Below are positions 1 through 64,000 of a DNA stretch of 64,000 nucleotides, piece by piece. Both the position numbers and the translations under genes were made by a program. Under the pieces are notes generated by a model, which was given only the letters and a program-made list of their open reading frames with translations, had not been told where the DNA came from and made no database searches. The DNA comes from Candidatus Saccharimonadota bacterium (lineage in GTDB: Bacteria; Patescibacteriota; Saccharimonadia; Saccharimonadales; UBA4665). Within the stretch, counting starts at the first letter, position 1; every line of letters begins with the position of its first letter. The stretch covers positions 62,001 to 126,000 of the forward strand of contig JABCZM010000003.1 of NCBI GenBank assembly GCA_013289705.1, read 5' to 3'.

Positions 1-1908
<1,908 letters not shown>

Positions 1909-2229
1909 CTAATGTAATGAGGCAAACCCGAAGGTTCATCTCAAAACAGTGCAATTGACTAGTTATTGGTATCCACTACTCGAAAGTAATGTCGCTCCAA
2001 TAGCCGTTTGTCTTCATTGACAGTGAATGTCACACATATAACATTCACATCTAAATTGCTTTTCTCATTTCATGACCAAATTTTTAAGCTGCTCGTAAAC
2101 TCGATAACTACAACGCCCATACATATATTAATTACATGTGAGGTGAAGCATTCACTTGAGTTTACGCTGGATACTGCATTTGTAAGCATTTACATACAGG
2201 CTCAGTGCCTAAACTCAAGCGCTCGAACA

Positions 2230-2258
2230 ATCTTAGCAGGAAAAACAGGGGCGGTCAA
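2230..2258 (-). promoter_or_regulatory. predicted 23S rRNA promoter
   Basis: On the minus strand TTGACC (2258-2253), a 17-nt spacer and TAAGAT (2235-2230) form a near-consensus sigma70-type promoter. The start would be near 2223, giving a leader of about 315 nt before 23S. This supports independent transcription of 23S. Confidence 0.6.
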
Positions 2259-2714
2259 TACTACGGCGTTGCTTTATTTGCTACAATTCTTTCCCTGAAA
2301 AGGTCTTTTACTCTGTACCACCTTCACCGGTAGGTGTAAGGCTCGATTTAACTCTACTGCTGTTAAAAAGCTTCGGCCAGTACAAACCCAGTATTATATT
2401 AATGCTGGACAATTCATTATCGGCCATACTCTCTGATTCGTCGCAATCCACCATAAGCAAGATAAACAGCATTTTCAACCCACTCCGGCCAGGCCCTTAC
2501 TCAATTCCCCAATTGGCCATATATGATGATAAATATACTACACTATAACTTCTTTGAGAAAGCATATTTTCCAACTATTGGGCAACTCTTAGGATATTTG
2601 TAAAAAATCTTATAGAACAACATTGTATAGGCCCTTATGATTAGCATTGAAACAAATATGGGATGGAATCTATGAACTATCAGTCTTTGGAATTCCTAGA
2701 AGAGGGAGGAGCGT
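2259..2714. other. intergenic, no gene seen
   Basis: About 450 bases between the 23S promoter and the first surface-protein gene. It is AT-rich, with no ORF that has both a start signal and plausible composition. A strong Shine-Dalgarno (GGGAGGAG) sits at its right end for the gene at 2715. A possible plus-strand promoter (TTGAAA, 18 nt, TATGAA near 2649-2678) is weak. Confidence 0.4.
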
Positions 2715-3302
2715 ATGATGATACAGCAGCGGTTTGCCAGCAGCCAAGCCAATCAATCCAATCCTTCTTCGGTTTTGTCTCATGCTCTAAGGCAGTCAAG
2801 CGTTAAAATTGTCGGTCTTCTGCTCTTTTTGGCAGTTTGCGTCGCAGTCTTTGTCTTAACAAGTCATACTTCGGCCAGTACTGCGCACAACACTTCGACA
2901 CTGCATCAACCGTCCCCTACCCAGTTAACAATCACCCAGCACACGGCAACCTCACCACAGAGCCAAACTTCTAGTCAGCCCCAATCCGGCCAGTCTAGTG
3001 CCGCACCCTTATCTTCAAGTTCAGTATCAGATACTACTAGCAGCTCTGGCAGCTCATCTGGCCCATCGAAGACACGGGTATCGGTTAATGGGCAAGACAT
3101 ACCCGTTCCCCAAAATGGGACAGTACAAAAGACCATCTCAGGCACGGACGGATCAACATCTGTGAGTGTTTCGAGCAGCAGCCAAAGCAGTGGCGATTCC
3201 TCTAATAATTCGAGCAGTTCAACTGAACTAAATGTTTCTAGCCAATCGTGGTCTGACACCAGCGGTAGTAATACTACTACCGCTACAAATGGGGTACCCT
3301 GA
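2715..3302 (+). CDS. single-pass membrane protein with Ser/Thr-rich tail
   Basis: 195 residues, not a family I recognise. A short cytoplasmic N-terminus (about 30 residues) precedes one hydrophobic segment near residues 31-50 (VGLLLFLAVCVAVFVL). The remaining ~145 residues are almost entirely Ser, Thr, Gln, Asn and Gly with no Cys, which suggests an exposed, possibly glycosylated stalk. The start is supported by GGGAGGAG six bases upstream; a second ATG follows directly. It is followed by a strong hairpin and two secreted repeat proteins on the same strand, so a shared surface function is inferred. No enzymatic motif is visible. Confidence 0.75.
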   Translation: MMIQQRFASSQANQSNPSSVLSHALRQSSVKIVGLLLFLAVCVAVFVLTSHTSASTAHNTSTLHQPSPTQLTITQHTATSPQSQTSSQPQSGQSSAAPLSSSSVSDTTSSSGSSSGPSKTRVSVNGQDIPVPQNGTVQKTISGTDGSTSVSVSSSSQSSGDSSNNSSSSTELNVSSQSWSDTSGSNTTTATNGVP

Positions 3303-3336
3303 CAGACTATGCTCCAAGATTTTTCTTGGGGTCATT

Positions 3337-3371
3337 CGACTTTGGCAAATTAGCCTAGTTTGCCAAAGTCG
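3337..3371. other. 13-bp perfect inverted repeat between surface-protein genes
   Basis: CGACTTTGGCAAA (3337-3349) and TTTGCCAAAGTCG (3359-3371) are perfectly complementary around a 9-nt loop. No U-run follows, so it looks like an intercistronic stabilising or attenuating hairpin rather than a simple terminator. Confidence 0.6.
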
Positions 3372-3417
3372 GGTGATCAAGCCCGGAGAATTATTACAAA
3401 TCTAAAGGAGGGTACGT

Positions 3418-4008
3418 ATGAAAAAACAACTCTACCGCGCAGCAGCAGCTACTGTATTGGGCTTGAGCCTCACTACTGGAATGGTTGCAGCCGACAATAG
3501 CGGAACAATAGCTGGGCCAACTGGGCCTAACTCAACAAACACTATCAAGGCGACCACGCACACAACTCGTGTCGTTAAAAATAGCAATGTGTTGAGCGCA
3601 GCAAACACTAACACACAGGGCGCATTTTCTGGCGACTCTGGTGTTTTTCACAACACCACCGCTGGTGATGCAACAACTGGTGATGCAATGAACGCAAATA
3701 GCGTTAGCGCATCGGCAACTGTTAGCAACACACCTTCGTCGGTGGCCGCAGAAGCAGGCGCTGGCAGCATGAATGCTACTGGCACTATTGGCACAACTGG
3801 TCCTAGTTCTGTCAACAAAGTCAGCTCTTCGGAGACAAGCACTGTCGTAGTTTCAAACACTAATGCTCTTAGTGTCGAAAACTCCAATCACCAGCTTGCA
3901 AGCAGTGGCGATGCAAAGGTTGCAGGCAACACGACTGGTGGCTCAGCTACCTCTGGTGACGCAAGCAACACCAACAGCAGCACTTTCAGCTTCAACGTTT
4001 CTAACTAA
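3418..4008 (+). CDS. secreted repeat protein, two ~93-residue units
   Basis: 196 residues with a signal peptide (MKKQLYRAAAATVLGLSL, likely cleaved after residues 24-26). The mature part holds two copies of a repeat whose core is N-T-T-(A/G)-G-(D/S)-A-T-(T/S)-G-D-A, near residues 77 and 170, each preceded by a TIGTTGPSS- or TIAGPTGPNS-like segment. It is rich in Ala, Asn, Ser, Thr and Gly with no Cys, which would suit a beta-solenoid or fibre subunit. The second core is nearly identical at DNA level to the first unit in the next gene, so the two proteins are relatives. Shine-Dalgarno AAAGGAGG lies upstream of the ATG. Function unknown; an adhesin or surface matrix protein is inferred. Confidence 0.8.
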   Translation: MKKQLYRAAAATVLGLSLTTGMVAADNSGTIAGPTGPNSTNTIKATTHTTRVVKNSNVLSAANTNTQGAFSGDSGVFHNTTAGDATTGDAMNANSVSASATVSNTPSSVAAEAGAGSMNATGTIGTTGPSSVNKVSSSETSTVVVSNTNALSVENSNHQLASSGDAKVAGNTTGGSATSGDASNTNSSTFSFNVSN

Positions 4009-4045
4009 TCCTTAGAAAATTAGAACTAAAAGTTAATGCTACTCA

Positions 4046-4077
4046 GAGGGTAAAGGTCAAGTCTGGCCTTTACCCTC
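4046..4077. other. 11-bp hairpin between repeat-protein genes
   Basis: GAGGGTAAAGG (4046-4056) pairs with CCTTTACCCTC (4067-4077). No U-run follows. It is probably an mRNA processing or attenuation hairpin that sets the dose between the two secreted proteins. Confidence 0.5.
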
Positions 4078-4205
4078 GCAGGGCCCAGCCTAGTGGGCGC
4101 AGTTATCAAGGATTCCCCACCCTCTTGCAGTTCAAGCACCGAAGTGCAGGAGAGAGGAGCAGCTTTGACCGAGAATTCGACACACATAAATCACCGGAGG
4201 TTTCC

Positions 4206-6311
4206 ATGCCGAAATACCTATCAGTAGTCAGAAGTACCGTAGCGACAAGTTTTGCACTGCTTTTACTGCTTTGTTTGCCCGTTCGGTCGATAACATTCGC
4301 CGACGACCCAACCGTTTGCACAGCTCCGTCTTCTAGTACGCCGGGCGTACACACGCCAACTGGCGCTGATTCGGTCACGTTTACCTATCAATGCACCGGG
4401 CAATACGCTGGTCTATGGACCAACGCACACTACGCATACGATCCAGCTACTGGCAATCGGATTGCGCTAGACCCAACAACCTTCACCTACAACCCACAAA
4501 CGGGCCTGTGGGATTACACATCCTGGGACTACAGCGCGTCAAAGGGCATCTATGTCGCCGACACTCTATCCGTCAACACGCCGCCGGCTGGCTCAGCAAC
4601 CGTTGGCGGTCCAGCACCAGTGGCCAGTCCTTCGCAGAACGACAGTAGCAACAACCCGTCCAGCAGCAATACCGATGGTGCCAGCAACACGCCACCAAGC
4701 ACCCAGGGTAGTTCTGGCAGCTCACCAGATACAACCAAGCCACAGACGCAGGCGTCCACAACCAGCCCAACTGGCTCCAGTAGCCTCAATACAAACGGCA
4801 CCTTCAACACCACACTCAACAATAACACCGGTGCAGTCATGAGCAACGTTATCATTTCTGGTGCTGGCTCTGGTAACAGCTCGGTGCTCGGCAACACGAC
4901 TGGCGGTTCGGCTGCCACCGGAAACGCCCAAGCCATTTCGAACATTATTAATATGCTCCAATCATCAAGCAGCCTTAACGACCCCAACCTTGTAACCTTC
5001 ACCGCCAATATTAACGGCGATGTCAATGGCGACCTACTACTGGACCCGTCTCAGATCGGTAGCGTCCAGCCATCGAACACCACTACCACGCTCAATAATA
5101 ACGTCACCTTCAACAACTCAACAGACGCAACCATCAACAACAATATCAACCTCGATGCAACCAGTGGCAATGCCAATGTGAGCAACAACACTACTGGTGG
5201 CGATGCTAGTACCGGAAACGCTGCGGCCGTCGCCAACATTGTCAATATTCTGAACTCAGCCGTGAGCGCTGGAAAATCCTTCATTGGGGTTATCAACATC
5301 AATGGCAATCTGAACGGTGATATTCTGTTACCTCCGAATTTTGTCGACACACTTCTGGCCAGCAATGTGCCCCACTACACCGTCAACACTTCACAAATCA
5401 ATAACAATGTCGTTGTTACTAACGATAACAATGCGTCAATCAACAACAACGTCAACGCTAGTGCAAATAGTGGTAATGCTACGGTAGCCGATAATACCTC
5501 TGGCGGCACTGCCACCAGTGGCAGTGGAGAAACAAACCTTACCGTCTTTAACCTCACTGGTAGCAGTGTTGTTGCCAGTAATGATCTTCTGGTGTTCGTA
5601 AATGTCTTAGGAACTTGGTACGGTATGATACTGAACGCACCGGCTGGCACCACAGCCGCCGAACTTGGTGGTGGCGTTACCAGTAACACGGCGACCATCA
5701 ACAACAACGCCACGCTTACCAGTGCAACCAATCAAACCATCAACAACAATATCAATGTGAACTCCAAGAGTGGCAATGCCAACGTGAGCAATAACACGTC
5801 CGGTGGCAACGCAAAGACTGGCAACGCATCATCAAGCATCAACCTTCTGAACCTCATCAACGACAAGCTATCGCTGAATGGCTGGTTCGGTTTACTCTTC
5901 ATTAACGTCTACGGCACCTGGAACGGCAGCTTCGGCATCAACACCAGCGCCGGTAAACCACCCCTTAGTACACCACAATCAAGTGGCGGCAACCCTTCTG
6001 GTCAGATGTTCCAGTTTGTACCTGCCGGCACGATTCCTGGTGGTAGCAACAGTGGCACACCACAAAGCCACCACCAAAGCTCATTCACCGCTCCTAGCAC
6101 AAATAGCAGTGGAACTGGAACCAGCGGTGCCAGCACCCAAGGTGTCGTGTTGGCCGCCAGCACCATCGAAACTCCCACCAGTCACACAACAGTATCCACG
6201 CCATCACCAGCCGAAAAAGCCACCAATCACTTCATCTTACCAGCCCTGGGCATCGCCCTTGCCATCATCATCCTTGCCGCCGGTGAACGCACTCGCTCAC
6301 TCAAAAAATAA
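4206..6311 (+). CDS. large surface protein with four ~100-residue Asn-rich repeats and C-terminal anchor
   Basis: 701 residues from the ATG at 4206, chosen because GGAGG lies six bases upstream and a signal peptide follows (residues ~5-32); an upstream in-frame ATG at 4125 lacks both. Residues ~45-110 are Tyr/Asp/Trp-rich (YDPATGNR, YNPQTGLWDY). A Ser/Thr/Pro linker follows, then four units starting about 100 residues apart with the core SGNAxVxxNTTGGxAxTGxA (near residues 228, 325, 427, 528). Each unit also has a TINNN-type strand, and each ends in a hydrophobic strand such as FINVYGTWNG. A second linker leads to a C-terminal membrane helix (LGIALAIIILAAG) and a basic tail RSLKK. The cell-anchored fibre or adhesin role is inferred from architecture; I cannot name a family. 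Confidence 0.85.
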   Translation: MPKYLSVVRSTVATSFALLLLLCLPVRSITFADDPTVCTAPSSSTPGVHTPTGADSVTFTYQCTGQYAGLWTNAHYAYDPATGNRIALDPTTFTYNPQTGLWDYTSWDYSASKGIYVADTLSVNTPPAGSATVGGPAPVASPSQNDSSNNPSSSNTDGASNTPPSTQGSSGSSPDTTKPQTQASTTSPTGSSSLNTNGTFNTTLNNNTGAVMSNVIISGAGSGNSSVLGNTTGGSAATGNAQAISNIINMLQSSSSLNDPNLVTFTANINGDVNGDLLLDPSQIGSVQPSNTTTTLNNNVTFNNSTDATINNNINLDATSGNANVSNNTTGGDASTGNAAAVANIVNILNSAVSAGKSFIGVININGNLNGDILLPPNFVDTLLASNVPHYTVNTSQINNNVVVTNDNNASINNNVNASANSGNATVADNTSGGTATSGSGETNLTVFNLTGSSVVASNDLLVFVNVLGTWYGMILNAPAGTTAAELGGGVTSNTATINNNATLTSATNQTINNNINVNSKSGNANVSNNTSGGNAKTGNASSSINLLNLINDKLSLNGWFGLLFINVYGTWNGSFGINTSAGKPPLSTPQSSGGNPSGQMFQFVPAGTIPGGSNSGTPQSHHQSSFTAPSTNSSGTGTSGASTQGVVLAASTIETPTSHTTVSTPSPAEKATNHFILPALGIALAIIILAAGERTRSLKK

Positions 6312-6326
6312 CAACAAAAACCAAGC

Positions 6327-6382
6327 GACATAAAACAAGCCGGAGCTGTATGCATAGCACCCTTGTTTTATGTCTCATTTTT
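6327..6382 (+). terminator. terminator after surface-protein cluster
   Basis: A 13-bp stem, GACATAAAACAAG (6327-6339) with CTTGTTTTATGTC (6362-6374), is followed by CATTTTT. Its 3' arm overlaps the tRNA-Ala promoter -35. Confidence 0.7.
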
Positions 6383-6391
6383 AGGTAGAAT
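6363..6391 (+). promoter_or_regulatory. predicted promoter of tRNA-Ala
   Basis: TTGTTT (6363-6368), 17-nt spacer, TAGAAT (6386-6391). The start would be near 6398, 41 nt before the tRNA. Confidence 0.55.
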
Positions 6392-6438
6392 ACATCGGTA
6401 GTTTGGCGAAGAGAGATAACCATTCAGTACATTCATCT

Positions 6439-6515
6439 GGGGACATAGCTCAGTTGGCTAGAGCACCTGCTTTGCAAGCAGGGGGTCCAGGGTTCGAGTC
6501 CCTGTGTCTCCACCA
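6439..6515 (+). tRNA. tRNA-Ala(TGC), CCA encoded
   Basis: Cloverleaf with acceptor GGGGACA/TGTCTCC (one G-T pair). The anticodon stem-loop is CCTGC-TTTGCAA-GCAGG with anticodon TGC, and the T-loop is GTTCGAGTC. It is followed by a tRNA-Ile relic and tRNA-Ile, the same pair that usually sits between 16S and 23S. Confidence 0.97.
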
Positions 6516-6540
6516 GACTTGTAATGTGTATCTGGGGCTG

Positions 6541-6606
6541 GGGCGATTAGCTCAGCTGGCCGGCGAAGCCGCAAAATAATATTGCGTGGCACGCGCTCTA
6601 ACCAGC
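6541..6606 (+). repeat. rearranged tRNA-Ile fragment (tRNA pseudogene)
   Basis: Bases 6541-6559 are identical to the first 19 bases of the intact tRNA-Ile (6662-6680). Bases 6591-6606 are an inverted copy of its D-arm and start of anticodon stem (6676-6691). Between them is a short foldable segment. The anticodon and T-arm are missing, so it is not a functional tRNA. It looks like a fold-back duplication of the neighbouring gene. Confidence 0.75.
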
Positions 6607-6661
6607 CAACGCAAATCTTCCCTAGTCAGGCAAAATTTACAACTCACATTAACCCTTATAA

Positions 6662-6738
6662 GGGCGATTAGCTCAGCTGGTTAGAGCGCGTCACTGATAA
6701 TGACGAGGTCGGAGGTTCGAGTCCCTCATCGCCCACCA
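6662..6738 (+). tRNA. tRNA-Ile(GAT), CCA encoded
   Basis: Acceptor GGGCGAT/ATCGCCC. The anticodon arm is CGTCA-CTGATAA-TGACG with anticodon GAT, and the T-loop is GTTCGAGTC. A terminator follows at once. Confidence 0.97.
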
Positions 6739-6750
6739 TCTAGATAAAAT

Positions 6751-6783
6751 AAAACACCTACCAACAAGCTAGGTGTTTTTTTA
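6751..6783 (+). terminator. terminator of tRNA-Ala/tRNA-Ile unit
   Basis: AAAACACCTA (6751-6760) pairs with TAGGTGTTTT (6770-6779) and runs into a T-tract. Confidence 0.8.
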
Positions 6784-6906
6784 TCCCCAATCAATACCGA
6801 CCACACCTAGCACTTCATCCAAGGTCTCATCCTTACATCTGTAAAATCACATCATCTAACGTCGCCGAAATCATCCTGACAGAAAAATCTTTTGTATACT
6901 AGTGTT

Positions 6907-7403
6907 ATGGGTTTAAAAATAACTGCGGCCGATCAGGATGATATTTCTACCATTGCCACCATCTTAACCGAAGCAACCGAGCACAAAGCCGCACATAGTG
7001 ATATGGCTTGGGGCACTGGGGCGCTTTCACAAACGAAGAGGTAGCCGAATACATGGTTACGCATCCTATGTACATCGTAAAAATCAGCACCGAAGCCGTC
7101 GGCACTTTTTCAATCACCTGGGAAGATACACACACGTGGGGCAAACAGGAATCAGATGCCGGCTACATTCACCGTCTGGCCGTTCGGCATGGCTTTCATG
7201 GCAAAGGTCTGGGTGAAGCAATCATTAACTGGGCGGCAGCCGAAACCAAAAAACAAGGCCGCACACTACTGCGCCTTGACTGCCCTTTAGACAATAAGAA
7301 GCTCCGAGCGTACTACGAAAAACAAGGCTTCATACAAGTCGGCACCAGCAAAACAGACCAAGTCGATGGCTACACACCCGCCCTCTACGAACGCAAAATT
7401 TAG
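6907..7403 (+). pseudogene. GNAT N-acetyltransferase, frameshifted
   Basis: A leaderless-type start (TATACT, 6 nt, ATG 6907) opens a frame that ends in a stop at about 7042. The rest of the protein continues in another frame from about 7008 to 7403. Joined across the GGGG run near 7018-7021, the product is about 165 residues with GNAT features: an N-terminal substrate segment, the acetyl-CoA loop VRHGFHGKGLGEAI (motif R/Q-x-x-G-x-G/A) and LRLDC followed by YYEKQGF. One missing G would explain it, so the gene is either newly broken or affected by an indel error in the assembly. The substrate cannot be predicted. Confidence 0.8.
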
Positions 7404-7437
7404 ATAAATAAAAGTACCCTCGCAGAGTGCTTTTTTA
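7404..7437. terminator. bidirectional terminator, copy 1 of a repeated hairpin
   Basis: AAAAGTACCCTCGCAGAGTG followed by CTTTTTT folds with a CGC loop and has A/T runs on both sides. It can serve both the GNAT gene (plus) and the gene at 7503-8471 (minus). Nearly the same sequence recurs at 8525-8562. Confidence 0.7.
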
Positions 7438-7502
7438 ACCAATGTACCGCTTGGAACATGCATACTTGGCTCGCTGAACCTAGCCCCATGATTTAGCCGC
7501 TT

Positions 7503-8471
7503 TTAAAGCTGCGAGTTGCTTGATACACGCTTGGTAAGTTGCGCAACCCACGTGATCGTGTCAGCGGCCAACCGATCAGTTTCAGCCTTGTCCGCAATTT
7601 GCAGTTCACTTAGGTTAAAAGCCACTCTCTTTTGTAAATCGGCGGTATCGCCATTCGCAAACAGGAATGAAATATTCGGAAGATTGAAGTCCAGCTGACC
7701 CATGAAGTCAGCCATAGCTTTTCTGGCTTGGAAATATCTGCTTGGCTCATCACCATCAAATTCATAGTACGGTCGTCCCCCGATTACCGCGTCTGCAGTG
7801 GCAAAAGTTTCCAAAAGTGTACGTGACTTATTTGCAATACGTTGCAGCACCTCAGGCGACGTAATGAGATGCCCCAGCAGGTGAAAAGCCCTATCGTGGA
7901 CAGCTACCATAGGTTCTGCCGCCAGAGGCAATTCTGGAGCCGGTTGCGCTAAACATCGTAAGAACGTAAAGGAATCAAATCGACCCTCAGGGTACTCCAC
8001 AAATGTACGGTCAGCTACCCCAAGCAGCTCCAGCCGGTCATTAATATCTTTAGGGTCGGCCAGCAGTAAAGCGGCAAACGACCGCGTTCCATCCGGGTCT
8101 TCACGACTATCAAGACGTATATCCATCGCCTGGGCTAGAGGTAGAAGCTTCGATCTTTTACCGAATACGTGTTCTGCTTGAGCCAAGTCCGTGTATTGTG
8201 TCCCGACGCTCGTATTAAAATCAACAAACTGCGCGTCAACAGGAAAACGACTATCTATAAACTTTGTTGAAATCGCACCGAGAAACGCCACGCCTTCATC
8301 ATTCTGGCCTCGGTACATCTCAGAAGTAACATCCATAGGATAGAATTCTTGGGATGACTTCTCAACCCCCTCTTGCACGTGATACTCAGGGTGCAGATTA
8401 TCAAGCCAACCTACCTGGGAGGCTCCATAGAAGAAATCCATGTTGGTAACTTGCTCGAACACATCAGACAT
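7503..8471 (-). CDS. hypothetical protein, 322 residues
   Basis: I do not recognise this protein. It is soluble, without signal peptide or membrane segment, mixed alpha/beta in composition and with a single Cys. The ATG at 8471 lies 7 nt after TATAAT (8484-8479) with TTGTTA 16 nt further upstream and no Shine-Dalgarno, so a leaderless mRNA is predicted. It is flanked by two near-identical terminators in direct orientation, as if it were a one-gene cassette. It lies just downstream of the 16S terminator. Confidence 0.75.
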   Translation of the reverse strand: MSDVFEQVTNMDFFYGASQVGWLDNLHPEYHVQEGVEKSSQEFYPMDVTSEMYRGQNDEGVAFLGAISTKFIDSRFPVDAQFVDFNTSVGTQYTDLAQAEHVFGKRSKLLPLAQAMDIRLDSREDPDGTRSFAALLLADPKDINDRLELLGVADRTFVEYPEGRFDSFTFLRCLAQPAPELPLAAEPMVAVHDRAFHLLGHLITSPEVLQRIANKSRTLLETFATADAVIGGRPYYEFDGDEPSRYFQARKAMADFMGQLDFNLPNISFLFANGDTADLQKRVAFNLSELQIADKAETDRLAADTITWVAQLTKRVSSNSQL

Positions 8472-8524
8472 GGAGTGTATTATATCATTTTATGTTTATT
8501 TAACAACCTTACCGTGCCTACTAT

Positions 8525-8562
8525 GAATAAATAAAAAAGCACCCTCGCAGAGTGCTTTTTTA
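8525..8562 (-). terminator. 16S rRNA terminator, copy 2 of repeated hairpin
   Basis: AAAAAAGCACCCTCGCAGAG followed by TGCTTTTTT forms a bidirectional stem with a CGC loop. On the minus strand it ends the 16S transcript. Confidence 0.75.
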
Positions 8563-8578
8563 TAAAGAATGTTAACTA

Positions 8579-8608
8579 TTGAATAGTGCAAATCAAACGT
8601 CGAATTGA
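8579..8608 (-). other. pre-16S processing stem, 3' arm
   Basis: This 30-nt arm in the 16S trailer is complementary to 10377-10404 in the leader, with 28 paired bases and two single-base bulges. Such stems are cut by RNase III to release 16S. Confidence 0.75.
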
Positions 8609-8744
8609 AGGTGTTTACAGAAACTGATATCTTGTCCAAATCCGAAGATTTGGAAGAGTAAATTGTCAGTACTGATTTAACAATTTACCAAGATCGACCT
8701 AGCTCGCAAAAGATTGCTCGTTTTGCTGCTAGTTTTCTCCCTAG

Positions 8745-10310
<1,566 letters not shown>

Positions 10311-10376
10311 CTAATCTAACTTCAGTCGAACATGTGATCCGAAGACCACACTGACTTATTTAAAACAATTCAAAAA

Positions 10377-10404
10377 TCAATTGACGTTGATTTGCACTAT
10401 TCAA
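10377..10404 (-). other. pre-16S processing stem, 5' arm
   Basis: Leader arm that pairs with 8579-8608. The complementarity continues through TTAAC on the distal side, giving roughly 33-36 paired bases in total. Confidence 0.75.
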
Positions 10405-10470
10405 TTTTTAACGAACTTTCGGAGACACTTTAAGAAACCTATTACACGTCCTCAATTTGTCCGTCATCAA

Positions 10471-10500
10471 ACAATACACCATCCACGCACTTTACGTCAA
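10471..10500 (-). promoter_or_regulatory. predicted 16S rRNA promoter
   Basis: On the minus strand TTGACG (10500-10495), an 18-nt spacer and TATTGT (10476-10471). The start would be near 10464, about 155 nt before 16S. Confidence 0.5.
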
Positions 10501-10539
10501 GAGGTAAATAAGCATTACATGTAGTAATTGCTACAACTA

Positions 10540-10749
10540 CTAAGCTACGGCTTCAGCCATTTGCGACACGAAGCTCAGGTTTAGTTCAGGGGTGCGATAC
10601 GCACGCGCACGGGGATCATCAGAGTTACTAGTCATTGCAAGCTGTATTCTCGAGCCTGTTAGATCGGTGCGATCGCCAGCAAGCATCTGGTGTAATTCGT
10701 TGTCCGGATTGTACGGAATACTGGCATAGGTCATGTCAAATATAAACAT
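10540..10749 (-). CDS. small hypothetical protein, 69 residues
   Basis: Polar protein without recognised motif. Six bases separate it from the stop of the gene upstream (10756-11145), so the two are probably cotranscribed. No Shine-Dalgarno is evident before the ATG at 10749. Existence is uncertain; the close spacing is the main support. Confidence 0.4.
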   Translation of the reverse strand: MFIFDMTYASIPYNPDNELHQMLAGDRTDLTGSRIQLAMTSNSDDPRARAYRTPELNLSFVSQMAEAVA

Positions 10750-10755
10750 TAGTCT

Positions 10756-11145
10756 TTACACTACTGGGGGTCGTTCAGGAGCTACTGGCAGAATCTCTGC
10801 AGGTCCAGGTGGTAATTGGCTTAATATGACATCTTGGATTTTACCGTATGCGATGTTGGATCTTTCGCTGTAATGCCCTGCTGAACTAAGACTTGCTACA
10901 CCACCTATAACAGAGAGTCCTAAAGCTATTATTTCAACAGCCAGAGCGTCTGGCTGTGTTTGCTGATACCTTGCATCGATGGTAGTTTTTGCGGCATCAG
11001 CCCCAAGGAAGATTGTTGTCCCTAAAAGAAAAGCACCCGCAGTGCGAGCGGCAAACGCAAATGTGTGATTTTTGCCCTCTTCACGCCTTAAAGTCTCCAG
11101 ATGAGCTTCGATTGGCGACAGTGCTTCAGGTTGCTGTCTCGACAT
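10756..11145 (-). CDS. small membrane protein, 129 residues
   Basis: Start placed at 11145 because TTAGGAG lies 10 nt upstream; a longer in-frame start at 11208 lacks a ribosome site. The N-terminus is polar and helical (MSRQQPEALSPIEAHLETL). Two hydrophobic segments follow (FAARTAGAFLLGTTIFLG near 30-47 and AVEIIALGLSVIGGVASL near 70-87), then a Pro-rich tail. Function unknown. Confidence 0.6.
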   Translation of the reverse strand: MSRQQPEALSPIEAHLETLRREEGKNHTFAFAARTAGAFLLGTTIFLGADAAKTTIDARYQQTQPDALAVEIIALGLSVIGGVASLSSAGHYSERSNIAYGKIQDVILSQLPPGPAEILPVAPERPPVV

Positions 11146-11234
11146 AATGCATTTACTCCTAATAACTGTATATATCCTGAGCATACGCCGAAACTTAACA
11201 GATACCAAGCATAAGCAAAATGAAGTAAAGCAGC

Positions 11235-12032
11235 CTAATCCAAGATCGAAATGCCAAGAATAGTAGCCAAATCTTGCCGACCAGCTTCGCTCGTCAGCTC
11301 AATTGCAATCGGCACGATCGAAACATAGCCCTTTAGAAGCGCGGCTATATCTGTCTTCTGATCCCGAATATTCTCGATTTCCGGTGTTCCTGCATTTTTA
11401 AATATAGTGCCGTTGCCCGCAAAAACTGAGCCGTATGCCTCACGATGAGGCCAAGTAACCGCCCATGGTGCGTCTGGTTTCACGTTGTAAGGCAAATTTA
11501 TGGCGATCACCTGCGTGTTTGCTGGAAAACCAGCAGCCATAACTTTGTCGACAATTTTTCGAGTAATTTCTGCTGCTGTTTCTAGCAAGGGAATGAACTT
11601 TTGGTCATTAAAATCAGCCCCCGGATATTGTTTTTTAAAGTTCCAGACGGACGATGCAAAAGCTGGTATGCCTTGCAGCCCCGCCTCCAGCGCCGCACCA
11701 ACCGTCCCAGAACTAAGGATATGCGAATGGCCAATGTTTGCACCAATGTTAAGGCCCGATACTACCAAATCTGGCTTTTCGTGCAATACCTGATACATGC
11801 CAATTTGCGTGCAATCTGCCGGTGTGCCATCGACCGTGTAACCTTTAAATTCAGCGTGTTCGGTGGGCGTAAGTGTTAGTTCACGATGCCCGGTGATCGA
11901 TTTAGCCATCCAGCTCTGTTCGTTTGCTGGCGCAACTGCAGTGACGTCATACTTACCGTCCAACTCCTTAAGCATTGCACGGATACCGGCTGATTTGTAG
12001 CCATCGTCATTTACAACTAATACTTTTTGCAT
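11235..12032 (-). CDS. surE: 5'/3'-nucleotidase SurE
   Basis: 265 residues, usual length for SurE, a metal-dependent phosphatase acting on nucleoside monophosphates. The metal site VNDDG is at residues 7-11, and the family motifs VDGTPADC, SGLNxGxN and SSGTVGAALEA are present. It begins 4 nt after gyrA stops, so it appears to be the last gene of a gyrB-gyrA-surE operon. In a nucleotide-scavenging symbiont it could help recycle host-derived nucleotides (inference). Confidence 0.93.
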   Translation of the reverse strand: MQKVLVVNDDGYKSAGIRAMLKELDGKYDVTAVAPANEQSWMAKSITGHRELTLTPTEHAEFKGYTVDGTPADCTQIGMYQVLHEKPDLVVSGLNIGANIGHSHILSSGTVGAALEAGLQGIPAFASSVWNFKKQYPGADFNDQKFIPLLETAAEITRKIVDKVMAAGFPANTQVIAINLPYNVKPDAPWAVTWPHREAYGSVFAGNGTIFKNAGTPEIENIRDQKTDIAALLKGYVSIVPIAIELTSEAGRQDLATILGISILD

Positions 12033-12035
12033 GAG

Positions 12036-14654
12036 TTACTCGGCGGCTAGAGCTTGCGCTTCGGCAGCTTCTTCTTCGTCTTCGAGTTCGTCGGTTTTAT
12101 CGACAAGAGCCAGGGATACGACTTCGTCGCTGTCGTTGAGGCGCATGATGCGGACACCTTGGGTGGCACGGCCGAGGGCTGGAATGGCTTTGATTGCCAA
12201 GCGGATAGTTTGGCCATTCTTACTGATGATGATCACCTCTTGGTCATCGGTTTCACCGAGTGTTTTTACGGCCATCAGTTCACCAGTCTTGCTGTTTACG
12301 ACGGCAGATCGGATACCGACACCACCACGGGCGTGCGGCGTAAACTGGGCAACTTTGGTCTTTTTGCCGTAGCCAAACTTACTGATTACAAAAATACTGG
12401 AACCTTCTTCAACAATGTCCATGCCAATCACGCGGTCGTCGCTGCGCAGTCGTATTCCACGCACACCACGGCTCACACGGCCCATAGGTCGAGCATCTTT
12501 TTCGTGGAAGCGGATTGCCTGGCCTTGGCTGGTCGAAATTACGACTTCATTATCACCAGATGTCATGCGGATCCATTTGAGCTCGTCGCCGGCATCAAGG
12601 TTTATGGCAATCAAACCGCTAGTTCGGACATTCTGATACTGCTCAAACGGCGTTTTCTTCACGACACCGCGAACGGTACACATAATCAGATTCGCCGCGT
12701 TGTGCGTCTTAGAAATGTTAATCACCGCGCTGACAGTTTCTTCTGGTTGCAGCTGCAATAAGTTTACAATTGCCACGCCCTTGGCGTTCAGGCCAACCGC
12801 TGGGACTTCGTAAGTCTTCAAACGGAACACTCGACCCTTGTTTGTGAAGAACAGTAGGAAGTCGTGCGTGCTAGCGTTTACGACGTGTTCAATCACATCT
12901 TCTTCGCGGGTGGCCATGCCACGGCGACCCTTGCCACCACGCCCTTGGCGCTTGTAATCAGCAATCTGACTTCGCTTAATGTAGTTTGCCGCTGTAAGTG
13001 TTACAACAACTTGCTCATCAGCTATCAAATCTTCGTCGCTCATTTTTCCTAGTTCGCTTGGGATAACGCGGGTTCGACGTTCGTCACCGTACTGCTTTTT
13101 CAATTCCAGCATTTCGTCTTTGACAATTTTAAGGATCTTCTTCTCGTCGGCCAAAATACCTTCGAGTTTTGCAATCAGTGACATCAGTTCGGCTAGTTCG
13201 GCTTCAATCTTGCCGCGCTCCAAGCCCGTTAGTGTGCGCAGCTGCATCGCCAAAATCGCTTTAGCTTGGATTTCGCTTAGCTTGAATTTGGCAATTAGGT
13301 TAATTTGCGCTTCTTCGCTGGTCTGGCTAGCCCGAATCGTCTTAATAACTTCGTCAATGTTATCGAGGGCAATCTTCAGACCCTCCAGGATGTGCGCACG
13401 CTCTTTTGCCTTACGCAGTTCGTATTCAGTCCGGCGACGAACCACAACCTTACGGTGCTTAATGTGCTCTAGCAAAATGTCTTGCAAGCCCAGTACACGC
13501 GGCTGAATGCCGTCGATCAGCGCCATCATGTTGAAGTGAAAACTCGTCTGCAACGGCGTTTGCTTGTACAACTGGTTCAATAATTTCTTTGGATACGCAT
13601 CGCGCTTCAAATCGATGACAATGCGCACGTTACCACGAGCAGATTCGTCACGCAGATCAGAAATACCACTGATTTTCTTTTCTTTTACCAAATCGGCAAT
13701 CTTAATAACTAGGTTTTCTTTGTTCAAGGAATACGGGATTTCGCTAATCACAATCTGCGTTTTACCCTTGGCGTTCTCGACAATTTCGGCAATACCGCGA
13801 GTCACAATGCCGCCACGACCAACCGCGTAGGCCGAACGAATGGATTCTTTACCGTAAATTACGCCGCCGGTTGGAAAATCGGGACCTTTTACAAATTCCA
13901 GTAGGTCATCGAGCGTCGCGTCTTGGTGATCGATTTGATACACCGTCGCATCGACAATTTCCGTCAAGTTATGCGGTGGAATGCTGGTTGCCATACCAAC
14001 GGCAATACCGATCTGACCGTTCAACAGCAAGTTTGGCAGCTTGGCTGGTAAAACAACTGGTTCTTGGCCTTGGCCGTCGTACGTGTCACGAAAATCGACG
14101 GTTTCTTTATCGATATCGGCAAGTAATTCGTCAGCAACCCGCGCCATTTTGGCTTCCGTATAACGCATAGCAGCCGGTGGGTCTCCATCCATCGAACCAA
14201 AGTTACCCTGCCCATTTACGAGCATGTAACGCATACTCCAGGACTGTGCCATGCGAACCATCGAATCGTAGATAGATGAGTCGCCGTGCGGGTGATAATT
14301 ACCCATCACCTCACCAACAACCTTGGCGCTCTTACGGTGGCGTGAGCCACTACGCAACCCTTGCTCGTTCATGCTGTAGAGAATCCGACGATGTACAGGC
14401 TTCAAACCATCTCGAACGTCAGGCAGTGCACGATCAATAATCACGCTCATCGAATAACGAAGATAGCTATCTTCCATGACGTTTTCAACAGTACGCAGTT
14501 CTACAGTTTTGGAGTGCCCGGAATCTAGCACATCAGCCGCATTGGCCACCCCACGTCGGCGATCATCCATCGAAACTTCTACATGCCGCGTTGGCTCTAC
14601 GGATTCATTGGATTCGTTCATAGGTTCATTAATTGGAGTCATGTCGTCAGCCAT
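12036..14654 (-). CDS. gyrA: DNA gyrase subunit A
   Basis: 872 residues. A ~42-residue polar N-terminal extension precedes the family start ([20 protein letters not shown]). The catalytic tyrosine is Y165 in [10 protein letters not shown]. The quinolone region [17 protein letters not shown] keeps Ser and Asp at the positions matching E. coli 83 and 87. The GyrA box QGRGGKG at 570-576 marks it as gyrase and not topoisomerase IV, and the C-terminal beta-pinwheel and acidic tail follow. The start lies one base after the gyrB stop, so the two are translationally coupled. Confidence 0.97.
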
Positions 14655-14655
14655 A

Positions 14656-16740
<2,085 letters not shown>

Positions 16741-19700
16741 CTAAAGATCGTCACCCTTTTGGCGCAGATTACCATCGTGATCGATAAAGATAGTGTCTTC
16801 GGGAGCACCCTGCTCTTGTGATAATTCTGACTGAGTACCAGCCGCCCGGATAGGACCGGTCGTATCTGCAAGATGCTGCTTCAGCTCGCGCGCGATACGA
16901 TCAACTTCGTTCCTTTCGAGCTCATCACTCGAGATATTTTGACCCACCTGCGTTGGAAGCGGCAGCTCATCAGGATAATCTGTACTCAGTGACCCACTTT
17001 CGGGCGCAGCTTTTGGCTCGATGGCAACTAACTGTGGCGTTGCTGGCCGCCCTGGGCTTGCCGACAACGAAACAGGCTGATCCACTTGATCAGGTAGTGC
17101 AGATGTACTACTGGATGCCAGTAAATCAGTTACTGACGGTGCCGTCTGTGGCGTGGGCAGTGTTGGTGGTGGTGGTGGCGACGCTGGCATGTATGGATTG
17201 GCAGCTGGCTCACCAAAACCTGGAGCCGCAGCTACTGGTACTGGAGTGGGCTGAGGAGTCGCAGGCTGGTTCAGTACGGGTGCTTGTGCCGGCACCGTTG
17301 CCAGTGGCGTGGGAGCGGAGGCAGAAGCAGTCGACGACTGACGTTTTGTAAGCCAATCATCCAAGAATGAAGAACCAGCCGCTGCTGGTTTTGGCGGTAA
17401 TTGATACGCAGAAGTCGGTGGCACGTTAGCCGAAGCTGCAGGCTGCCAAGGGCTCGCCGCAGCTGGTGCTGCACCAAAGGCTGGTTTTGCTTCGGGCTTT
17501 GTCGCCATCCGTTCAAATATCTCCGCCTCAACTAAAGCACGTGGCCTACCATACTTAGCAGCAGATAGCTGCTTCAATGCCTCGCCAAGCTTTGGATTCG
17601 GATTACCAAACGGTGGTAGCGTAGCCATACTGAACGGTTGAGTTGGGACACCATTAATAAGTGTCCGAATAATCGTGTTGCGGTTCGGCACACGCAGTAG
17701 GTCATCACTGTCAAAAGTTGGCTGGAAATACTTGCCCAAGCTTTCGACATCATTCTGACCAATACGGAACGACACAATCGTACCAATGTTACCAAACACT
17801 GCATCACGAATTTCCGGTGTTAACTGCGTTGTAAACTGGTTGCCAACGATCAAGTTCAAGTGATATTTTCGAGCCTCGGACATGATGGTAGCAAACGAAT
17901 CAGTCGAAAAGTTCTGGAACTCATCGACATACAAAGAAAAATCTACACGCTCTTCTTCTAATATATTTGCTCGGCTCATAGCGGCCGCCTGGAACTTCAT
18001 GACAAAAATCATACCCAGCAGTTTGGCATTCATGTCACCCAATCGACCCTTGCTCAGGTTCACCAACAAAATTTTCTTGTTATCCATAATGTCGCGCAAA
18101 TCAAAGGCACTCTTAGTCTGGCCAATAATGTTACGCATCATTTCGTTACTCAGGAAGGCACCGAACTTACTAACAAACCAAGCCGTCACTTCACCCGACT
18201 CGTTGGAGCGCTGCGACGCAGGGTACTGCTTGAGCCAGAAGTCGAGCACGCTTTGATCTTTTACATGCTGTATTTTTTGCTTCAAGAATTGTGGATCGCG
18301 GAAGAGTTTTGGAATATCAACAAAAGTTCCTCCGTTAGGATCGGCCATAATAACTAATGCCGCATTTCGGAACATGTCTTCATAACGTGGTCCCATGATT
18401 CCCTGATGTTGTGGGTCATACAACTTGTAGAGCATGTTCAGAGTCTCTTGAATCAAAAAGTCCTTCTGATCTGGGTTCTGAAATTCGAACAAATTAAGCC
18501 CCATTGGGTAGTCCATATCGGCTGGTGAGAAGTAGATAACGTCCTCGGTTCGCTCACGCGGAATCATGAGTAACAATTTTTCAGCCGTGTCACCATGTGG
18601 ATCGACGAACGCAAAACCGTTGCCACTAACCATGTCCTGAAAGGCCAGGTTTTCTAGAAGGGTCGACTTACCAGTACCTGTTTGTCCGACGACATATATA
18701 TGTCGCTGACGATCTTCTAGGCCAATCCGAATCGGCTTCTTGGCCCCACGGAACATATTGTAGCCCAGCAGCAAACCATCGTCTGGCACATTTCGTGGAC
18801 CGTCCACTTGCTTCGATTCCTGGCGAGTCACCTGCGACGTCGGCATGTCCTTTTGATCGGGAAAATGGAACAAGGTTGCAAGCTCCACCGAGTTCAATAT
18901 ATTGTCCGTATGCTTCTGTGGAAAGAAGCGCATGATATAGCTTGTTACAAAACTATCGATGTCTTTGGCTGGCGTGAACTTAAAACCATTTCTTCCCGGT
19001 GCATCGAACAACGAAAAGCTCGCAACCATGTTGCGCAAAATTGCTTGTGAACGTTGTGAGATATTCGACGATGCAATCAGTCTAATCTGTACTTCGTAAC
19101 CTTGGTGCCGCGTTTTATCATCAATAGCATCCAGCGTTGCCTGTTCTAAATTTGACAACTCCTTCTTGTTTCCTCCACCGTCTTTTTTCTCTTCGGGCGC
19201 TTTGATTGGTGCCATAAGCAGCTGTTTTCCAAACTGCGCAGCACCGCCCTTTTTGTCCTCGCCTTTGCGCTTTTTGCTTGCCAAACTTGAGGCTTTTTTG
19301 CGCCATGATGGGTTGGCTGGCCTGAGTAAAATTTGGATACCTGCCCCGTCTTCTTTATCGAGTGTTGCCAATGAATTCAGCACCGACTGCATGGCATCGC
19401 GCTTCAAATCCTGATAGGTCGCAATCGGATAGGCGTACGATTCTTTCAAATTCAGCTCACCGCCTATAGTAGCGTTAATCTTGCCCACTTGGTTAAAGAT
19501 GTTATGTTCGGCCACTTCTTCGAGCTGAGCCGTCGGGTAGGCACTTACAACCGCCTGCTGTACCACATCAACCATCGTCACGGGCACCGATGCATAGAAA
19601 TACACGAAGCCCTGGCTCCCAACAATCTCGAACCCAAAGTGCCGCTGCCCGTAGAATCTCGCCTTAAAGCCCTTCTGCAGCGTACTACCCACGATGTTAT

Positions 19701-19929
19701 AAATTGTCTGCGCCTTAGAAATTGTTTCATCAGTTACATCGCGCTGATCACGGCTGCCAACTTCGGTATCATCACTCTGCGGGGGCAAATGAATCAGCAG
19801 CGGCACCATCTTGAGCGCGCGCTCGTAGTTCTTTTGCTCGCGCAGGCTGCTGCGCATATAAAAATACACCCCCGTAGCAGTCAATCCAGCGACAACTAAG
19901 AAAATTACCAATATTATTAGAAAAATCAC
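16741..19929 (-). CDS. membrane-anchored TraD/HerA-like DNA-translocase ATPase
   Basis: 1,062 residues, GTG start. One N-terminal membrane helix (residues 2-25) is followed by a ~370-residue domain that probably faces the cytoplasm. Then comes a P-loop motor: Walker A VVGQTGTGKST near residue 414 and Walker B SLYVDEFQN near 668, with FRIGQNDVE and an IGTIVSF strand typical of the DUF87/VirD4-TraD superfamily. The last ~270 residues are Pro/Ala/Ser-rich and disordered. Such proteins occur in Gram-positive and CPR genomes as coupling-protein-like pumps. DNA or protein export or uptake is inferred; no relaxase or VirB4 partner lies in the window. It follows two small genes, probably as an operon. 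Confidence 0.8.
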   Translation of the reverse strand: MIFLIILVIFLVVAGLTATGVYFYMRSSLREQKNYERALKMVPLLIHLPPQSDDTEVGSRDQRDVTDETISKAQTIYNIVGSTLQKGFKARFYGQRHFGFEIVGSQGFVYFYASVPVTMVDVVQQAVVSAYPTAQLEEVAEHNIFNQVGKINATIGGELNLKESYAYPIATYQDLKRDAMQSVLNSLATLDKEDGAGIQILLRPANPSWRKKASSLASKKRKGEDKKGGAAQFGKQLLMAPIKAPEEKKDGGGNKKELSNLEQATLDAIDDKTRHQGYEVQIRLIASSNISQRSQAILRNMVASFSLFDAPGRNGFKFTPAKDIDSFVTSYIMRFFPQKHTDNILNSVELATLFHFPDQKDMPTSQVTRQESKQVDGPRNVPDDGLLLGYNMFRGAKKPIRIGLEDRQRHIYVVGQTGTGKSTLLENLAFQDMVSGNGFAFVDPHGDTAEKLLLMIPRERTEDVIYFSPADMDYPMGLNLFEFQNPDQKDFLIQETLNMLYKLYDPQHQGIMGPRYEDMFRNAALVIMADPNGGTFVDIPKLFRDPQFLKQKIQHVKDQSVLDFWLKQYPASQRSNESGEVTAWFVSKFGAFLSNEMMRNIIGQTKSAFDLRDIMDNKKILLVNLSKGRLGDMNAKLLGMIFVMKFQAAAMSRANILEEERVDFSLYVDEFQNFSTDSFATIMSEARKYHLNLIVGNQFTTQLTPEIRDAVFGNIGTIVSFRIGQNDVESLGKYFQPTFDSDDLLRVPNRNTIIRTLINGVPTQPFSMATLPPFGNPNPKLGEALKQLSAAKYGRPRALVEAEIFERMATKPEAKPAFGAAPAAASPWQPAASANVPPTSAYQLPPKPAAAGSSFLDDWLTKRQSSTASASAPTPLATVPAQAPVLNQPATPQPTPVPVAAAPGFGEPAANPYMPASPPPPPTLPTPQTAPSVTDLLASSSTSALPDQVDQPVSLSASPGRPATPQLVAIEPKAAPESGSLSTDYPDELPLPTQVGQNISSDELERNEVDRIARELKQHLADTTGPIRAAGTQSELSQEQGAPEDTIFIDHDGNLRQKGDDL

Positions 19930-19940
19930 CTAATCACTCT

Positions 19941-20348
19941 CTATTCCGTCAACTTCACGACTTTGCCGTAACGCTTTTGTAAATAATCAGCCTTCATGTG
20001 GGCCATTTGGCGATTCTGCTGGAATGGATCGTCCACCGTACTGCCAACAATCTGCTTCGCTTTTAGTACCCACTCTTTTTCGATACGATCACCATCATCC
20101 GCAACAGCTGGGGTCATAGCCCCCATTGGATTTTCAGGCGCAGCAGCAGCTTGTTGATTGGCTGCACCCGTTGCCGTCATAAAAGCCGGTATTGTTGGTT
20201 GAGAACCAAACTGTTGATTCGGTGTAGCAGCTGGCACGCCTTCCGCACTTTGAGCAACAGTTTCAACCCCAGGCGCAGCTTCAAACTGGCCCTCCTGAAC
20301 GGGCTGAGGCAAATTCAAATTAGTCGACGGGTTAAAATCGGGATTCAT
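19941..20348 (-). CDS. hypothetical Ala/Pro/Gln-rich protein, 135 residues
   Basis: The first ~85 residues are low-complexity. The last ~50 form a charged helical domain (DRIEKEWVLKAKQIV...YLQKRYGKVVKL) of a type often found next to the TraD-like ATPase in CPR genomes. It ends 12 bases before the ATPase starts. TATAAT ends 9 nt before the ATG, so the mRNA leader would be only 2-3 nt. It is probably an accessory or adaptor of the ATPase (inference from context). Confidence 0.7.
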   Translation of the reverse strand: MNPDFNPSTNLNLPQPVQEGQFEAAPGVETVAQSAEGVPAATPNQQFGSQPTIPAFMTATGAANQQAAAAPENPMGAMTPAVADDGDRIEKEWVLKAKQIVGSTVDDPFQQNRQMAHMKADYLQKRYGKVVKLTE

Positions 20349-20411
20349 TTAGTTCTTATTATACAGTGTTCAGGCGCTTGTTCGCTAGTGCCGGAATGCG
20401 TCAAAAAAAGC

Positions 20412-20777
20412 CTATGTTTTCTTGGCAGTAATATACGAAAAATAAAAAGACAGCACGATCACCAGTGGTATTGTCGCCAGCACATCCTTTGACGTCAGTT
20501 GACCAATCGACTGCATAGCAATCAAAAGCGACAATACCAGAGTTGATGCCAACGCAATCCGCTTCTTGGTATGCGAACTAAACGGTACAACCCGCTCGAC
20601 CAATGCCAAGAAAAAATCAATCAAGGCATACATCGTGAGCGCCAGCAGCGCAAAACCAACAACCAATACAAACGAATAAACACTCACCGGGTTAATCAAG
20701 CTAAAAAACACCCCGTCGCCAATAAACAGCACGATTAAACGAATAAGCTTGCGGGTACGATGTGATTGCAAATTCAT
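20412..20777 (-). CDS. four-helix membrane protein, 121 residues
   Basis: A basic N-terminus (NLQSHRTRKLIRL) is followed by four hydrophobic segments, near residues 12-30, 35-57, 72-88 and 98-117. Shine-Dalgarno AAGGGAG precedes the ATG at 20777. It lies upstream of the ATPase pair in the same direction, separated by 63 bases. No family recognised. Confidence 0.7.
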   Translation of the reverse strand: MNLQSHRTRKLIRLIVLFIGDGVFFSLINPVSVYSFVLVVGFALLALTMYALIDFFLALVERVVPFSSHTKKRIALASTLVLSLLIAMQSIGQLTSKDVLATIPLVIVLSFYFSYITAKKT

Positions 20778-20811
20778 AACTCCCTTAAGTTTATACGATT
20801 CTCGGCTTTTA

Positions 20812-20940
20812 GTGGAGCGCTGCAGCCGGTTCGGCCAACAAACACATATGGCCTAAGGAGGGCGCTCCACGCAGGGTGAGCAAAGCTCGCTCCGGTTGCA
20901 CTTAGCGAAAACCCTCCTTAGACCACACGTGTTGTTGGCC
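20812..20940. repeat. large imperfect inverted repeat with a competing 8-bp stem
   Basis: Bases 20833-20862 and 20912-20940 form inverted arms of ~30 nt with one indel and three mismatches. A second stem, GTGGAGCG (20812-20819) with CGCTCCAC (20863-20870), overlaps the first arm, so only one of the two can form at a time. It lies between a ncRNA terminator and the start of the membrane gene. Confidence 0.55.
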
Positions 20941-20956
20941 ACAAGAAGTAAAGCCC

Positions 20957-21241
20957 ATAAAAAAACACCAGCTACAGAGGCAGTTAGTGTCTTTTACGTT
21001 GATGATAAATTGTAAACTGGTGCCGAGGCGACAAATCCGCTTAAAAAGATAGACTAAGAAGCGCTTGTCGCCAACGGCGATGACTGACCGCTCCAATCAC
21101 CTTGAGGGTGATACAGAGCGTTGGCACCCCATCCTCCTCTTTAGTTGAGTAGGTGAGGTGTTGGTTTCCGACACAGCCCTGAAACAACGACTATGCCAGT
21201 TCACCTAAATTGTAAGTACGTTTTTGTTTTTGTAGCTTACA
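20957..21241 (-). ncRNA. unassigned structured RNA with own promoter and terminator
   Basis: A consensus promoter on the minus strand starts an RNA of about 283 nt that ends in a hairpin and seven U (20990-20957). It folds into several stems: GTAAGcTAC/GTAcTTAC near the 5' end, a long CACCTCACCTACTC/GAGGAGGATGGGGTG hairpin, and a junction closed by GGTGCC/GGCACC. That junction holds TTGGCGACAAG paired with TTTGTCGCC and an ATCACC/GGTGAT arm. The GGCACCAG strand can also pair with CTGGTG before the U-run, which is a possible switch. No ORF of note. I could not match it to tmRNA, SRP, 6S or 5S RNA. Confidence 0.55.
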
Positions 21242-21247
21242 GGTTCT

Positions 21248-21276
21248 AATCTACTACATACGTCCCGAAATGTCAA
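21248..21276 (-). promoter_or_regulatory. promoter of the unassigned RNA
   Basis: Minus strand TTGACA (21276-21271), 17-nt spacer, TAGATT (21253-21248). The -35 is perfect, among the strongest promoter matches in the window. Confidence 0.65.
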
Positions 21277-21462
21277 TAGGCTTATGCTTACCACCGCTCG
21301 TTCACCCAAGCTGCTCAGCGCCCCACATTACTTATGCACAAAGGCAGTTCAAGCTAGCAAAACACTGGCTGTTTTTTGGTACCTGTTAGATGCGCTGCTG
21401 AACACGGAAATCCACGGGCCAAAGGTTATACACAGCTTCATAAAAAATAACCATAAATGTTA

Positions 21463-21492
21463 TTGACAGTAACCTTATCTATCCACTATATT
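21463..21492 (+). promoter_or_regulatory. promoter of a second small RNA
   Basis: TTGACA (21463-21468), 18-nt spacer, TATATT (21487-21492). Confidence 0.5.
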
Positions 21493-21498
21493 ACCTGT

Positions 21499-21690
21499 AG
21501 CACTGAATAAAAAAAGTGCTCAAAAACAAAAAACGACAAATAGAAACGACGACTTCTCGCAAGTCGTCGTTCCATAAGAAAAACAATCAAATAACAGATC
21601 AAACCAATACCTTAAAATAGCACACCAAAAGCAAAAAAACGTCCGAAAACTAAAAAACCTCGACACCTCGCAAGTCGAGGTTTTTTTATG
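21499..21690 (+). ncRNA. candidate small RNA with three hairpins in A-rich linkers
   Basis: About 190 nt between the promoter and a strong terminator. Hairpin 1 is AGCACT/AGTGCT. Hairpin 2 is an 11-bp stem AACGACGACTT (21545-21555) with AAGTCGTCGTT (21561-21571) and loop CTCGC. Hairpin 3 is AACCTCGAC (21656-21664) with GTCGAGGTT (21674-21682) and a T7 run as terminator. Linkers are A-rich and lack long ORFs. Function unknown. Confidence 0.5.
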
Positions 21691-22019
21691 GGAACATACT
21701 CAGAAGCCAAGTTCGGGCACCGGGTTTGGCCGGAGTCGAGCGGTGAGACTTTGGCCGAATAGCGCTGCCATCCCAACCCATTTTTCTGTAACTAAAAGAT
21801 AATAAAATGGGCGATCTCGCAGGGTCATTATGGTAGCGCTGCCAAAGACTCGCTGATTGACGCCGCCATGAAGACACTGCCCTTGGGTTTTTGGTTACTT
21901 TGGGGCTAGGCCAAAAGTAACTGGCCAGTTCCCGCCAGAGGGAACATTCCAATTTGACGGCCAAAAGAAGATGAAAATAAGAAGTTGTTACTTTTTGATG
22001 AAACCTCATCGCTCATGCT
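21691..22019. other. intergenic, no gene supported
   Basis: About 330 bases. There is a direct repeat TAGCGCTGCCA (near 21758 and 21834) and short inverted segments. Minus-strand ORFs here (21686-22009 and 21906-22244) lack start signals and have gene-unlike composition. Confidence 0.4.
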
Positions 22020-22053
22020 TTGACCCCAGATAATCATCCCGTACACTGCGAAT

Positions 22054-22846
22054 ATGAGCACAAAAGTCCAACGCGTTATAAGTCTAGGCAACGACGACAT
22101 CGCCGACATAGAATGCCACCTATCAAACAGGCTGCCCGGCATTGTTATCGTCAGCGTTGCCAATAAAGCCGTCGACGAAGCCACAGAGCGCATCAGAGGT
22201 GCACTTACCAACAGCAAGCTCCAATTACCCAGAAAACGCACCACTTATTAATTTAGCTCCCGCCGATATGCCAAAAGATGGCAGTAACTTTGACCTGGCT
22301 ATCGCTGCCGTTATTTTGGTCGCGGGCGGTCAAGTCACCTATAAGTTCAGTACCTCTGAAGCACTGCTGGAAGAATTGGGGCTAGAAGGTGATTGTTAGG
22401 CCTGTTCGTGGCATCATCGGTAAACTGTTGGCCGGACGAACCAAGAGTATCACCACCTTCTTTATTCCAGAGGCCAATTTACGGCAAGCCCAGCTTGTAC
22501 CGAACATCACCCTCATCCCTGTTCCAGAACTAGCCGTATTATACCGATACCTCTGTGGAATGAGTAGCATAAACCCGTCGAAACGTGCAGGCCAAGCGTT
22601 ACATAAAAGCCGCCAAAAACTGAACAAAGATATGACCAATGCCGATATCAAACAGCTCGCCAAGGTCAGTGCTGAAGCCAAAACACTACTAGACGTCGCA
22701 TCAAAGCGCTTAGAGCTATCCGTCCGCGCCCACATGCGGTCTGTTAAGGTCGCCCGAACTATTGTCCACCCAGAAACAGCAGGACCATTGAACCCACTCA
22801 CATCGGCGAAGCCCTGCAATACCGCAGCCAAAGCAAAAACCTGTAA
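22054..22846 (+). pseudogene. comM: comM (YifB-like) remnant, AAA+ core deleted, three frameshifts
   Basis: Four ComM pieces appear in order in shifting frames. First is the N-terminal segment LSNRLPGIVIVSVANKAVDEATERIRGAL. Then LAPADMPKDGSNFDLAIA...LEELGLEGD in a second frame. Third is RPVRGIIGKLL...LVPNITLIPVPELAVLYRYLCG, which passes directly into the C-terminal helical part (LELSVRAHMRSVKVARTI). Last is HIGEALQYRSQ in yet another frame, to the stop at 22846. The central ATPase with its Walker motifs is missing. ComM is a hexameric helicase that aids branch migration during natural transformation. The promoter (TTGACC, 16 nt, TACACT, then 6 nt to ATG) is still intact, so decay may be recent. 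Confidence 0.85.
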
Positions 22847-22852
22847 ATACAA

Positions 22853-22881
22853 TTGACCTCTGATGTCACATCTGTTACAAT
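22853..22881 (+). promoter_or_regulatory. predicted infC operon promoter
   Basis: TTGACC (22853-22858), 17-nt spacer, TACAAT (22876-22881). The start near 22888 gives a leader of about 200 nt. Confidence 0.65.
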
Positions 22882-22885
22882 TCAT

Positions 22886-23061
22886 CCACTTAACAACTAG
22901 GTTGCTTAAGGGGATAATGCATGCTCCCTTAAGTGGTTACAGACTTTCAGATTTTAGTGCAGTTTGGCTGAAAACCGAGCACCGAAGCGCAGACGTACCA
23001 GAGGTGCGATGAGCATTGGAGCGCAAGTTTTCGGGCAAAATGTGCTGAAAGCTGGAAGTCT
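22886..23061 (+). promoter_or_regulatory. structured leader of infC-rpmI-rplT
   Basis: Two large stem-loops: CCACTTAA (22886-22893) with TTAAGTGG (22929-22936), and a long arm AGACTTTCAG (22941-22950) with CTGGAAGTCT (23052-23061). The second encloses GTGCAGTTTGGCTGAAAA, which pairs with TTTTCGGGCAAAATGTGC. In many bacteria L20 or IF3 represses this operon through leader RNA. A similar function is inferred; the structure is not a family I can name. The inner part (22957-23046) recurs at 50780-50950. Confidence 0.5.
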
Positions 23062-23086
23062 CAAAGAGAATAAGGAGACCTAAAGT

Positions 23087-23704
23087 ATCAGCAAATATAC
23101 ACGCCTGAATGAGGCCATTCGGGCACCTCAGTTGCGAGTTATCGACGAGGAAGGCAAACAACTCGGAGTTCTCTCGCGGAATGAGGCGTTAGACTTAGCT
23201 CGCGAACGCGAATTGGACCTGGTAGAAATTTCACCAGATGCTAATCCTCCAGTCGTCAAGATTGTGGATTGGGGCAAGTTCAATTATCAGCGAACGAAGC
23301 AGCAACAACTGAATCGTAAGAGCAGTAAAACGCTCGAGATGAAACAGATGCGTTTTGGCCTTAAGATTGGCGACCATGACCTCGATATCAAGATGAGTAA
23401 GGTTCGCAAATTTCTCGAAGTTGGTCACAAAGTAAAGATTACCATCTTCTACCGCGGCCGAGAGCTCGCTCACCGAGAAATAGGCTTCAAACTAGCCGAC
23501 CGAGTCATCAACGACATATTTGGTGATACAATTGTAGTCGATCAACAGCCGCAATTCGCCGGCAAGCAGTTAAACTTCGTCGTCCGTAGCAGCGGCAAGA
23601 CAGCCGTTAAAGAAACACTAGACGAAGATAAAGCCCCGGGAGCAGTAGCAACAAAAGCCCCGAAAGATAAGGAGATAACAGATGCCAAAACTAAAGACGC
23701 ATAG
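23087..23704 (+). CDS. infC: translation initiation factor IF-3, rare AUC start
   Basis: About 205 residues. IF-3 binds the 30S subunit and proofreads start codons. The N-domain begins ISKYTRLNEAIRAPQLRVIDEEG, matching the usual start of the family, and the first codon of that segment is ATC at 23087, 9 nt after AAGGAG. No ATG or GTG fits; a TTG at 23132 would cut off the first 15 family residues. E. coli infC uses AUU for autoregulation, so an AUC start is plausible. The C-domain (KTLEMKQMRFGLKIGDHD) is intact and is followed by a charged tail. It overlaps rpmI by 23 bases. Confidence 0.9.
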   Translation: MSKYTRLNEAIRAPQLRVIDEEGKQLGVLSRNEALDLARERELDLVEISPDANPPVVKIVDWGKFNYQRTKQQQLNRKSSKTLEMKQMRFGLKIGDHDLDIKMSKVRKFLEVGHKVKITIFYRGRELAHREIGFKLADRVINDIFGDTIVVDQQPQFAGKQLNFVVRSSGKTAVKETLDEDKAPGAVATKAPKDKEITDAKTKDA

Positions 23705-23876
23705 CGGAACCAAAGACCGCGTCAAAGTCAGCAAGAACGGAAAAGTCCGTGCTGGCCACCCAAACAAATCTCACTTTTTGCAGAAAAAGAGTGGCAGCCG
23801 TAAGCGTTCATTGAGCGGCTTGGGCACAATTGTTGGCAAAAATGCCAAGAATCTAAAGAAGAAATTAGGAGTCTAG
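23682..23876 (+). CDS. rpmI: 50S ribosomal protein bL35
   Basis: 64 residues, full length, beginning MPKLKTHSGTKDRVKV and very basic. Shine-Dalgarno AAGGAG lies within the end of infC. The infC-rpmI-rplT order is conserved across bacteria. Confidence 0.96.
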   Translation: MPKLKTHSGTKDRVKVSKNGKVRAGHPNKSHFLQKKSGSRKRSLSGLGTIVGKNAKNLKKKLGV

Positions 23877-23880
23877 CACT

Positions 23881-24225
23881 ATGCGAGTTAAACGAGGCGT
23901 ACCTGGTCACGCCAAACACGTCAAAATCCGTAAGGCAACCAAGGGCTACAGTCACCCAAACCGAGTCAGCATCAAGCGTGGCCGCCAAACCGTCACTAAA
24001 GCTTTACAGTTCGCTACCCGCGACCGCAAAAACCGCAAGCGAACATTCCGTGAGCTGTGGAACACCCGCATCAATGCTGGTGCTCGCCTGAACGGCACAA
24101 CCTACAGCAAACTGATCGCCGGCCTCAAGGCTACTGGTATCAACCTGGATCGCAAGATCTTGGCCGAACTAGCAGTCAACGAGCCAGCCGCCTTCACTGC
24201 TGTCGTCAAAGCCGCTCAGAAGTAG
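23881..24225 (+). CDS. rplT: 50S ribosomal protein bL20
   Basis: 114 residues, full length. The family start MRVKRGVPGHAKHVKI and the helical basic N-terminus lead to the globular end with RLNGTTYSKLIAGLKATGI. It lies four bases after rpmI, with AGGAG within the rpmI end. It is a primary assembly protein of the 50S and the usual repressor of this operon. A terminator follows. Confidence 0.97.
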   Translation: MRVKRGVPGHAKHVKIRKATKGYSHPNRVSIKRGRQTVTKALQFATRDRKNRKRTFRELWNTRINAGARLNGTTYSKLIAGLKATGINLDRKILAELAVNEPAAFTAVVKAAQK

Positions 24226-24248
24226 TTAGCTACTTTCTCGGACAGCAC

Positions 24249-24289
24249 AAAAAAATCCCTCACTGCCTTATTGCATGAGGGATTTTTTA
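24249..24289 (+). terminator. terminator of infC-rpmI-rplT
   Basis: AAAATCCCTCA pairs with TGAGGGATTTT around a 13-nt loop, followed by T-run. Confidence 0.85.
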
Positions 24290-24306
24290 TGTATGGCGTT
24301 GAGGGC

Positions 24307-24792
24307 CTACACCACTTCTGTCGGCATGGGTGGTTCGATCGGCTTGAAATGATGCTGAAAGGCAACCGCTTGGTCTATAAATTCCTGGGCATTACGCAGC
24401 CTCAGCCCTTGCATTATCTCTTCTCGCTGCATATATCCGCTGTCATAAAAAGTCTCTACCGCCTCTGCATCTGGACGCATGACAACCCTACTAAGAATCA
24501 AGCGCGGAAGCCACAGCCCAGGCTCAAGATCGTGCTGCACCAGCAAAGACTCACGCACTTGCTTCGTGGAAGTCGACCAGCTGCGATTAGCCGCAACAAC
24601 ACCAATCGTCGAAGTGACATCCAGCACATCACCAGCCGCGCCACGCGCAACACCAAGCTCAAGTTGTCTGGCACGCGCAGCCGCATCACCAATGCGTAGA
24701 CTTTTCCAAGAGCGTGCCAAATGCTGCCAAGTTGATAGTTCGGACGTCCGAGCAGGTTTAGCGGGCCGATTTGGTAAATTTCGTTCTACCAT
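24307..24792 (-). CDS. hypothetical protein, 161 residues
   Basis: Soluble, helical, Arg/Ala/Glu-rich, with no family recognised. The start at 24792 is preferred over an upstream ATG because TATACT (24806-24801) lies 8 nt before it, with TTGCAA 16 nt further upstream and no Shine-Dalgarno, so the mRNA is probably leaderless. It is convergent with rplT. Confidence 0.6.
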   Translation of the reverse strand: MVERNLPNRPAKPARTSELSTWQHLARSWKSLRIGDAAARARQLELGVARGAAGDVLDVTSTIGVVAANRSWSTSTKQVRESLLVQHDLEPGLWLPRLILSRVVMRPDAEAVETFYDSGYMQREEIMQGLRLRNAQEFIDQAVAFQHHFKPIEPPMPTEVV

Positions 24793-24838
24793 ATGGAGCA
24801 AGTATAAAAGTTTGCATAAGATTTGCAAGCTTAAGGAA

Positions 24839-24875
24839 TATAAAAACTCCTCACTGAGGAGGAGTTTTTATATAG
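24839..24875 (-). terminator. terminator of RNase P RNA
   Basis: ATAAAAACTCCTC and GAGGAGTTTTTAT arms around ACTGAGGAG; T-runs on both sides make it bidirectional. Confidence 0.75.
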
Positions 24876-25233
24876 TCAGATTATCTATAAGCCGGGTTTT
24901 GTTCTGGGTTCTTTTTAGGGAACCCTTTGCTAATCATCTATCTAGGACTAGCGTTGCCGCTAGGCTCAAGCGGGTTTTATGAACTGCTCTCGGCGGGAAC
25001 CTATTGAGAACATATCTCCTTGCAGCAGGCAGGGTTTACCGATTTGTAACGTCACCGTTACCAATTGTGGGCTCTTACCCCACTCGTTTCATCCTTACCT
25101 AGCCGAAACTAGGCGGTATCGTTTCTGTGGCACTTTCCCTAGGGTTGCCCCCGGTCGCCGTTAGCGACTGCCATTCCCTTCGCTGCCCGGACTTTCCTCG
25201 TATATTGCTACACGCGATTAGCCGATAATCTGG
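24876..25233 (-). ncRNA. rnpB: RNase P RNA, bacterial type A
   Basis: About 358 nt. Helix P1 is AGATTATC/GATAATCT at the two ends. Conserved core blocks are GAGGAAAGTCCGGGC, GGGAATGGCAG, GCCACAGAAA, GGTAAGGATGAAA, GGTAAGAGCCCAC, GGTAAACCC and AACAAAACCCGGCTTA. It is the catalytic RNA that trims tRNA 5' ends. TATAAT just upstream (near 25247) is the likely -10. Confidence 0.95.
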
Positions 25234-25306
25234 CTAATGCTTTATTATATACTATATACGTAGTTTTGTGTAGAACCTTTGAAAACCGCACAGTTTTTCA
25301 AAGGTT

Positions 25307-26110
25307 CTACTGCGAACGGGTAATACCTAATTCCTCATCCAGCGCCCGATTTACTGCGGTATCCGCCAACGTATTCAATTCACGGGGTACATGAGTAAAG
25401 TTGATATGCTCGAAACTAGCCGCCAGAGTCTTAATAGTGTCATGGAGCGCCCATAATTCACGGTTTTTCACCTTAAAAATGCCTTTTAACTGATTCACCA
25501 CCAACATGCTATCCATATACACTTCAACTTTTTTGGCACCCATTTTTTTGGCTTCTTCGAGCCCCATTTTGAGCGCAGTATATTCGGCCTGGTTGTTCGT
25601 GGTCATACCAATATAGACGCCCTTATCAACAAGCACAGTGTCGTTCATGTCCAAGATCACAAACCCACTGGCCGACGGCCCAGGATTACCACGAGAACCA
25701 CCATCACCATAGACTTTTACAGCGTCCACCTTCGGAACAGGTGCTCCAGAATCATCGTTTGAACCTTTAGGATGAAACTCAAAATGGATAACTTTGACCA
25801 CTGTTTCGATGTTCACATTCGGGCCATAATAATGCTGGTATGTTCGCAGCATATCGGCTTGGCTAGCAAAGTCCTGATGGCCCGCTGCGTCATCATTATT
25901 TATCTCGCCGAGGCGTTTTTCACGCACACCCGTAATAACGCCAACACCAATCACCTGCCAAGTTTCGGGCCTATCCGCAACAACCTTATCAATCAGCTCA
26001 ACCCTATCATTCACCGTTAAATCTTTGTCATCATACAAACGCCAGGTGGTGGTTTTCTTTCCCTTCATAATCAACTGCGCTAAATCGTGCTCAAATTTTA
26101 GTTTTTTCAT
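25307..26110 (-). CDS. ASCH domain fused to RNase H type 1
   Basis: 267 residues. Residues 1-115 resemble an ASCH domain (LIMKGKKTTTWRL, DRVELIDK, VIGVGVITGVREKRLGEI), an RNA-binding fold related to PUA. After a polar linker, residues 128-267 form an RNase HI domain with D136 (YGDGGSRGNPG), E176 (NNQAEYTAL), D200 (VYMDSMLVV) and D250 (NTLADTAVN), the full DEDD set. RNA cleavage in RNA-DNA hybrids is expected, with the ASCH part perhaps steering substrate choice (inference). The C-terminal codons run into a 14-bp inverted repeat (25272-25309). TAGAAT lies 9 nt before the ATG. Confidence 0.85.
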   Translation of the reverse strand: MKKLKFEHDLAQLIMKGKKTTTWRLYDDKDLTVNDRVELIDKVVADRPETWQVIGVGVITGVREKRLGEINNDDAAGHQDFASQADMLRTYQHYYGPNVNIETVVKVIHFEFHPKGSNDDSGAPVPKVDAVKVYGDGGSRGNPGPSASGFVILDMNDTVLVDKGVYIGMTTNNQAEYTALKMGLEEAKKMGAKKVEVYMDSMLVVNQLKGIFKVKNRELWALHDTIKTLAASFEHINFTHVPRELNTLADTAVNRALDEELGITRSQ

Positions 26111-26206
26111 GTCATTTCTATTCTACAATGATACTTGTTTTGTTCCCACTTTGGGCAAGATCATTGCTCTTTATAGTCATAGATAAGGTATACTATCCTC
26201 TGTTAT

Positions 26207-26282
26207 CGGGGTGTAGCGCAGTTGGTAGCGCGTACGGCTGGGGGCCGTGAGGTCGCAGGTTCGAGCCCTGTCACCCCGACCA
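26207..26282 (+). tRNA. tRNA-Pro(GGG), CCA encoded
   Basis: Acceptor CGGGGTG/CACCCCG. The anticodon arm is TACGG-CTGGGGG-CCGTG with anticodon GGG, and the T-loop is GTTCGAGCC. TATACT at 26189-26194 is a likely -10. Confidence 0.95.
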
Positions 26283-26346
26283 TTTTTATATGACACAGAA
26301 TAACACCTATAAAGGTGAGACCTTGGATTTTTTAGATAAAGTTTGG

Positions 26347-26616
26347 TTACGTGATATCGGGTGGCAGGACAAATGAGCCTTCTTGTTCTAGCAAGTAGAG
26401 CATATGTGCTTCGCGTTTACAGTGTTGGTTGTAGTACCGGAGCTTTTCTGGATCCTCAATAATTGGTGCTAGTGCATGGTGGTGCGGTTTCCAGTCGGCT
26501 TGATCTTCAGGCAATTGCTGCTGCAATGTGGCGGCTCGGTTTCGTAGCTCCTCTTCACTTGTTTTATATTCGATGGCCTGAAGCCTACCCATTATTTCCT
26601 GAGCCCTGAAGCGCAT
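26347..26616 (-). CDS. hypothetical protein, 89 residues
   Basis: Charged, helical protein (MGRLQAIEYKTSEEELRNRA, then HHHALAPIIEDPEKLRYYNQ) with no family recognised. Start ATG at 26616; TATATA lies only 3 nt upstream and there is no clear Shine-Dalgarno, so the start could be the internal ATG at residue 9. Stand-alone gene between tRNA-Pro and a tiny ORF. Confidence 0.5.
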   Translation of the reverse strand: MRFRAQEIMGRLQAIEYKTSEEELRNRAATLQQQLPEDQADWKPHHHALAPIIEDPEKLRYYNQHCKREAHMLYLLEQEGSFVLPPDIT

Positions 26617-26689
26617 CCATATATACTGCTTCGTCTGATAATTGGATGTTCTCTCTTAACTACTCTCGGTCATAATGTCCCGTTGCCAT

Positions 26690-26797
26690 CTATTGTTTGT
26701 TCTGCGCTTTCTTTTGTGCGATTTGCTGTTGCTGTTTGGCAATAAACTTATCAGCTTCTTTTGAAGCGTTGGCAGCGATATCGTCCAAGATTCCCAT
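26690..26797 (-). CDS. 35-residue helical small protein
   Basis: ATG at 26797 with Shine-Dalgarno AGGGGGA 8 nt upstream. The product begins MGILDDIAANASKEADKF, continues as a Gln/Lys-rich helix and ends KAQNKQ. The pattern of a short hydrophobic face then a basic helix would suit a membrane-surface or protein-binding peptide. Not a family I recognise; the strong ribosome site is the main evidence. Confidence 0.6.
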   Translation of the reverse strand: MGILDDIAANASKEADKFIAKQQQQIAQKKAQNKQ

Positions 26798-27063
26798 AAT
26801 ATATTCCCCCTAATCACCTACTACCGCGAGTATAGCCAGTCCACGAATATTCCGAAGTTATAAATCTTACGCTAAACATCAAAGGTTGGGCGCCGGCTTG
26901 ATCACCTGAAAAAATTCCAGGTGGGTATCCAACAGACGCAAACCACGGTCTACGATCGTCAGGATTCCCTAATGATTAGTATTCAGATAATCATTCGCCG
27001 GCCACAGCGCACCAAAGCACACTGCATACCCAACTAACCCTAATTATACAGATGAAGCTGGCG

Positions 27064-27678
27064 TTACGGTAAAAGATTTAGAACAAAATTGTTGAGATTA
27101 GTAAGGATTCCGCCGAAACCACCGAGTAGCACAAGCCCAAACACAATAAACAATCCCATCGGTTCAATCTGATCGAACAGCCGACGAATCGAATCTGGCG
27201 CAAAGGCATACAGCACCCGTGAGCCATCAAGTGGCGGAATTGGAATCAAATTAAACACAAAGATCGCCACGTTTAAGCCAACAAATACGGCCAGGACATG
27301 TTCAATCATTGATCCAGCCGCAAAAGCATTGGTCAGCAAAGCCGCCAAAAACGCCATCACCAAGTTAGATAACGGGCCGGCCGCCGAAATCAGCGCCGAA
27401 CCGAAATCATCATATTTTACGCGGTTTGGATTGAATGGCACCGGCTTGGCCGCCAAAATAGGCACGCCAAACAATACAATCGTCACAATTGGCAAAATAA
27501 CAGTGGTCAGAGGATCAATATGTCGCATTGGATTAAAGCTTACCCTGCCCTCGTCGAACGCCGTCGTGTCACCCAGCAGGTGGCCAACATAGGCATGCAT
27601 AAACTCGTGCACCGTCAGTGCCACCAAAATAGAACCAACCAAAATAATTAAGTCAGAAAAAGTAATATCACCAATCAT
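27064..27678 (-). CDS. site-2 protease-like membrane metalloprotease (M50)
   Basis: 204 residues from the ATG at 27678. The ATG at 27687 is only one base after the -10 TATACT, so it would lie upstream of the RNA start. Zinc motif HEFMH in the first membrane segment, then AGPLSNL and a third metal-ligand region PPLDGSRVL; five to six hydrophobic segments. This is the short bacterial M50/S2P form without PDZ domain. Substrates are unknown; it may cut membrane-bound regulators. Confidence 0.88.
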   Translation of the reverse strand: MIGDITFSDLIILVGSILVALTVHEFMHAYVGHLLGDTTAFDEGRVSFNPMRHIDPLTTVILPIVTIVLFGVPILAAKPVPFNPNRVKYDDFGSALISAAGPLSNLVMAFLAALLTNAFAAGSMIEHVLAVFVGLNVAIFVFNLIPIPPLDGSRVLYAFAPDSIRRLFDQIEPMGLFIVFGLVLLGGFGGILTNLNNFVLNLLP

Positions 27679-27708
27679 CTTAAACATAAGTATACCAGAC
27701 TACAGTGG

Positions 27709-27737
27709 TTGACTCTTATCTGTTATTGCGGTACAAT
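27709..27737 (+). promoter_or_regulatory. predicted rpmB promoter
   Basis: TTGACT (27709-27714), 17-nt spacer, TACAAT (27732-27737). The leader would be about 45 nt. Confidence 0.65.
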
Positions 27738-27788
27738 CATGAGTCGAAGTTATTAGTAAAACCAGGGACTCCCACAACAAGGATATAT

Positions 27789-28007
27789 ATGCAGATATGT
27801 GACATTACCGGCAAAGGCAAGCAATACGGCAGCAATGTCAGCTTTTCTCAGCGCCACACCAAGAAAGTTTGGAAGCCAAACCTTCAAACCAAAACCCTCG
27901 TTATCGATGGCAAAAAGGTAAAACTGCGCGTCAGCGCCCAGGGCCTTCGTATCCTCAAGAAAAAAGGTCTGGTTGGCGCACCTGAAGTTGCAAAAGCAAC
28001 AAAATAG
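27789..28007 (+). CDS. rpmB: 50S ribosomal protein bL28
   Basis: 72 residues from the ATG at 27789, chosen because AAGGA lies just upstream and the family start (CDITGKGKQYGSNVSFSQRH) follows; a longer frame to 27705 would include the promoter. CxxTGK is kept and the C-terminal part (RILKKKG) is basic. Single-gene unit with its own terminator. Confidence 0.93.
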   Translation: MQICDITGKGKQYGSNVSFSQRHTKKVWKPNLQTKTLVIDGKKVKLRVSAQGLRILKKKGLVGAPEVAKATK

Positions 28008-28021
28008 CGTCACCTTGATCT

Positions 28022-28055
28022 AAAAAAATACCTCCGTTAGTGGAGGTATTTTTTA
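28022..28055 (+). terminator. rpmB terminator
   Basis: AAAATACCTCC and GGAGGTATTTT around GTTAGT, T-run after. Confidence 0.85.
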
Positions 28056-28072
28056 TTTATAGAAAAGTATAG

Positions 28073-28699
28073 CTAGGATTTTTCTAGGACAACAAGCTGC
28101 GTGACTTCGCCCAGCTCACCGGCCTTGAGTTTCAACTTCGAAACAGTCTCTTTTGGCTCCATTGATAGTTCTTTGAGCACGTGTGCCAGATCTTGCTGTG
28201 GCATCGGGAAGTCCAACGACTTATCGGCATAATGCGTTGGAACGATAAGCTTTGGCTCAACTTCTTTGATAACCTTAAGCACACCAACTGCATCAAGCGT
28301 GTAGCCATTACCACCAACCGGCACGAACATCACGTCAACTCGACCAATCATCTCTAGCTGCGCATCAGTAATATTAGGAAAGATGTGGCCAACAAACAGC
28401 AGGCTCAAATCACCAGCGGCCAGTTTAAACATCGTCGCCTTTTTGGTACCAGGCTCATCAATGTGCGCCTGAGCGGCAACACCAACCAGTGATACATCGC
28501 TGACTTCGTATTCCCCAGGGTGGTCAAACATCAGTCGGGCCGGTAATTTGGCTTTAGCATGTTCGCCAGTAAAAAGTGCGATGTCGTCGGCTTTTAGGAT
28601 AGATTTGCCACCCAGCACCGCCAGATTATCATCAATCACAAAGCGAGTACCCTTGTAGGTCACTACCAAACAATTTGCACCATAAAACTGAATATCCAT
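28073..28699 (-). CDS. metallo-beta-lactamase-fold protein (UlaG-like), metal site degenerate
   Basis: 208 residues. It follows the UlaG/COG2220 pattern: an N-terminal IxFxGxxxxxxxxxxxxxVIDP-like start, FDHPGEYEV, VDVMFVPVGGNGYTLDAVGVLKVIKEVEPKLIVPTHY. The THxHxDH metal motif expected near residues 45-55 is replaced by ALFTGEHAKAKL, so hydrolase activity is doubtful. Shine-Dalgarno AAGGAG upstream. It follows the regulator gene by 9 bases and is probably cotranscribed. Confidence 0.8.
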   Translation of the reverse strand: MDIQFYGANCLVVTYKGTRFVIDDNLAVLGGKSILKADDIALFTGEHAKAKLPARLMFDHPGEYEVSDVSLVGVAAQAHIDEPGTKKATMFKLAAGDLSLLFVGHIFPNITDAQLEMIGRVDVMFVPVGGNGYTLDAVGVLKVIKEVEPKLIVPTHYADKSLDFPMPQQDLAHVLKELSMEPKETVSKLKLKAGELGEVTQLVVLEKS

Positions 28700-28708
28700 T
28701 TTTTCTCC

Positions 28709-29308
28709 TTACTTTTCGACAGCTACGGTTGTTAGCAGACCGATTTTATCCAAAACTACTTGTTTCTTGGCTTCGATAATACCACTAATAAACCGGTCAT
28801 TAATCTGTTGACGATAGGTAAAGTCGGCCAAGCTAAGCACCGTATAGCGTAATTCCTTGCCCTCTTTTGCTTCTAGTTCGGTGATGAACTTATCGAGCGC
28901 ATTTTTATTGACGTTACCGACCAGCAGCAAATCAACACCCGCCCGCTCGTCACGCGTAAACTGACCGGTAAACACCACAAGCTCAACTTTGCCGAGCGCT
29001 TTGTAATCTTCGTCGACAGATTCGGCGTCTTTGGTAACAGTGTTGGCCTTCTTGCCACTGCCAAAGATTGCTAGCAGCGGGTCATAAAACTCATACTTTT
29101 GATTAACTTCGTAATACAATTTATTGTCGGTATTTTCGGAAACAATGATGCCAATGCTTAGCAAATTTGACAGCTCACGGCGCACCGAATTGATTTGCTC
29201 GTCGATTTTGCGTGTAATTTCACGCACAAAAAATGAGCGGTTTGGGTTGCTATAAAATAGCTGCAAAAGCTTTACCCGAGTCTTTGATCCAAACAGTTGT
29301 TCAACCAT
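28709..29308 (-). CDS. winged-helix regulator with nucleotidyltransferase-like C-domain
   Basis: 199 residues. Residues 1-70 form an ArsR/MarR-like winged helix (FGSKTRVKLLQLFYSNPNRSF, then VRRELSNLLSIGII). Residues ~110-190 resemble the fold of minimal nucleotidyltransferases (RAGVDLLLVGN) but lack the GSxxx(D/E)xD catalytic set. TACAAT ends 6 nt before the ATG (leaderless). It probably controls its own unit, which includes the MBL-fold gene (inference). Confidence 0.75.
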   Translation of the reverse strand: MVEQLFGSKTRVKLLQLFYSNPNRSFFVREITRKIDEQINSVRRELSNLLSIGIIVSENTDNKLYYEVNQKYEFYDPLLAIFGSGKKANTVTKDAESVDEDYKALGKVELVVFTGQFTRDERAGVDLLLVGNVNKNALDKFITELEAKEGKELRYTVLSLADFTYRQQINDRFISGIIEAKKQVVLDKIGLLTTVAVEK

Positions 29309-29345
29309 AGATACATTGTAACAGACATTGATACGGCTATACGAA

Positions 29346-30224
29346 CTAGTTATTCAATAGTGTTGTGATAAATTCTACGGCTTCAATACTTTTATCTTCG
29401 GTAGTAAACCAGTGAATACTATTATTTCGTTTAAACCACGTCCGCTGTCGCTTGGCTAAATCAAGTGTAGCCTTGATGATTTTTGTACGGGTTTCATCCA
29501 ACGTTTGCGAGCCTTCAAAAAACTCTTTCCACTGATAATAGCCCACGCCTTTCATAGGTTCTGCATCCCAACCATACTTGTTGGCAAGTACTCGAACCTC
29601 TTGCTCCAAGCCAGTCGCAAGCATAGCGTCGACTCGCTGCTCGATTTTAGCCTGCAGTTCATCACGCGGGACACTTAAACCCAACATAATCGTGTTTTCG
29701 CGCAGCTCTTTTTTTGTTGGCCGCAAGCCATTATTTTCGATCAATCGAATCACCCGCCGTTTGTTGCCCAAGTCGATATCGGTCGTATCGAGACCCAATT
29801 CGCGTGCCTTAGCCAACACAGCGTCCAAGCTCAGCGCGTTCAGTTCGGCTCGAAGTCCTGGGCTCGATGGCGGCAAAAACCCATAGTCAAAAATAACACT
29901 ATCTATATATAAACCCGTCCCACCAACTAAAAATGGCAATTTACCCCTAGAAATAATGTCCTGAATCGCCTCATTTGCCAGTTTTTGAAAGACAACCGCA
30001 CTAAAACCTTTTGCGGGATCGGCCACATTTAACAGATGATGCGGTACGAGCGCTTGTTCGGCTATAGATGGTTTGGCGGTACCAATATCAAAACCTTTGT
30101 ACACCGTCCAAGAATCGGTACAGATAATTTCGCCATCGAACCTTTGGGCCAGTTCAAGCGCCAACGCCGACTTACCCGACGCGGTTTCACCGACAATAAC
30201 AACCAGTGGCGAGCCTTCGAACAT
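29346..30224 (-). CDS. miaA: tRNA dimethylallyltransferase MiaA
   Basis: About 292 residues. It adds a dimethylallyl group to A37 of tRNAs reading UNN codons. P-loop VGETASGKSAL, then DSWTVYKGFDIGTAKPS, HHLLNVADP, GGTGLYIDSV and a C-terminal KRQRTWFKRN. ATG 30224 lies just after the upstream SDR stop; a GTG at 30251 would overlap it and has a weak ribosome site. The usual Gln-Met (DSMQ/VYR) motif is DSWTVY here. Confidence 0.92.
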   Translation of the reverse strand: MFEGSPLVVIVGETASGKSALALELAQRFDGEIICTDSWTVYKGFDIGTAKPSIAEQALVPHHLLNVADPAKGFSAVVFQKLANEAIQDIISRGKLPFLVGGTGLYIDSVIFDYGFLPPSSPGLRAELNALSLDAVLAKARELGLDTTDIDLGNKRRVIRLIENNGLRPTKKELRENTIMLGLSVPRDELQAKIEQRVDAMLATGLEQEVRVLANKYGWDAEPMKGVGYYQWKEFFEGSQTLDETRTKIIKATLDLAKRQRTWFKRNNSIHWFTTEDKSIEAVEFITTLLNN

Positions 30225-30228
30225 AGTA

Positions 30229-30981
30229 TTAACGAGCGAACTGCTGGCCACCGTTTACCTGCAAAATGTCGCCGTTTACGAACGCTGCCTCGTCTGAAGC
30301 CAAATAGAATACCGCTGGAGCAATATCGTCTGGCTTGCCGAGCCTGCCAGCTGGGATGTTCGGCAACATCATCATTCGACGATCTGGCGAAATAGCAGCA
30401 CCAAAGAATCCAGTACCTTCGATCACCCCTGGTGAAACGCAGTTTACCGTCACTCCTTGTGGTGCAAGCTGCCGCACCAACGTACGCATCAAGCCATGAA
30501 CACCAGCTTTTGCCGCCGAATACGCCTCACCACCAGACTGGCTACTGCCAGCGAAGGCTGCCAAAGAAGTTACATGGACAATGCGCCCGCCAGGCTTGGC
30601 AATCAGTGGCAAGCACGCGTAAGTCATCAAAAACGTCCCGCTTAAGTTCGCTGCAATAACCGAGTTCCATTTCTCTAAGGCTTTGTCGAGCGACAGATTT
30701 GCATCAATATGCCCGGCTGAACCAGCACAATTAACCAATACATGGACCGTTGGATGATGCTTGTATATAGCCTTAATGGCCAAGCTAACCGACTGCGGAT
30801 TGGTAATATCAACTTCTAGCACCTTAATGTTATCGGGATATTCTTTTGCAACTGTTTCAAGTGGCTGCAAACGCCGACCCATTATATAGACATAATCGCC
30901 ATTGGCTGCAAATTTCAAGGCAATGGCCTTGCCCATACCGCTACCGCCACCAGTTACTAGGACAACTCGTTGTGTACTCAT
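30229..30981 (-). CDS. short-chain dehydrogenase/reductase (FabG-like)
   Basis: 250 residues. Rossmann motif VTGGGSGMGKAIA at 9-21, NCAGSAG near 84, catalytic Ser in VTSLAAF, and YSAAKAG with catalytic Tyr and Lys; cofactor Arg at GRR suggests NADP. FabG-type 3-ketoacyl reductases share this pattern, but the genome probably lacks fatty-acid synthesis, so the substrate is open. TATTAT ends 7 nt before the ATG (leaderless). miaA follows directly. Confidence 0.88.
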   Translation of the reverse strand: MSTQRVVLVTGGGSGMGKAIALKFAANGDYVYIMGRRLQPLETVAKEYPDNIKVLEVDITNPQSVSLAIKAIYKHHPTVHVLVNCAGSAGHIDANLSLDKALEKWNSVIAANLSGTFLMTYACLPLIAKPGGRIVHVTSLAAFAGSSQSGGEAYSAAKAGVHGLMRTLVRQLAPQGVTVNCVSPGVIEGTGFFGAAISPDRRMMMLPNIPAGRLGKPDDIAPAVFYLASDEAAFVNGDILQVNGGQQFAR

Positions 30982-31020
30982 ACTTCTTATAATACCCTAC
31001 GTAGTCATTGCCACACAGGT

Positions 31021-31380
31021 TCACAAAAAATGAAGCTGTTTGTTGTCCGATCCAACACCTTCCGAACCATCCGGCCACCAGACGAGTTTTTGGACGTCAA
31101 CCATGTAATCTTCAGATACGATGTAGCCCTCCGTTTCCAATGCTGCCTTGTGGCCTTGCCGGCCACCCGGATAGCCAGCAGCCAAGCCACCCTGCTTATT
31201 CACCACCCTTTGCCAAGGCAAATGCGGATCGCCAAAGTGAGCGATACCACCAACAATCCGTGCCGCGCGGGCATTGCCGCACAGCACCGCAAGTTGGCCA
31301 TACGTCATCACTCGGCCAGGTGGAATCTGAGCCACTACCGTCTCTACTCGCTCCCGAAAGCCCGATTCAATGTGTTCCAT
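31021..31380 (-). CDS. alkyltransferase-like protein (ATL)
   Basis: 119 residues. It has the DNA-binding fold of the O6-alkylguanine transferase C-domain (VAQIPPGRVMTYGQLAVLCG, ARIVGGI), but the active PCHR is replaced by PWQR (LPWQRVVN). That is the hallmark of ATL proteins, which bind O6-alkylguanine and hand the lesion to nucleotide excision repair. ATG 31380 is chosen; a TTG three codons upstream is possible. It begins 11 bases after thrS ends. Confidence 0.9.
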   Translation of the reverse strand: MEHIESGFRERVETVVAQIPPGRVMTYGQLAVLCGNARAARIVGGIAHFGDPHLPWQRVVNKQGGLAAGYPGGRQGHKAALETEGYIVSEDYMVDVQKLVWWPDGSEGVGSDNKQLHFL

Positions 31381-31391
31381 TAAATCCAAGC

Positions 31392-33263
31392 CTACCCATG
31401 CAGTGAAGTCTTGAGCACACGAGCCTTTGCCTCGTGGCCAACGGTCTTCAAAAATTCATCAATCAGCACATTTTGTGGCTCAGGCTGCACCGACATATCT
31501 TTGCGAATTCGCGGCGTCACTTGGCCAGTCTCGATTTCCTTTTCGCCAACCACAACTGTGTACGGCACCTTCCAAAGCTCGGCGTCACGAATCTTTTTAC
31601 CAACCGATTCATTAGAGTTATCGACGGTAATCCTTAGACCTAAATCTTGTGCTTTTTTGACAACACTTGCCGCAAACTCTACGGTGTTATTTTCCTGATT
31701 TACGGTGATTAAACGCACTTGCTCCGGCGCAACCCAAACCGGAAACTTACCCGCTGTATGTTCAATATAGACCGACAAAAATCGCTCGATAGAACCAAGC
31801 AACGCACAGTGAATCATCACCGGCTGCTGAGCCGTACCATCTTCGCCAACATATTCGAGTTTAAAGCGTTCTGGCTGCACAAAGTCTAGCTGCACGGTGG
31901 CAACCTGGTGCTCACGACCAATGGCATCAGTTGCCATGAAATCGATCTTTGGACCGTAAAATGCCGCTTCGCCCTCGGCCTCAAAGAACTCCAGTTGATT
32001 CGTCTTTGCTAGCTCGCGGATTGTTCCCTGGGCTTCCTCCCAAAGATTCAGTTCACCGAGGTATTTATCACTCGCATCACGGAAGCTCAAGCGGGCGCGC
32101 AACGACATACCAAGTGTCGTGTAGAGTGTTTGCACATCCGATATTAATCCCGCCACAACATCGGAAACTTGATCGCGTCGAGCATAGGCATGGCTGTCAT
32201 CCTGCGTAATTGAGCGCACTCGGCTCAAGCCACCAAGCTCGCCGGTTTTTTCATCCCGGTAGACCGTCGTTGTCTCAAAATATCGGATTGGCAAGTCGCG
32301 ATAACTCCGTGGTCGCGAAGCATAAATCTGGTTATGATGCGGGCAGTTCATAGGCTTCAGTACAAAACTATCAGAGGTTTCCTGGCTTTCCACCAGAAAC
32401 AGTTCATCGCCAAACTTATCCCAGTGCCCAGACACTTTATAAAGATCAGTCTTTGCAATATGTGGGACAAATACGCGCTCAAAGCCGGATTCGCGGCGCA
32501 ACGACTCGGCAAATAATGTCAGCTGCTCACGCAGCACAGTACCGCGCGGTGTAAACAGGGGCAAACCCGAACCAACCAAGTCCGAGAAGGTAAACAGATC
32601 CAGTTCTTTCCCCAGCTTACGGTGATCACGCTTCTTTGCCTCTTCGAGCATGTCCAAATATTGCCGAAGTTCCTTTGGGGCCTGAAAAGCCACGCCGTAA
32701 ATCCGTTGCATCTGCGCGTTCTTTTCGTTGCCTCGCCAATATGCACCCGCAACGCGCATTAGCTTAAAGGCGCCAACTTTGCCAGTTGATTCCACATGCG
32801 GCCCACGACAGAGGTCAGTAAAACTTCCATCCCTGTAAAACGACACGTTTTCGACTCGAGCATCGCCTTCGGCAATGGTACCAAGTTCATCGGCACTCAA
32901 ATCCTTGGCAACGGTTGTGCCAGCCCGCTTCAAATCATTCAAAAGTTCTTCTTTATAGGGCTGTTTTGCTTCCTTGGCCCAAGCAATTGCCTCGTCCACC
33001 GGCTTTTCGAACCGTTCAAAGGCCACATTACTTTTAATGATTTCCTGCATCTTGGCCTCAATCTTGCCAAAATCAGCCTCGGAAATCTTTTCTTCGCCCA
33101 AATCAACATCATAATAAAAACCGTTTTCCACGACAGGTCCCACACCAAACTTGGTAGTTGGCCACAACTCAGCAATAGCAGTTGCCATAATATGCGCCAG
33201 CGAGTGTCGCATGGCGTATAAATTGTCTTGTTTCTGATTTTGTTGGTTTGATTTATCTGACAT
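31392..33263 (-). CDS. thrS: threonyl-tRNA synthetase lacking the TGS domain
   Basis: 623 residues. It begins directly with the editing domain (LYAMRHSLAHIMATAI, HxxxH zinc/editing site near residues 20-24), so the N-terminal ~60-residue TGS domain of most bacterial ThrRS is missing. The class II catalytic core follows: MNCPHHNQIY with the zinc Cys, motif 2 RYFETTTVYRDEKTGELGGLSRVR, and motif 3 GSIERFLSVYIEH. Then comes the anticodon-binding domain. Shine-Dalgarno AAGGAG 11 nt upstream. It sits behind a T-box leader, so expression likely rises when tRNA-Thr is uncharged. Confidence 0.96.
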   Translation of the reverse strand: MSDKSNQQNQKQDNLYAMRHSLAHIMATAIAELWPTTKFGVGPVVENGFYYDVDLGEEKISEADFGKIEAKMQEIIKSNVAFERFEKPVDEAIAWAKEAKQPYKEELLNDLKRAGTTVAKDLSADELGTIAEGDARVENVSFYRDGSFTDLCRGPHVESTGKVGAFKLMRVAGAYWRGNEKNAQMQRIYGVAFQAPKELRQYLDMLEEAKKRDHRKLGKELDLFTFSDLVGSGLPLFTPRGTVLREQLTLFAESLRRESGFERVFVPHIAKTDLYKVSGHWDKFGDELFLVESQETSDSFVLKPMNCPHHNQIYASRPRSYRDLPIRYFETTTVYRDEKTGELGGLSRVRSITQDDSHAYARRDQVSDVVAGLISDVQTLYTTLGMSLRARLSFRDASDKYLGELNLWEEAQGTIRELAKTNQLEFFEAEGEAAFYGPKIDFMATDAIGREHQVATVQLDFVQPERFKLEYVGEDGTAQQPVMIHCALLGSIERFLSVYIEHTAGKFPVWVAPEQVRLITVNQENNTVEFAASVVKKAQDLGLRITVDNSNESVGKKIRDAELWKVPYTVVVGEKEIETGQVTPRIRKDMSVQPEPQNVLIDEFLKTVGHEAKARVLKTSLHG

Positions 33264-33289
33264 AGAGTCGTAGCTCCTTATCTAGCGAG

Positions 33290-33500
33290 AATTAAAAAGA
33301 CACGATGCTTGAATGATCTCGCAATTCATTCAAACCTCGCGTCTCGGACCCCTTTTATCTTACTAAATTGGGGTGGTTCCACCGGACTTTTTTCCAAATA
33401 ATTTCTAATCAGAAAACACTCATTGGAGTAGATTAACGTCCTACTACCTTCTACGAAGCTCCGCGGTTGGTGAATTCCGCCTCATCACCCAACTCCAACT
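33290..33500 (-). promoter_or_regulatory. T-box leader of thrS
   Basis: On the minus strand, stem I is closed by TTGGAGT/ACTCCAA (33498-33492 with 33429-33423). The T-box bulge TGGAACCA (33381-33374) lies in an antiterminator GTCCGG...CCCC/GGGG...CCG-A-GAC. A competing terminator (33343-33294) with TTGAATGA/TCATTCAA ends in T5, and its AGAC is shared with the antiterminator. UGGA would pair with the tRNA 3' end if the discriminator is U. Stem I is short (~75 nt). The specifier is unresolved: ACG at about 33440 and ACC near 33465 are Thr codons. A promoter (TTGGTC, 18 nt, TAGTAT) lies just upstream. Confidence 0.8.
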
Positions 33501-33537
33501 ATACTACAAGCCCAAAAATTTTGCGACCAATGAAAAA

Positions 33538-33577
33538 GCAGTTCAGTGATCTCGCATGTCACTGAACTGCTTTATTT
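33538..33577. terminator. bidirectional terminator
   Basis: AGCAGTTCAGTGA and TCACTGAACTGCT flank TCTCGCATG. T-runs on both strands. It isolates the thrS T-box promoter. Confidence 0.7.
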
Positions 33578-33672
33578 GTGTAGCGCCCTAAAAGCGCTCT
33601 CAAAACTTCACCTAGACTATGTTAGCAGTACTAGCATCATATGGCTAGCCTTTTAGTATTGTCATACTTACA

Positions 33673-33822
33673 ATGGGGTTGTGGATAGAATTTATCGTCT
33701 TTATACCGTCCATGATATATGTATCTATTGCTCTAGCTCACAGATGGTATAAACTTCCAGCATATAATTTTACGACCCTAGACAACAAGATCCGTCATAC
33801 CAAAGAAAAACACCCCTTATAA
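33673..33822 (+). CDS. 49-residue single-pass membrane peptide
   Basis: ATG at 33673. Residues 2-24 form a hydrophobic helix (LWIEFIVFIPSMIYVSIALA), followed by a basic, polar tail (HRWYKLPAYNF...RHTKEKHPL). The stop lies inside a strong terminator hairpin, a compact arrangement typical of real small genes. Possible -10 elements overlap the start; there is no Shine-Dalgarno. Function unknown; a small toxin-like or regulatory membrane peptide is possible. Confidence 0.5.
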   Translation: MGLWIEFIVFIPSMIYVSIALAHRWYKLPAYNFTTLDNKIRHTKEKHPL

Positions 33823-33839
33823 AAAGGGGTGTTTTTCTT
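33804..33839. terminator. bidirectional terminator
   Basis: AAAGAAAAACACCCCTT and AAGGGGTGTTTTTCTTT around ATAA. It ends both the small ORF (plus) and tRNA-Val (minus). Confidence 0.85.
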
Positions 33840-33916
33840 TGGTGGGCCCTGGAGGATTCGAACCTCCCACCTCCACAACGTCAATGTGGCGCTCTAGCCA
33901 AATGAGCTAAGAGCCC
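33840..33916 (-). tRNA. tRNA-Val(GAC), CCA encoded
   Basis: Acceptor GGGCTCT/AGGGCCC with one T-G pair. The anticodon arm is CCACA-TTGACGT-TGTGG with anticodon GAC, and the T-loop is GTTCGAATC. Confidence 0.95.
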
Positions 33917-34018
33917 TAAATTACCTTCCAAAGACTATATCGCACTTACCCCTTAAGCGCAAGTCCAAAATAGCTTGATTACCCCTGTTAATAGCGCTTA
34001 CGATTAAAGAGCATAGAA

Positions 34019-34047
34019 TTGACAAGGCACACAGCTTCTGCTAACAT
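34019..34047 (+). promoter_or_regulatory. promoter of a small transcription unit
   Basis: TTGACA (34019-34024), 17-nt spacer, TAACAT (34042-34047). The unit ends at the terminator at 34223-34254, about 200 nt. Confidence 0.6.
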
Positions 34048-34074
34048 AGACCAGTTAAACGAGAAGTTTGAGGT

Positions 34075-34194
34075 TTGAAGAGCAAAAAAGCAAGTCCGCT
34101 TGATACTTTTAGTTTGTTTTACGAAGAACTTAGTTCTTCTAAATCAATCAACCGGATCCGTCGCAATCGCCCAGTTGTTACCGCGTCGTCATAA
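34075..34194 (+). CDS. 39-residue basic small protein (TTG start)
   Basis: The frame begins TTG at 34075 after an in-frame TGA two codons upstream. The product reads MKSKKASPLDTFSLFYEEL then SSSKSINRIRRNRPVVTASS. GAGGT lies close to, and GAGAAG 9 nt before, the start. A near-consensus promoter and a terminator bracket it. The acidic-aromatic centre and basic C-terminus look protein-like, but a non-coding RNA is an alternative. Confidence 0.4.
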   Translation: MKSKKASPLDTFSLFYEELSSSKSINRIRRNRPVVTASS

Positions 34195-34222
34195 GATCGC
34201 AGAACAAAAAGGCACCATTACC

Positions 34223-34254
34223 ACCCCTAGTCGGCTTAGCTGCTAGGGGTTTTA
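34223..34254 (+). terminator. terminator of the small unit
   Basis: ACCCCTAG (34223-34230) pairs with CTAGGGGT (34243-34250), followed by TTTAG. Confidence 0.7.
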
Positions 34255-34357
34255 GATTGTAATGAACCACAGACCGAGGCCACCCAAGCTAATCTTTCCA
34301 CTAGTTTCCAATAGTTTTACACTAGCATTATGCCCAGCGTTATGACAATATATAGCC

Positions 34358-34762
34358 ATGGTTTGTATTTATTGTAATGGCGAAACAGACGTAATAAATT
34401 CCCGACCCCAGAAGCGACTGAATCAGATTTGGCGACGTCGCAAATGCCAAGACTGCACGGCCGTGTTTAGCACCCACGAACGCGCATCGTACGAAGACGG
34501 TTGGCGAGTCGAAGCTGCCAATGGCAGCCTTACACCATTCCTAAAGAACAAATTATTCCTAAGCCTACACACCAGCTGCGCACATCGTACACAAGCCATA
34601 GAAGATGCCACCGCCTTAACAAACACCGTTATCAGCCTGCTACGTACACAAAACAGCCAAGGCCTCATAGAAGCGAACAGCATTGTGCTCACTATCCAAG
34701 AGGTGCTCAATAACTTCGACAAAGCGGCAGCCGTGCATTATCAGGCATTTCACCCGCTATAG
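34358..34762 (+). CDS. divergent NrdR-like regulator
   Basis: 134 residues. The zinc ribbon is typical of NrdR: C3 and C6 in CIYCNG, SRPQKRLNQIWRRRKC, C34 and C37, then FSTHE. A shortened ATP-cone-like domain follows (RVEAANGSLTPFLKNKL...VLNNFDKAAAVHYQAF), but the VxKxDG nucleotide-binding start is not kept. NrdR represses ribonucleotide reductase genes according to ATP/dATP state; here nucleotide sensing may be altered. Convergent with the glycosyltransferase gene. Confidence 0.8.
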   Translation: MVCIYCNGETDVINSRPQKRLNQIWRRRKCQDCTAVFSTHERASYEDGWRVEAANGSLTPFLKNKLFLSLHTSCAHRTQAIEDATALTNTVISLLRTQNSQGLIEANSIVLTIQEVLNNFDKAAAVHYQAFHPL

Positions 34763-34770
34763 ACGTAGTG

Positions 34771-36435
34771 CTATTTTCTGCGGATTCGAGGCAAGCGGTG
34801 CCTGCGAACGGTCTCTTGCTCGGCATCAGAATTGATACGCTTGCCGGACTCGCTAATAATCGTTTTTTCGGTGGCGTCGAATTTTGAAAGATACCAGCCA
34901 AACATCAGACGAGTCTGTGAGTTAAACGCCGCTAGTGAGTTGTAGAAGACGGTCGTAAACGGTAAATACGCCCATTGAATAATCATAAACAGCGTTCGAT
35001 GGCGTTTATAGCGAGCAGGCTTGGGCGGCAACGTCTTAAGAGCCAGAAACAGTGTAATAAACACGAGCACCGTGGCCACCCTTTGGATGTTGCCCACAAT
35101 TACTGGCGCCTGGATTGCATAGATATTATCGGGCTTAAAAAACCCAGGGATAAAACCACCGCCCAGCACAAGAAGCGGACCAACAGCCCACGTGACGTGA
35201 CCTTCGAGTAGTCGCGCAGTCTTGGCAATCAGATCAATGCGAGGCACCTTATTCTTCTTGAAAAACCCTTGGTTCACCACATATGCCACATCCGATGCAC
35301 CATATGTCCAACGCCGCAATTGCGTAAACTGGGCTCGAAGCGTTTTGACATAGCCATCGGTAAGCACAGCATCTTGGCCAATCGGCAGATGGATTGGATA
35401 GACGCGGTAATTACCATCGAATCGAAAGTACGAACGCCAAAATTGGTGGCCATCTTCTACAATAGTACGCACACTCCAAAAATCAGTTTCGATAAGCGCC
35501 GCCATGGGCTGAGCATGTGCCGAAAAGTTACGCAAGGCATGCTGCCGCAACGATGTTACCAGATGGAAGAATGAATTACCCGTCGCAAGCACGCGCATCG
35601 GCGCCGGAGCATCCCAAATATTATTCGTAAACAACGCCACTGGCTGGAACGATGCGTGCAGCGGGTCTGGAGCAGCGGCATACGCGTAGCTTAACGCGGC
35701 AAAATACTGTTTATCGGGACGATTATCGGCATCTAGCGTCGTAACCACTACTTTGATCGGATCGATGTCGTGATCTTTAAGATACGTTTGCAACACACGG
35801 CCCGCATAGGTCACATTACCGCCCTTGCCTATCAGCTCACCTGGCATGCCCTGAGGGTGTTTGACAGCAAGCGCAGCCATGAACTTGCCCTGGTAATCAG
35901 CAATCAACTCGTTGGCCCGGACTTCGGTCTGTTTGCCACCGCGCTCTTCGTAGGCCAAGATAAAAATAACCTTTTTCATGTCGTAGTCCGAGTTCAGTAC
36001 TGATTCGATTGTTGGCACAAGCGTCTCTTTGGCTTCTTTGTAGGTTGCCACAATAACAGCGTGAATGACATCGTTCGGTGACACAAACAGCGGCTGAATT
36101 TGCTTGCGTGCGAGTGCAGCGTAATGCCATTTGGGGCGCTTCAGGCCAGGCTTAATTTCGCCAGCATCAAGCTCGTCTACCATATCGCGCCACTGTAGCT
36201 GCTGGTGATGGCGCATAGTTTGGTAACCCTGCACCACGCGCGTTGCACCGGCAACACCTCTGGTAAAGTTTATAAGCAAGTACACAAACACAAACAACGC
36301 CGCAAACTCGACATTAATAATACTCAGTACAAATGGAAGTGCTAGCATCGACCAGCTCAAAAATCCGGGCACAATCTCAAAAAAACGGTACCAACCGTGG
36401 CGATCTTTTTCTAGAGGAATTTCGATGTCAATCAT
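34771..36435 (-). CDS. membrane glycosyltransferase, family 2
   Basis: 554 residues. Two N-terminal membrane segments precede a GT-A domain with VATYKEAKETLVPTIESVL, the metal site TLDADN, EDGHQFWR and QLRRWTYG (the D, D-x-D, E/TED and QxxRW set of processive, cellulose-synthase-like enzymes). Four or so C-terminal membrane segments follow. It likely polymerises or transfers a sugar at the cell surface; no partner BcsB-like gene is seen. It overlaps the small membrane gene by 4 bases. Confidence 0.88.
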   Translation of the reverse strand: MIDIEIPLEKDRHGWYRFFEIVPGFLSWSMLALPFVLSIINVEFAALFVFVYLLINFTRGVAGATRVVQGYQTMRHHQQLQWRDMVDELDAGEIKPGLKRPKWHYAALARKQIQPLFVSPNDVIHAVIVATYKEAKETLVPTIESVLNSDYDMKKVIFILAYEERGGKQTEVRANELIADYQGKFMAALAVKHPQGMPGELIGKGGNVTYAGRVLQTYLKDHDIDPIKVVVTTLDADNRPDKQYFAALSYAYAAAPDPLHASFQPVALFTNNIWDAPAPMRVLATGNSFFHLVTSLRQHALRNFSAHAQPMAALIETDFWSVRTIVEDGHQFWRSYFRFDGNYRVYPIHLPIGQDAVLTDGYVKTLRAQFTQLRRWTYGASDVAYVVNQGFFKKNKVPRIDLIAKTARLLEGHVTWAVGPLLVLGGGFIPGFFKPDNIYAIQAPVIVGNIQRVATVLVFITLFLALKTLPPKPARYKRHRTLFMIIQWAYLPFTTVFYNSLAAFNSQTRLMFGWYLSKFDATEKTIISESGKRINSDAEQETVRRHRLPRIRRK

Positions 36436-36800
36436 AAGACCAACAGCGCGTAGCTCACAATCATAGCCAGCACAAGCAGCAAGACGCCCATACCGAGCAC
36501 AATTACCGCCAACTGCCGATGGATCCGATAGACACGAAGACTAAGCATGACATGGACCACCAGCACGATAAGTGCAAAACCAATAAAAGCCGCCAGGCTA
36601 AGCACGCCACCGTGCATAAATCGGTTAATGTCTGCCTGATTGGAACAATTTCGACACTGCACAATAAAGCTACCAGTGCCATGCTTACCATTGCCAAGCA
36701 TCAGCAGCACCACTACGCTAGAAAGCACCGCCAAAAAGACATTGGTGCTTAGCAGCAGCAAAATTAAACGATCATGAAAGTACTTCGGTGGAAATGTCAT
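36432..36800 (-). CDS. three-helix membrane protein, 122 residues
   Basis: Hydrophobic segments near 10-33, 54-81 and 91-119, with two Cys in VQCRNCSNQADINRF between the first two. It overlaps the glycosyltransferase start by 4 bases, so the pair is translationally coupled and may work together. AAGGG lies 10 nt before the ATG, and TACAAT just upstream is a likely -10. Confidence 0.7.
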   Translation of the reverse strand: MTFPPKYFHDRLILLLLSTNVFLAVLSSVVVLLMLGNGKHGTGSFIVQCRNCSNQADINRFMHGGVLSLAAFIGFALIVLVVHVMLSLRVYRIHRQLAVIVLGMGVLLLVLAMIVSYALLVL

Positions 36801-36919
36801 AGAATTAAGCCCTTATTGTATCACTTTGGCCGTTTGTATGGGAGGATTGCATGAATATACAGTTTATTTGGCTAGTATTACCATTGAAACTATGTATAAC
36901 TGTGTGCTACAATTCATAC

Positions 36920-37186
36920 ATGATATATAAAACCATACTTACCAGTAAAGGCACAACAACTATCCCAAAGCAGATTCGCGATGCGTTGGGGGTCAAGCCC
37001 GGTATGTTGCTATCGTTTTCCAAAGACCAATCATCGGGCGAATATATACTTAAACGAGCTCAGACCATCACAGAAATTCGGCAAGCCAATAAAGTTGCCC
37101 TACAGCGAACAAAGACAGCAAGCAAAGAATACGTCAATGGAGCTGGGTATAGCGCACATATTGCCCAAAAGTTTGGTGCTCAGTAG
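36920..37186 (+). CDS. VapB-type antitoxin, AbrB/SpoVT fold
   Basis: 88 residues. Swapped-hairpin AbrB start YKTILTSKGTTTIPKQIRDALGVKPG, then a C-terminal toxin-binding tail. ATG 36920 lies 6 nt after TACAAT with TTGAAA 18 nt upstream (leaderless); an ATG at 36851 would precede the promoter. It overlaps the toxin start by one base. Confidence 0.88.
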   Translation: MIYKTILTSKGTTTIPKQIRDALGVKPGMLLSFSKDQSSGEYILKRAQTITEIRQANKVALQRTKTASKEYVNGAGYSAHIAQKFGAQ

Positions 37187-37575
37187 TGTTAGATACAAAT
37201 ATACTACTCGATTGGCTGCTGGCTCGCGACACAGCCAGAACTGAGCTCATAGACAAACTCTTTGCAACGACAAAAGAGCTACACATACCGGATGCCATAG
37301 TTGTCGAGTTAGCATTTGCACTTGAGAAATTCTATGAACTGCCAAGGACTCTAGTATCGGATAATCTTCACAAAGTCGTTGATGAGCCAATTTTCAACTG
37401 CAATCGAACCCTATTCCACCGAGCCTTAACCGATTACTCTACACACCCTTCTTGGTCATTCCTCGACTGTTGCTTGCTGAATTACGCTGAATTGCAAAAT
37501 GCATTACCAGTTTGGACATTTGACAAGAAGCTCGTAAACCAGAGCGAAGGAAAAGCACAATCACCTACTACCTAA
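37186..37575 (+). CDS. VapC-type PIN-domain toxin
   Basis: 129 residues, GTG start overlapping the antitoxin stop. PIN acidic residues are D3 in MLDTNILLDW, E in VVELAFALE, D in SFLDCCLLNYA and D in VWTFDKKL. VapC toxins are Mg-dependent RNases that often cut tRNA or rRNA. Two tRNA genes lie just downstream on the other strand. Confidence 0.9.
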   Translation: MLDTNILLDWLLARDTARTELIDKLFATTKELHIPDAIVVELAFALEKFYELPRTLVSDNLHKVVDEPIFNCNRTLFHRALTDYSTHPSWSFLDCCLLNYAELQNALPVWTFDKKLVNQSEGKAQSPTT

Positions 37576-37620
37576 AACAAACTAAGAAAAGTAGAAATAA
37601 CTAAGAGCATTTCATTAATT

Positions 37621-37695
37621 TGGTGCGAGTAGAGAGAATTGAACTCTCCTCTCAACCTTGGGAAGGTTACATATTAGCCACTATACGATACTCGC
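37621..37695 (-). tRNA. tRNA-Gly(CCC), CCA encoded
   Basis: Acceptor GCGAGTA/TACTCGC. The anticodon arm is TAACC-TTCCCAA-GGTTG with anticodon CCC, and the T-loop is GTTCAATTC. One base before tRNA-Thr on the same strand. Confidence 0.92.
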
Positions 37696-37771
37696 TGGAG
37701 CCACCTCGGGGATTCGAACCCCGGACCTTCTCGTTACGAATGAGATGCTCTACCAACTGAGCTAAGGCGGC
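37696..37771 (-). tRNA. tRNA-Thr(CGT), CCA encoded
   Basis: Acceptor GCCGCCT/AGGTGGC. The anticodon loop is TTCGTAA with anticodon CGT and an A-C mismatch at the base of the loop; the T-loop is GTTCGAATC. The 3' end is CTCCA, so the discriminator is T, which fits the A in the thrS T-box UGGA. Confidence 0.93.
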
Positions 37772-37875
37772 ATGTGCTAAATCAGGGCATATTATAACAG
37801 CTCTGGCTGCGCGAATCCTAGACTTGTTACACCGAACGAATGTGATTATTAAAATTTTATGATATAGTATTCTTC

Positions 37876-38310
37876 ATGTCTGAGATATACGAAGAAATTC
37901 CCCCTGAACGCCTACGCGAGTACACGAAAAGAGCGCGCTTATTCACAAAGTTTGCGATGCAACCTGTTTTTGACGATTTAGTTGCTAAGGATTTAAAGCA
38001 CGTCATGCAAGCTGCCCATGTTTTAACGATACTTGATTCTAAATCAGATCTAGTGAGCAGTGGGGCCGCAGGATTTCTTGAGAAGGACACATTGCAGACG
38101 GAATTTAGTAGCCACCTTGAAGAAATTACAACGTGTGGAAACGGTATCATAGCCGGAGCCGAGCAATTCCTGGAGGATCGCGCTGAGCTAGAAAAAGCCA
38201 GCAGAAACTATCTGGCAGGTAAAGTGCACATGCACCAAGCACATCAGGAATGGGACAAACAAGAAGCTGCTCAGATACCAAAGGAATTACCGAAACCACC
38301 CCTTCACTAA
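37876..38310 (+). CDS. hypothetical helical protein, 144 residues
   Basis: Soluble, charged and mostly helical (PPERLREYTKRARLFTKF, LEKASRNYLAGKVHMHQAHQ), Pro-rich end. TATAGT ends 7 nt before the ATG, no Shine-Dalgarno (leaderless). No family recognised. It starts the run of unknown genes that extends to 45.4 kb. Confidence 0.7.
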   Translation: MSEIYEEIPPERLREYTKRARLFTKFAMQPVFDDLVAKDLKHVMQAAHVLTILDSKSDLVSSGAAGFLEKDTLQTEFSSHLEEITTCGNGIIAGAEQFLEDRAELEKASRNYLAGKVHMHQAHQEWDKQEAAQIPKELPKPPLH

Positions 38311-38329
38311 AACCATCAACGCGAAACCA

Positions 38330-38358
38330 TTGCTTTTTAAGCCGCCGCTTGGTATGAT
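38330..38358 (+). promoter_or_regulatory. predicted tRNA-Asp promoter
   Basis: TTGCTT (38330-38335), 17-nt spacer, TATGAT (38353-38358). Confidence 0.5.
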
Positions 38359-38400
38359 TACCCCCGTTACTTCGGCAAACTAGCCAAAGAAGCCAAATCT

Positions 38401-38476
38401 GGACTCGTAGTGAAGTGGTTATCACGCCTCCCTGTCACGGAGGAGATCGCCGGTTCAAATCCGGTCGGGTCCGCCA
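38401..38476 (+). tRNA. tRNA-Asp(GTC), CCA encoded
   Basis: Acceptor GGACTCG/CGGGTCC. The anticodon arm is CCTCC-CTGTCAC-GGAGG with anticodon GTC, and the T-loop is GTTCAAATC. Confidence 0.96.
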
Positions 38477-38482
38477 AGATGC

Positions 38483-38521
38483 TTTTGTTTAAAGGAGTCT
38501 CCTCGTGAGGCTTCTTTTTTT
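38483..38521 (+). terminator. tRNA-Asp terminator
   Basis: AAGGAGTCTC pairs with GAGGCTTCTT (two wobbles) around CTCGT, followed by T7. Confidence 0.7.
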
Positions 38522-38538
38522 GATGATAAAATAGAGGT

Positions 38539-38781
38539 ATGAGACTCAAAGAAAATACTAACAATTGGCGAGCTCGCGCGATTATACGGCGTGATTTTAG
38601 GCACGACCCTAGTGAGCCGGTAGCCAGCTTCAAATCTCACAAGGACACTCACTCTTGGTGTCGTGGTAAAGTCGGCGTGACGCATGATATATCATCGAAT
38701 ATCGAAAAAGGCTTTTTCGGTGAGACATATAAAATCGGTAGGTGCTCTAAGTGTAAAAAGGTCATGTTTTCCAGAGCGTAG
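38539..38781 (+). CDS. small putative zinc-binding protein, 80 residues
   Basis: Basic N-terminus (RLKENTNNWRARAIIRRDF), then potential metal ligands: His residues in SHKDTHSWC and the pair CSKC near the end. TAAAAT ends 6 nt before the ATG (leaderless). It may be a DNA- or RNA-binding ribbon (inference). Confidence 0.55.
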   Translation: MRLKENTNNWRARAIIRRDFRHDPSEPVASFKSHKDTHSWCRGKVGVTHDISSNIEKGFFGETYKIGRCSKCKKVMFSRA

Positions 38782-38845
38782 TGTCTGCTTCGAGGATGTA
38801 CAAACAGCATTGACTCCAAGGTATTACTTACATATAATGAGTAAT

Positions 38846-39097
38846 ATGAACTATACCTATAGTATTACTAGCAAAGGTCAAATCACCATTCCTAAGGAGT
38901 TCCGAGATAAGTTGGGGTTGGATAAAATCGGCAAGGCTAATCTTCGGATGAATGATATGGGTGAAATTGTCGTAAGCCCCCCCAAGGACTTGGCTGCAGT
39001 GCGTTCAATTTTAAGCACACCGTCTTTCAAAGACACTCCTTCCGAGAAAGAGCAGACTATCGGCTCGGCGTTAGCCAAGAAATATGGCATTCGTTGA
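38846..39097 (+). CDS. VapB-type antitoxin, AbrB fold
   Basis: 83 residues. NYTYSITSKGQITIPKEFRDKLG is the classical AbrB hairpin. ATG 38846 follows TTGACT-17-TATAAT by 7 nt, a consensus promoter giving a leaderless mRNA; another in-frame ATG (38837) overlaps the -10. It overlaps the toxin gene by 14 bases. Confidence 0.9.
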   Translation: MNYTYSITSKGQITIPKEFRDKLGLDKIGKANLRMNDMGEIVVSPPKDLAAVRSILSTPSFKDTPSEKEQTIGSALAKKYGIR

Positions 39098-39458
39098 TAC
39101 TAACGTGCTTTTACGATGGTTGCTAGGCGACCATAAGGAGCTTAGTCCCAAAGCAGAGGAGCTGATTAAGCATGCGACCCCTGCGACGCTACTTATAACA
39201 GATATCGTGGTGGCCGAAATAGTATACGTTTTGCGGAGTACTGGCCGAGACCGCGAACAGACAAGCGAGGCTCTCTTGCTACTCGAACGAACAGAGGCTT
39301 TTAGATATGAGAATAAGGACTTGATACTTGAAATAATCGGACTGCTGACTGAGCTAAAACTAGACTTTGCAGACTGTTACTTGCTCGCGCGTGCACGTCG
39401 TGAAAGCGTTGCGGTTGAGACATTCGATAAAGCGCTGGGCAAAGCGCTTACAAAATAA
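39084..39458 (+). CDS. VapC-type PIN-domain toxin
   Basis: 124 residues. Acidic residues D5 (AFVDTNVLLRWL), E (VVAEIVYVL), D (LDFADCYLLA) and D (ETFDKAL) are all present. Second of two VapBC modules within 2 kb. A terminator follows. Confidence 0.92.
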   Translation: MAFVDTNVLLRWLLGDHKELSPKAEELIKHATPATLLITDIVVAEIVYVLRSTGRDREQTSEALLLLERTEAFRYENKDLILEIIGLLTELKLDFADCYLLARARRESVAVETFDKALGKALTK

Positions 39459-39487
39459 CCATACAACCCGCCAAGTGCAAACGTAAT

Positions 39488-39515
39488 AAAAGACTCTTCT
39501 CTTGGAGTCTTTTTG
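39488..39515 (+). terminator. vapBC terminator
   Basis: AAAGACTC and GAGTCTTT around TTCTCTTG, then T-run. Confidence 0.7.
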
Positions 39516-39525
39516 TTTTATGAGT

Positions 39526-40479
39526 CTACGCCAGCTCCCTAACCTTCATGCCGAAGCGTAGAGCGTTTTCTTGAGCGGTTTTAATAATTTCATTCGTCGT
39601 ATCGGCGCTAATGCCAATTTCCTCACCGAGAACGATCAGTGATTGTCGGCCCAGCGTTCCATAGTGCTCACTATCTCGTTGTGGATGCGGACTTACTACA
39701 AGGCGAAGCAGGCCTGTGTAGGTATCAATACCATCCGTGCAGCCATTAACGTCACCAGTCGGTAAGAGGTTCTTGACTGCGGCTTCTTGTAGGCCAATTC
39801 TTAACGGCCCTCCGCCCAGTACAATTGCCGTTAAGTGATCATCCTCAATATCATGCCTGTAATTCTCTTCTGTCATTGTTGCGATTGGGTACTCTCCCGC
39901 TGCAAACGATTTTAGATAATCTTCGGGCGGTATCGTGCCGTAGTCAGCAAGAAGACGTACAAACACTCCTTGCCGTGCAGCTGCTGCTTTAACTGTCTCT
40001 GGCGTTGGCATACCTATCACTGCACCATCTTTAATCTTAAAACCGAGTGCTTCTCTAATTCTTTCGGTTCCCCGTACAAAATCCCACGTGTCAGCCTGGG
40101 TATCAACTGTCTGTCCGAACTCATTTCCAGAAACAATAATTTTACGTTCGTATCTTTCAGCAGCAGGAGCCTCAAGAGCCATTGCCACGACCTGGCTAAC
40201 TACCCTAAAACTACCTTCTGGCAAGCTATCAAGCTTGTGGGGCCAAAAGGAGGCAAATTCTGGATTGTTATCAATATCGCTGTATGGGCCGCTCTCTACT
40301 GGACGCTGGAAAGGATCAATCCCCACTGGCAAATTTGTGTATGAGATTAATCCCTGCCTATTAAGGACGCGCATAGTGCTGCTCGGATCCAATATCGCAG
40401 CCGCACCTAAGCCAATTGTATCTTTATCATTTAAAGGTACCTGATTTGGTGCCGTGTCTCTTTGGGTAAATTCAGTCAT
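39526..40479 (-). CDS. hypothetical protein, 317 residues
   Basis: Soluble protein with regular alpha/beta composition and no recognised motif. Glycine-rich LGGGPLRIGL near residue 215 and NGCTDGIDTYTGLLRLVVSPHPQ could form a ligand pocket. No signal peptide. No Shine-Dalgarno at ATG 40479. Convergent with the vapBC module. Confidence 0.7.
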   Translation of the reverse strand: MTEFTQRDTAPNQVPLNDKDTIGLGAAAILDPSSTMRVLNRQGLISYTNLPVGIDPFQRPVESGPYSDIDNNPEFASFWPHKLDSLPEGSFRVVSQVVAMALEAPAAERYERKIIVSGNEFGQTVDTQADTWDFVRGTERIREALGFKIKDGAVIGMPTPETVKAAAARQGVFVRLLADYGTIPPEDYLKSFAAGEYPIATMTEENYRHDIEDDHLTAIVLGGGPLRIGLQEAAVKNLLPTGDVNGCTDGIDTYTGLLRLVVSPHPQRDSEHYGTLGRQSLIVLGEEIGISADTTNEIIKTAQENALRFGMKVRELA

Positions 40480-40569
40480 GTTTGCTTACTTTACGTATAA
40501 AAGCATTCTATCATTCTTTAGTCAATTTTGAGGTTGATCTAATCAATATTTTATGATATTATTAGCCTT

Positions 40570-41589
40570 ATGTCAAGTCCTGAATCTCCTAATCCTGCGG
40601 GCCAGATTCCAGAGCATCTTTTACAATATCCGGTTGAAAAAAGTGATGGTGGGCTAGATCCGCTAATTCATAATCCGGATATTGCGCGGGAGGTTGCTGC
40701 GGCACTGCAGCCCATGGCCGACCAGGTGATTGAAGAAATTACTGCTTCTCGGCAGCGAGGCGAATTATCCCCTAATCGGCAGTACGCCTTATTGGAAGGA
40801 CCAAAGAAACGCGCAATTACGCTTGAGCAAGCACACTACAAACAACACGGCACAACTAAAAGTGAGGTCAGATATGTACTCAGATCGATGGTAACAGATG
40901 GACTTGCGGCAATAGAAGATGAGCTTGCAAGTACCCCTACGGCCGAACGACAAGAAGAGCTTACTGCCCGTATAGTACAGCTTGCGTGGTTAAGCCCAAT
41001 TGTCCTACTGAGGAAAAAGCAACACGAGGCAAGGCTCGAAAAGATGAGCCAAGAGGATAACATAAGGCAAGAAGGAAGCGATAAAAAGCAACGTTTCAAA
41101 AACCAGGTTAGCGAGGTTTTAGAATCTGGTATCGATACCGAAAAAGCCGTGTGTGAAATAATATTTGATACGGTCGATAACGGGCAGTCGCTGCCCAAGC
41201 TAAAGGATCCAGCAAAGCTCCTCAAAATTACGGATACCCTGCCCCATAAAGAACTACTATATAAAAAGTTAGGACTAGAAGAAGTCGTGGAAACGATACT
41301 GCCCGACAATTATGGCAACCTCGACGCATTTGCTAACGGGCGTTCACTTGACGACCCACTGTTTGGTAACGTATATAAAAGCCAAGCAGAAAAAAATAGG
41401 AAAAATGCAATCCAGTACAACGATACGTTAAAAGCGATACAGCCACTAACGGTTGGTGAACTAAAAGAATACATGGCAGCAATGAAAGAGTATAAAGACA
41501 TTCGAGCTGTACCCGTCAAAAGACTGCTCAACCTTGCCATGGCAGGACTATATGTTAGCCTCGCGGAGGCGAACGCCGCCTCGGAGTAG
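40570..41589 (+). CDS. hypothetical helical protein, 339 residues
   Basis: Strongly charged and mostly helical. A Lys/Glu-rich coiled-coil-like part spans about 145-185 (LRKKQHEARLEKMSQEDN). No membrane segment or signal. Promoter TTGATC-17-TATTAT ends 7 nt before the ATG, one of the clearest leaderless cases. No family recognised. Confidence 0.75.
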   Translation: MSSPESPNPAGQIPEHLLQYPVEKSDGGLDPLIHNPDIAREVAAALQPMADQVIEEITASRQRGELSPNRQYALLEGPKKRAITLEQAHYKQHGTTKSEVRYVLRSMVTDGLAAIEDELASTPTAERQEELTARIVQLAWLSPIVLLRKKQHEARLEKMSQEDNIRQEGSDKKQRFKNQVSEVLESGIDTEKAVCEIIFDTVDNGQSLPKLKDPAKLLKITDTLPHKELLYKKLGLEEVVETILPDNYGNLDAFANGRSLDDPLFGNVYKSQAEKNRKNAIQYNDTLKAIQPLTVGELKEYMAAMKEYKDIRAVPVKRLLNLAMAGLYVSLAEANAASE

Positions 41590-41717
41590 TAGCAATGGGC
41601 TGCTCGTATGTACAACGCGGTACTTACAATAGTTAAAGATACAGTGTAGACGAACAGCTCGTTTTAGTTTTGGCCATATGGGGGCGGGCGTGTATGATAG
41701 GAACTTAAGGAAAGTAT

Positions 41718-42308
41718 ATGTCTGCAGTTGCCCCTTTACCCGTTCTTGCCATACCTCAGTTTTCGGCTGAGCATATCGACATGGCGTTAGTGATGGCTCA
41801 GACAGCCCCAGATGAGTTTCGCCGTGCCCAACTGTTGACGATGTCGACACTCAATCATCCTTTGAAGGCATTCTTTGAGGCTAAGATTGGCGCATTCGGT
41901 GCACGTGGCGAGAGCGAAGCATGTGACCGGTGGATGGCAGGCTATGCTATTGGACATAGTGCCTTGCGGAGCGCTGCTCCCGACGAAACACCACTGCCGA
42001 AGCGCACGACCGACGAACTACACAGCTTTGCGCTGTTTATTCACCGTAACCCCCTTGCACTCAGTAATCTTATTGCGCAAGATTACGAAGCCCACCCTAC
42101 TATTCCAGCCCTGCTTGGAAAGGTCGAAGAATTTAATGACGGAGATACTGCTGGAGCACGCTTTATACTCGGTGCCTACGGACGATGGGCAAACCCCAAC
42201 CGTCCAGCCCTAGACCTTCCTTTCGTAGCAGAGCCAACCGTACCAAATGGCCTCAGACGGTCTCGGCAGAAACAAGTATTCGCCCCTCTCCGCCAACGGT
42301 CACATTAA
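41718..42308 (+). CDS. hypothetical protein, 196 residues
   Basis: Soluble, helical, ending in a basic tail (RRSRQKQVFAPLRQRSH). Shine-Dalgarno AAGGAAAG 7 nt before the ATG and TATGAT upstream. Its last 56 bases overlap the 3' end of the convergent gene 42253-44085, so an antisense interaction between the mRNAs is possible. No family recognised. Confidence 0.65.
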   Translation: MSAVAPLPVLAIPQFSAEHIDMALVMAQTAPDEFRRAQLLTMSTLNHPLKAFFEAKIGAFGARGESEACDRWMAGYAIGHSALRSAAPDETPLPKRTTDELHSFALFIHRNPLALSNLIAQDYEAHPTIPALLGKVEEFNDGDTAGARFILGAYGRWANPNRPALDLPFVAEPTVPNGLRRSRQKQVFAPLRQRSH

Positions 42309-44085
42309 GACTCTGACGAGGTATTGCTAGTTCCACGAATCGAGACAATGTAATGCCGCCAACATTGTGGCCAAACTGCTGTTCACGCACTACGCGTTCC
42401 GGAATCTCCGACCCTGCGGTAGCGACTTGATCTTCTGGGTTATCAAACGCAAACGGAGTTAGTCGCAGAAAAGCCCAGCCTCCATCATCACCTTTTGTGA
42501 ATAACGCGCCTTTGGGCAATCGAACACCATTGAAAACCATCGACTCGATGCTTAAATACGAGGTATTCGTACCTAATCTTTTCTGGAGAAAATTTATACC
42601 ATCTTCGGCCACAGCTTGTAAACTTTTGGATTGCTCGACCATCTGACGCCGACCGACTTTCACCAGTGTAGCTTCGTTTGCTGATTTTATAAAATAGCCC
42701 GCCACATCACCGCAAGCACCTGTGCTGAACTCAACCTTATTACTCGTTACGGGGAGGCTAGTTTCTAATGGTGTACCCGATGGACGAACTAAGGCATCAT
42801 CAATCATGCCCAGCAAAGTCCCGGCAGCCTTTCCGTCAGCATCATGAAGACTAGCCTGCCACATAGTACGAACAATTGCCTCTGCGGTGACTGCATCGGC
42901 CGATTCCATGCCAGCACTGTCATCAAGTGCATCGTGGACATGTGATGATAATGATCTCGCACCGTCGAACTTGCCTTGCGAAATCTTCTGAGCCAAAGCA
43001 TCACCAAACATAGTTTCGTCGTATGGCGCAAACAGGTTGCTCAGCCGCAATCGCTCAGGACGATCAATGCCCTTGGCAAGTTCCCGAGTCATTTCGGTAT
43101 AGACTGAACCCATTGAGTTTTCGGCGTGTGGCGACATCATATTTGCCTGCATCCGAGGACTAAACATAAGACCTGCTGCATCTAAAACCGCCGAAAGCTC
43201 TGCTGCACAAACAGTTTCTATGAACGGAACCGCTTGGTGTTCACGATTATTTGGTTTCGATGCAGCCTCAACATAAAAATAACTGGGGTTCTGTGTGGCT
43301 TCATAGTAACAATTACCTGTTTGCTTATCGGTAACCAGGCGACGTATTGTGCCCTTGCCCCACGTAAGAATTGTTTCGTTATCTGTCTCGGTTAGTTCTA
43401 GCTCTACGCCGTGTTTGCCAGCCAGCACATCGACCAAGACTTTGGCTTGATCGGGCTCGGATTGCATTGGCAGGCGTAGATAGCTGGCGGCGCCAATATC
43501 TTCTAAGAACGCCAACGAACCCAACGGATCAATCGCTGGATCAAAGCTGGTGGTCCGAAAACTTGCTGGCACATCTGGTGATGCTTTGAGAGCAATTTGT
43601 GCCTGCTGCATAGCCTGATGCGCTGGTGATGCGGCAAAGCGCTGTGAAACTGCATCGCGGAACATGCCCTGTGGGAGATCGTAATCTCCCGTTACTTTTG
43701 GGCTGGAAGCTGGTGAAGCAACACGGAACTTAAGCCTGTCCCGCATAGCACTCATTTCGAAGGAAGTATCACCGACTGTAAACGTCTTCACAATGCGTGA
43801 TTCATCCGCCTCAAGATCATTTTTGCCAGCTTCAATAACTTCGCGGGGTTCCAATCCAACAGCCTCGCAGCCAATGAGTTCATTAGCATACGAACTCATG
43901 CCATACATAGTGTAGCTACTGCCATCATTTTTGATTGAGGCTAGCATGACATCTGGATACTTAATCCTATCTTTTTCAAACGCGCCCAATAGTTGCTCAT
44001 TTGAGGCCTGCACTGCCAGATTGTATCTGCCGTCTTGCAGTGCTGCTAGATTATCAATACCAGTGTTCAGTGCTTCGGCGGTCAT
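42253..44085 (-). CDS. large hypothetical protein, 610 residues
   Basis: Soluble, no signal peptide, few Cys, no P-loop or known enzyme motif. Composition is that of a globular multi-domain protein. A weak promoter (TTGACA, 17 nt, GCTAGT) would end 5 nt before the ATG. It diverges from 44440-45417, with two related operator-like sites between them; the products may be coregulated. No family recognised. Confidence 0.75.
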   Translation of the reverse strand: MTAEALNTGIDNLAALQDGRYNLAVQASNEQLLGAFEKDRIKYPDVMLASIKNDGSSYTMYGMSSYANELIGCEAVGLEPREVIEAGKNDLEADESRIVKTFTVGDTSFEMSAMRDRLKFRVASPASSPKVTGDYDLPQGMFRDAVSQRFAASPAHQAMQQAQIALKASPDVPASFRTTSFDPAIDPLGSLAFLEDIGAASYLRLPMQSEPDQAKVLVDVLAGKHGVELELTETDNETILTWGKGTIRRLVTDKQTGNCYYEATQNPSYFYVEAASKPNNREHQAVPFIETVCAAELSAVLDAAGLMFSPRMQANMMSPHAENSMGSVYTEMTRELAKGIDRPERLRLSNLFAPYDETMFGDALAQKISQGKFDGARSLSSHVHDALDDSAGMESADAVTAEAIVRTMWQASLHDADGKAAGTLLGMIDDALVRPSGTPLETSLPVTSNKVEFSTGACGDVAGYFIKSANEATLVKVGRRQMVEQSKSLQAVAEDGINFLQKRLGTNTSYLSIESMVFNGVRLPKGALFTKGDDGGWAFLRLTPFAFDNPEDQVATAGSEIPERVVREQQFGHNVGGITLSRFVELAIPRQSLNVTVGGEGRILVSAETV

Positions 44086-44191
44086 CAGGCACTAGCCTTG
44101 GCCATGCGCAACTTGTCAAAATTGTCGCTAATCTGGATTAAAAGAATATATTTCATCGAACTTTTTGTTTTTAAAGGTTATGTTATAAACA

Positions 44192-44211
44192 TTAGCATTA
44201 TATTTGCTCTA
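44192..44211. promoter_or_regulatory. imperfect relative of the 44372 operator
   Basis: TTAGCATTATATTTGCTCTA shares TAGCA and ATATTTGCT with the perfect palindrome 180 bp away, with one extra central base. Confidence 0.35.
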
Positions 44212-44364
44212 AGTCAATTTAAGCGTTCTAATATTAGGCTCTGGGTGTGGAGTATGCTGGCCGTGCAACGATTTCTGCAGACACAGCGACAAAAACTTGC
44301 TGAAGAATCAGTGCCGACTCCGGAAATCTGACTTTTAGCCCCCTTATATTTAAGTGTACTTGAG

Positions 44365-44393
44365 TTGACAAAATAGCAAATATTTGCTATTGT
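44365..44393 (+). promoter_or_regulatory. promoter with embedded 20-bp perfect palindromic operator
   Basis: TTGACA (44365-44370), 17-nt spacer, TATTGT (44388-44393). The spacer and start of the -10 are the perfect palindrome AATAGCAAATATTTGCTATT (44372-44391), so a dimeric repressor bound here would block RNA polymerase. The RNA would start near 44400. Confidence 0.65.
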
Positions 44394-44439
44394 TTATATT
44401 CAGAAGTACCTAAAAAACTAAAAAAGAAATTAACAAAAA

Positions 44440-45417
44440 ATGACCGCACCAGCACCGGCCGAAGCAATACCCCACGGTTTGACCCCTGAACAGCAATTAC
44501 TGCTTACCAACGGCATGGATCCATCCATGATGGCGATGGCGCAAGTAGGTACATACGATCCTTCACAGCTTGGTGGCGAAAATTATACAGTCGGTACCCA
44601 AGGCTATTACGAAACCGGAACACCCCTTGCAGCTCCCAATGAATCAACGGAAGCTACTCAGCAAGCAGCCGAAACATCCTTAGTTTGGGCCGAAACTAAA
44701 GCGCTAGAAAATGCCCGTAAGGATGGATCAAATGTGTTTGCGGCAACCGAGGCTGCGCAGCATGATAAAGACGTTGCACGTGCACGGCATGCCATCGAAG
44801 AAGCGCTTGGTGCTCCCATCACAAAAGACGTCGAAGAGACAGCCGTAAAGTCGGCTATTGATCAAAGTGCCTACAACACAAATCGTAGAGATAGCATTGC
44901 CCACGCTGTTGCTAGTGGTAACTCGCCCGTTAAGGAGCTAGCTGCTAATCTGCCAGTTAGTGGCAAATTAAAACAGTCGAGCGAAGGGCTGAAGCAACTG
45001 GGTGATCTGGAAGAAACATTTAATGGCAAGATTTCTACGCTCGTGGAAAACGTATCGGAAGACACCAAACGCACACTTGGTGATATCGGTATTAGCGAAA
45101 AATCAGGCGACCTTAACTCTCGTATTATTGAAATCGCTGGTGCAAAGTTAGCCACCACGTCGGAAGCCATGAAAGCCGAAAAGCAAGCCGTTGGTGAAGA
45201 TGTTATCGACGCACTGGCCAGTAACAAGCCTAGAATGAAAGACCGCGATCGCGAAGATTTAATTAAACAACTTGAGGAACACGATCCGAAAGCACTCCGT
45301 GGAATTGCCTATGCTGTTGCCCTGCGCAGACGCGGTGGTTCACTGCACGCTCCAACCAGCCGCCAAGCTGGTAAAGATGTCATGGCTTTAAACGGCGAAA
45401 TGCCCAAAGCTGCTTAG
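44440..45417 (+). CDS. hypothetical helical protein, 325 residues
   Basis: The N-terminus is polar and low-complexity (PAPAEAIPHGLTPEQQ). The rest is Ala/Glu/Lys-rich helix, with a possible coiled coil at 80-130, and a basic C-terminus (RRRGGSLHAPTSRQAGKD). No Cys, no membrane segment. About 40-nt A-rich leader without Shine-Dalgarno. The only gene here with a clear operator, so it is probably tightly controlled. Unknown family. Confidence 0.7.
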   Translation: MTAPAPAEAIPHGLTPEQQLLLTNGMDPSMMAMAQVGTYDPSQLGGENYTVGTQGYYETGTPLAAPNESTEATQQAAETSLVWAETKALENARKDGSNVFAATEAAQHDKDVARARHAIEEALGAPITKDVEETAVKSAIDQSAYNTNRRDSIAHAVASGNSPVKELAANLPVSGKLKQSSEGLKQLGDLEETFNGKISTLVENVSEDTKRTLGDIGISEKSGDLNSRIIEIAGAKLATTSEAMKAEKQAVGEDVIDALASNKPRMKDRDREDLIKQLEEHDPKALRGIAYAVALRRRGGSLHAPTSRQAGKDVMALNGEMPKAA

Positions 45418-45471
45418 TCAAAATAGCCCTCTGGGCTGATGGCTGGCAGTAAGAGCGTATACTTGAGTTAT

Positions 45472-46824
45472 ATGGGGAAACAGCAACGATTGGTGCTTGT
45501 GGTTAGTATTCTGGCATCGTTTGTGGGTGCGTTGGACGGTTTTATTGTCAATATTGCACTGCCCACGATTAGCCGTAATCTTGGCGGTGGGCTGGTGGTG
45601 CAACAATGGGTGGTTGATGCCTACCTTTTGACACTTGGGTCGCTAATTTTGATTGCTGGCTCGTTGTCTGATCTGTTTGGGCGCAAACGAGTGCTGTGGT
45701 TTGGGCTTGTTTGGTTTGGGATTACGTCGCTCCTGTGTGCGGCAGCACCGAATGGCACGGCACTTATTATTGCTCGCGGGTTACAAGGTATTGCCGGAGC
45801 ACTGCTGGTACCAAGTTCACTGGCAATGATTATATCGGCTTTTTCGGGCGCTGCGCAAAGTAAAGCCATTGGTATTTGGACGGCTTGGTTTAGTATCGCC
45901 GCGCTTACGGGGCCGCTCTTGGGCGGGCTGATTATTTCGATTTCGTCGTGGCGTTGGATTTTTGCTATAAACGTCTTTCCGATTGCTATAACACTGTGGC
46001 TGATGCGATCACTTGAGCAGCCTGAACGTGTTAAATCTGGTGTTAGAGTGGACTTTTTGGGCGCCAGCTTATGTGCACTTGGCTTGGGCGGTTCGGTATT
46101 TGCACTGATTGAACAAGCCCATTATGGTTGGGCAAGCCCAGTTATATACGTGCCATTTATGCTTGGAGTGTTGGTGTTGGCAGCCTTTATTCGTTACGAA
46201 AGTACTCATATAAACCCGATGTTGCCGCTTTCGTTGTTCAAGGTACGTAATTTCTACGTTGGCAACGTGGCGACTGCAGCAATTTATGGTGGGCTGTCGA
46301 TGTCGACCTTTTTGATTGTTATAACTTTGCAGCAAGTTGGTGGCTACAATGCACTAGAATCGGGACTTGCACTGTTGCCAGTGACAGCTATTATGTTTCT
46401 GTTATCCTCACGATTTGGCGCATTGGCAGGCCGATTTGGACCACGATTTTTCATGGCCAGTGGACCGATGATTGCGAGCATCGGATTCTTGCTGATGCTA
46501 CGTGTGCAATCGCATGTTGGATACGTTTCGCAGCTACTGCCTGGCGTGCTACTGTTTGCACTTGGGTTGTCAATGACCGTTGCTCCACTCACCTCTGCGA
46601 TCTTAAGTGCTATTGATAGCAAGCAAGCTGGTATTGCGTCGGCCGTTAACAACGCCGTTTCAAGGATTGCGGGGCTAATTGCCGTTGCAGCGCTTGGCTT
46701 ATTAACCGGGAGCAAACTGAGTATTGATGGGTTTCACAAAGGCATCTTTGCATCGGCGGGCTTATTGCTGGTTGGTGGCATTATTTCTGCGATCGGCATT
46801 CAAAACACCAAAAAGCAGACTTAG
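45472..46824 (+). CDS. MFS multidrug efflux transporter (DHA2, 14-helix type)
   Basis: About 450 residues. Starts at 45472 (8 nt after TATACT); an ATG at 45439 would lie upstream of the promoter. MFS motif A GSLSDLFGRKRV between helices 2 and 3, motif C GPLLGGLI in helix 5 (antiporter signature), and D in ALDGFIVNIALPTI of helix 1 as in EmrB/QacA relatives. It likely exports drugs or lipophilic compounds in exchange for protons. Confidence 0.88.
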   Translation: MGKQQRLVLVVSILASFVGALDGFIVNIALPTISRNLGGGLVVQQWVVDAYLLTLGSLILIAGSLSDLFGRKRVLWFGLVWFGITSLLCAAAPNGTALIIARGLQGIAGALLVPSSLAMIISAFSGAAQSKAIGIWTAWFSIAALTGPLLGGLIISISSWRWIFAINVFPIAITLWLMRSLEQPERVKSGVRVDFLGASLCALGLGGSVFALIEQAHYGWASPVIYVPFMLGVLVLAAFIRYESTHINPMLPLSLFKVRNFYVGNVATAAIYGGLSMSTFLIVITLQQVGGYNALESGLALLPVTAIMFLLSSRFGALAGRFGPRFFMASGPMIASIGFLLMLRVQSHVGYVSQLLPGVLLFALGLSMTVAPLTSAILSAIDSKQAGIASAVNNAVSRIAGLIAVAALGLLTGSKLSIDGFHKGIFASAGLLLVGGIISAIGIQNTKKQT

Positions 46825-46846
46825 GCAGAGATAAAAATTCAGTTAC

Positions 46847-47983
46847 CTACTGGGTATTGATACGAATATAGGTGTGTGGCTTTTGCTTGGCTTTGAGCGG
46901 GTTTACATATTGGTTGATGTTCTGGAAATTGAACACGATATGTGCGGCGTGCACTTTGCCGCCAGTAACGTCGATAACTTTATCGATTTCGAGTGCGTAA
47001 CCGGTGTTGATTATGGTTGAAGATTGGCCAGGCTTAAGTTTGAACAGTACGTCGAGCACGCGCGGATCGATGTCGTGATTAGTGCGATCAAGCTGTATGC
47101 CATAATCACCACCGTTGGCCTTGGTAGATAAATCGTCAGAGACAGTCGAAGCTAGCTTTGCAAAGTCCGCACCGGCTCCCACCTGGGTGAGCGCGTTCTG
47201 GGCACGAGTTTGGGTACCGATGTCGAGTGCTGCTACCGTCTTCTGCGATAGGAGCTGCTGCTTAAGTTCACGCTGAAAATCTTTGACCGTCCAACCCCAA
47301 AATTCACTGAGCACGTTTTTAAAAACTTGATCACTACTGCCCAAACGGTTTTCGGAGCGAACCAGGTTTACTTCGCTGGTGACTTCATTGTCACTAACCG
47401 TAACATGGTTTTTTGAAGCCAGCTGTTTGATGTAGGCGTCTTGAATTACCTGATTGAGCGCGTCTTGTTCAAGCTTGGCCAGGTGTTTTTTACCGGCTTT
47501 GGTGCTGAAATCTTCCTTTTGCTGTACTTGATAGTAATGGACTGAGTGGCGTAGTTCGAACAGGTAACTTTCGTATGACACCCAGGCTGGTCCGGCCTTG
47601 GCAACGGGGAACGGAATGACTTGCGTCACGCCATACATGAAGGTTGAGGTTGATTGGAATTTATACAGCTGCAGCGTACAGAAGGTGAAAAAGAGCACGA
47701 CGGCAGCAATGAGGAGACCACTTGTAATAACCACCACGCGGCGCTTGGAGTGGCTGAGTGGATAGATGTACTTGCGGGCGCTGGATAAGACTTCTTCGCG
47801 GTGTTCGGCGACGGTTTCGTTGGTAATACGCGGCAAATTCTGGATGGCTTCGACGAGCTTGGCGTCGGCTTGCTTCTGACGACCGCGCAACCGCGAGGGC
47901 ATACTTAATTTGGGAACCTTTTTTGGTACCTTAAACTTAGGAATTGCGAGTTTGGCTATTTTAGATTTCTTCTTCATTGTCAT
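46847..47983 (-). CDS. membrane-anchored peptidyl-prolyl isomerase (SurA/PrsA-like)
   Basis: About 378 residues. Start 47983 overlaps the upstream gene by 23 bases; a longer frame to 48055 reads through that gene. A very basic cytoplasmic N-terminus (KKKSKIAKLAIPKFKVPKK) precedes a membrane helix (VVVITSGLLIAAVVLFFTF). Then a SurA_N-like helical chaperone domain (ALNQVIQDAYIKQLA...RELKQQLLSQ) and a parvulin domain (DFAKLASTVSDDLSTKANGGDYG). It folds exported proteins outside the membrane, plausibly pilins and surface repeat proteins. Confidence 0.85.
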   Translation of the reverse strand: MTMKKKSKIAKLAIPKFKVPKKVPKLSMPSRLRGRQKQADAKLVEAIQNLPRITNETVAEHREEVLSSARKYIYPLSHSKRRVVVITSGLLIAAVVLFFTFCTLQLYKFQSTSTFMYGVTQVIPFPVAKAGPAWVSYESYLFELRHSVHYYQVQQKEDFSTKAGKKHLAKLEQDALNQVIQDAYIKQLASKNHVTVSDNEVTSEVNLVRSENRLGSSDQVFKNVLSEFWGWTVKDFQRELKQQLLSQKTVAALDIGTQTRAQNALTQVGAGADFAKLASTVSDDLSTKANGGDYGIQLDRTNHDIDPRVLDVLFKLKPGQSSTIINTGYALEIDKVIDVTGGKVHAAHIVFNFQNINQYVNPLKAKQKPHTYIRINTQ

Positions 47984-48560
47984 CGTTAGCAATTGTGCCG
48001 CTGGCAGCAGGTGCAGGCTGCGTGGTAGTGATTCCCTGCTCGCGCAAGATACCAATAATCTTCTTCTGGATCTTGGCCGGATGATGCACGTCGTGAATCA
48101 CCAAGTCTCCCACGTAGGTTTGCATCATTATTGTACCAAATCCTAGCAGTGTTTCCTGCAATCCGGCAATTTGATAGTTTACCATTTGGATTTGATTGAG
48201 CGCCATATCGACCACACTGCGGTTGAATAGCCCCTTTTGGGTAATCTGCAGCAGGCGCTGATCGGTAATAATAAACACACTAAAATACCAGCTAATATAC
48301 CAGGGTGCAAAGATTAAGCTACCGATGACAATGCTGCCCAAGAGGCTTAGGCCAAACATGGTCATGCTGGGTGGGTTGTTTGGCTGGGTATAGGTAAGAA
48401 CCACGGTATAAAGCGGGCCTATTAGCCAAGCGGCCATGCCGAAAATCAGGCCTTTACGCATTACTACTGGATGTTTACGAAACACAAACAGTACTTCTTC
48501 GTCGTCGAACTGATCATTAAAATATTTGTGAGGCTTGCCGGCAGTTTGTTTTTTTGGCAT
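47961..48560 (-). CDS. bacterial PH-domain membrane protein
   Basis: 199 residues. Two membrane segments (near 36-58 and 74-96) precede a bPH2-type domain (FSVFIITDQRLLQITQKGLFNRSVVDMALNQIQMVNYQ), as in YdbS-like proteins. TACAAT ends 6 nt before the ATG (leaderless). It overlaps the isomerase gene, suggesting a joint role at the cell envelope. Confidence 0.82.
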   Translation of the reverse strand: MPKKQTAGKPHKYFNDQFDDEEVLFVFRKHPVVMRKGLIFGMAAWLIGPLYTVVLTYTQPNNPPSMTMFGLSLLGSIVIGSLIFAPWYISWYFSVFIITDQRLLQITQKGLFNRSVVDMALNQIQMVNYQIAGLQETLLGFGTIMMQTYVGDLVIHDVHHPAKIQKKIIGILREQGITTTQPAPAASGTIANDDNEEEI

Positions 48561-48596
48561 AAGCGTATTGTACCCTTCCTACCCACCGGTGTAAAA

Positions 48597-49172
48597 CTAT
48601 GGCGTTTGTGCTTGTTCTAGGAGCTGCATGGTTAATTCGAGCGGTAAACCGTAAATACTCTGATATTTGCCTTCAATTTTGTCGACATATGGCTTGAGCA
48701 GCGGGTCATCGATGGCAAAACCACCAGCCCATTTGAAGGGCCTACCCGTTGCCACGAGCTGTTTGATAATATCGTGAGGGATTGGCCGAAAGTAGGCGGC
48801 GGCACTGTCGAAACCTTCGACGCGTTTGCCAGTTTGGGTATTGGTAACCACGACGCCAGTATTGGTTTGGACTGGTTTATTTGGCACATAATCTGCCAAG
48901 TATTGTTCGGCCTGCTCGGCAGATTCGGGTTTTTCGCGCAACTGGCCATCAAAAACCGCCACCGTATCGGCCGTGATGAGCAGCAGCGGCTCGGTAATGC
49001 GTTGCACAAGGGCATCTGCTTTGGCTCGCGCTACGAGCAGCGGTAGTGTTTCTAGATTGTCGTCTCGAATCTGTTTTTCATCGATGTTGGCAGGCACGAC
49101 GGTAAACGTTAGACCAGCGTCTTGGAGGACTTTCTGACGCGCTTCGGACTGCGAACCAAGGATTAGCTTCAC
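48597..49172 (-). CDS. maf: Maf-family nucleotide pyrophosphatase
   Basis: 191 residues. Maf motifs LGSQSEARQKVL (usually SxSPRR), ITADTVAVFDG, REKPESAEQA and KWAGGFAIDD...IEGKYQSIYGLP. It hydrolyses non-canonical or unmodified NTPs to NMP. It overlaps the EEP gene by 4 bases. Confidence 0.88.
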   Translation of the reverse strand: MKLILGSQSEARQKVLQDAGLTFTVVPANIDEKQIRDDNLETLPLLVARAKADALVQRITEPLLLITADTVAVFDGQLREKPESAEQAEQYLADYVPNKPVQTNTGVVVTNTQTGKRVEGFDSAAAYFRPIPHDIIKQLVATGRPFKWAGGFAIDDPLLKPYVDKIEGKYQSIYGLPLELTMQLLEQAQTP

Positions 49173-49954
49173 TGGTTATTGCCTGGCACATCGATGGTGA
49201 ATAGAAGTGGCAAGTGGTCGGATACGTCGACATCCGGACAGGAATGATTGCTCACCTGCATGCCAGGGCTAACAAACGCCATATCGACTACTGCACTGGC
49301 ATAGCCGGGGAATTTTACCAGGTCTTTGCGGCGCAGGTTAAAGGTTGTGGCCAGCTCATCTTTGAAGATGTTGGTGAGGTTTGCTTCGATATTTTTTATG
49401 GTCTGGCCGTTTGGTGTGGCGTTGGTATCACCTGCCAGAATGACGTTTGGCTTGTCTTTGACGGCGTCAACGATGACTTGACTCATTCTGAGCCGTTTTT
49501 CACTGTCATGTTCACCATCTAAGTCCCAAACACCTTGAAAATTAAACAAATTCAGCTCAGTACCAGCCACATCGACGACAATATGCTGCAGATTACGCGG
49601 TGACGTCTCGTAGTTTGGGTAAATGTCGACGTAGTTATCGTTGTATGACTCATTAAAAAATAGCGGTTCGTAACGGTTGGTGATTGGGAATTTGGATAGT
49701 ATGGCGTTTCCCTGTTCGACCTTGCCAAATTCTTCTACATACAAAAGCGTTGGTGCGAAATCACTATCGGTAAATTGAAATAGTCTGGTAAATTCGTCCA
49801 TGGTCCGGAATCGCGGTTCGCGCGCTACGTTGTGATCGTTAAACACCTCTTGCAGCAGCAAGATATCCGGATCTTCAGCCTTCAAAAACTCCAGTGCGTT
49901 GTCCCACAACCTGCCACCGTGCCAAATATTGAGTGAGATAATCTTGATCTTCAT
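49169..49954 (-). CDS. endonuclease/exonuclease/phosphatase-family hydrolase
   Basis: 261 residues. EEP motifs: N in ISLNIWHGG, E in LLLQEVF, GDTNATPNG near 180, and the final SDHLPLLF. Metal-dependent phosphodiesterase or nuclease; the substrate is unknown. It overlaps both neighbours by 4 bases (operon vapB-vapC-eep-maf). Confidence 0.88.
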   Translation of the reverse strand: MKIKIISLNIWHGGRLWDNALEFLKAEDPDILLLQEVFNDHNVAREPRFRTMDEFTRLFQFTDSDFAPTLLYVEEFGKVEQGNAILSKFPITNRYEPLFFNESYNDNYVDIYPNYETSPRNLQHIVVDVAGTELNLFNFQGVWDLDGEHDSEKRLRMSQVIVDAVKDKPNVILAGDTNATPNGQTIKNIEANLTNIFKDELATTFNLRRKDLVKFPGYASAVVDMAFVSPGMQVSNHSCPDVDVSDHLPLLFTIDVPGNNQ

Positions 49955-50376
49955 GCCGGCTCGTTTCGTTTCGATAGATACACTTCAGGAGTCAAAGCCA
50001 CAACAGCACTAGCCGTAAAATCTTTGACATTTCGGGTAATGATTACCGATGCGTTAGCCGCCAAAGCTGCTTGCTCAATAACCGCATCTTCAAAATCAGT
50101 TATCTTACTTTTTTGAGCAGCTTTGAGTACGCTACTGGTAGCTGGAACGGTCTGGAACGTCTGCAATAACCAGTCTAGCTGCCGTGCAATCTCTGGTCTA
50201 GGAACTTTTGCCGCTTCTAGTAAATAGGCAAACGTCGTCACTATGTGTGCGCTAATATACAGATCGTAGCCACCAGACTCAGCAAGTTGCAATATGCGCT
50301 GTGAGGCTAAAAATCCTGAGCGCTCAAGCAGCACATCCATAATAATGTTGAGGTCAATCGCTATATTTTGTGGCAT
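49951..50376 (-). CDS. PIN-domain toxin (VapC-like)
   Basis: 141 residues. Acidic residues D in AIDLNIIMDVLL, E in TFAYLLEAA region, D in KITDFEDAVIEQAA and the end NVKDFTAS. Overlaps the antitoxin gene by 23 bases and the EEP gene by 4. Confidence 0.88.
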   Translation of the reverse strand: MPQNIAIDLNIIMDVLLERSGFLASQRILQLAESGGYDLYISAHIVTTFAYLLEAAKVPRPEIARQLDWLLQTFQTVPATSSVLKAAQKSKITDFEDAVIEQAALAANASVIITRNVKDFTASAVVALTPEVYLSKRNEPA

Positions 50377-50596
50377 ACGCTGATCTTATTGCTGTTTTTG
50401 AATCATCAATGGCGTAGGTTTTGAGTGATCCTGCCATCTGCTCAACACTTGGGACTGGGCGTGCATCGGCGTGCAACTTGCGCTTCATGAGGAACTCCGA
50501 GAACATGCCAGAAACTGATGTACTACTTCTGCGGGCCTGCTGATGAGCAAACTGCACTAGTTCTTCGTCAATACTGAGGGTGAGTTTCGTTTTCAT
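50354..50596 (-). CDS. ribbon-helix-helix antitoxin (DUF6364-like)
   Basis: 80 residues. A ribbon start KTKLTLSIDEELVQFAHQQA and a second helix TSVSGMFSEFLMKRK, then a toxin-binding tail. TAAAAT ends 6 nt before the ATG (leaderless), and palindromic repeats cover the promoter, as expected for autorepression. Confidence 0.82.
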   Translation of the reverse strand: MKTKLTLSIDEELVQFAHQQARRSSTSVSGMFSEFLMKRKLHADARPVPSVEQMAGSLKTYAIDDSKTAIRSAYATKYSD

Positions 50597-50623
50597 ACGT
50601 ATATTTTATCAATGTATACGTAT
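50595..50623 (-). promoter_or_regulatory. tandem ATACGTAT operators at the antitoxin promoter
   Basis: ATACGTAT occurs at 50595-50602 and 50616-50623, exactly two helical turns apart, around the -10 TAAAAT. The upstream copy is within TATACGTATA. Likely bound by the RHH antitoxin. Confidence 0.6.
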
Positions 50624-50649
50624 AAATGCAAATTAACTAATCGAATAAT

Positions 50650-50724
50650 TGGTGCCCCCACCAGGAGTCGAACCTAGAGCTTCTCCTTAGGACGGAGCTA
50701 TTTTATCCATTGAACTATGGGGGC
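50650..50724 (-). tRNA. tRNA-Arg(CCT), CCA encoded
   Basis: Acceptor GCCCCCA/TGGGGGC. The anticodon loop is GTCCTAA with anticodon CCT (AGG codons), and the T-loop is GTTCGACTC. Confidence 0.92.
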
Positions 50725-50779
50725 GCTAGAGTGATTATACTAGAAAAAATGACCGCGAGTTGAGGGGTTTTGCCTTGTG

Positions 50780-50950
50780 GTGCAGTTTGGTTCAAAATCG
50801 AGCACCGAAGCGGAGCGTACATAAAGGTACGTGATAATTTCACGGTGAGTGAAATTATATGCCGAACCCGATTCGTCCATTAACTAAGAAAAGAAGACGA
50901 ACTGGCGTGAATATAGCATCGGAGCGCAGAGTTTGGGCCGAAATGTGCTG
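50780..50950. repeat. second copy of the infC-leader repeat
   Basis: GTGCAGTTTGGTTCAAAATC, then GAGCACCGAAGCG, and at the far end GCATCGGAGCGCAGAGTTTG then AAATGTGCTG match 22957-23046. About 75 extra bases, including a TAATTTCAC/GTGAAATTA hairpin, sit in the middle. It lies just downstream of ndk, within its probable 3' UTR. Confidence 0.65.
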
Positions 50951-50969
50951 CAAAGCAGAGGCCCGACTT

Positions 50970-51434
50970 TTAGCTACGTTCGAAGTCTTCGTAGAGGTGC
51001 ATATATTCTGATTTGTCGTAGTCGAATAATTCAGCCTCAGCAAAGAACAGAGCGACTTCACGCTCGCCGCTCTCTTTTGCGTCCGAAGCATGGATAAGGT
51101 TACGACCAACGCCAATTGCCAAATCGCCCCGAATACTGCCAGGTGCCGCCATGCGAGGATTTGTAGCACCAACGATAGTACGAACGGAATCGATACATTC
51201 AAAACCTTCCCAGGCCATGAGCACCACTGGCGAACTTTTCATGAAGTCTTCAAGCCCGGCGTAGAAGCCCTTTTCGACATGTTCGGCATAATGAGCCCGC
51301 AAAATTGTCTTGTCCAAGGCTGCAAGCTTCATGCCGATTAGTTTAAGACCCTTGCGCTCCAAACGGCCAATAATCTCGCCGACAAGTCCACGTTGCACGG
51401 CATCTGGTTTGGCAATAATGAGTGTTCGTTCCAT
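50970..51434 (-). CDS. ndk: nucleoside diphosphate kinase
   Basis: 154 residues. The N-terminus is TLIIAKPDAVQRGLVGEI and the catalytic His is H115 in NLIHASDA. The core is complete and the C-terminus slightly longer than usual. It balances NTP pools by phosphate transfer. Shine-Dalgarno AAGGA; promoter TTGGTT-18-TACAAT near 51461-51490. Confidence 0.96.
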   Translation of the reverse strand: MERTLIIAKPDAVQRGLVGEIIGRLERKGLKLIGMKLAALDKTILRAHYAEHVEKGFYAGLEDFMKSSPVVLMAWEGFECIDSVRTIVGATNPRMAAPGSIRGDLAIGVGRNLIHASDAKESGEREVALFFAEAELFDYDKSEYMHLYEDFERS

Positions 51435-51505
51435 ATTTTTCCTTGTTTATATATCCGTAATTGTAACAGATTGGAAGCCTGGTAACCAAACGGTCACATG
51501 TAAGT

Positions 51506-51610
51506 AAGAACCATGCAGCTTCCGTTTCTCCAGGCGGATTCCAGACTATGCTTTTACAAGCATGTCTTTGCCTAGGTTCAGCCTTGCGAAACGGAAGCTG
51601 CATGGTTCTT
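51506..51610. repeat. 23-bp perfect inverted repeat with structured 59-nt loop
   Basis: The arm at 51506-51528 starts AAGAACCATGCAGC; its exact reverse complement is at 51588-51610. The loop contains ATGCTT/AAGCAT and CCAGGC/GCCTAGG stems. It lies between the divergent promoters of ndk and the Xer recombinase. It could be a recombination site, a small mobile element or a cruciform; I cannot tell. Confidence 0.75.
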
Positions 51611-51647
51611 GGACACTGGTTTGTTTGAATGTCGTACAATGAAACAT

Positions 51648-52562
51648 ATGCGTTTTGCTAAAGCTAAGACTGATTTTTTGGAATATTTGGAGATTGAGCA
51701 AAATCGTTCGCAGAAGACCATTGCCAACTATGACCATTATCTGACCCGCTTGCTCGACTTTGCGGGCGACATACATATTAGCGACATTGATGCTGAGATG
51801 ATTCGCAAGTGGCGATTATGGCTTAACCGGCTTGGCACAAATGTAAGCGACGAGCTGGGTAAAACGACGCAAAATTATCACCTGATTGCCCTGCGCAGTT
51901 TTTTGAAATTTTGTGCCAAGCGAGATATCCCAGCACTGCCCGCAGACAAGATTGAACTAGCAAAAACGGTGCGCAAACAAGTTACGTTTTTAAACGAAGA
52001 AGAATTGAATAATTTATTTGCTCAACCAGAAATTACCTCTGTTGCAGGCTTACGTGACCGAGCAATTCTGGAGTTACTTTTTAGTTCTGGGCTGCGTGTG
52101 AGTGAGCTTGTGGGGCTCGATCGGGACCATGTAAACTTAAAGCGTCGAGAGTTTATGGTGCGTGGTAAAGGCCAGAAAGATCGACCTATTTTTATTAGCC
52201 AGCAGGCGGCATATTGGATTCAACAATACCTGGATAAACGGACTGATACCACTCGCCCGCTCTTTATGCGTTATAGCGGTACAAAGAAAGTAGATTTGAC
52301 TGGTAACTTCCACCGCCTGACCGTTCGAAGCGTGCAGCGGCTGGTGGCGCACTATGCGCTCATGGCGGGCATTACAAAGCACGTATCGCCACACACACTG
52401 CGGCATTCGTTTGCTACCGACCTACTTATGAACGGTGCGGACTTACGTTCGGTTCAGGCAATGTTGGGGCATAGCAATATTGCTACGACGCAAATCTATA
52501 CACATGTGACTGATCCACATTTAAAAGCAGTGCACGAAAAGTTTCACGATACACATCAATAA
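51648..52562 (+). CDS. tyrosine recombinase XerC/XerD family
   Basis: 304 residues. The N-terminal core-binding SAM-like domain (FLEYLEIEQNRSQKTIANY) precedes the catalytic domain with R150, K174, H249, R252, H275 and Y284, the complete set. Start 51648 lies 7 nt after TACAAT (leaderless); earlier ATGs overlap the -10. The length is typical of chromosome-dimer resolvases. The adjacent inverted repeat may be its target (inference). Confidence 0.92.
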   Translation: MRFAKAKTDFLEYLEIEQNRSQKTIANYDHYLTRLLDFAGDIHISDIDAEMIRKWRLWLNRLGTNVSDELGKTTQNYHLIALRSFLKFCAKRDIPALPADKIELAKTVRKQVTFLNEEELNNLFAQPEITSVAGLRDRAILELLFSSGLRVSELVGLDRDHVNLKRREFMVRGKGQKDRPIFISQQAAYWIQQYLDKRTDTTRPLFMRYSGTKKVDLTGNFHRLTVRSVQRLVAHYALMAGITKHVSPHTLRHSFATDLLMNGADLRSVQAMLGHSNIATTQIYTHVTDPHLKAVHEKFHDTHQ

Positions 52563-52590
52563 GTAGTGGCAAAACCCGCGAAAATTCTTG

Positions 52591-53670
52591 TTAAGGTGCT
52601 GAGCAAAGTTCGGCGGGAATATTCGTGTCGTTTCCGTCATTTGCGTTATGTCCAGAACCCAGTGTCGTAAAGCGCTTACAGATACCATCTGTGCTTTGCA
52701 CTGCATCGGTTGGGACTTCGCCACCGCCACCGAGTGGTACGCGGACCTGAATACGCTTTAGGACGTCTTGTGCCTTGCCGGTCACATCGATCAAGGCCTG
52801 CGAGCCACTAAACGTGCTACCGCTAATGGTGACGTCCGCCGGCCAGTACACTGAGGTCAGTCGAGCGTAAGAATTTGTGCCGGGAGGTGTACCACTCGTG
52901 CCAGCAGGTACCCCGCTCAACTTAACGGTGCATGTGCCCGTTGTTGCGCTAGTATTCGGCGTGCAACCCGCACCAATAACAAGTCCTGGAGTTGCAGCAC
53001 TCGGTGAGAATGACACTCTGGGAATACCCGTGTTGTTAGTAGGCTGGAAGTAAAATGACTCAGTGCCATTTGCCATTACATCCGGATCACCAGGCGATGC
53101 TCCATTGTAAACGTCAAGCCGGACAAGTGCGTATGGACAGCCGCTAGTGGGATCAGTATAGGTACCGCTCGGCGTAAACGTACCAACACCGGCAGACGGG
53201 ACGCAAGTATTTGCCCCAGCACCCTTTGCATTCCAGCTAATAACAAGATCCGAAGCATCGGTCATGTTTATTACAGTTGTTTTAGAAATACCAGGGGCGA
53301 CCGACAGCTTAATGCTTGGCACAGCCTCGGTAACAAGCGCGCACGTGTAGCTAACATTACCCACTAGACCAGTTGTCATGGAGTTGTCGCCTGTAAATTG
53401 ATCACACTTTGTGGCATCAGCCGGGGCGAAATGAGCAGCAGGATCCTTCAACTTAGCTATAACGTCATTCACGCCTGTTTCGGCCGCATAGTAGGCTTGG
53501 CTGCTCAGTTGGCGATCAAGTGTTTCGGTTTGGTTACGTCGGGTAACCTCTGAAAAGCCTAGGACAATTAAGCTAATTACGATGATCATTATCATCGTAA
53601 CAATGATAGATACCAAGCCAGTCTGATTGAGCCTGTCGAGACGGTGTTGTGGGCTTATGTTATTACTCAT
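52591..53670 (-). CDS. PilX-like pilus-associated protein
   Basis: 359 residues. A short N-terminus then one membrane helix (GLVSIIVTMIMIIVISLIVLGF) and SQAYYAAETGVNDVIAKL, as in PilX/GspK-like minor pilus proteins. The C-terminal ~280 residues are a Thr/Gly/Pro-rich, Cys-containing extracellular part. Shine-Dalgarno AGGAG. Last gene of the pilus cluster. Confidence 0.75.
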   Translation of the reverse strand: MSNNISPQHRLDRLNQTGLVSIIVTMIMIIVISLIVLGFSEVTRRNQTETLDRQLSSQAYYAAETGVNDVIAKLKDPAAHFAPADATKCDQFTGDNSMTTGLVGNVSYTCALVTEAVPSIKLSVAPGISKTTVINMTDASDLVISWNAKGAGANTCVPSAGVGTFTPSGTYTDPTSGCPYALVRLDVYNGASPGDPDVMANGTESFYFQPTNNTGIPRVSFSPSAATPGLVIGAGCTPNTSATTGTCTVKLSGVPAGTSGTPPGTNSYARLTSVYWPADVTISGSTFSGSQALIDVTGKAQDVLKRIQVRVPLGGGGEVPTDAVQSTDGICKRFTTLGSGHNANDGNDTNIPAELCSAP

Positions 53671-53694
53671 GCTTACTCCTACTATTGTACCCTT

Positions 53695-54420
53695 TTACGA
53701 CCCGATGTCTACGCGTACTTCTACCGTTGTTTGTAGTTCCGAAACGGCGCAGAATTGTGAACCGGCTTGGCTCTTGCAATGAACTTGTGCGGTTGGGCTG
53801 GCAAGCTGAGCATCGGTAACAGTACTTTGTCCGGGAGCACAGCTACCAGCACTGGTAGAGGACAGCGAGCCATCACAGAGCAAGTCGTTATCGCCATATG
53901 CTACTTCGATAGTGACCGTGTACAGGTCGGTCGTACCTATACGCAGCACGTTGAACTTAGTTAGGCGCATATTGGCCTGCAACATCTCTGTGCCGCCAGT
54001 CTTTGTCTGAGTAGCTGCACTGGAGCAACTAACGCCTGGCTCACTATACAAACCGAAATCCGCTGGTGCACCTGAATTGTGGAGTTCGTTGCCACGCGAA
54101 TAGACAAACAACTGACTGCCTAGACAGATGTAGCCGGGCGTACCGCCCCAAGACGCAAGAACAGTAGGAGTACTTGTCATAGTACCCGGAGCTGGTAATG
54201 CACCACCAAACTGAATTGCCTGGGTAACACTATCCATAATGCTACGTGCAGCGTTCTGAGTGGTTGAGCTATTGATGCCACGATAGTAATCGTTCGTAAA
54301 GTGAAGCACGCCGGCCGATATAACAATCAAGATTGTTGAGAAAACCATAGTGGCTATCATCAATTCAATAATGGTAAATCCAGCTTGTACACTTCGATGA
54401 AGTTTATGAAATACACTCAT
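53695..54420 (-). CDS. minor prepilin (PilW/PulJ-like)
   Basis: 241 residues. Type III signal AG-FTIIELMIATMVFSTILIV with processing after the Gly; long C-terminal domain with several Cys. TGATG overlap with the previous gene. Substrate of the prepilin peptidase at 55880. Confidence 0.82.
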   Translation of the reverse strand: MSVFHKLHRSVQAGFTIIELMIATMVFSTILIVISAGVLHFTNDYYRGINSSTTQNAARSIMDSVTQAIQFGGALPAPGTMTSTPTVLASWGGTPGYICLGSQLFVYSRGNELHNSGAPADFGLYSEPGVSCSSAATQTKTGGTEMLQANMRLTKFNVLRIGTTDLYTVTIEVAYGDNDLLCDGSLSSTSAGSCAPGQSTVTDAQLASPTAQVHCKSQAGSQFCAVSELQTTVEVRVDIGS

Positions 54421-54884
54421 CACTGCTGAGGCCTATAATAAAGTTGCACGTCTGCCTTGGATGATGAGCTCAGAAGGCTGGTCCAGGTGACATCAATCGT
54501 ATACGTGTGAGTAGTGGGATCTGGTGGTGAAATCTTTAGCGTATATTGTGGCTGTTGTGCCGGACCGTTAGCCGGCTGACCATTACTGAGCACAATACAC
54601 GGCGAGTTAGGGGCGGCAATACGGGCAGGAGCGCCAGGTGTTGGAGTACTGTTAGGATTAAAACAGTTGAATCCGCTAATTGCAGCACTGTTATCGCGCA
54701 GAAACTCCACCTGTGTCTGGGCTAATTTTAACGCTTGGCCATGCTCCTGGGAATCTTGCTGAGCGCTCACATCATGGTTACTCGATGCGTATGCGCCAGC
54801 CAATACTAAGCTGACAACAGCAATCGCAATTAAAACCTCAACAATGGTATCGCCCGCTTGGCGGCGTATGTGTTTAATCCTCAT
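54420..54884 (-). CDS. minor prepilin (PilV-like)
   Basis: About 154 residues. Prepilin signal RRQAG-DTIVEVLIAIAVVSLV, with Asp in place of the usual Phe after the cut and Glu at +5. Two Cys in the head domain. Start 54884 is chosen with AAAGGA upstream; ATG 54896 is an alternative. Overlaps both neighbours. Confidence 0.78.
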   Translation of the reverse strand: MRIKHIRRQAGDTIVEVLIAIAVVSLVLAGAYASSNHDVSAQQDSQEHGQALKLAQTQVEFLRDNSAAISGFNCFNPNSTPTPGAPARIAAPNSPCIVLSNGQPANGPAQQPQYTLKISPPDPTTHTYTIDVTWTSLLSSSSKADVQLYYRPQQ

Positions 54885-55764
54885 GACATGGCCCATCCTT
54901 TATTTGCAGGGCGACCGAAAGCTGCTGGCCGTTGCCGCCAATTGTTATTACGCCGGATTGATTGGTGCTACCGCTGTTAAAACAAAGCGTAACATTGTTT
55001 AAAGAAACCAGGTTAGCAGCGCCAAGCCTATCAACCACGTCGGCACCACTGACGTTCGCCCAGCTACCGGTAAACCTATACAGGCCCAGCTGCTGAGAAC
55101 CGGACTGGAGATTGCCCCCTCCATCGTATGATGCAAGGTTTGTTACAAATCCCACCATCATGGTGCTTGAACCGAGAACGTGAGAGATCGTAGGAGTAGG
55201 AGTCGTTGGAGTAGGATTGTCTAAAGAGGTTGCCGATTTGTAGGTCAGCTGGTTTTTAAATGGATACGGTGTCGACTCATCGAGTGCGCTAGAGTTTACG
55301 CCGGTACCAGGGGTGCCAGGAGCAAGCGGTGCGAAGTGGAAAGTCGTAGCAGTTGGTGATGTTTGCTCCTGACCGGCGACAAGTCGATTTGCCGCTAACG
55401 GGTAGGCGGTAAAATCATTGAGTGTCGTGCCGCTACTAGGACCAAATCGAAGAGCCTTACCAATAAAAATACAGTCGCCATTCTGCCCCTGCTGACCAGA
55501 ACCTCCATTTGCAATACTTGGATACGTCGCGCCAGCGGTACAGGTAAAATTACCGCTAGGAAAGTAGCCGCTGCTTGTTTCATTGATAATCTGTTGCAAC
55601 TGCTGCTGCACATTGTTAATGGCAACCATAAATTCGGTCTTATTCTGGCGACCACTTACTAGCACTAACGCACTAACTGCCAATAGCGCACTCACCGATA
55701 GTACGATTAGCACCTCGACAATGGTAAAACCACCGCTTAAAGACCGATTGCCACCCTTTTTCAT
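54874..55764 (-). CDS. prepilin-like protein, 296 residues
   Basis: Prepilin signal SGG-FTIVEVLIVLSVSALLAVSAL. Large head domain rich in Gly, Ser, Thr and Asn with four Cys. Probably a minor pilin at the fibre tip. TATAGC lies 8 nt before the ATG, so it may have its own start. Confidence 0.78.
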   Translation of the reverse strand: MKKGGNRSLSGGFTIVEVLIVLSVSALLAVSALVLVSGRQNKTEFMVAINNVQQQLQQIINETSSGYFPSGNFTCTAGATYPSIANGGSGQQGQNGDCIFIGKALRFGPSSGTTLNDFTAYPLAANRLVAGQEQTSPTATTFHFAPLAPGTPGTGVNSSALDESTPYPFKNQLTYKSATSLDNPTPTTPTPTISHVLGSSTMMVGFVTNLASYDGGGNLQSGSQQLGLYRFTGSWANVSGADVVDRLGAANLVSLNNVTLCFNSGSTNQSGVITIGGNGQQLSVALQIKDGPCHED

Positions 55765-55879
55765 GAGTTTTTGCTATATCGCGGAGACTTTCCTTTACGG
55801 CTTCGCATACAGTGCTCCTTATTCAGTCGAATTATACCATAAGCGAATTGCAAGTTGCGAGCACGAAAAATAGCAGAAT

Positions 55880-56716
55880 TTAGCCCAGGAGTGTCCGCGT
55901 ATACCAATCAATCATACTCGATCCAAACAGCACCGCAATAAGCGTTGCGATGAGTAAAAATGGGCCGAATGGTACCCGTAGTTTGAGCCCTTTGCGAGCC
56001 TTGAACGACAGCGGCACACCAACGATTGTTCCTACCAGCGATGCAAAGAACAGAAGCAGTAACGCCTTGAGTGGCGTGCCAGCCAGCAAACCGAGCACAA
56101 CCGCAAGCTTGACATCACCGCCGCCTATCCAACTACCCCCAGAAACTTGAAATAACAGATAGAACAAGCCGCTAATGACAAACGCACCGAGCACCGAATT
56201 TACAAAAACCATCGGGCTATGACCCATATCAGCAACAACGCCAGCCTCGATGAACGCAATAACAATAAGCGGATACACTATACGGTTTGGCAGTAGCAGC
56301 CAGCGAAGGTCGTAGACCGCGAGCGCCATAAATGCCACTACAAAGAACAACCAGAAGCCAAACTGCACCAGACCAGCCCCGTGCAGCGCCAAGGGCCAAT
56401 ACAGATACGAACCAGCAAAGACAAGCGCAGTCACAAGCTCTACCAGTGGGTACTGCCAGCTAATGAGCTTCTTGCAGTAGCGACACTTGCCTCCTAGACC
56501 AATCCAACTCAACAGTGGCACTAGATCCTTGGCCGCTAGTTCGTGATGGCAATTTGGGCACATTGAGCGACCATGCATAATCGACAGCTTATTAAGCTGC
56601 TTTTTGTCTGGGTGCTTCTTTGCCAATAATGTTTCTTGCTCATGCAATCGCCACACAAACGCATTCACAAAACTCCCTAAAATTAGACCAAATATGGCGA
56701 GTATCACGATAATCAT
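55880..56716 (-). CDS. pilD: prepilin peptidase PilD
   Basis: 278 residues. N-terminal methyltransferase-type segment with CPNC and CRYC zinc pairs. Catalytic Asp in YDLRWLLLPNRIVYPL and in GGGDVKLAVVLGLLAG; about seven membrane helices. It cleaves the leader of all prepilins here and may methylate the new N-terminus. TATCAT lies 7 nt before the ATG. Its first 71 bp plus upstream DNA are duplicated 840 bp away (57486-57572). Confidence 0.93.
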   Translation of the reverse strand: MIIVILAIFGLILGSFVNAFVWRLHEQETLLAKKHPDKKQLNKLSIMHGRSMCPNCHHELAAKDLVPLLSWIGLGGKCRYCKKLISWQYPLVELVTALVFAGSYLYWPLALHGAGLVQFGFWLFFVVAFMALAVYDLRWLLLPNRIVYPLIVIAFIEAGVVADMGHSPMVFVNSVLGAFVISGLFYLLFQVSGGSWIGGGDVKLAVVLGLLAGTPLKALLLLFFASLVGTIVGVPLSFKARKGLKLRVPFGPFLLIATLIAVLFGSSMIDWYTRTLLG

Positions 56717-56732
56717 TACCGTTATGATAGCA
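56646..56732. repeat. direct repeat, copy next to intact pilD
   Basis: 87 bp covering the pilD start and promoter; matches 57486-57572 with three mismatches (71 bp identical, 56655-56725). The two copies are offset by exactly 840 bp and flank a VapBC module. Confidence 0.9.
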
Positions 56733-56747
56733 CAGCTGAGGTTGCTA

Positions 56748-57149
56748 CTAGATAGCTTCGGTTAAAAGACGGACACGCAAACCAGCCACACGTGCCTTGG
56801 CCAACACATGGTCATTTGTCCAAAATTCTTGAGCGCCAGCTAAAACTGCCGTTGCCAGATGCAATTCATCATAAGCCTTTATGTTTGCATCCTTCGCAGC
56901 CGATAGACTGGCAGCCTCTAGAGCTATAAGTTTATCCACTGGCAAGAAGCGCATGTTATTAATCGAATCGAGCGCTTCAAGTGCCAAAGCAGACGGTTTT
57001 CGCATAAGTTCGGTGTATACCAGTACCGATGCTACGCCCTGGTAGTCGCCGCCGCTGATAGTTTCGAGTAATGCACGGGCAGCGGCACAAAACTCACTCC
57101 GGCCGTCTAACGCATAGATAAATATATTCGTATCGAGCGCCCGTATCAT
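56748..57149 (-). CDS. VapC-type PIN-domain toxin
   Basis: 133 residues. D5 in RALDTNIFIYAL, E in VYTELMRKP, D in KAYDELHLATA and the end FWTNDHVLAKA. Overlaps its antitoxin by 4 bases. Carried on the cassette inside the pilus locus. Confidence 0.92.
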   Translation of the reverse strand: MIRALDTNIFIYALDGRSEFCAAARALLETISGGDYQGVASVLVYTELMRKPSALALEALDSINNMRFLPVDKLIALEAASLSAAKDANIKAYDELHLATAVLAGAQEFWTNDHVLAKARVAGLRVRLLTEAI

Positions 57150-57397
57150 ACACCTGGAGCCTTTTGATCACGATCACGCCAAGCTCGAATTTCCTTGGCG
57201 GGATCTTCACCGCCCCAGAAGCCATCCAATTTACCATAGTAGTCCTGAAATGATTTCTGCTTTTCAAGAACTATCTGGCTTTTACGTGATTCTATAACTC
57301 TCAAACGGTCACCCTGTTTCACGCCGAGACTCTTACGCATCGCACTAGGCAGCGTAATCTGCCCCTTGCTAGAGATAGTCATAGATACTTCTTTCAT
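57146..57397 (-). CDS. VapB-type antitoxin, AbrB fold
   Basis: 83 residues. KEVSMTISSKGQITLPSAMRKSLGVKQGDRLRV is the AbrB motif; the tail (FQDYYGKLDGFWGGEDPAKEIRAWR) binds the toxin. Leaderless-type promoter TTGACA-16-TATACT, 6 nt before the ATG. Confidence 0.93.
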   Translation of the reverse strand: MKEVSMTISSKGQITLPSAMRKSLGVKQGDRLRVIESRKSQIVLEKQKSFQDYYGKLDGFWGGEDPAKEIRAWRDRDQKAPGV

Positions 57398-57403
57398 ACT
57401 TTT

Positions 57404-57431
57404 AGTATAGTAAAGCGCCTCAAAATGTCAA
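57404..57431 (-). promoter_or_regulatory. vapBC promoter on the cassette
   Basis: TTGACA (57431-57426), 16-nt spacer, TATACT (57409-57404), then 6 nt to ATG. Confidence 0.65.
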
Positions 57432-57556
57432 GCAAAAACTATCACCTTACTTTTTCTAGGTTCTAAGAAAACTGTCCTCTTAGAAAATCGCCAGACAAAC
57501 GCATTCACAAAACTCCCTAAAATTAGACCAAATATGGCGAGTATCACGATAATCAT
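57428..57556 (-). pseudogene. pilD: truncated pilD 5' copy
   Basis: Encodes the first 22 residues of PilD (MIIVILAIFGLILGSF...) and then leaves homology after FVWR. Retains the -10 (TACTAT) 7 nt before the ATG. Relic of the original gene start or of the duplication made during insertion. Confidence 0.85.
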
Positions 57557-57572
57557 TACCGTTATAGTAGCA
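57486..57572. repeat. direct repeat, outer copy of pilD start
   Basis: Partner of 56646-56732. Upstream of it lies other sequence that leads back to the pilin gene terminator. Confidence 0.9.
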
Positions 57573-57680
57573 GAACCTTTGTACAATCGAAACTGGCAAG
57601 TTTTTAGTCCTCGCCCAAGACAGTCCTCTGGACTCATCTTTCGCCAGTGATGGCAACAATACCATCATATCGTCACACAA

Positions 57681-57706
57681 AGAAAACGGCCACCGAAATG
57701 GCCGTT
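57681..57706 (-). terminator. terminator of the major pilin gene
   Basis: Minus strand AACGGCCA and TGGCCGTT around TTTCGG, then TTCTTT. It separates pilin from pilD so the pilin can be made in excess. Confidence 0.7.
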
Positions 57707-57729
57707 CTAGGAACAGTAAAGTTTACTGT

Positions 57730-58248
57730 CTAGGAATCAGTACACTGTGGAATGACACCACTACCAGATTCAGTTACGAAACCTGCAGCCGTAGCCCGTG
57801 GCGAAGCAGCACCACCCGTAACCGTGCTTGTAGCACAAGTACCGCCTATCCAAACATTTATCGTACTGGCAGCAGTTGGCTCAGCTGGCCCTCTTGCACC
57901 GATGGTAAAGGCAACCGTAAGACCACCCTGTAGTTTTCCCACGTAGCCAGTTGCACCAGAGGTAGCACATGCAGACACCGCAGCCTTGTCCATACATACA
58001 TTGCCAGTAGCTGGGTCGTAGAATGCACCTACAGGTGCTGCACCGTTATGGTTAGTCGTGTAATCACTAACATAGCCAAGAACGGTAGATACGCCGTTAC
58101 GGACTTGGGTGTTACGCGAACTACGCTGTAGGTTTGGCACAGCCAAGAAGACGATTAACAGAATCAAACCGGCAATAGCCAGCACGATCAAGACTTCAAT
58201 GATAGTGAAGCCTTCCTGAGATTTACGGTTTTTAAGTTTATTTAGCAT
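57730..58248 (-). CDS. major type IV pilin candidate
   Basis: 172 residues. Prepilin signal KNRKSQEG-FTIIEVLIVLAIAGLILLIVFLAV, then an Ala/Gly/Thr-rich head with four Cys (one pair near the C-terminus at QCTDS). Compact size, Shine-Dalgarno AAAGGGG and its own terminator fit a highly expressed main subunit. Confidence 0.85.
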   Translation of the reverse strand: MLNKLKNRKSQEGFTIIEVLIVLAIAGLILLIVFLAVPNLQRSSRNTQVRNGVSTVLGYVSDYTTNHNGAAPVGAFYDPATGNVCMDKAAVSACATSGATGYVGKLQGGLTVAFTIGARGPAEPTAASTINVWIGGTCATSTVTGGAASPRATAAGFVTESGSGVIPQCTDS

Positions 58249-58355
58249 GTTGCAAGTGCCCCTTTGCGCGTATTTAAATTAATGCTTATGCTAGGATGAT
58301 ACTGGTCCGTTAACAAAAAAGCAAGTGTTTTTCCACAGAGATTAATTAGCGTTAG

Positions 58356-59603
58356 CTACTTGGTTGTTGTCGGTGCAGAACTGGTGGCGGTTGGACTAGT
58401 GAAGTTACTATTACCCGCCAAGCCATAGATTGGCAGCAGCACGGCAGCAACGATAATAAAGGCTACGACCCCCAGTAGCACCATCATCACGGGTTCGATG
58501 ATTGATGATATAGCGGCAACCTCGTTGTCGACCTCTTTTTCGTAGTAGTCGGCGGCTTTAGCCAACATTTCCTCCATGGCACCAGATTGTTCGCCAATTT
58601 TGAGCATGCTTGGTACCAAGGGCAAGAAGTTGTTGTCGGTAGCCAGGGCGTCGGCCAGCGATTTACCACCACGAACTTGTTGGGAAGCCCTTGCTAGCGA
58701 AGCTTCTATGTGTACGTTGTTCACCGCCTTGCCGGTAATATCTAGCACCTGCAATAATGGTACGCCACTCGCAACTAGCGTTGAACCAGTACGCGCAAAA
58801 CGGGCCATGTACATCTTCATAAATAGCCTGCCAATTGGCCAGCCGCGCATTTTTAACTTGTCGATAACTTGCTTGCCCGGACCGGTACGTGCCCAGCGGG
58901 TCGTAACGAATACCAGCACGACTGCCACAATCAGTACTATCCACCAAAAATGAGTTAGAAAGTCGGAAATCGTCAATAAAACACGAGTTACAAGTGGCAA
59001 GTTAGCACCAGGCAGGCCATTGTAAATAGTTTTGACTTGGGGCAAAACCTTTACAATCATAAAGCCCATTACAACGCCCATTACAACCAACACAATAACT
59101 GGATACATTAAAGCACCACGAACTTTACTAACCAGATCGGCGTCTTTTTCTTGCTGGATCGCCAAACGGTCTAGTGCTTTATCAAGCGTACCAGAGCTTT
59201 CGCCGGCAGCAATCAGGCTAATGTACACCTGGTTAAATACCTTAGGGTGCTTGGCCATGGCCGCAGACAGTGTTCCACCACCCTCTACGTCGCTCACAAT
59301 CTGGTTTTCAACTAATTTGAGGGATTTACTACTGGTTTGCTCGTTAACACTGCGCAGAGCTTGCAACAATGGCAGTCCAGCATTGATGAGCGTGCTTAAC
59401 TGGCGACTAAAGAGCACCCTGTCTTTTGAACCAACACGCTTGCTAAAACCACCAAAGCCTTTTTCTCCCAACGAAACATTAATGGGCGTGAGGCCTTGGT
59501 CGCGAATTAGCTTAACTGCTGCGCCATCACTATCGGCCTGAATGGTACCTTTTACCTCCTGACCAGTTGCCGTATTACGCGCAGAGTATTTGTAATTTAA
59601 CAC
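58356..59603 (-). CDS. pilC: type IV pilus inner-membrane platform protein PilC
   Basis: 415 residues, GTG start. Two T2SSF repeats (SRQLSTLINAGLPLLQALRSV and ARTGSTLVASGVPLLQVLDI) with three membrane helices. It links the ATPases to the growing fibre. Ser/Thr-rich C-terminal tail. Confidence 0.94.
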   Translation of the reverse strand: MLNYKYSARNTATGQEVKGTIQADSDGAAVKLIRDQGLTPINVSLGEKGFGGFSKRVGSKDRVLFSRQLSTLINAGLPLLQALRSVNEQTSSKSLKLVENQIVSDVEGGGTLSAAMAKHPKVFNQVYISLIAAGESSGTLDKALDRLAIQQEKDADLVSKVRGALMYPVIVLVVMGVVMGFMIVKVLPQVKTIYNGLPGANLPLVTRVLLTISDFLTHFWWIVLIVAVVLVFVTTRWARTGPGKQVIDKLKMRGWPIGRLFMKMYMARFARTGSTLVASGVPLLQVLDITGKAVNNVHIEASLARASQQVRGGKSLADALATDNNFLPLVPSMLKIGEQSGAMEEMLAKAADYYEKEVDNEVAAISSIIEPVMMVLLGVVAFIIVAAVLLPIYGLAGNSNFTSPTATSSAPTTTK

Positions 59604-59612
59604 CGCCTACTC

Positions 59613-60680
59613 CTAATCTCTCATTAAGCGATCGAGTTCATCAACATCAACCGCGAAGTTACGTGCTTCATCGTAGCTAATGGTTCCAGCGTGTATTGCG
59701 CCAACCAACATCTTGTCCATGCTCTGCATACCAAATTCGGCACCAGTCTGGATAACGGCGTCGAGCTGATGGGTCTTGCCTTCACGGATAATGTTACGCA
59801 CGGCCGGTGTAGCCACCAAAATTTCGGTTGCAGCGATACGGCCGCCACCAATCGATGGCACCAAACGCTGCGAGGCAATCGCCATAAGAATGTTGCTGAG
59901 CTGGGCTCGAATCTGTGGTTGCTGGTGTGGCGGAAACACGTCAACCATACGATCGATAGACTGGGCAGCGCTGTTTGTGTGCAGCGTAGCAAACACGAGG
60001 TGCCCGGTTTCGGCAATTGTGATTGCGCTGGCGATAGTTTCGAGGTCACGCATTTCTCCAATCAATACCACGTCCGGATCTTCACGGAGTGCAGAACGGA
60101 GTGCCGCGCTAAACGAGTATGTATCGTAGTGGACTTCTCGCTGGACGATGACTGATTTAATCGACTTGTGAGTGTATTCGATCGGGTCTTCGATAGTGAT
60201 AATGTGACTGGAACGTTCGGTATTAATCTTATGAATCAGCGCGGCCAAACTGGTTGACTTGCCAGAACCAGTTGGGCCAGTTACGAGCACCAAACCGCGC
60301 GGAAATTCGGCAAATTTACTAAATATCGGCGGCAAACCAAGCTGCTCAACAGTCAAAATTTCGTTCGGAATTAAACGTAAAGCCGCGGCTAAGTTACCAC
60401 GCTCGTGGAAGGCGTTGACACGAAATCTACCTAGTTCGCCAAAGGCAAAACTGAAGTCAAATTCTTTGTCTTTGAGCAGAATTTGCTTCTGGTCTTCGTC
60501 TAGAATGGCAAATATAAGTGTTTCGACACCTTCCTCGTTGAGCGGGTCTGCCCCACTTACAGGCAGCAACGCACCGTCAACACGAATCATTGGCGGCAAT
60601 CCGACCTGAAGGTGAAGGTCCGATGCCTTCCTTTTTACTACTTCCTCAAGGAGGATTTCGATTCTTGGTTGTCCTTGCAT
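59613..60680 (-). CDS. pilT: pilus retraction ATPase PilT
   Basis: 355 residues. ASDLHLQVG N-terminus, Walker A VTGPTGSGKSTSLA, Asp box and ITIEDPIEYTH, Walker B VVLIGEMRDLET, His box HLVFATLHTNSA, and the PilT-specific AVRNIIREGKTHQ. It powers retraction, so twitching or DNA uptake is possible. Confidence 0.95.
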   Translation of the reverse strand: MQGQPRIEILLEEVVKRKASDLHLQVGLPPMIRVDGALLPVSGADPLNEEGVETLIFAILDEDQKQILLKDKEFDFSFAFGELGRFRVNAFHERGNLAAALRLIPNEILTVEQLGLPPIFSKFAEFPRGLVLVTGPTGSGKSTSLAALIHKINTERSSHIITIEDPIEYTHKSIKSVIVQREVHYDTYSFSAALRSALREDPDVVLIGEMRDLETIASAITIAETGHLVFATLHTNSAAQSIDRMVDVFPPHQQPQIRAQLSNILMAIASQRLVPSIGGGRIAATEILVATPAVRNIIREGKTHQLDAVIQTGAEFGMQSMDKMLVGAIHAGTISYDEARNFAVDVDELDRLMRD

Positions 60681-60719
60681 GACTGTCTTCCCACCCTGTT
60701 TCTTGTCTCTATTGATTAA

Positions 60720-62498
60720 TTACGCACTATCAGCTGATGCCACCCTGTTTACTTCCTTGACCGTTGTCTTGCCGGTTAAGGCTTTGAGGAAGCCATCCTG
60801 ACGCATCGTGATCATACCTTCTTTGCGAGCAAGCGCTTCGATTTCCGAACTCGTTGATCGCTTCAGGATAAGATCCTGAATAGGTTCACTCACGTCAAAC
60901 ACCTCGTAGATCCCCATTCGGCCACTATAACCTCCTGGTGAACTTGAGCTGTCTTTGCCCCTGGTTAAAGTATAAGCATTATCACCCCCAAGTGGCAAGG
61001 CCTCATAGCCAAGATCTTTGGCAACAGCTTCGATATCAGCATCGGTTTTTGGCAATATCGGGCCCAAAACTTCTTTAATTGCCGCCGTTTCGGCCGCATC
61101 GGATTGATACGATTCGTGTGCCTCACCAACTCGTCGCACCAGTCGCTGGCCAATAACCGTGTGCACCGTACTGGCAATAAGGAATGGCTCGATGCCCATA
61201 TCTAACAGACGCGGCAAAATACCGGCAGCAGAGTTTGTGTGCAGCGTGCTGAACACTAAGTGACCCGTCAAACTAGCTTGAATTGCCAGCTCGGCGGTTT
61301 CTTTGTCACGAATTTCTCCAACCATCACCACGTCGGGGTCTTGACGCAAAATACTACGCAGCCCGCTGGCAAAGGTCAGCCCAACCCCAGCGTTTACCTG
61401 GATTTGGTTGATGCCGTCCATTTTGTATTCGACCGGATCTTCTAGGGTTACGATGTTAATACTATCGCTCTTGATTTCATTGAGCAGCGCATACAATGAC
61501 GTCGATTTACCTGAACCAGTTGGGCCAGAGGTAAGGATCATGCCGTTGGTGCGCTCAAGGCCAGAACGAATCGAACGCAGTGCGCGACCAGTGTAACCCA
61601 TCTGCTCCAATTTGAGGCTAGTGCCTGATTTGTCGAGCAATCGAATCACCACCTGTTCACCCCAAATAACAGGGGAAATTGCAATACGAAGGTCAATATC
61701 CTTGTTGTTTACATGAATGGTAAACTGGCCGTCCTGGGGAATGCGATGTTCATCTATTTTTAAGTTTGCTAGGATTTTTATGCGTGAAATAAGTGGCGGT
61801 TCAGTCGCTTTGGGCAGCTTCATGGTTTCACGCAAGACGCCGTCGATACGACAGCGAATTTTGAGTTCACGCTCTAGTGGTTCGATATGTACGTCGCTGG
61901 CTTTGTTTTTTGCAGCATATTCCAAAATTGACGAGAGCGCCTTACTAATTGGCGAGTCTTGGACAACCGTCTGTATTTCTGTGATTTCCTTCTTTTTTGT
62001 CAGCTCGTCAAGATCGGTTGCGTCCTTGAAGACATCTGCCATATCGTTATTGATGTTTGTACCGTACTGCTTCAGAACATTGCGTATACCCTCTTCACTT
62101 GCAGCATATACTTTGAGCGGTCGACCGATTTTATTCGATAAAAAGTCAACCGCCTGAATGTTATCAGCGTCCAGCATAGCTACCACCAAACGGTGCTGGA
62201 TTTCGCCCAGCGGCACCGCCATGTAACGTTCTGCAGCTTCCGAAGGTAAGAGTTCTAGGACGGCTGGATCAACTTTTGCTTCAGTAAGATTTACGTACGG
62301 CACCTTGCCAACTCTGGCAGAAGCACGCGTCAGCTGCTCGTTGGTAACTTTGCCGCTATCTACCAATAACCCAAACAGTGGAATGGATTCTTTTTCGGCA
62401 CGAGTAACCAGTAAGTTAAGATCCTCACGGCTTATTGCCTGATCTTCGACAAGTACATCTTCAACCTGTTGCTGGGCAGTGCTCGATAAAACTTTCAT
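60720..62498 (-). CDS. pilB: pilus extension ATPase PilB/GspE-like
   Basis: 592 residues. Residues ~1-160 are the MshEN/GspE N-domain; then the ATPase with Walker A LTSGPTGSGKSTSLY, VTLEDPVEYK, Walker B DVVMVGEIRDKETA and HLVFSTLHTNSA. The tetracysteine zinc motif normally found before GYxGRxGIYE is absent: the stretch between VRRVGEAH and GGYSGRMGIYEVF has no Cys. Shine-Dalgarno GAGGAA. Confidence 0.94.
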   Translation of the reverse strand: MKVLSSTAQQQVEDVLVEDQAISREDLNLLVTRAEKESIPLFGLLVDSGKVTNEQLTRASARVGKVPYVNLTEAKVDPAVLELLPSEAAERYMAVPLGEIQHRLVVAMLDADNIQAVDFLSNKIGRPLKVYAASEEGIRNVLKQYGTNINNDMADVFKDATDLDELTKKKEITEIQTVVQDSPISKALSSILEYAAKNKASDVHIEPLERELKIRCRIDGVLRETMKLPKATEPPLISRIKILANLKIDEHRIPQDGQFTIHVNNKDIDLRIAISPVIWGEQVVIRLLDKSGTSLKLEQMGYTGRALRSIRSGLERTNGMILTSGPTGSGKSTSLYALLNEIKSDSINIVTLEDPVEYKMDGINQIQVNAGVGLTFASGLRSILRQDPDVVMVGEIRDKETAELAIQASLTGHLVFSTLHTNSAAGILPRLLDMGIEPFLIASTVHTVIGQRLVRRVGEAHESYQSDAAETAAIKEVLGPILPKTDADIEAVAKDLGYEALPLGGDNAYTLTRGKDSSSSPGGYSGRMGIYEVFDVSEPIQDLILKRSTSSEIEALARKEGMITMRQDGFLKALTGKTTVKEVNRVASADSA

Positions 62499-62550
62499 AT
62501 TTCCTCAGGCCGTCCGCTTTGTGAAGCTACGGAGATCATAACCCTCAAGC

Positions 62551-62802
62551 CTACTGCGTCTGGCCGTTAAATAGATTTTGGTTGTTGTTTGAGCCAATTT
62601 GGACTAATTCTGAGGGGTCTACGCTCGTACTATTGAAGTATTTCGTACTCGGAGTCTGAAACTCGGAACTAATGACGTCAACCACTTCAACCTTTTGTTG
62701 TCTGTTCTTGGGGGTTACAAAGATCTTGTTTGAAACAAAGAACGATACAATGCCGCTCACAAACACGATGACTACAATTAGAGCGATATCTTTTTGTTTC
62801 AT
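62551..62802 (-). CDS. small membrane protein of the pilus operon
   Basis: 83 residues. One N-terminal membrane helix (IALIVVIVFVSGIVSFFVS) and a polar extracellular tail. Its ATG overlaps the PilO-like stop by 4 bases. Position matches where PilP-like proteins lie in didermic species, but no lipobox or PilP motif is seen. Confidence 0.75.
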   Translation of the reverse strand: MKQKDIALIVVIVFVSGIVSFFVSNKIFVTPKNRQQKVEVVDVISSEFQTPSTKYFNSTSVDPSELVQIGSNNNQNLFNGQTQ

Positions 62803-63470
62803 TTTACTACCTTCTGCGTGATGTTTAACGTCTTCGCTGGCTGATAAAAGGTCTGAGCCGTAATGTTCAATGTAAGTTTGTCTTGACTGCCAGAAAGGTC
62901 TAGTTTCTGAACCTGGATTGGCCGAATGGAGTGTTCAAGCTCTGCAATAACGCCCTGGATCGATTTGTAGTCGCCGGTTACCGACGCTTGAAAAGGTATC
63001 GGTTGCGGCGTTGGTGTTGCGCTGGTCTGGTTGGCACCCTGGGCAATTTCGTCATCGAAACCACTAATACTGTTAATCTTTACCGGCTGAGAACTCAGCA
63101 TAGTTTGCAGGCTGGTTACAAGTGCTGGGAAGTCGTAGGTACTTGGCAAAGCATCTAGGACAATCTTTGCATTATCGCCATCTTGTGGGCCACTACCACC
63201 AAGATTACCACCAATCGCATTCTGCTGGGTGCCCGTAAATTTCTTATACGAGTTGTCGAGCTGGTTTGCGGCCGTAATATCGGACTTTAGCTGCGTGAGC
63301 GTCTTGTGTTTTTCGTTGATGACACGGTTCTGGTAGCCAGCTTGCCCCACCAAGGTCTTGGTAGCAACCAAAGAGAATACAAGAATAACGGCTGCAACAC
63401 TTGTGACGATGACAACTGTTGAGTTAGCTCGGTCAATCAGTTTACGTTTTGTTGAAGGTCCGCCCGCCAT
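62799..63470 (-). CDS. pilO: PilO-like alignment protein
   Basis: 223 residues. Membrane helix (VVIVTSVAAVILVFSLVA), coiled coil (EKHKTLTQLKSDITAANQL) and a ferredoxin-like domain with FQASVTGDYKSIQGVIAELEHSIRPIQVQKLDL, the PilO pattern. It acts with PilN to couple cytoplasmic PilM/PilB to the fibre. Confidence 0.82.
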   Translation of the reverse strand: MAGGPSTKRKLIDRANSTVVIVTSVAAVILVFSLVATKTLVGQAGYQNRVINEKHKTLTQLKSDITAANQLDNSYKKFTGTQQNAIGGNLGGSGPQDGDNAKIVLDALPSTYDFPALVTSLQTMLSSQPVKINSISGFDDEIAQGANQTSATPTPQPIPFQASVTGDYKSIQGVIAELEHSIRPIQVQKLDLSGSQDKLTLNITAQTFYQPAKTLNITQKVVK

Positions 63471-63472
63471 GA

Positions 63473-64000
63473 TTAATTCCCTGCCTTTTTAAACAATGCA
63501 CTGGTGTTCGAAACAGAACCAGTTGGCACATTCAAGGTTACATTCGCATTATTGCTGAATATTGCTGGATCAAAGCTAAAGGTCGTACTGTATGTCACGC
63601 CTTTATCCCCTGTTGCGTACGAGCTCAATACTACCTGGCTAAAGGCTGGCGGCAACGTTCCTGTTGCACCATCAACCTTATATTGAGTTGCCTTGAGCGT
63701 ATCAACAAATACGTTTACTCGGTCCAAGCCGGTTGAGTCGCCGCTCAGCGTAATAGTGTTCAGTAGGTAATCGACATCAATTGTACTAATCGTGTCTCCG
63801 TCAGGAGTTAGTTGTGATAGATAACTAAACAAGCGCGATGACACAACCTTATTATCGTGTAAGCCAGTCAAGGTGTTCAGCTGATTCTGTACGGTCAAAA
63901 TTTTATCAAGATCGGGGACTGACTTGAGGGTTTTGGTATTGGCAGTAATATCGTGATCGAGATCTCTGAGTGTTTTGGCCTGTACTACATAGACCGTGAG
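63473..64000 (-). CDS. pilN: PilN-like protein, 5' end outside window
   Basis: The frame is open from the window edge to 63473. The visible part has a helical segment (LTVYVVQAKTLRDLDHDITANTKTLKS) that follows the missing membrane helix, then a PilN-like domain (SYLSQLTPDGDTISTIDVDYLLNTITLSGDSTGLDRVNVFVDTL). pilM is expected further upstream. Confidence 0.8.
   Translation of the reverse strand, partial: LTVYVVQAKTLRDLDHDITANTKTLKSVPDLDKILTVQNQLNTLTGLHDNKVVSSRLFSYLSQLTPDGDTISTIDVDYLLNTITLSGDSTGLDRVNVFVDTLKATQYKVDGATGTLPPAFSQVVLSSYATGDKGVTYSTTFSFDPAIFSNNANVTLNVPTGSVSNTSALFKKAGN

Follow-up and report, generated by a model that had tools for sequence, protein, structure and literature searches.

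An ultrashort T-box element upstream of thrS in Candidatus Saccharimonadota, predicted to read tRNA-Thr charging, and related elements in the CPR phylum

We have examined the leader of a threonyl-tRNA synthetase gene, thrS, from a Candidatus Saccharimonadota bacterium. The gene lies in a stretch of 64,000 nucleotides, here called the window, which is part of contig 3 of a genome of 1.24 Mb, all of which was scanned. The nearest named thrS relatives of the window gene are from Candidatus Saccharibacteria. Inspection of the sequence places the leader at approximately 33490-33292 on the minus strand, upstream of thrS, and gives the following order: a -10-like hexamer, a K-turn hairpin, a CGU/ACG pseudoknot with its hairpin (33455-33425), a purine-rich stretch, an antiterminator, a terminator, AAGGAG and the ATG. 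At the start of the window is an LSU rRNA gene (1-1908), which is cut by the window edge and has insertions relative to the Rfam model. It is separated from the SSU rRNA gene (8745-10305), and the interval holds tRNA-Ala and tRNA-Ile genes on the opposite strand. The features of the thrS leader and its gene are these:

33498-33503, minus strand: -10-like promoter hexamer TATAGT, 7 nt ahead of Stem I; transcription expected to start at about 33491-33490
33456-33490, minus strand: ultrashort Stem I, with C-stem GGGU/GCUU, K-turn, stem GCGG/CCGC and a 10-nt terminal loop
33482-33483 and 33460-33461, minus strand: tandem G.A of the Stem I K-turn, which has the bulge GAU; the GA/GA columns are invariant in 30 leaders
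33469-33471, minus strand: predicted specifier codon ACC (Thr), Stem I loop; the next base is a purine, A at 33468
33453-33455, minus strand: pseudoknot strand CGU, from covariation
33437-33439, minus strand: pseudoknot strand ACG, from covariation
33425-33448, minus strand: hairpin GG-U-AGUAG / CUACU-CC with the ACG in its loop, from sequence, in the position of a stem IIA/B element
33388-33424, minus strand: purine string AAUGAGUG, weak stem III (UUUUC/GGAAA) and AA, from sequence
33382-33387, minus strand: A1 5' strand GUCCGG, from outer-triplet pairing among leaders
33375-33381, minus strand: T-box bulge UGGAACC, its UGGA complementary to the tRNA 3' end UCCA
33348-33374, minus strand: A2 helix ACCCC/GGGGU with a 17-nt loop, from covariation
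33341-33347, minus strand: A1 3' strand CCGAGAC, the last 5 nt of which (GAGAC) are common to the terminator
33292-33345, minus strand: intrinsic terminator, a hairpin (33345-33297) with 20-nt arms (one mismatch) and the 9-nt loop AUUGCGAGA, then a U-tract
33274-33279, minus strand: Shine-Dalgarno sequence AAGGAG, from sequence, 3' of the terminator and outside the switch
31392-33263, minus strand: thrS, threonyl-tRNA synthetase, 623 aa, the presumed regulated gene (NCBIfam TIGR00418, 617 bits, cut-off 384)

The first-pass annotation of this DNA had seen a T-box bulge, an antiterminator, a competing terminator and a closed Stem I upstream of thrS, and all four are present at 33490-33297 on the minus strand. 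The bulge is flanked as in an A1/A2 antiterminator (33387-33341, minus strand), in the arrangement GUCCGG-UGGAACC-ACCCC..GGGGU-CCGAGAC. The C-stem of the window element contains three G.U pairs. At the position of the purine string, relatives have AAGUG-stem III-AA or AAGUAAAAG. The minimum free energy structure of the isolated window leader favours another hairpin, GUUGGGUGA/UUCACCAAC, which would bury the specifier; this hairpin was rejected for want of conservation in relatives. Terminator-like hairpins with the loop TGCGAGA are found on the minus strand at window positions 33556, 33323 and 21561, and such loops hold three of the five occurrences of TGCGAGA on that strand. In 582 T-run hairpins from Saccharibacteria loci, TGCGA, GCGAG and CGAGA are the loop 5-mers that occur most often, and TGCGAGA is possibly a lineage-specific terminator loop signature.

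A search of the genome with the Rfam T-box model RF00230 gave a single match, which is the thrS leader (28 bits, E = 1.2e-4). This score is below the gathering cut-off of 93 bits, and by the Rfam threshold the leader is not a member of RF00230, a model that is weighted to forms with a long Stem I. An Rfam scan of the window at gathering level reported no T-box, and a scan of nine related loci (61 kb) at E 0.01 listed none, though most of these loci carry the element. Since the RF00230 score was weak, lineage models were built. The thrS loci of 80 relatives were fetched, three of them without usable upstream sequence, which leaves 77. TGGNACC occurs within 450 bases upstream of the gene match in 52 of the 80 relatives' loci, and in leaders it appears almost always as GGUGGAACC with matching flanks. 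Covariance model R1 was made from 30 leaders and model R2 from 29, with the window left out. R2 scores the window element at 54 bits (E ~4e-10), the next match in the 1.24-Mb genome scores 14 bits, and the match at the thrS leader is the sole credible one. Together R1 and R2 place the element in 58 of the 77 Saccharibacteria thrS loci with usable upstream sequence; it is absent from the other 19. Strain TM7i (L080) is among the carriers. The motif TGGNACCNNC by itself matches 192 times genome-wide, against 153 for the reversed control; it is frequent by chance, and the bare motif therefore proves nothing. A search with RF00230 and an alignment of thrS leaders had both been proposed as checks. 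A T-box model does match, weakly in Rfam and strongly when built for the lineage, and TGGAACC is conserved in relatives. As the Rfam model misses most such leaders, their annotation needs a lineage model.

Covariation was assessed in an alignment of 30 Saccharibacteria leaders, with 22 pairs tested and 500 shuffles. The proposed structure is paired in 91% of cells and shows two-sided compensatory change in 16 of the 22 pairs. Doubly changed cells number 105, against a shuffled mean of 35, and none of the 500 shuffles attains any of five covariation measures, although cells count sequences and not independent events, so that the covariation numbers are somewhat overstated. When partners are slid by 1-3 columns, pairing falls to 28-40%. 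Covariation strongly supports both Stem I, whose two helices are paired in 91% and 98% of cells and in which all eight pairs have changed on both sides, and A2, which is paired in 89.9% of cells and has double compensation at five of its six pairs. The inner A1 is 100% paired, with invariant GG/CC. A bulge or a tandem mismatch splits GG/CC from an outer A1 triplet, for which pairing is possible in 57 of 59 leaders (mean 42 and maximum 50 in shuffles), in variants that include GUC/GAC, GCC/GGC and GCU/AGC. The CGU/ACG pseudoknot is 93% paired in the 30 leaders, with U-A, U.G and C-G types at its third pair, and a second pseudoknot helix, equivalent to the hairpin in the window, covaries partly (74% paired). 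The specifier had been left open between ACC near 33465 and ACG near 33440: the former stands, at 33469-33471, and the latter was rejected, since by covariation it is the pseudoknot strand at 33437-33439. The proposal of a T-box before thrS in a CPR-type genome is thus borne out by the lineage model and by a structure that covaries.

A plain attenuator would account for the same locus if the hairpin 33345-33297 terminated a fixed fraction of transcripts and the RNA upstream of it were passive, or the degenerate relic of a T-box. Such a relic would fit the weak C-stem pairs of the window element, the competing hairpin that buries the specifier, and the loss of the element from 19 of the 77 related loci. 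However, ACC, UGGA, the K-turn, A1/A2 and the terminator register are all intact in the window, and the element reaches its 54 bits with a model from which it was excluded; we consider this explanation unlikely.

The 5' arm of the terminator and the end of the A1 3' strand have exactly 5 nt in common in 41 of 52 leaders, and these read GAGAC, GAGGC or similar. In elements of other classes, L134 and L131 among them, the antiterminator and terminator seem, by eye, to overlap in the larger, classical manner. For the window, the terminator alone has an energy of -24.5 kcal/mol and the antiterminator alone -12.9 kcal/mol, while the antiterminator core together with a terminator shortened by five pairs has -31.9 kcal/mol. 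Because the overlap is only five nt, the antiterminator core could leave most of the terminator free to form. The last of these energies implies that the antiterminator does not abolish the hairpin and can only hold open its base, beside the U-tract; we infer that an open base is enough to prevent termination. The terminator also bears on whether the element could be a translational T-box that frees the Shine-Dalgarno sequence, as the ultrashort actinobacterial ileS elements do. Translational T-boxes are indeed known with a Stem I of this ultrashort kind (PMC7583486), but a strong terminator with its U-tract follows A1 in register in those 41 of 52 leaders, and the Shine-Dalgarno sequence at 33274-33279 lies beyond the terminator and, in the models examined, has no pairing partner within the switch. 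A translational mode is accordingly very improbable.

The codon in the Stem I loop is ACC in 55 of 59 leaders, ACG in two and ACU in two, all of them Thr codons, and the bulge has UGGA in 58 of the 59. The window genome has three tRNA-Thr species (GGU, UGU and CGU), all ending in U-CCA, and this U73 fits the UGGA of the bulge. From these sequences the predicted specifier is ACC at 33469-33471 and the predicted cognate tRNA is tRNA-Thr(GGU). The first-pass annotation had reasoned from the A after UGG to a discriminator U, which holds, and had pointed to the tRNA-Thr(CGU) in the window; the matching tRNA is instead tRNA-Thr(GGU), also with U73. A few leaders have UGGAACA, UGGAACG or UGGGACA instead of UGGAACC. 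Four loci with UGGAACA (L036, L040, L065 and L126) and one with UGGGACA (L097), all departing from the conserved ACC, have an A1 of the type UUUCGG/CCCGGAAC.

Third-position variation alone proves no codon, because every ACN is Thr; a swap across aminoacyl-tRNA synthetase genes does, and natural swapping among these genes appears to be the strongest test of specificity that the sequences offer. Sister elements in the same phylum make this comparison possible:

L214-L218 (Saccharibacteria), L219, L220, L222-L225, L175 and L138: ultrashort T-boxes before ileS, aspS, valS, proS and glyS, with codon and UGGN matched to the gene

The ileS elements, in Saccharibacteria, have AUC with UGGU; elsewhere in the phylum the codon is GAC with UGGC before aspS, GUC with UGGU before valS and CCC with UGGU before proS. 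These bulges fit the discriminators of the window genome (Ile A, Asp G, Val A, Pro A), the discriminator of the carrier genome having been compared for glyS only. The glyS element (L138), from another class of the phylum, has GGA in its loop and UGGA in its bulge; its carrier genome has a tRNA-Gly(UCC) with U73, and the tRNA-Gly of the window genome has A73. It is also the nearest in form to the thrS element (36.7 bits with R2). The sister elements resemble the thrS form in having an ultrashort Stem I with the cognate codon and a UGGN that matches the discriminator, but differ from it in their codons and in a Stem II region that is mostly longer. Autorepression by ThrRS, which would recognise its leader as a mimic of tRNA, as at the Escherichia coli thrS operator, which uses the Thr anticodon CGU, would suit the identity of the gene and the near-invariant CGU after Stem I, but is hardly credible given that CGU covaries with ACG as a pseudoknot, CGC/GCG pairs included, that the Stem I codon and the UGGN base change with gene identity in the ileS, valS, aspS, proS and glyS versions, and that an intrinsic terminator follows with no Shine-Dalgarno trap.

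We conclude, with a probability of roughly 0.9, that the thrS leader is a transcriptional T-box riboswitch of the ultrashort type, predicted to read the charging of tRNA-Thr. What can be read from the leaders themselves are the parts, their conservation, the matches of codon to gene and of UGGN to discriminator, and the five-nt overlap; tRNA binding, the sensing of charging and the direction of control are inferred from them, and the switch would operate as follows. The transcript would start at Stem I, and the loop of the K-turn hairpin would present ACC to the GGU anticodon of tRNA-Thr. If the tRNA were uncharged, its 3' UCCA would pair with the UGGA of the bulge and stabilise A1 and A2. The outer A1 would then hold GAGAC, the basal five pairs of the terminator beside the U-tract could not close, and with the terminator base open RNA polymerase would read into thrS. 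With charged tRNA-Thr the bulge would stay unoccupied, the 20-bp terminator would close, and thrS would be turned down.

A short Stem I without distal loops had been noted before, and the form proves to be reduced further, as it also lacks the S-turn of Stem II. Of 50 leaders, 35 have a TATAAT-like hexamer that ends 6 or 7 nt ahead of Stem I, and in 43 the distance is 2-12 nt. With a -10 box just before Stem I the transcript should start at Stem I itself, which leaves no room for distal loops, and the Stem I of the thrS element thus appears to be truly ultrashort. The distal loops (IDTM and AG bulge) are absent from the window element, whose Stem I ends in a 10-nt loop with a -10 box 6-7 nt upstream. 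The S-turn strand AGUAGAA/AGAAGAA is absent from all 59 thrS leaders; among 13 sister elements before other genes it is present in 8, the carriers being ileS, aspS and one valS. T-boxes with a long Stem I use a contact with the tRNA elbow, while in short ones tRNA binding depends on the pseudoknot and the S-turn of Stem II (PMC7583486). Of these short-form supports the thrS form would retain only the pseudoknot, a candidate counterpart of stem IIA/B: covariation supports an H-type pseudoknot there, formed by CGU/ACG and a longer second stem, and its homology to stem IIA/B and the F-box is uncertain. A G.U wobble at the base of A2 is described as the primary sensor of the aminoacyl group (PMC7583486). 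The basal A2 pair is G.U in 12 of the 59 leaders and mainly G-C (20) or U-A (18) in the others; in the window it is A-U. We are inclined, somewhat tentatively, to see the thrS element as a doubly reduced T-box of about 115-150 nt, without either the elbow-binding distal Stem I or an S-turn Stem II, whose affinity for tRNA would therefore come only from codon pairing, the pseudoknot and the discriminator, and which would switch by clipping only the base of the terminator, in a phylum where T-boxes would be widespread and largely uncatalogued.

Descriptions of T-boxes have placed this regulatory system mainly in Gram-positive bacteria, and the first-pass annotation had likewise taken them as scattered cases outside Firmicutes. 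This does not hold for the CPR phylum, where 132 of the 380 genomes sampled have an RF00230 match at E <= 0.01, 13 of them above the curated cut-off; about a third of the sample thus has T-box matches. R1 matches 42 of the 380 genomes sampled across the phylum, with one element each. In the 29 foreign loci examined, thrS lies downstream in all but one (glyS); some of the thrS proteins have only 37-50% identity, and in L131 two small genes stand between the element and thrS. Other CPR families have long, canonical-looking T-boxes (L154-L183, 13 above the Rfam cut-off), which precede aminoacyl-tRNA synthetase and amino-acid genes; judged by eye from translations, the downstream genes include proS, argS, tyrS and argininosuccinate synthase-like genes. 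In two further loci (L129 and L130) a T-box-like element precedes a ThrRS-like protein whose similarity to the window ThrRS covers residues 206-620, without the N-terminal region. A search of the open-licence PMC literature turned up no account of a T-box in Saccharibacteria or elsewhere in the CPR. The T-box database ran its short-stem model only on Actinobacteria and on class I hits with a truncated Stem I (PMC7778990), so that such CPR elements were probably missed; some CPR elements may be listed in databases.

CPR bacteria are tiny, mostly episymbiotic and dependent on a host for many building blocks, and to our knowledge almost nothing is known of gene regulation in the phylum. A tRNA-charging switch is a direct way to sense the supply of an amino acid. 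The thrS form also raises the question of how small a working T-box can be, since it dispenses with the two accessory tRNA contacts and with most of the overlap between antiterminator and terminator seen in classical forms.

By its anatomy and by the natural swaps of specificity the thrS element is classed here as a T-box, for which binding, sensitivity to charging and regulation are predicted. With the canonical transcriptional T-box (RF00230; Bacillus subtilis tyrS, thrS and glyQS) it shares a cognate specifier followed by a purine, the K-turn, a UGGN that matches the discriminator, A1/A2, a purine string around an optional stem III, an intrinsic terminator and an aminoacyl-tRNA synthetase target. 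It differs in a Stem I that has four pairs above the K-turn and lacks the distal loops which contact the tRNA elbow, in the lack of a Stem II S-turn, in an A1 extended across a bulge or tandem mismatch, in a terminator overlap of only 5 nt, in a basal A2 G.U that is not conserved, and in scoring below the Rfam cut-off. The ultrashort actinobacterial ileS T-boxes (TBDB class II; structures from Nocardia farcinica and Mycobacterium tuberculosis) likewise have a short Stem I that carries the specifier above a K-turn, lack the elbow module and have a pseudoknot after Stem I. However, they are translational and their Stem II S-turn clamps the codon-anticodon duplex, whereas the thrS form has a terminator and no S-turn, which places it outside the actinobacterial ultrashort class.
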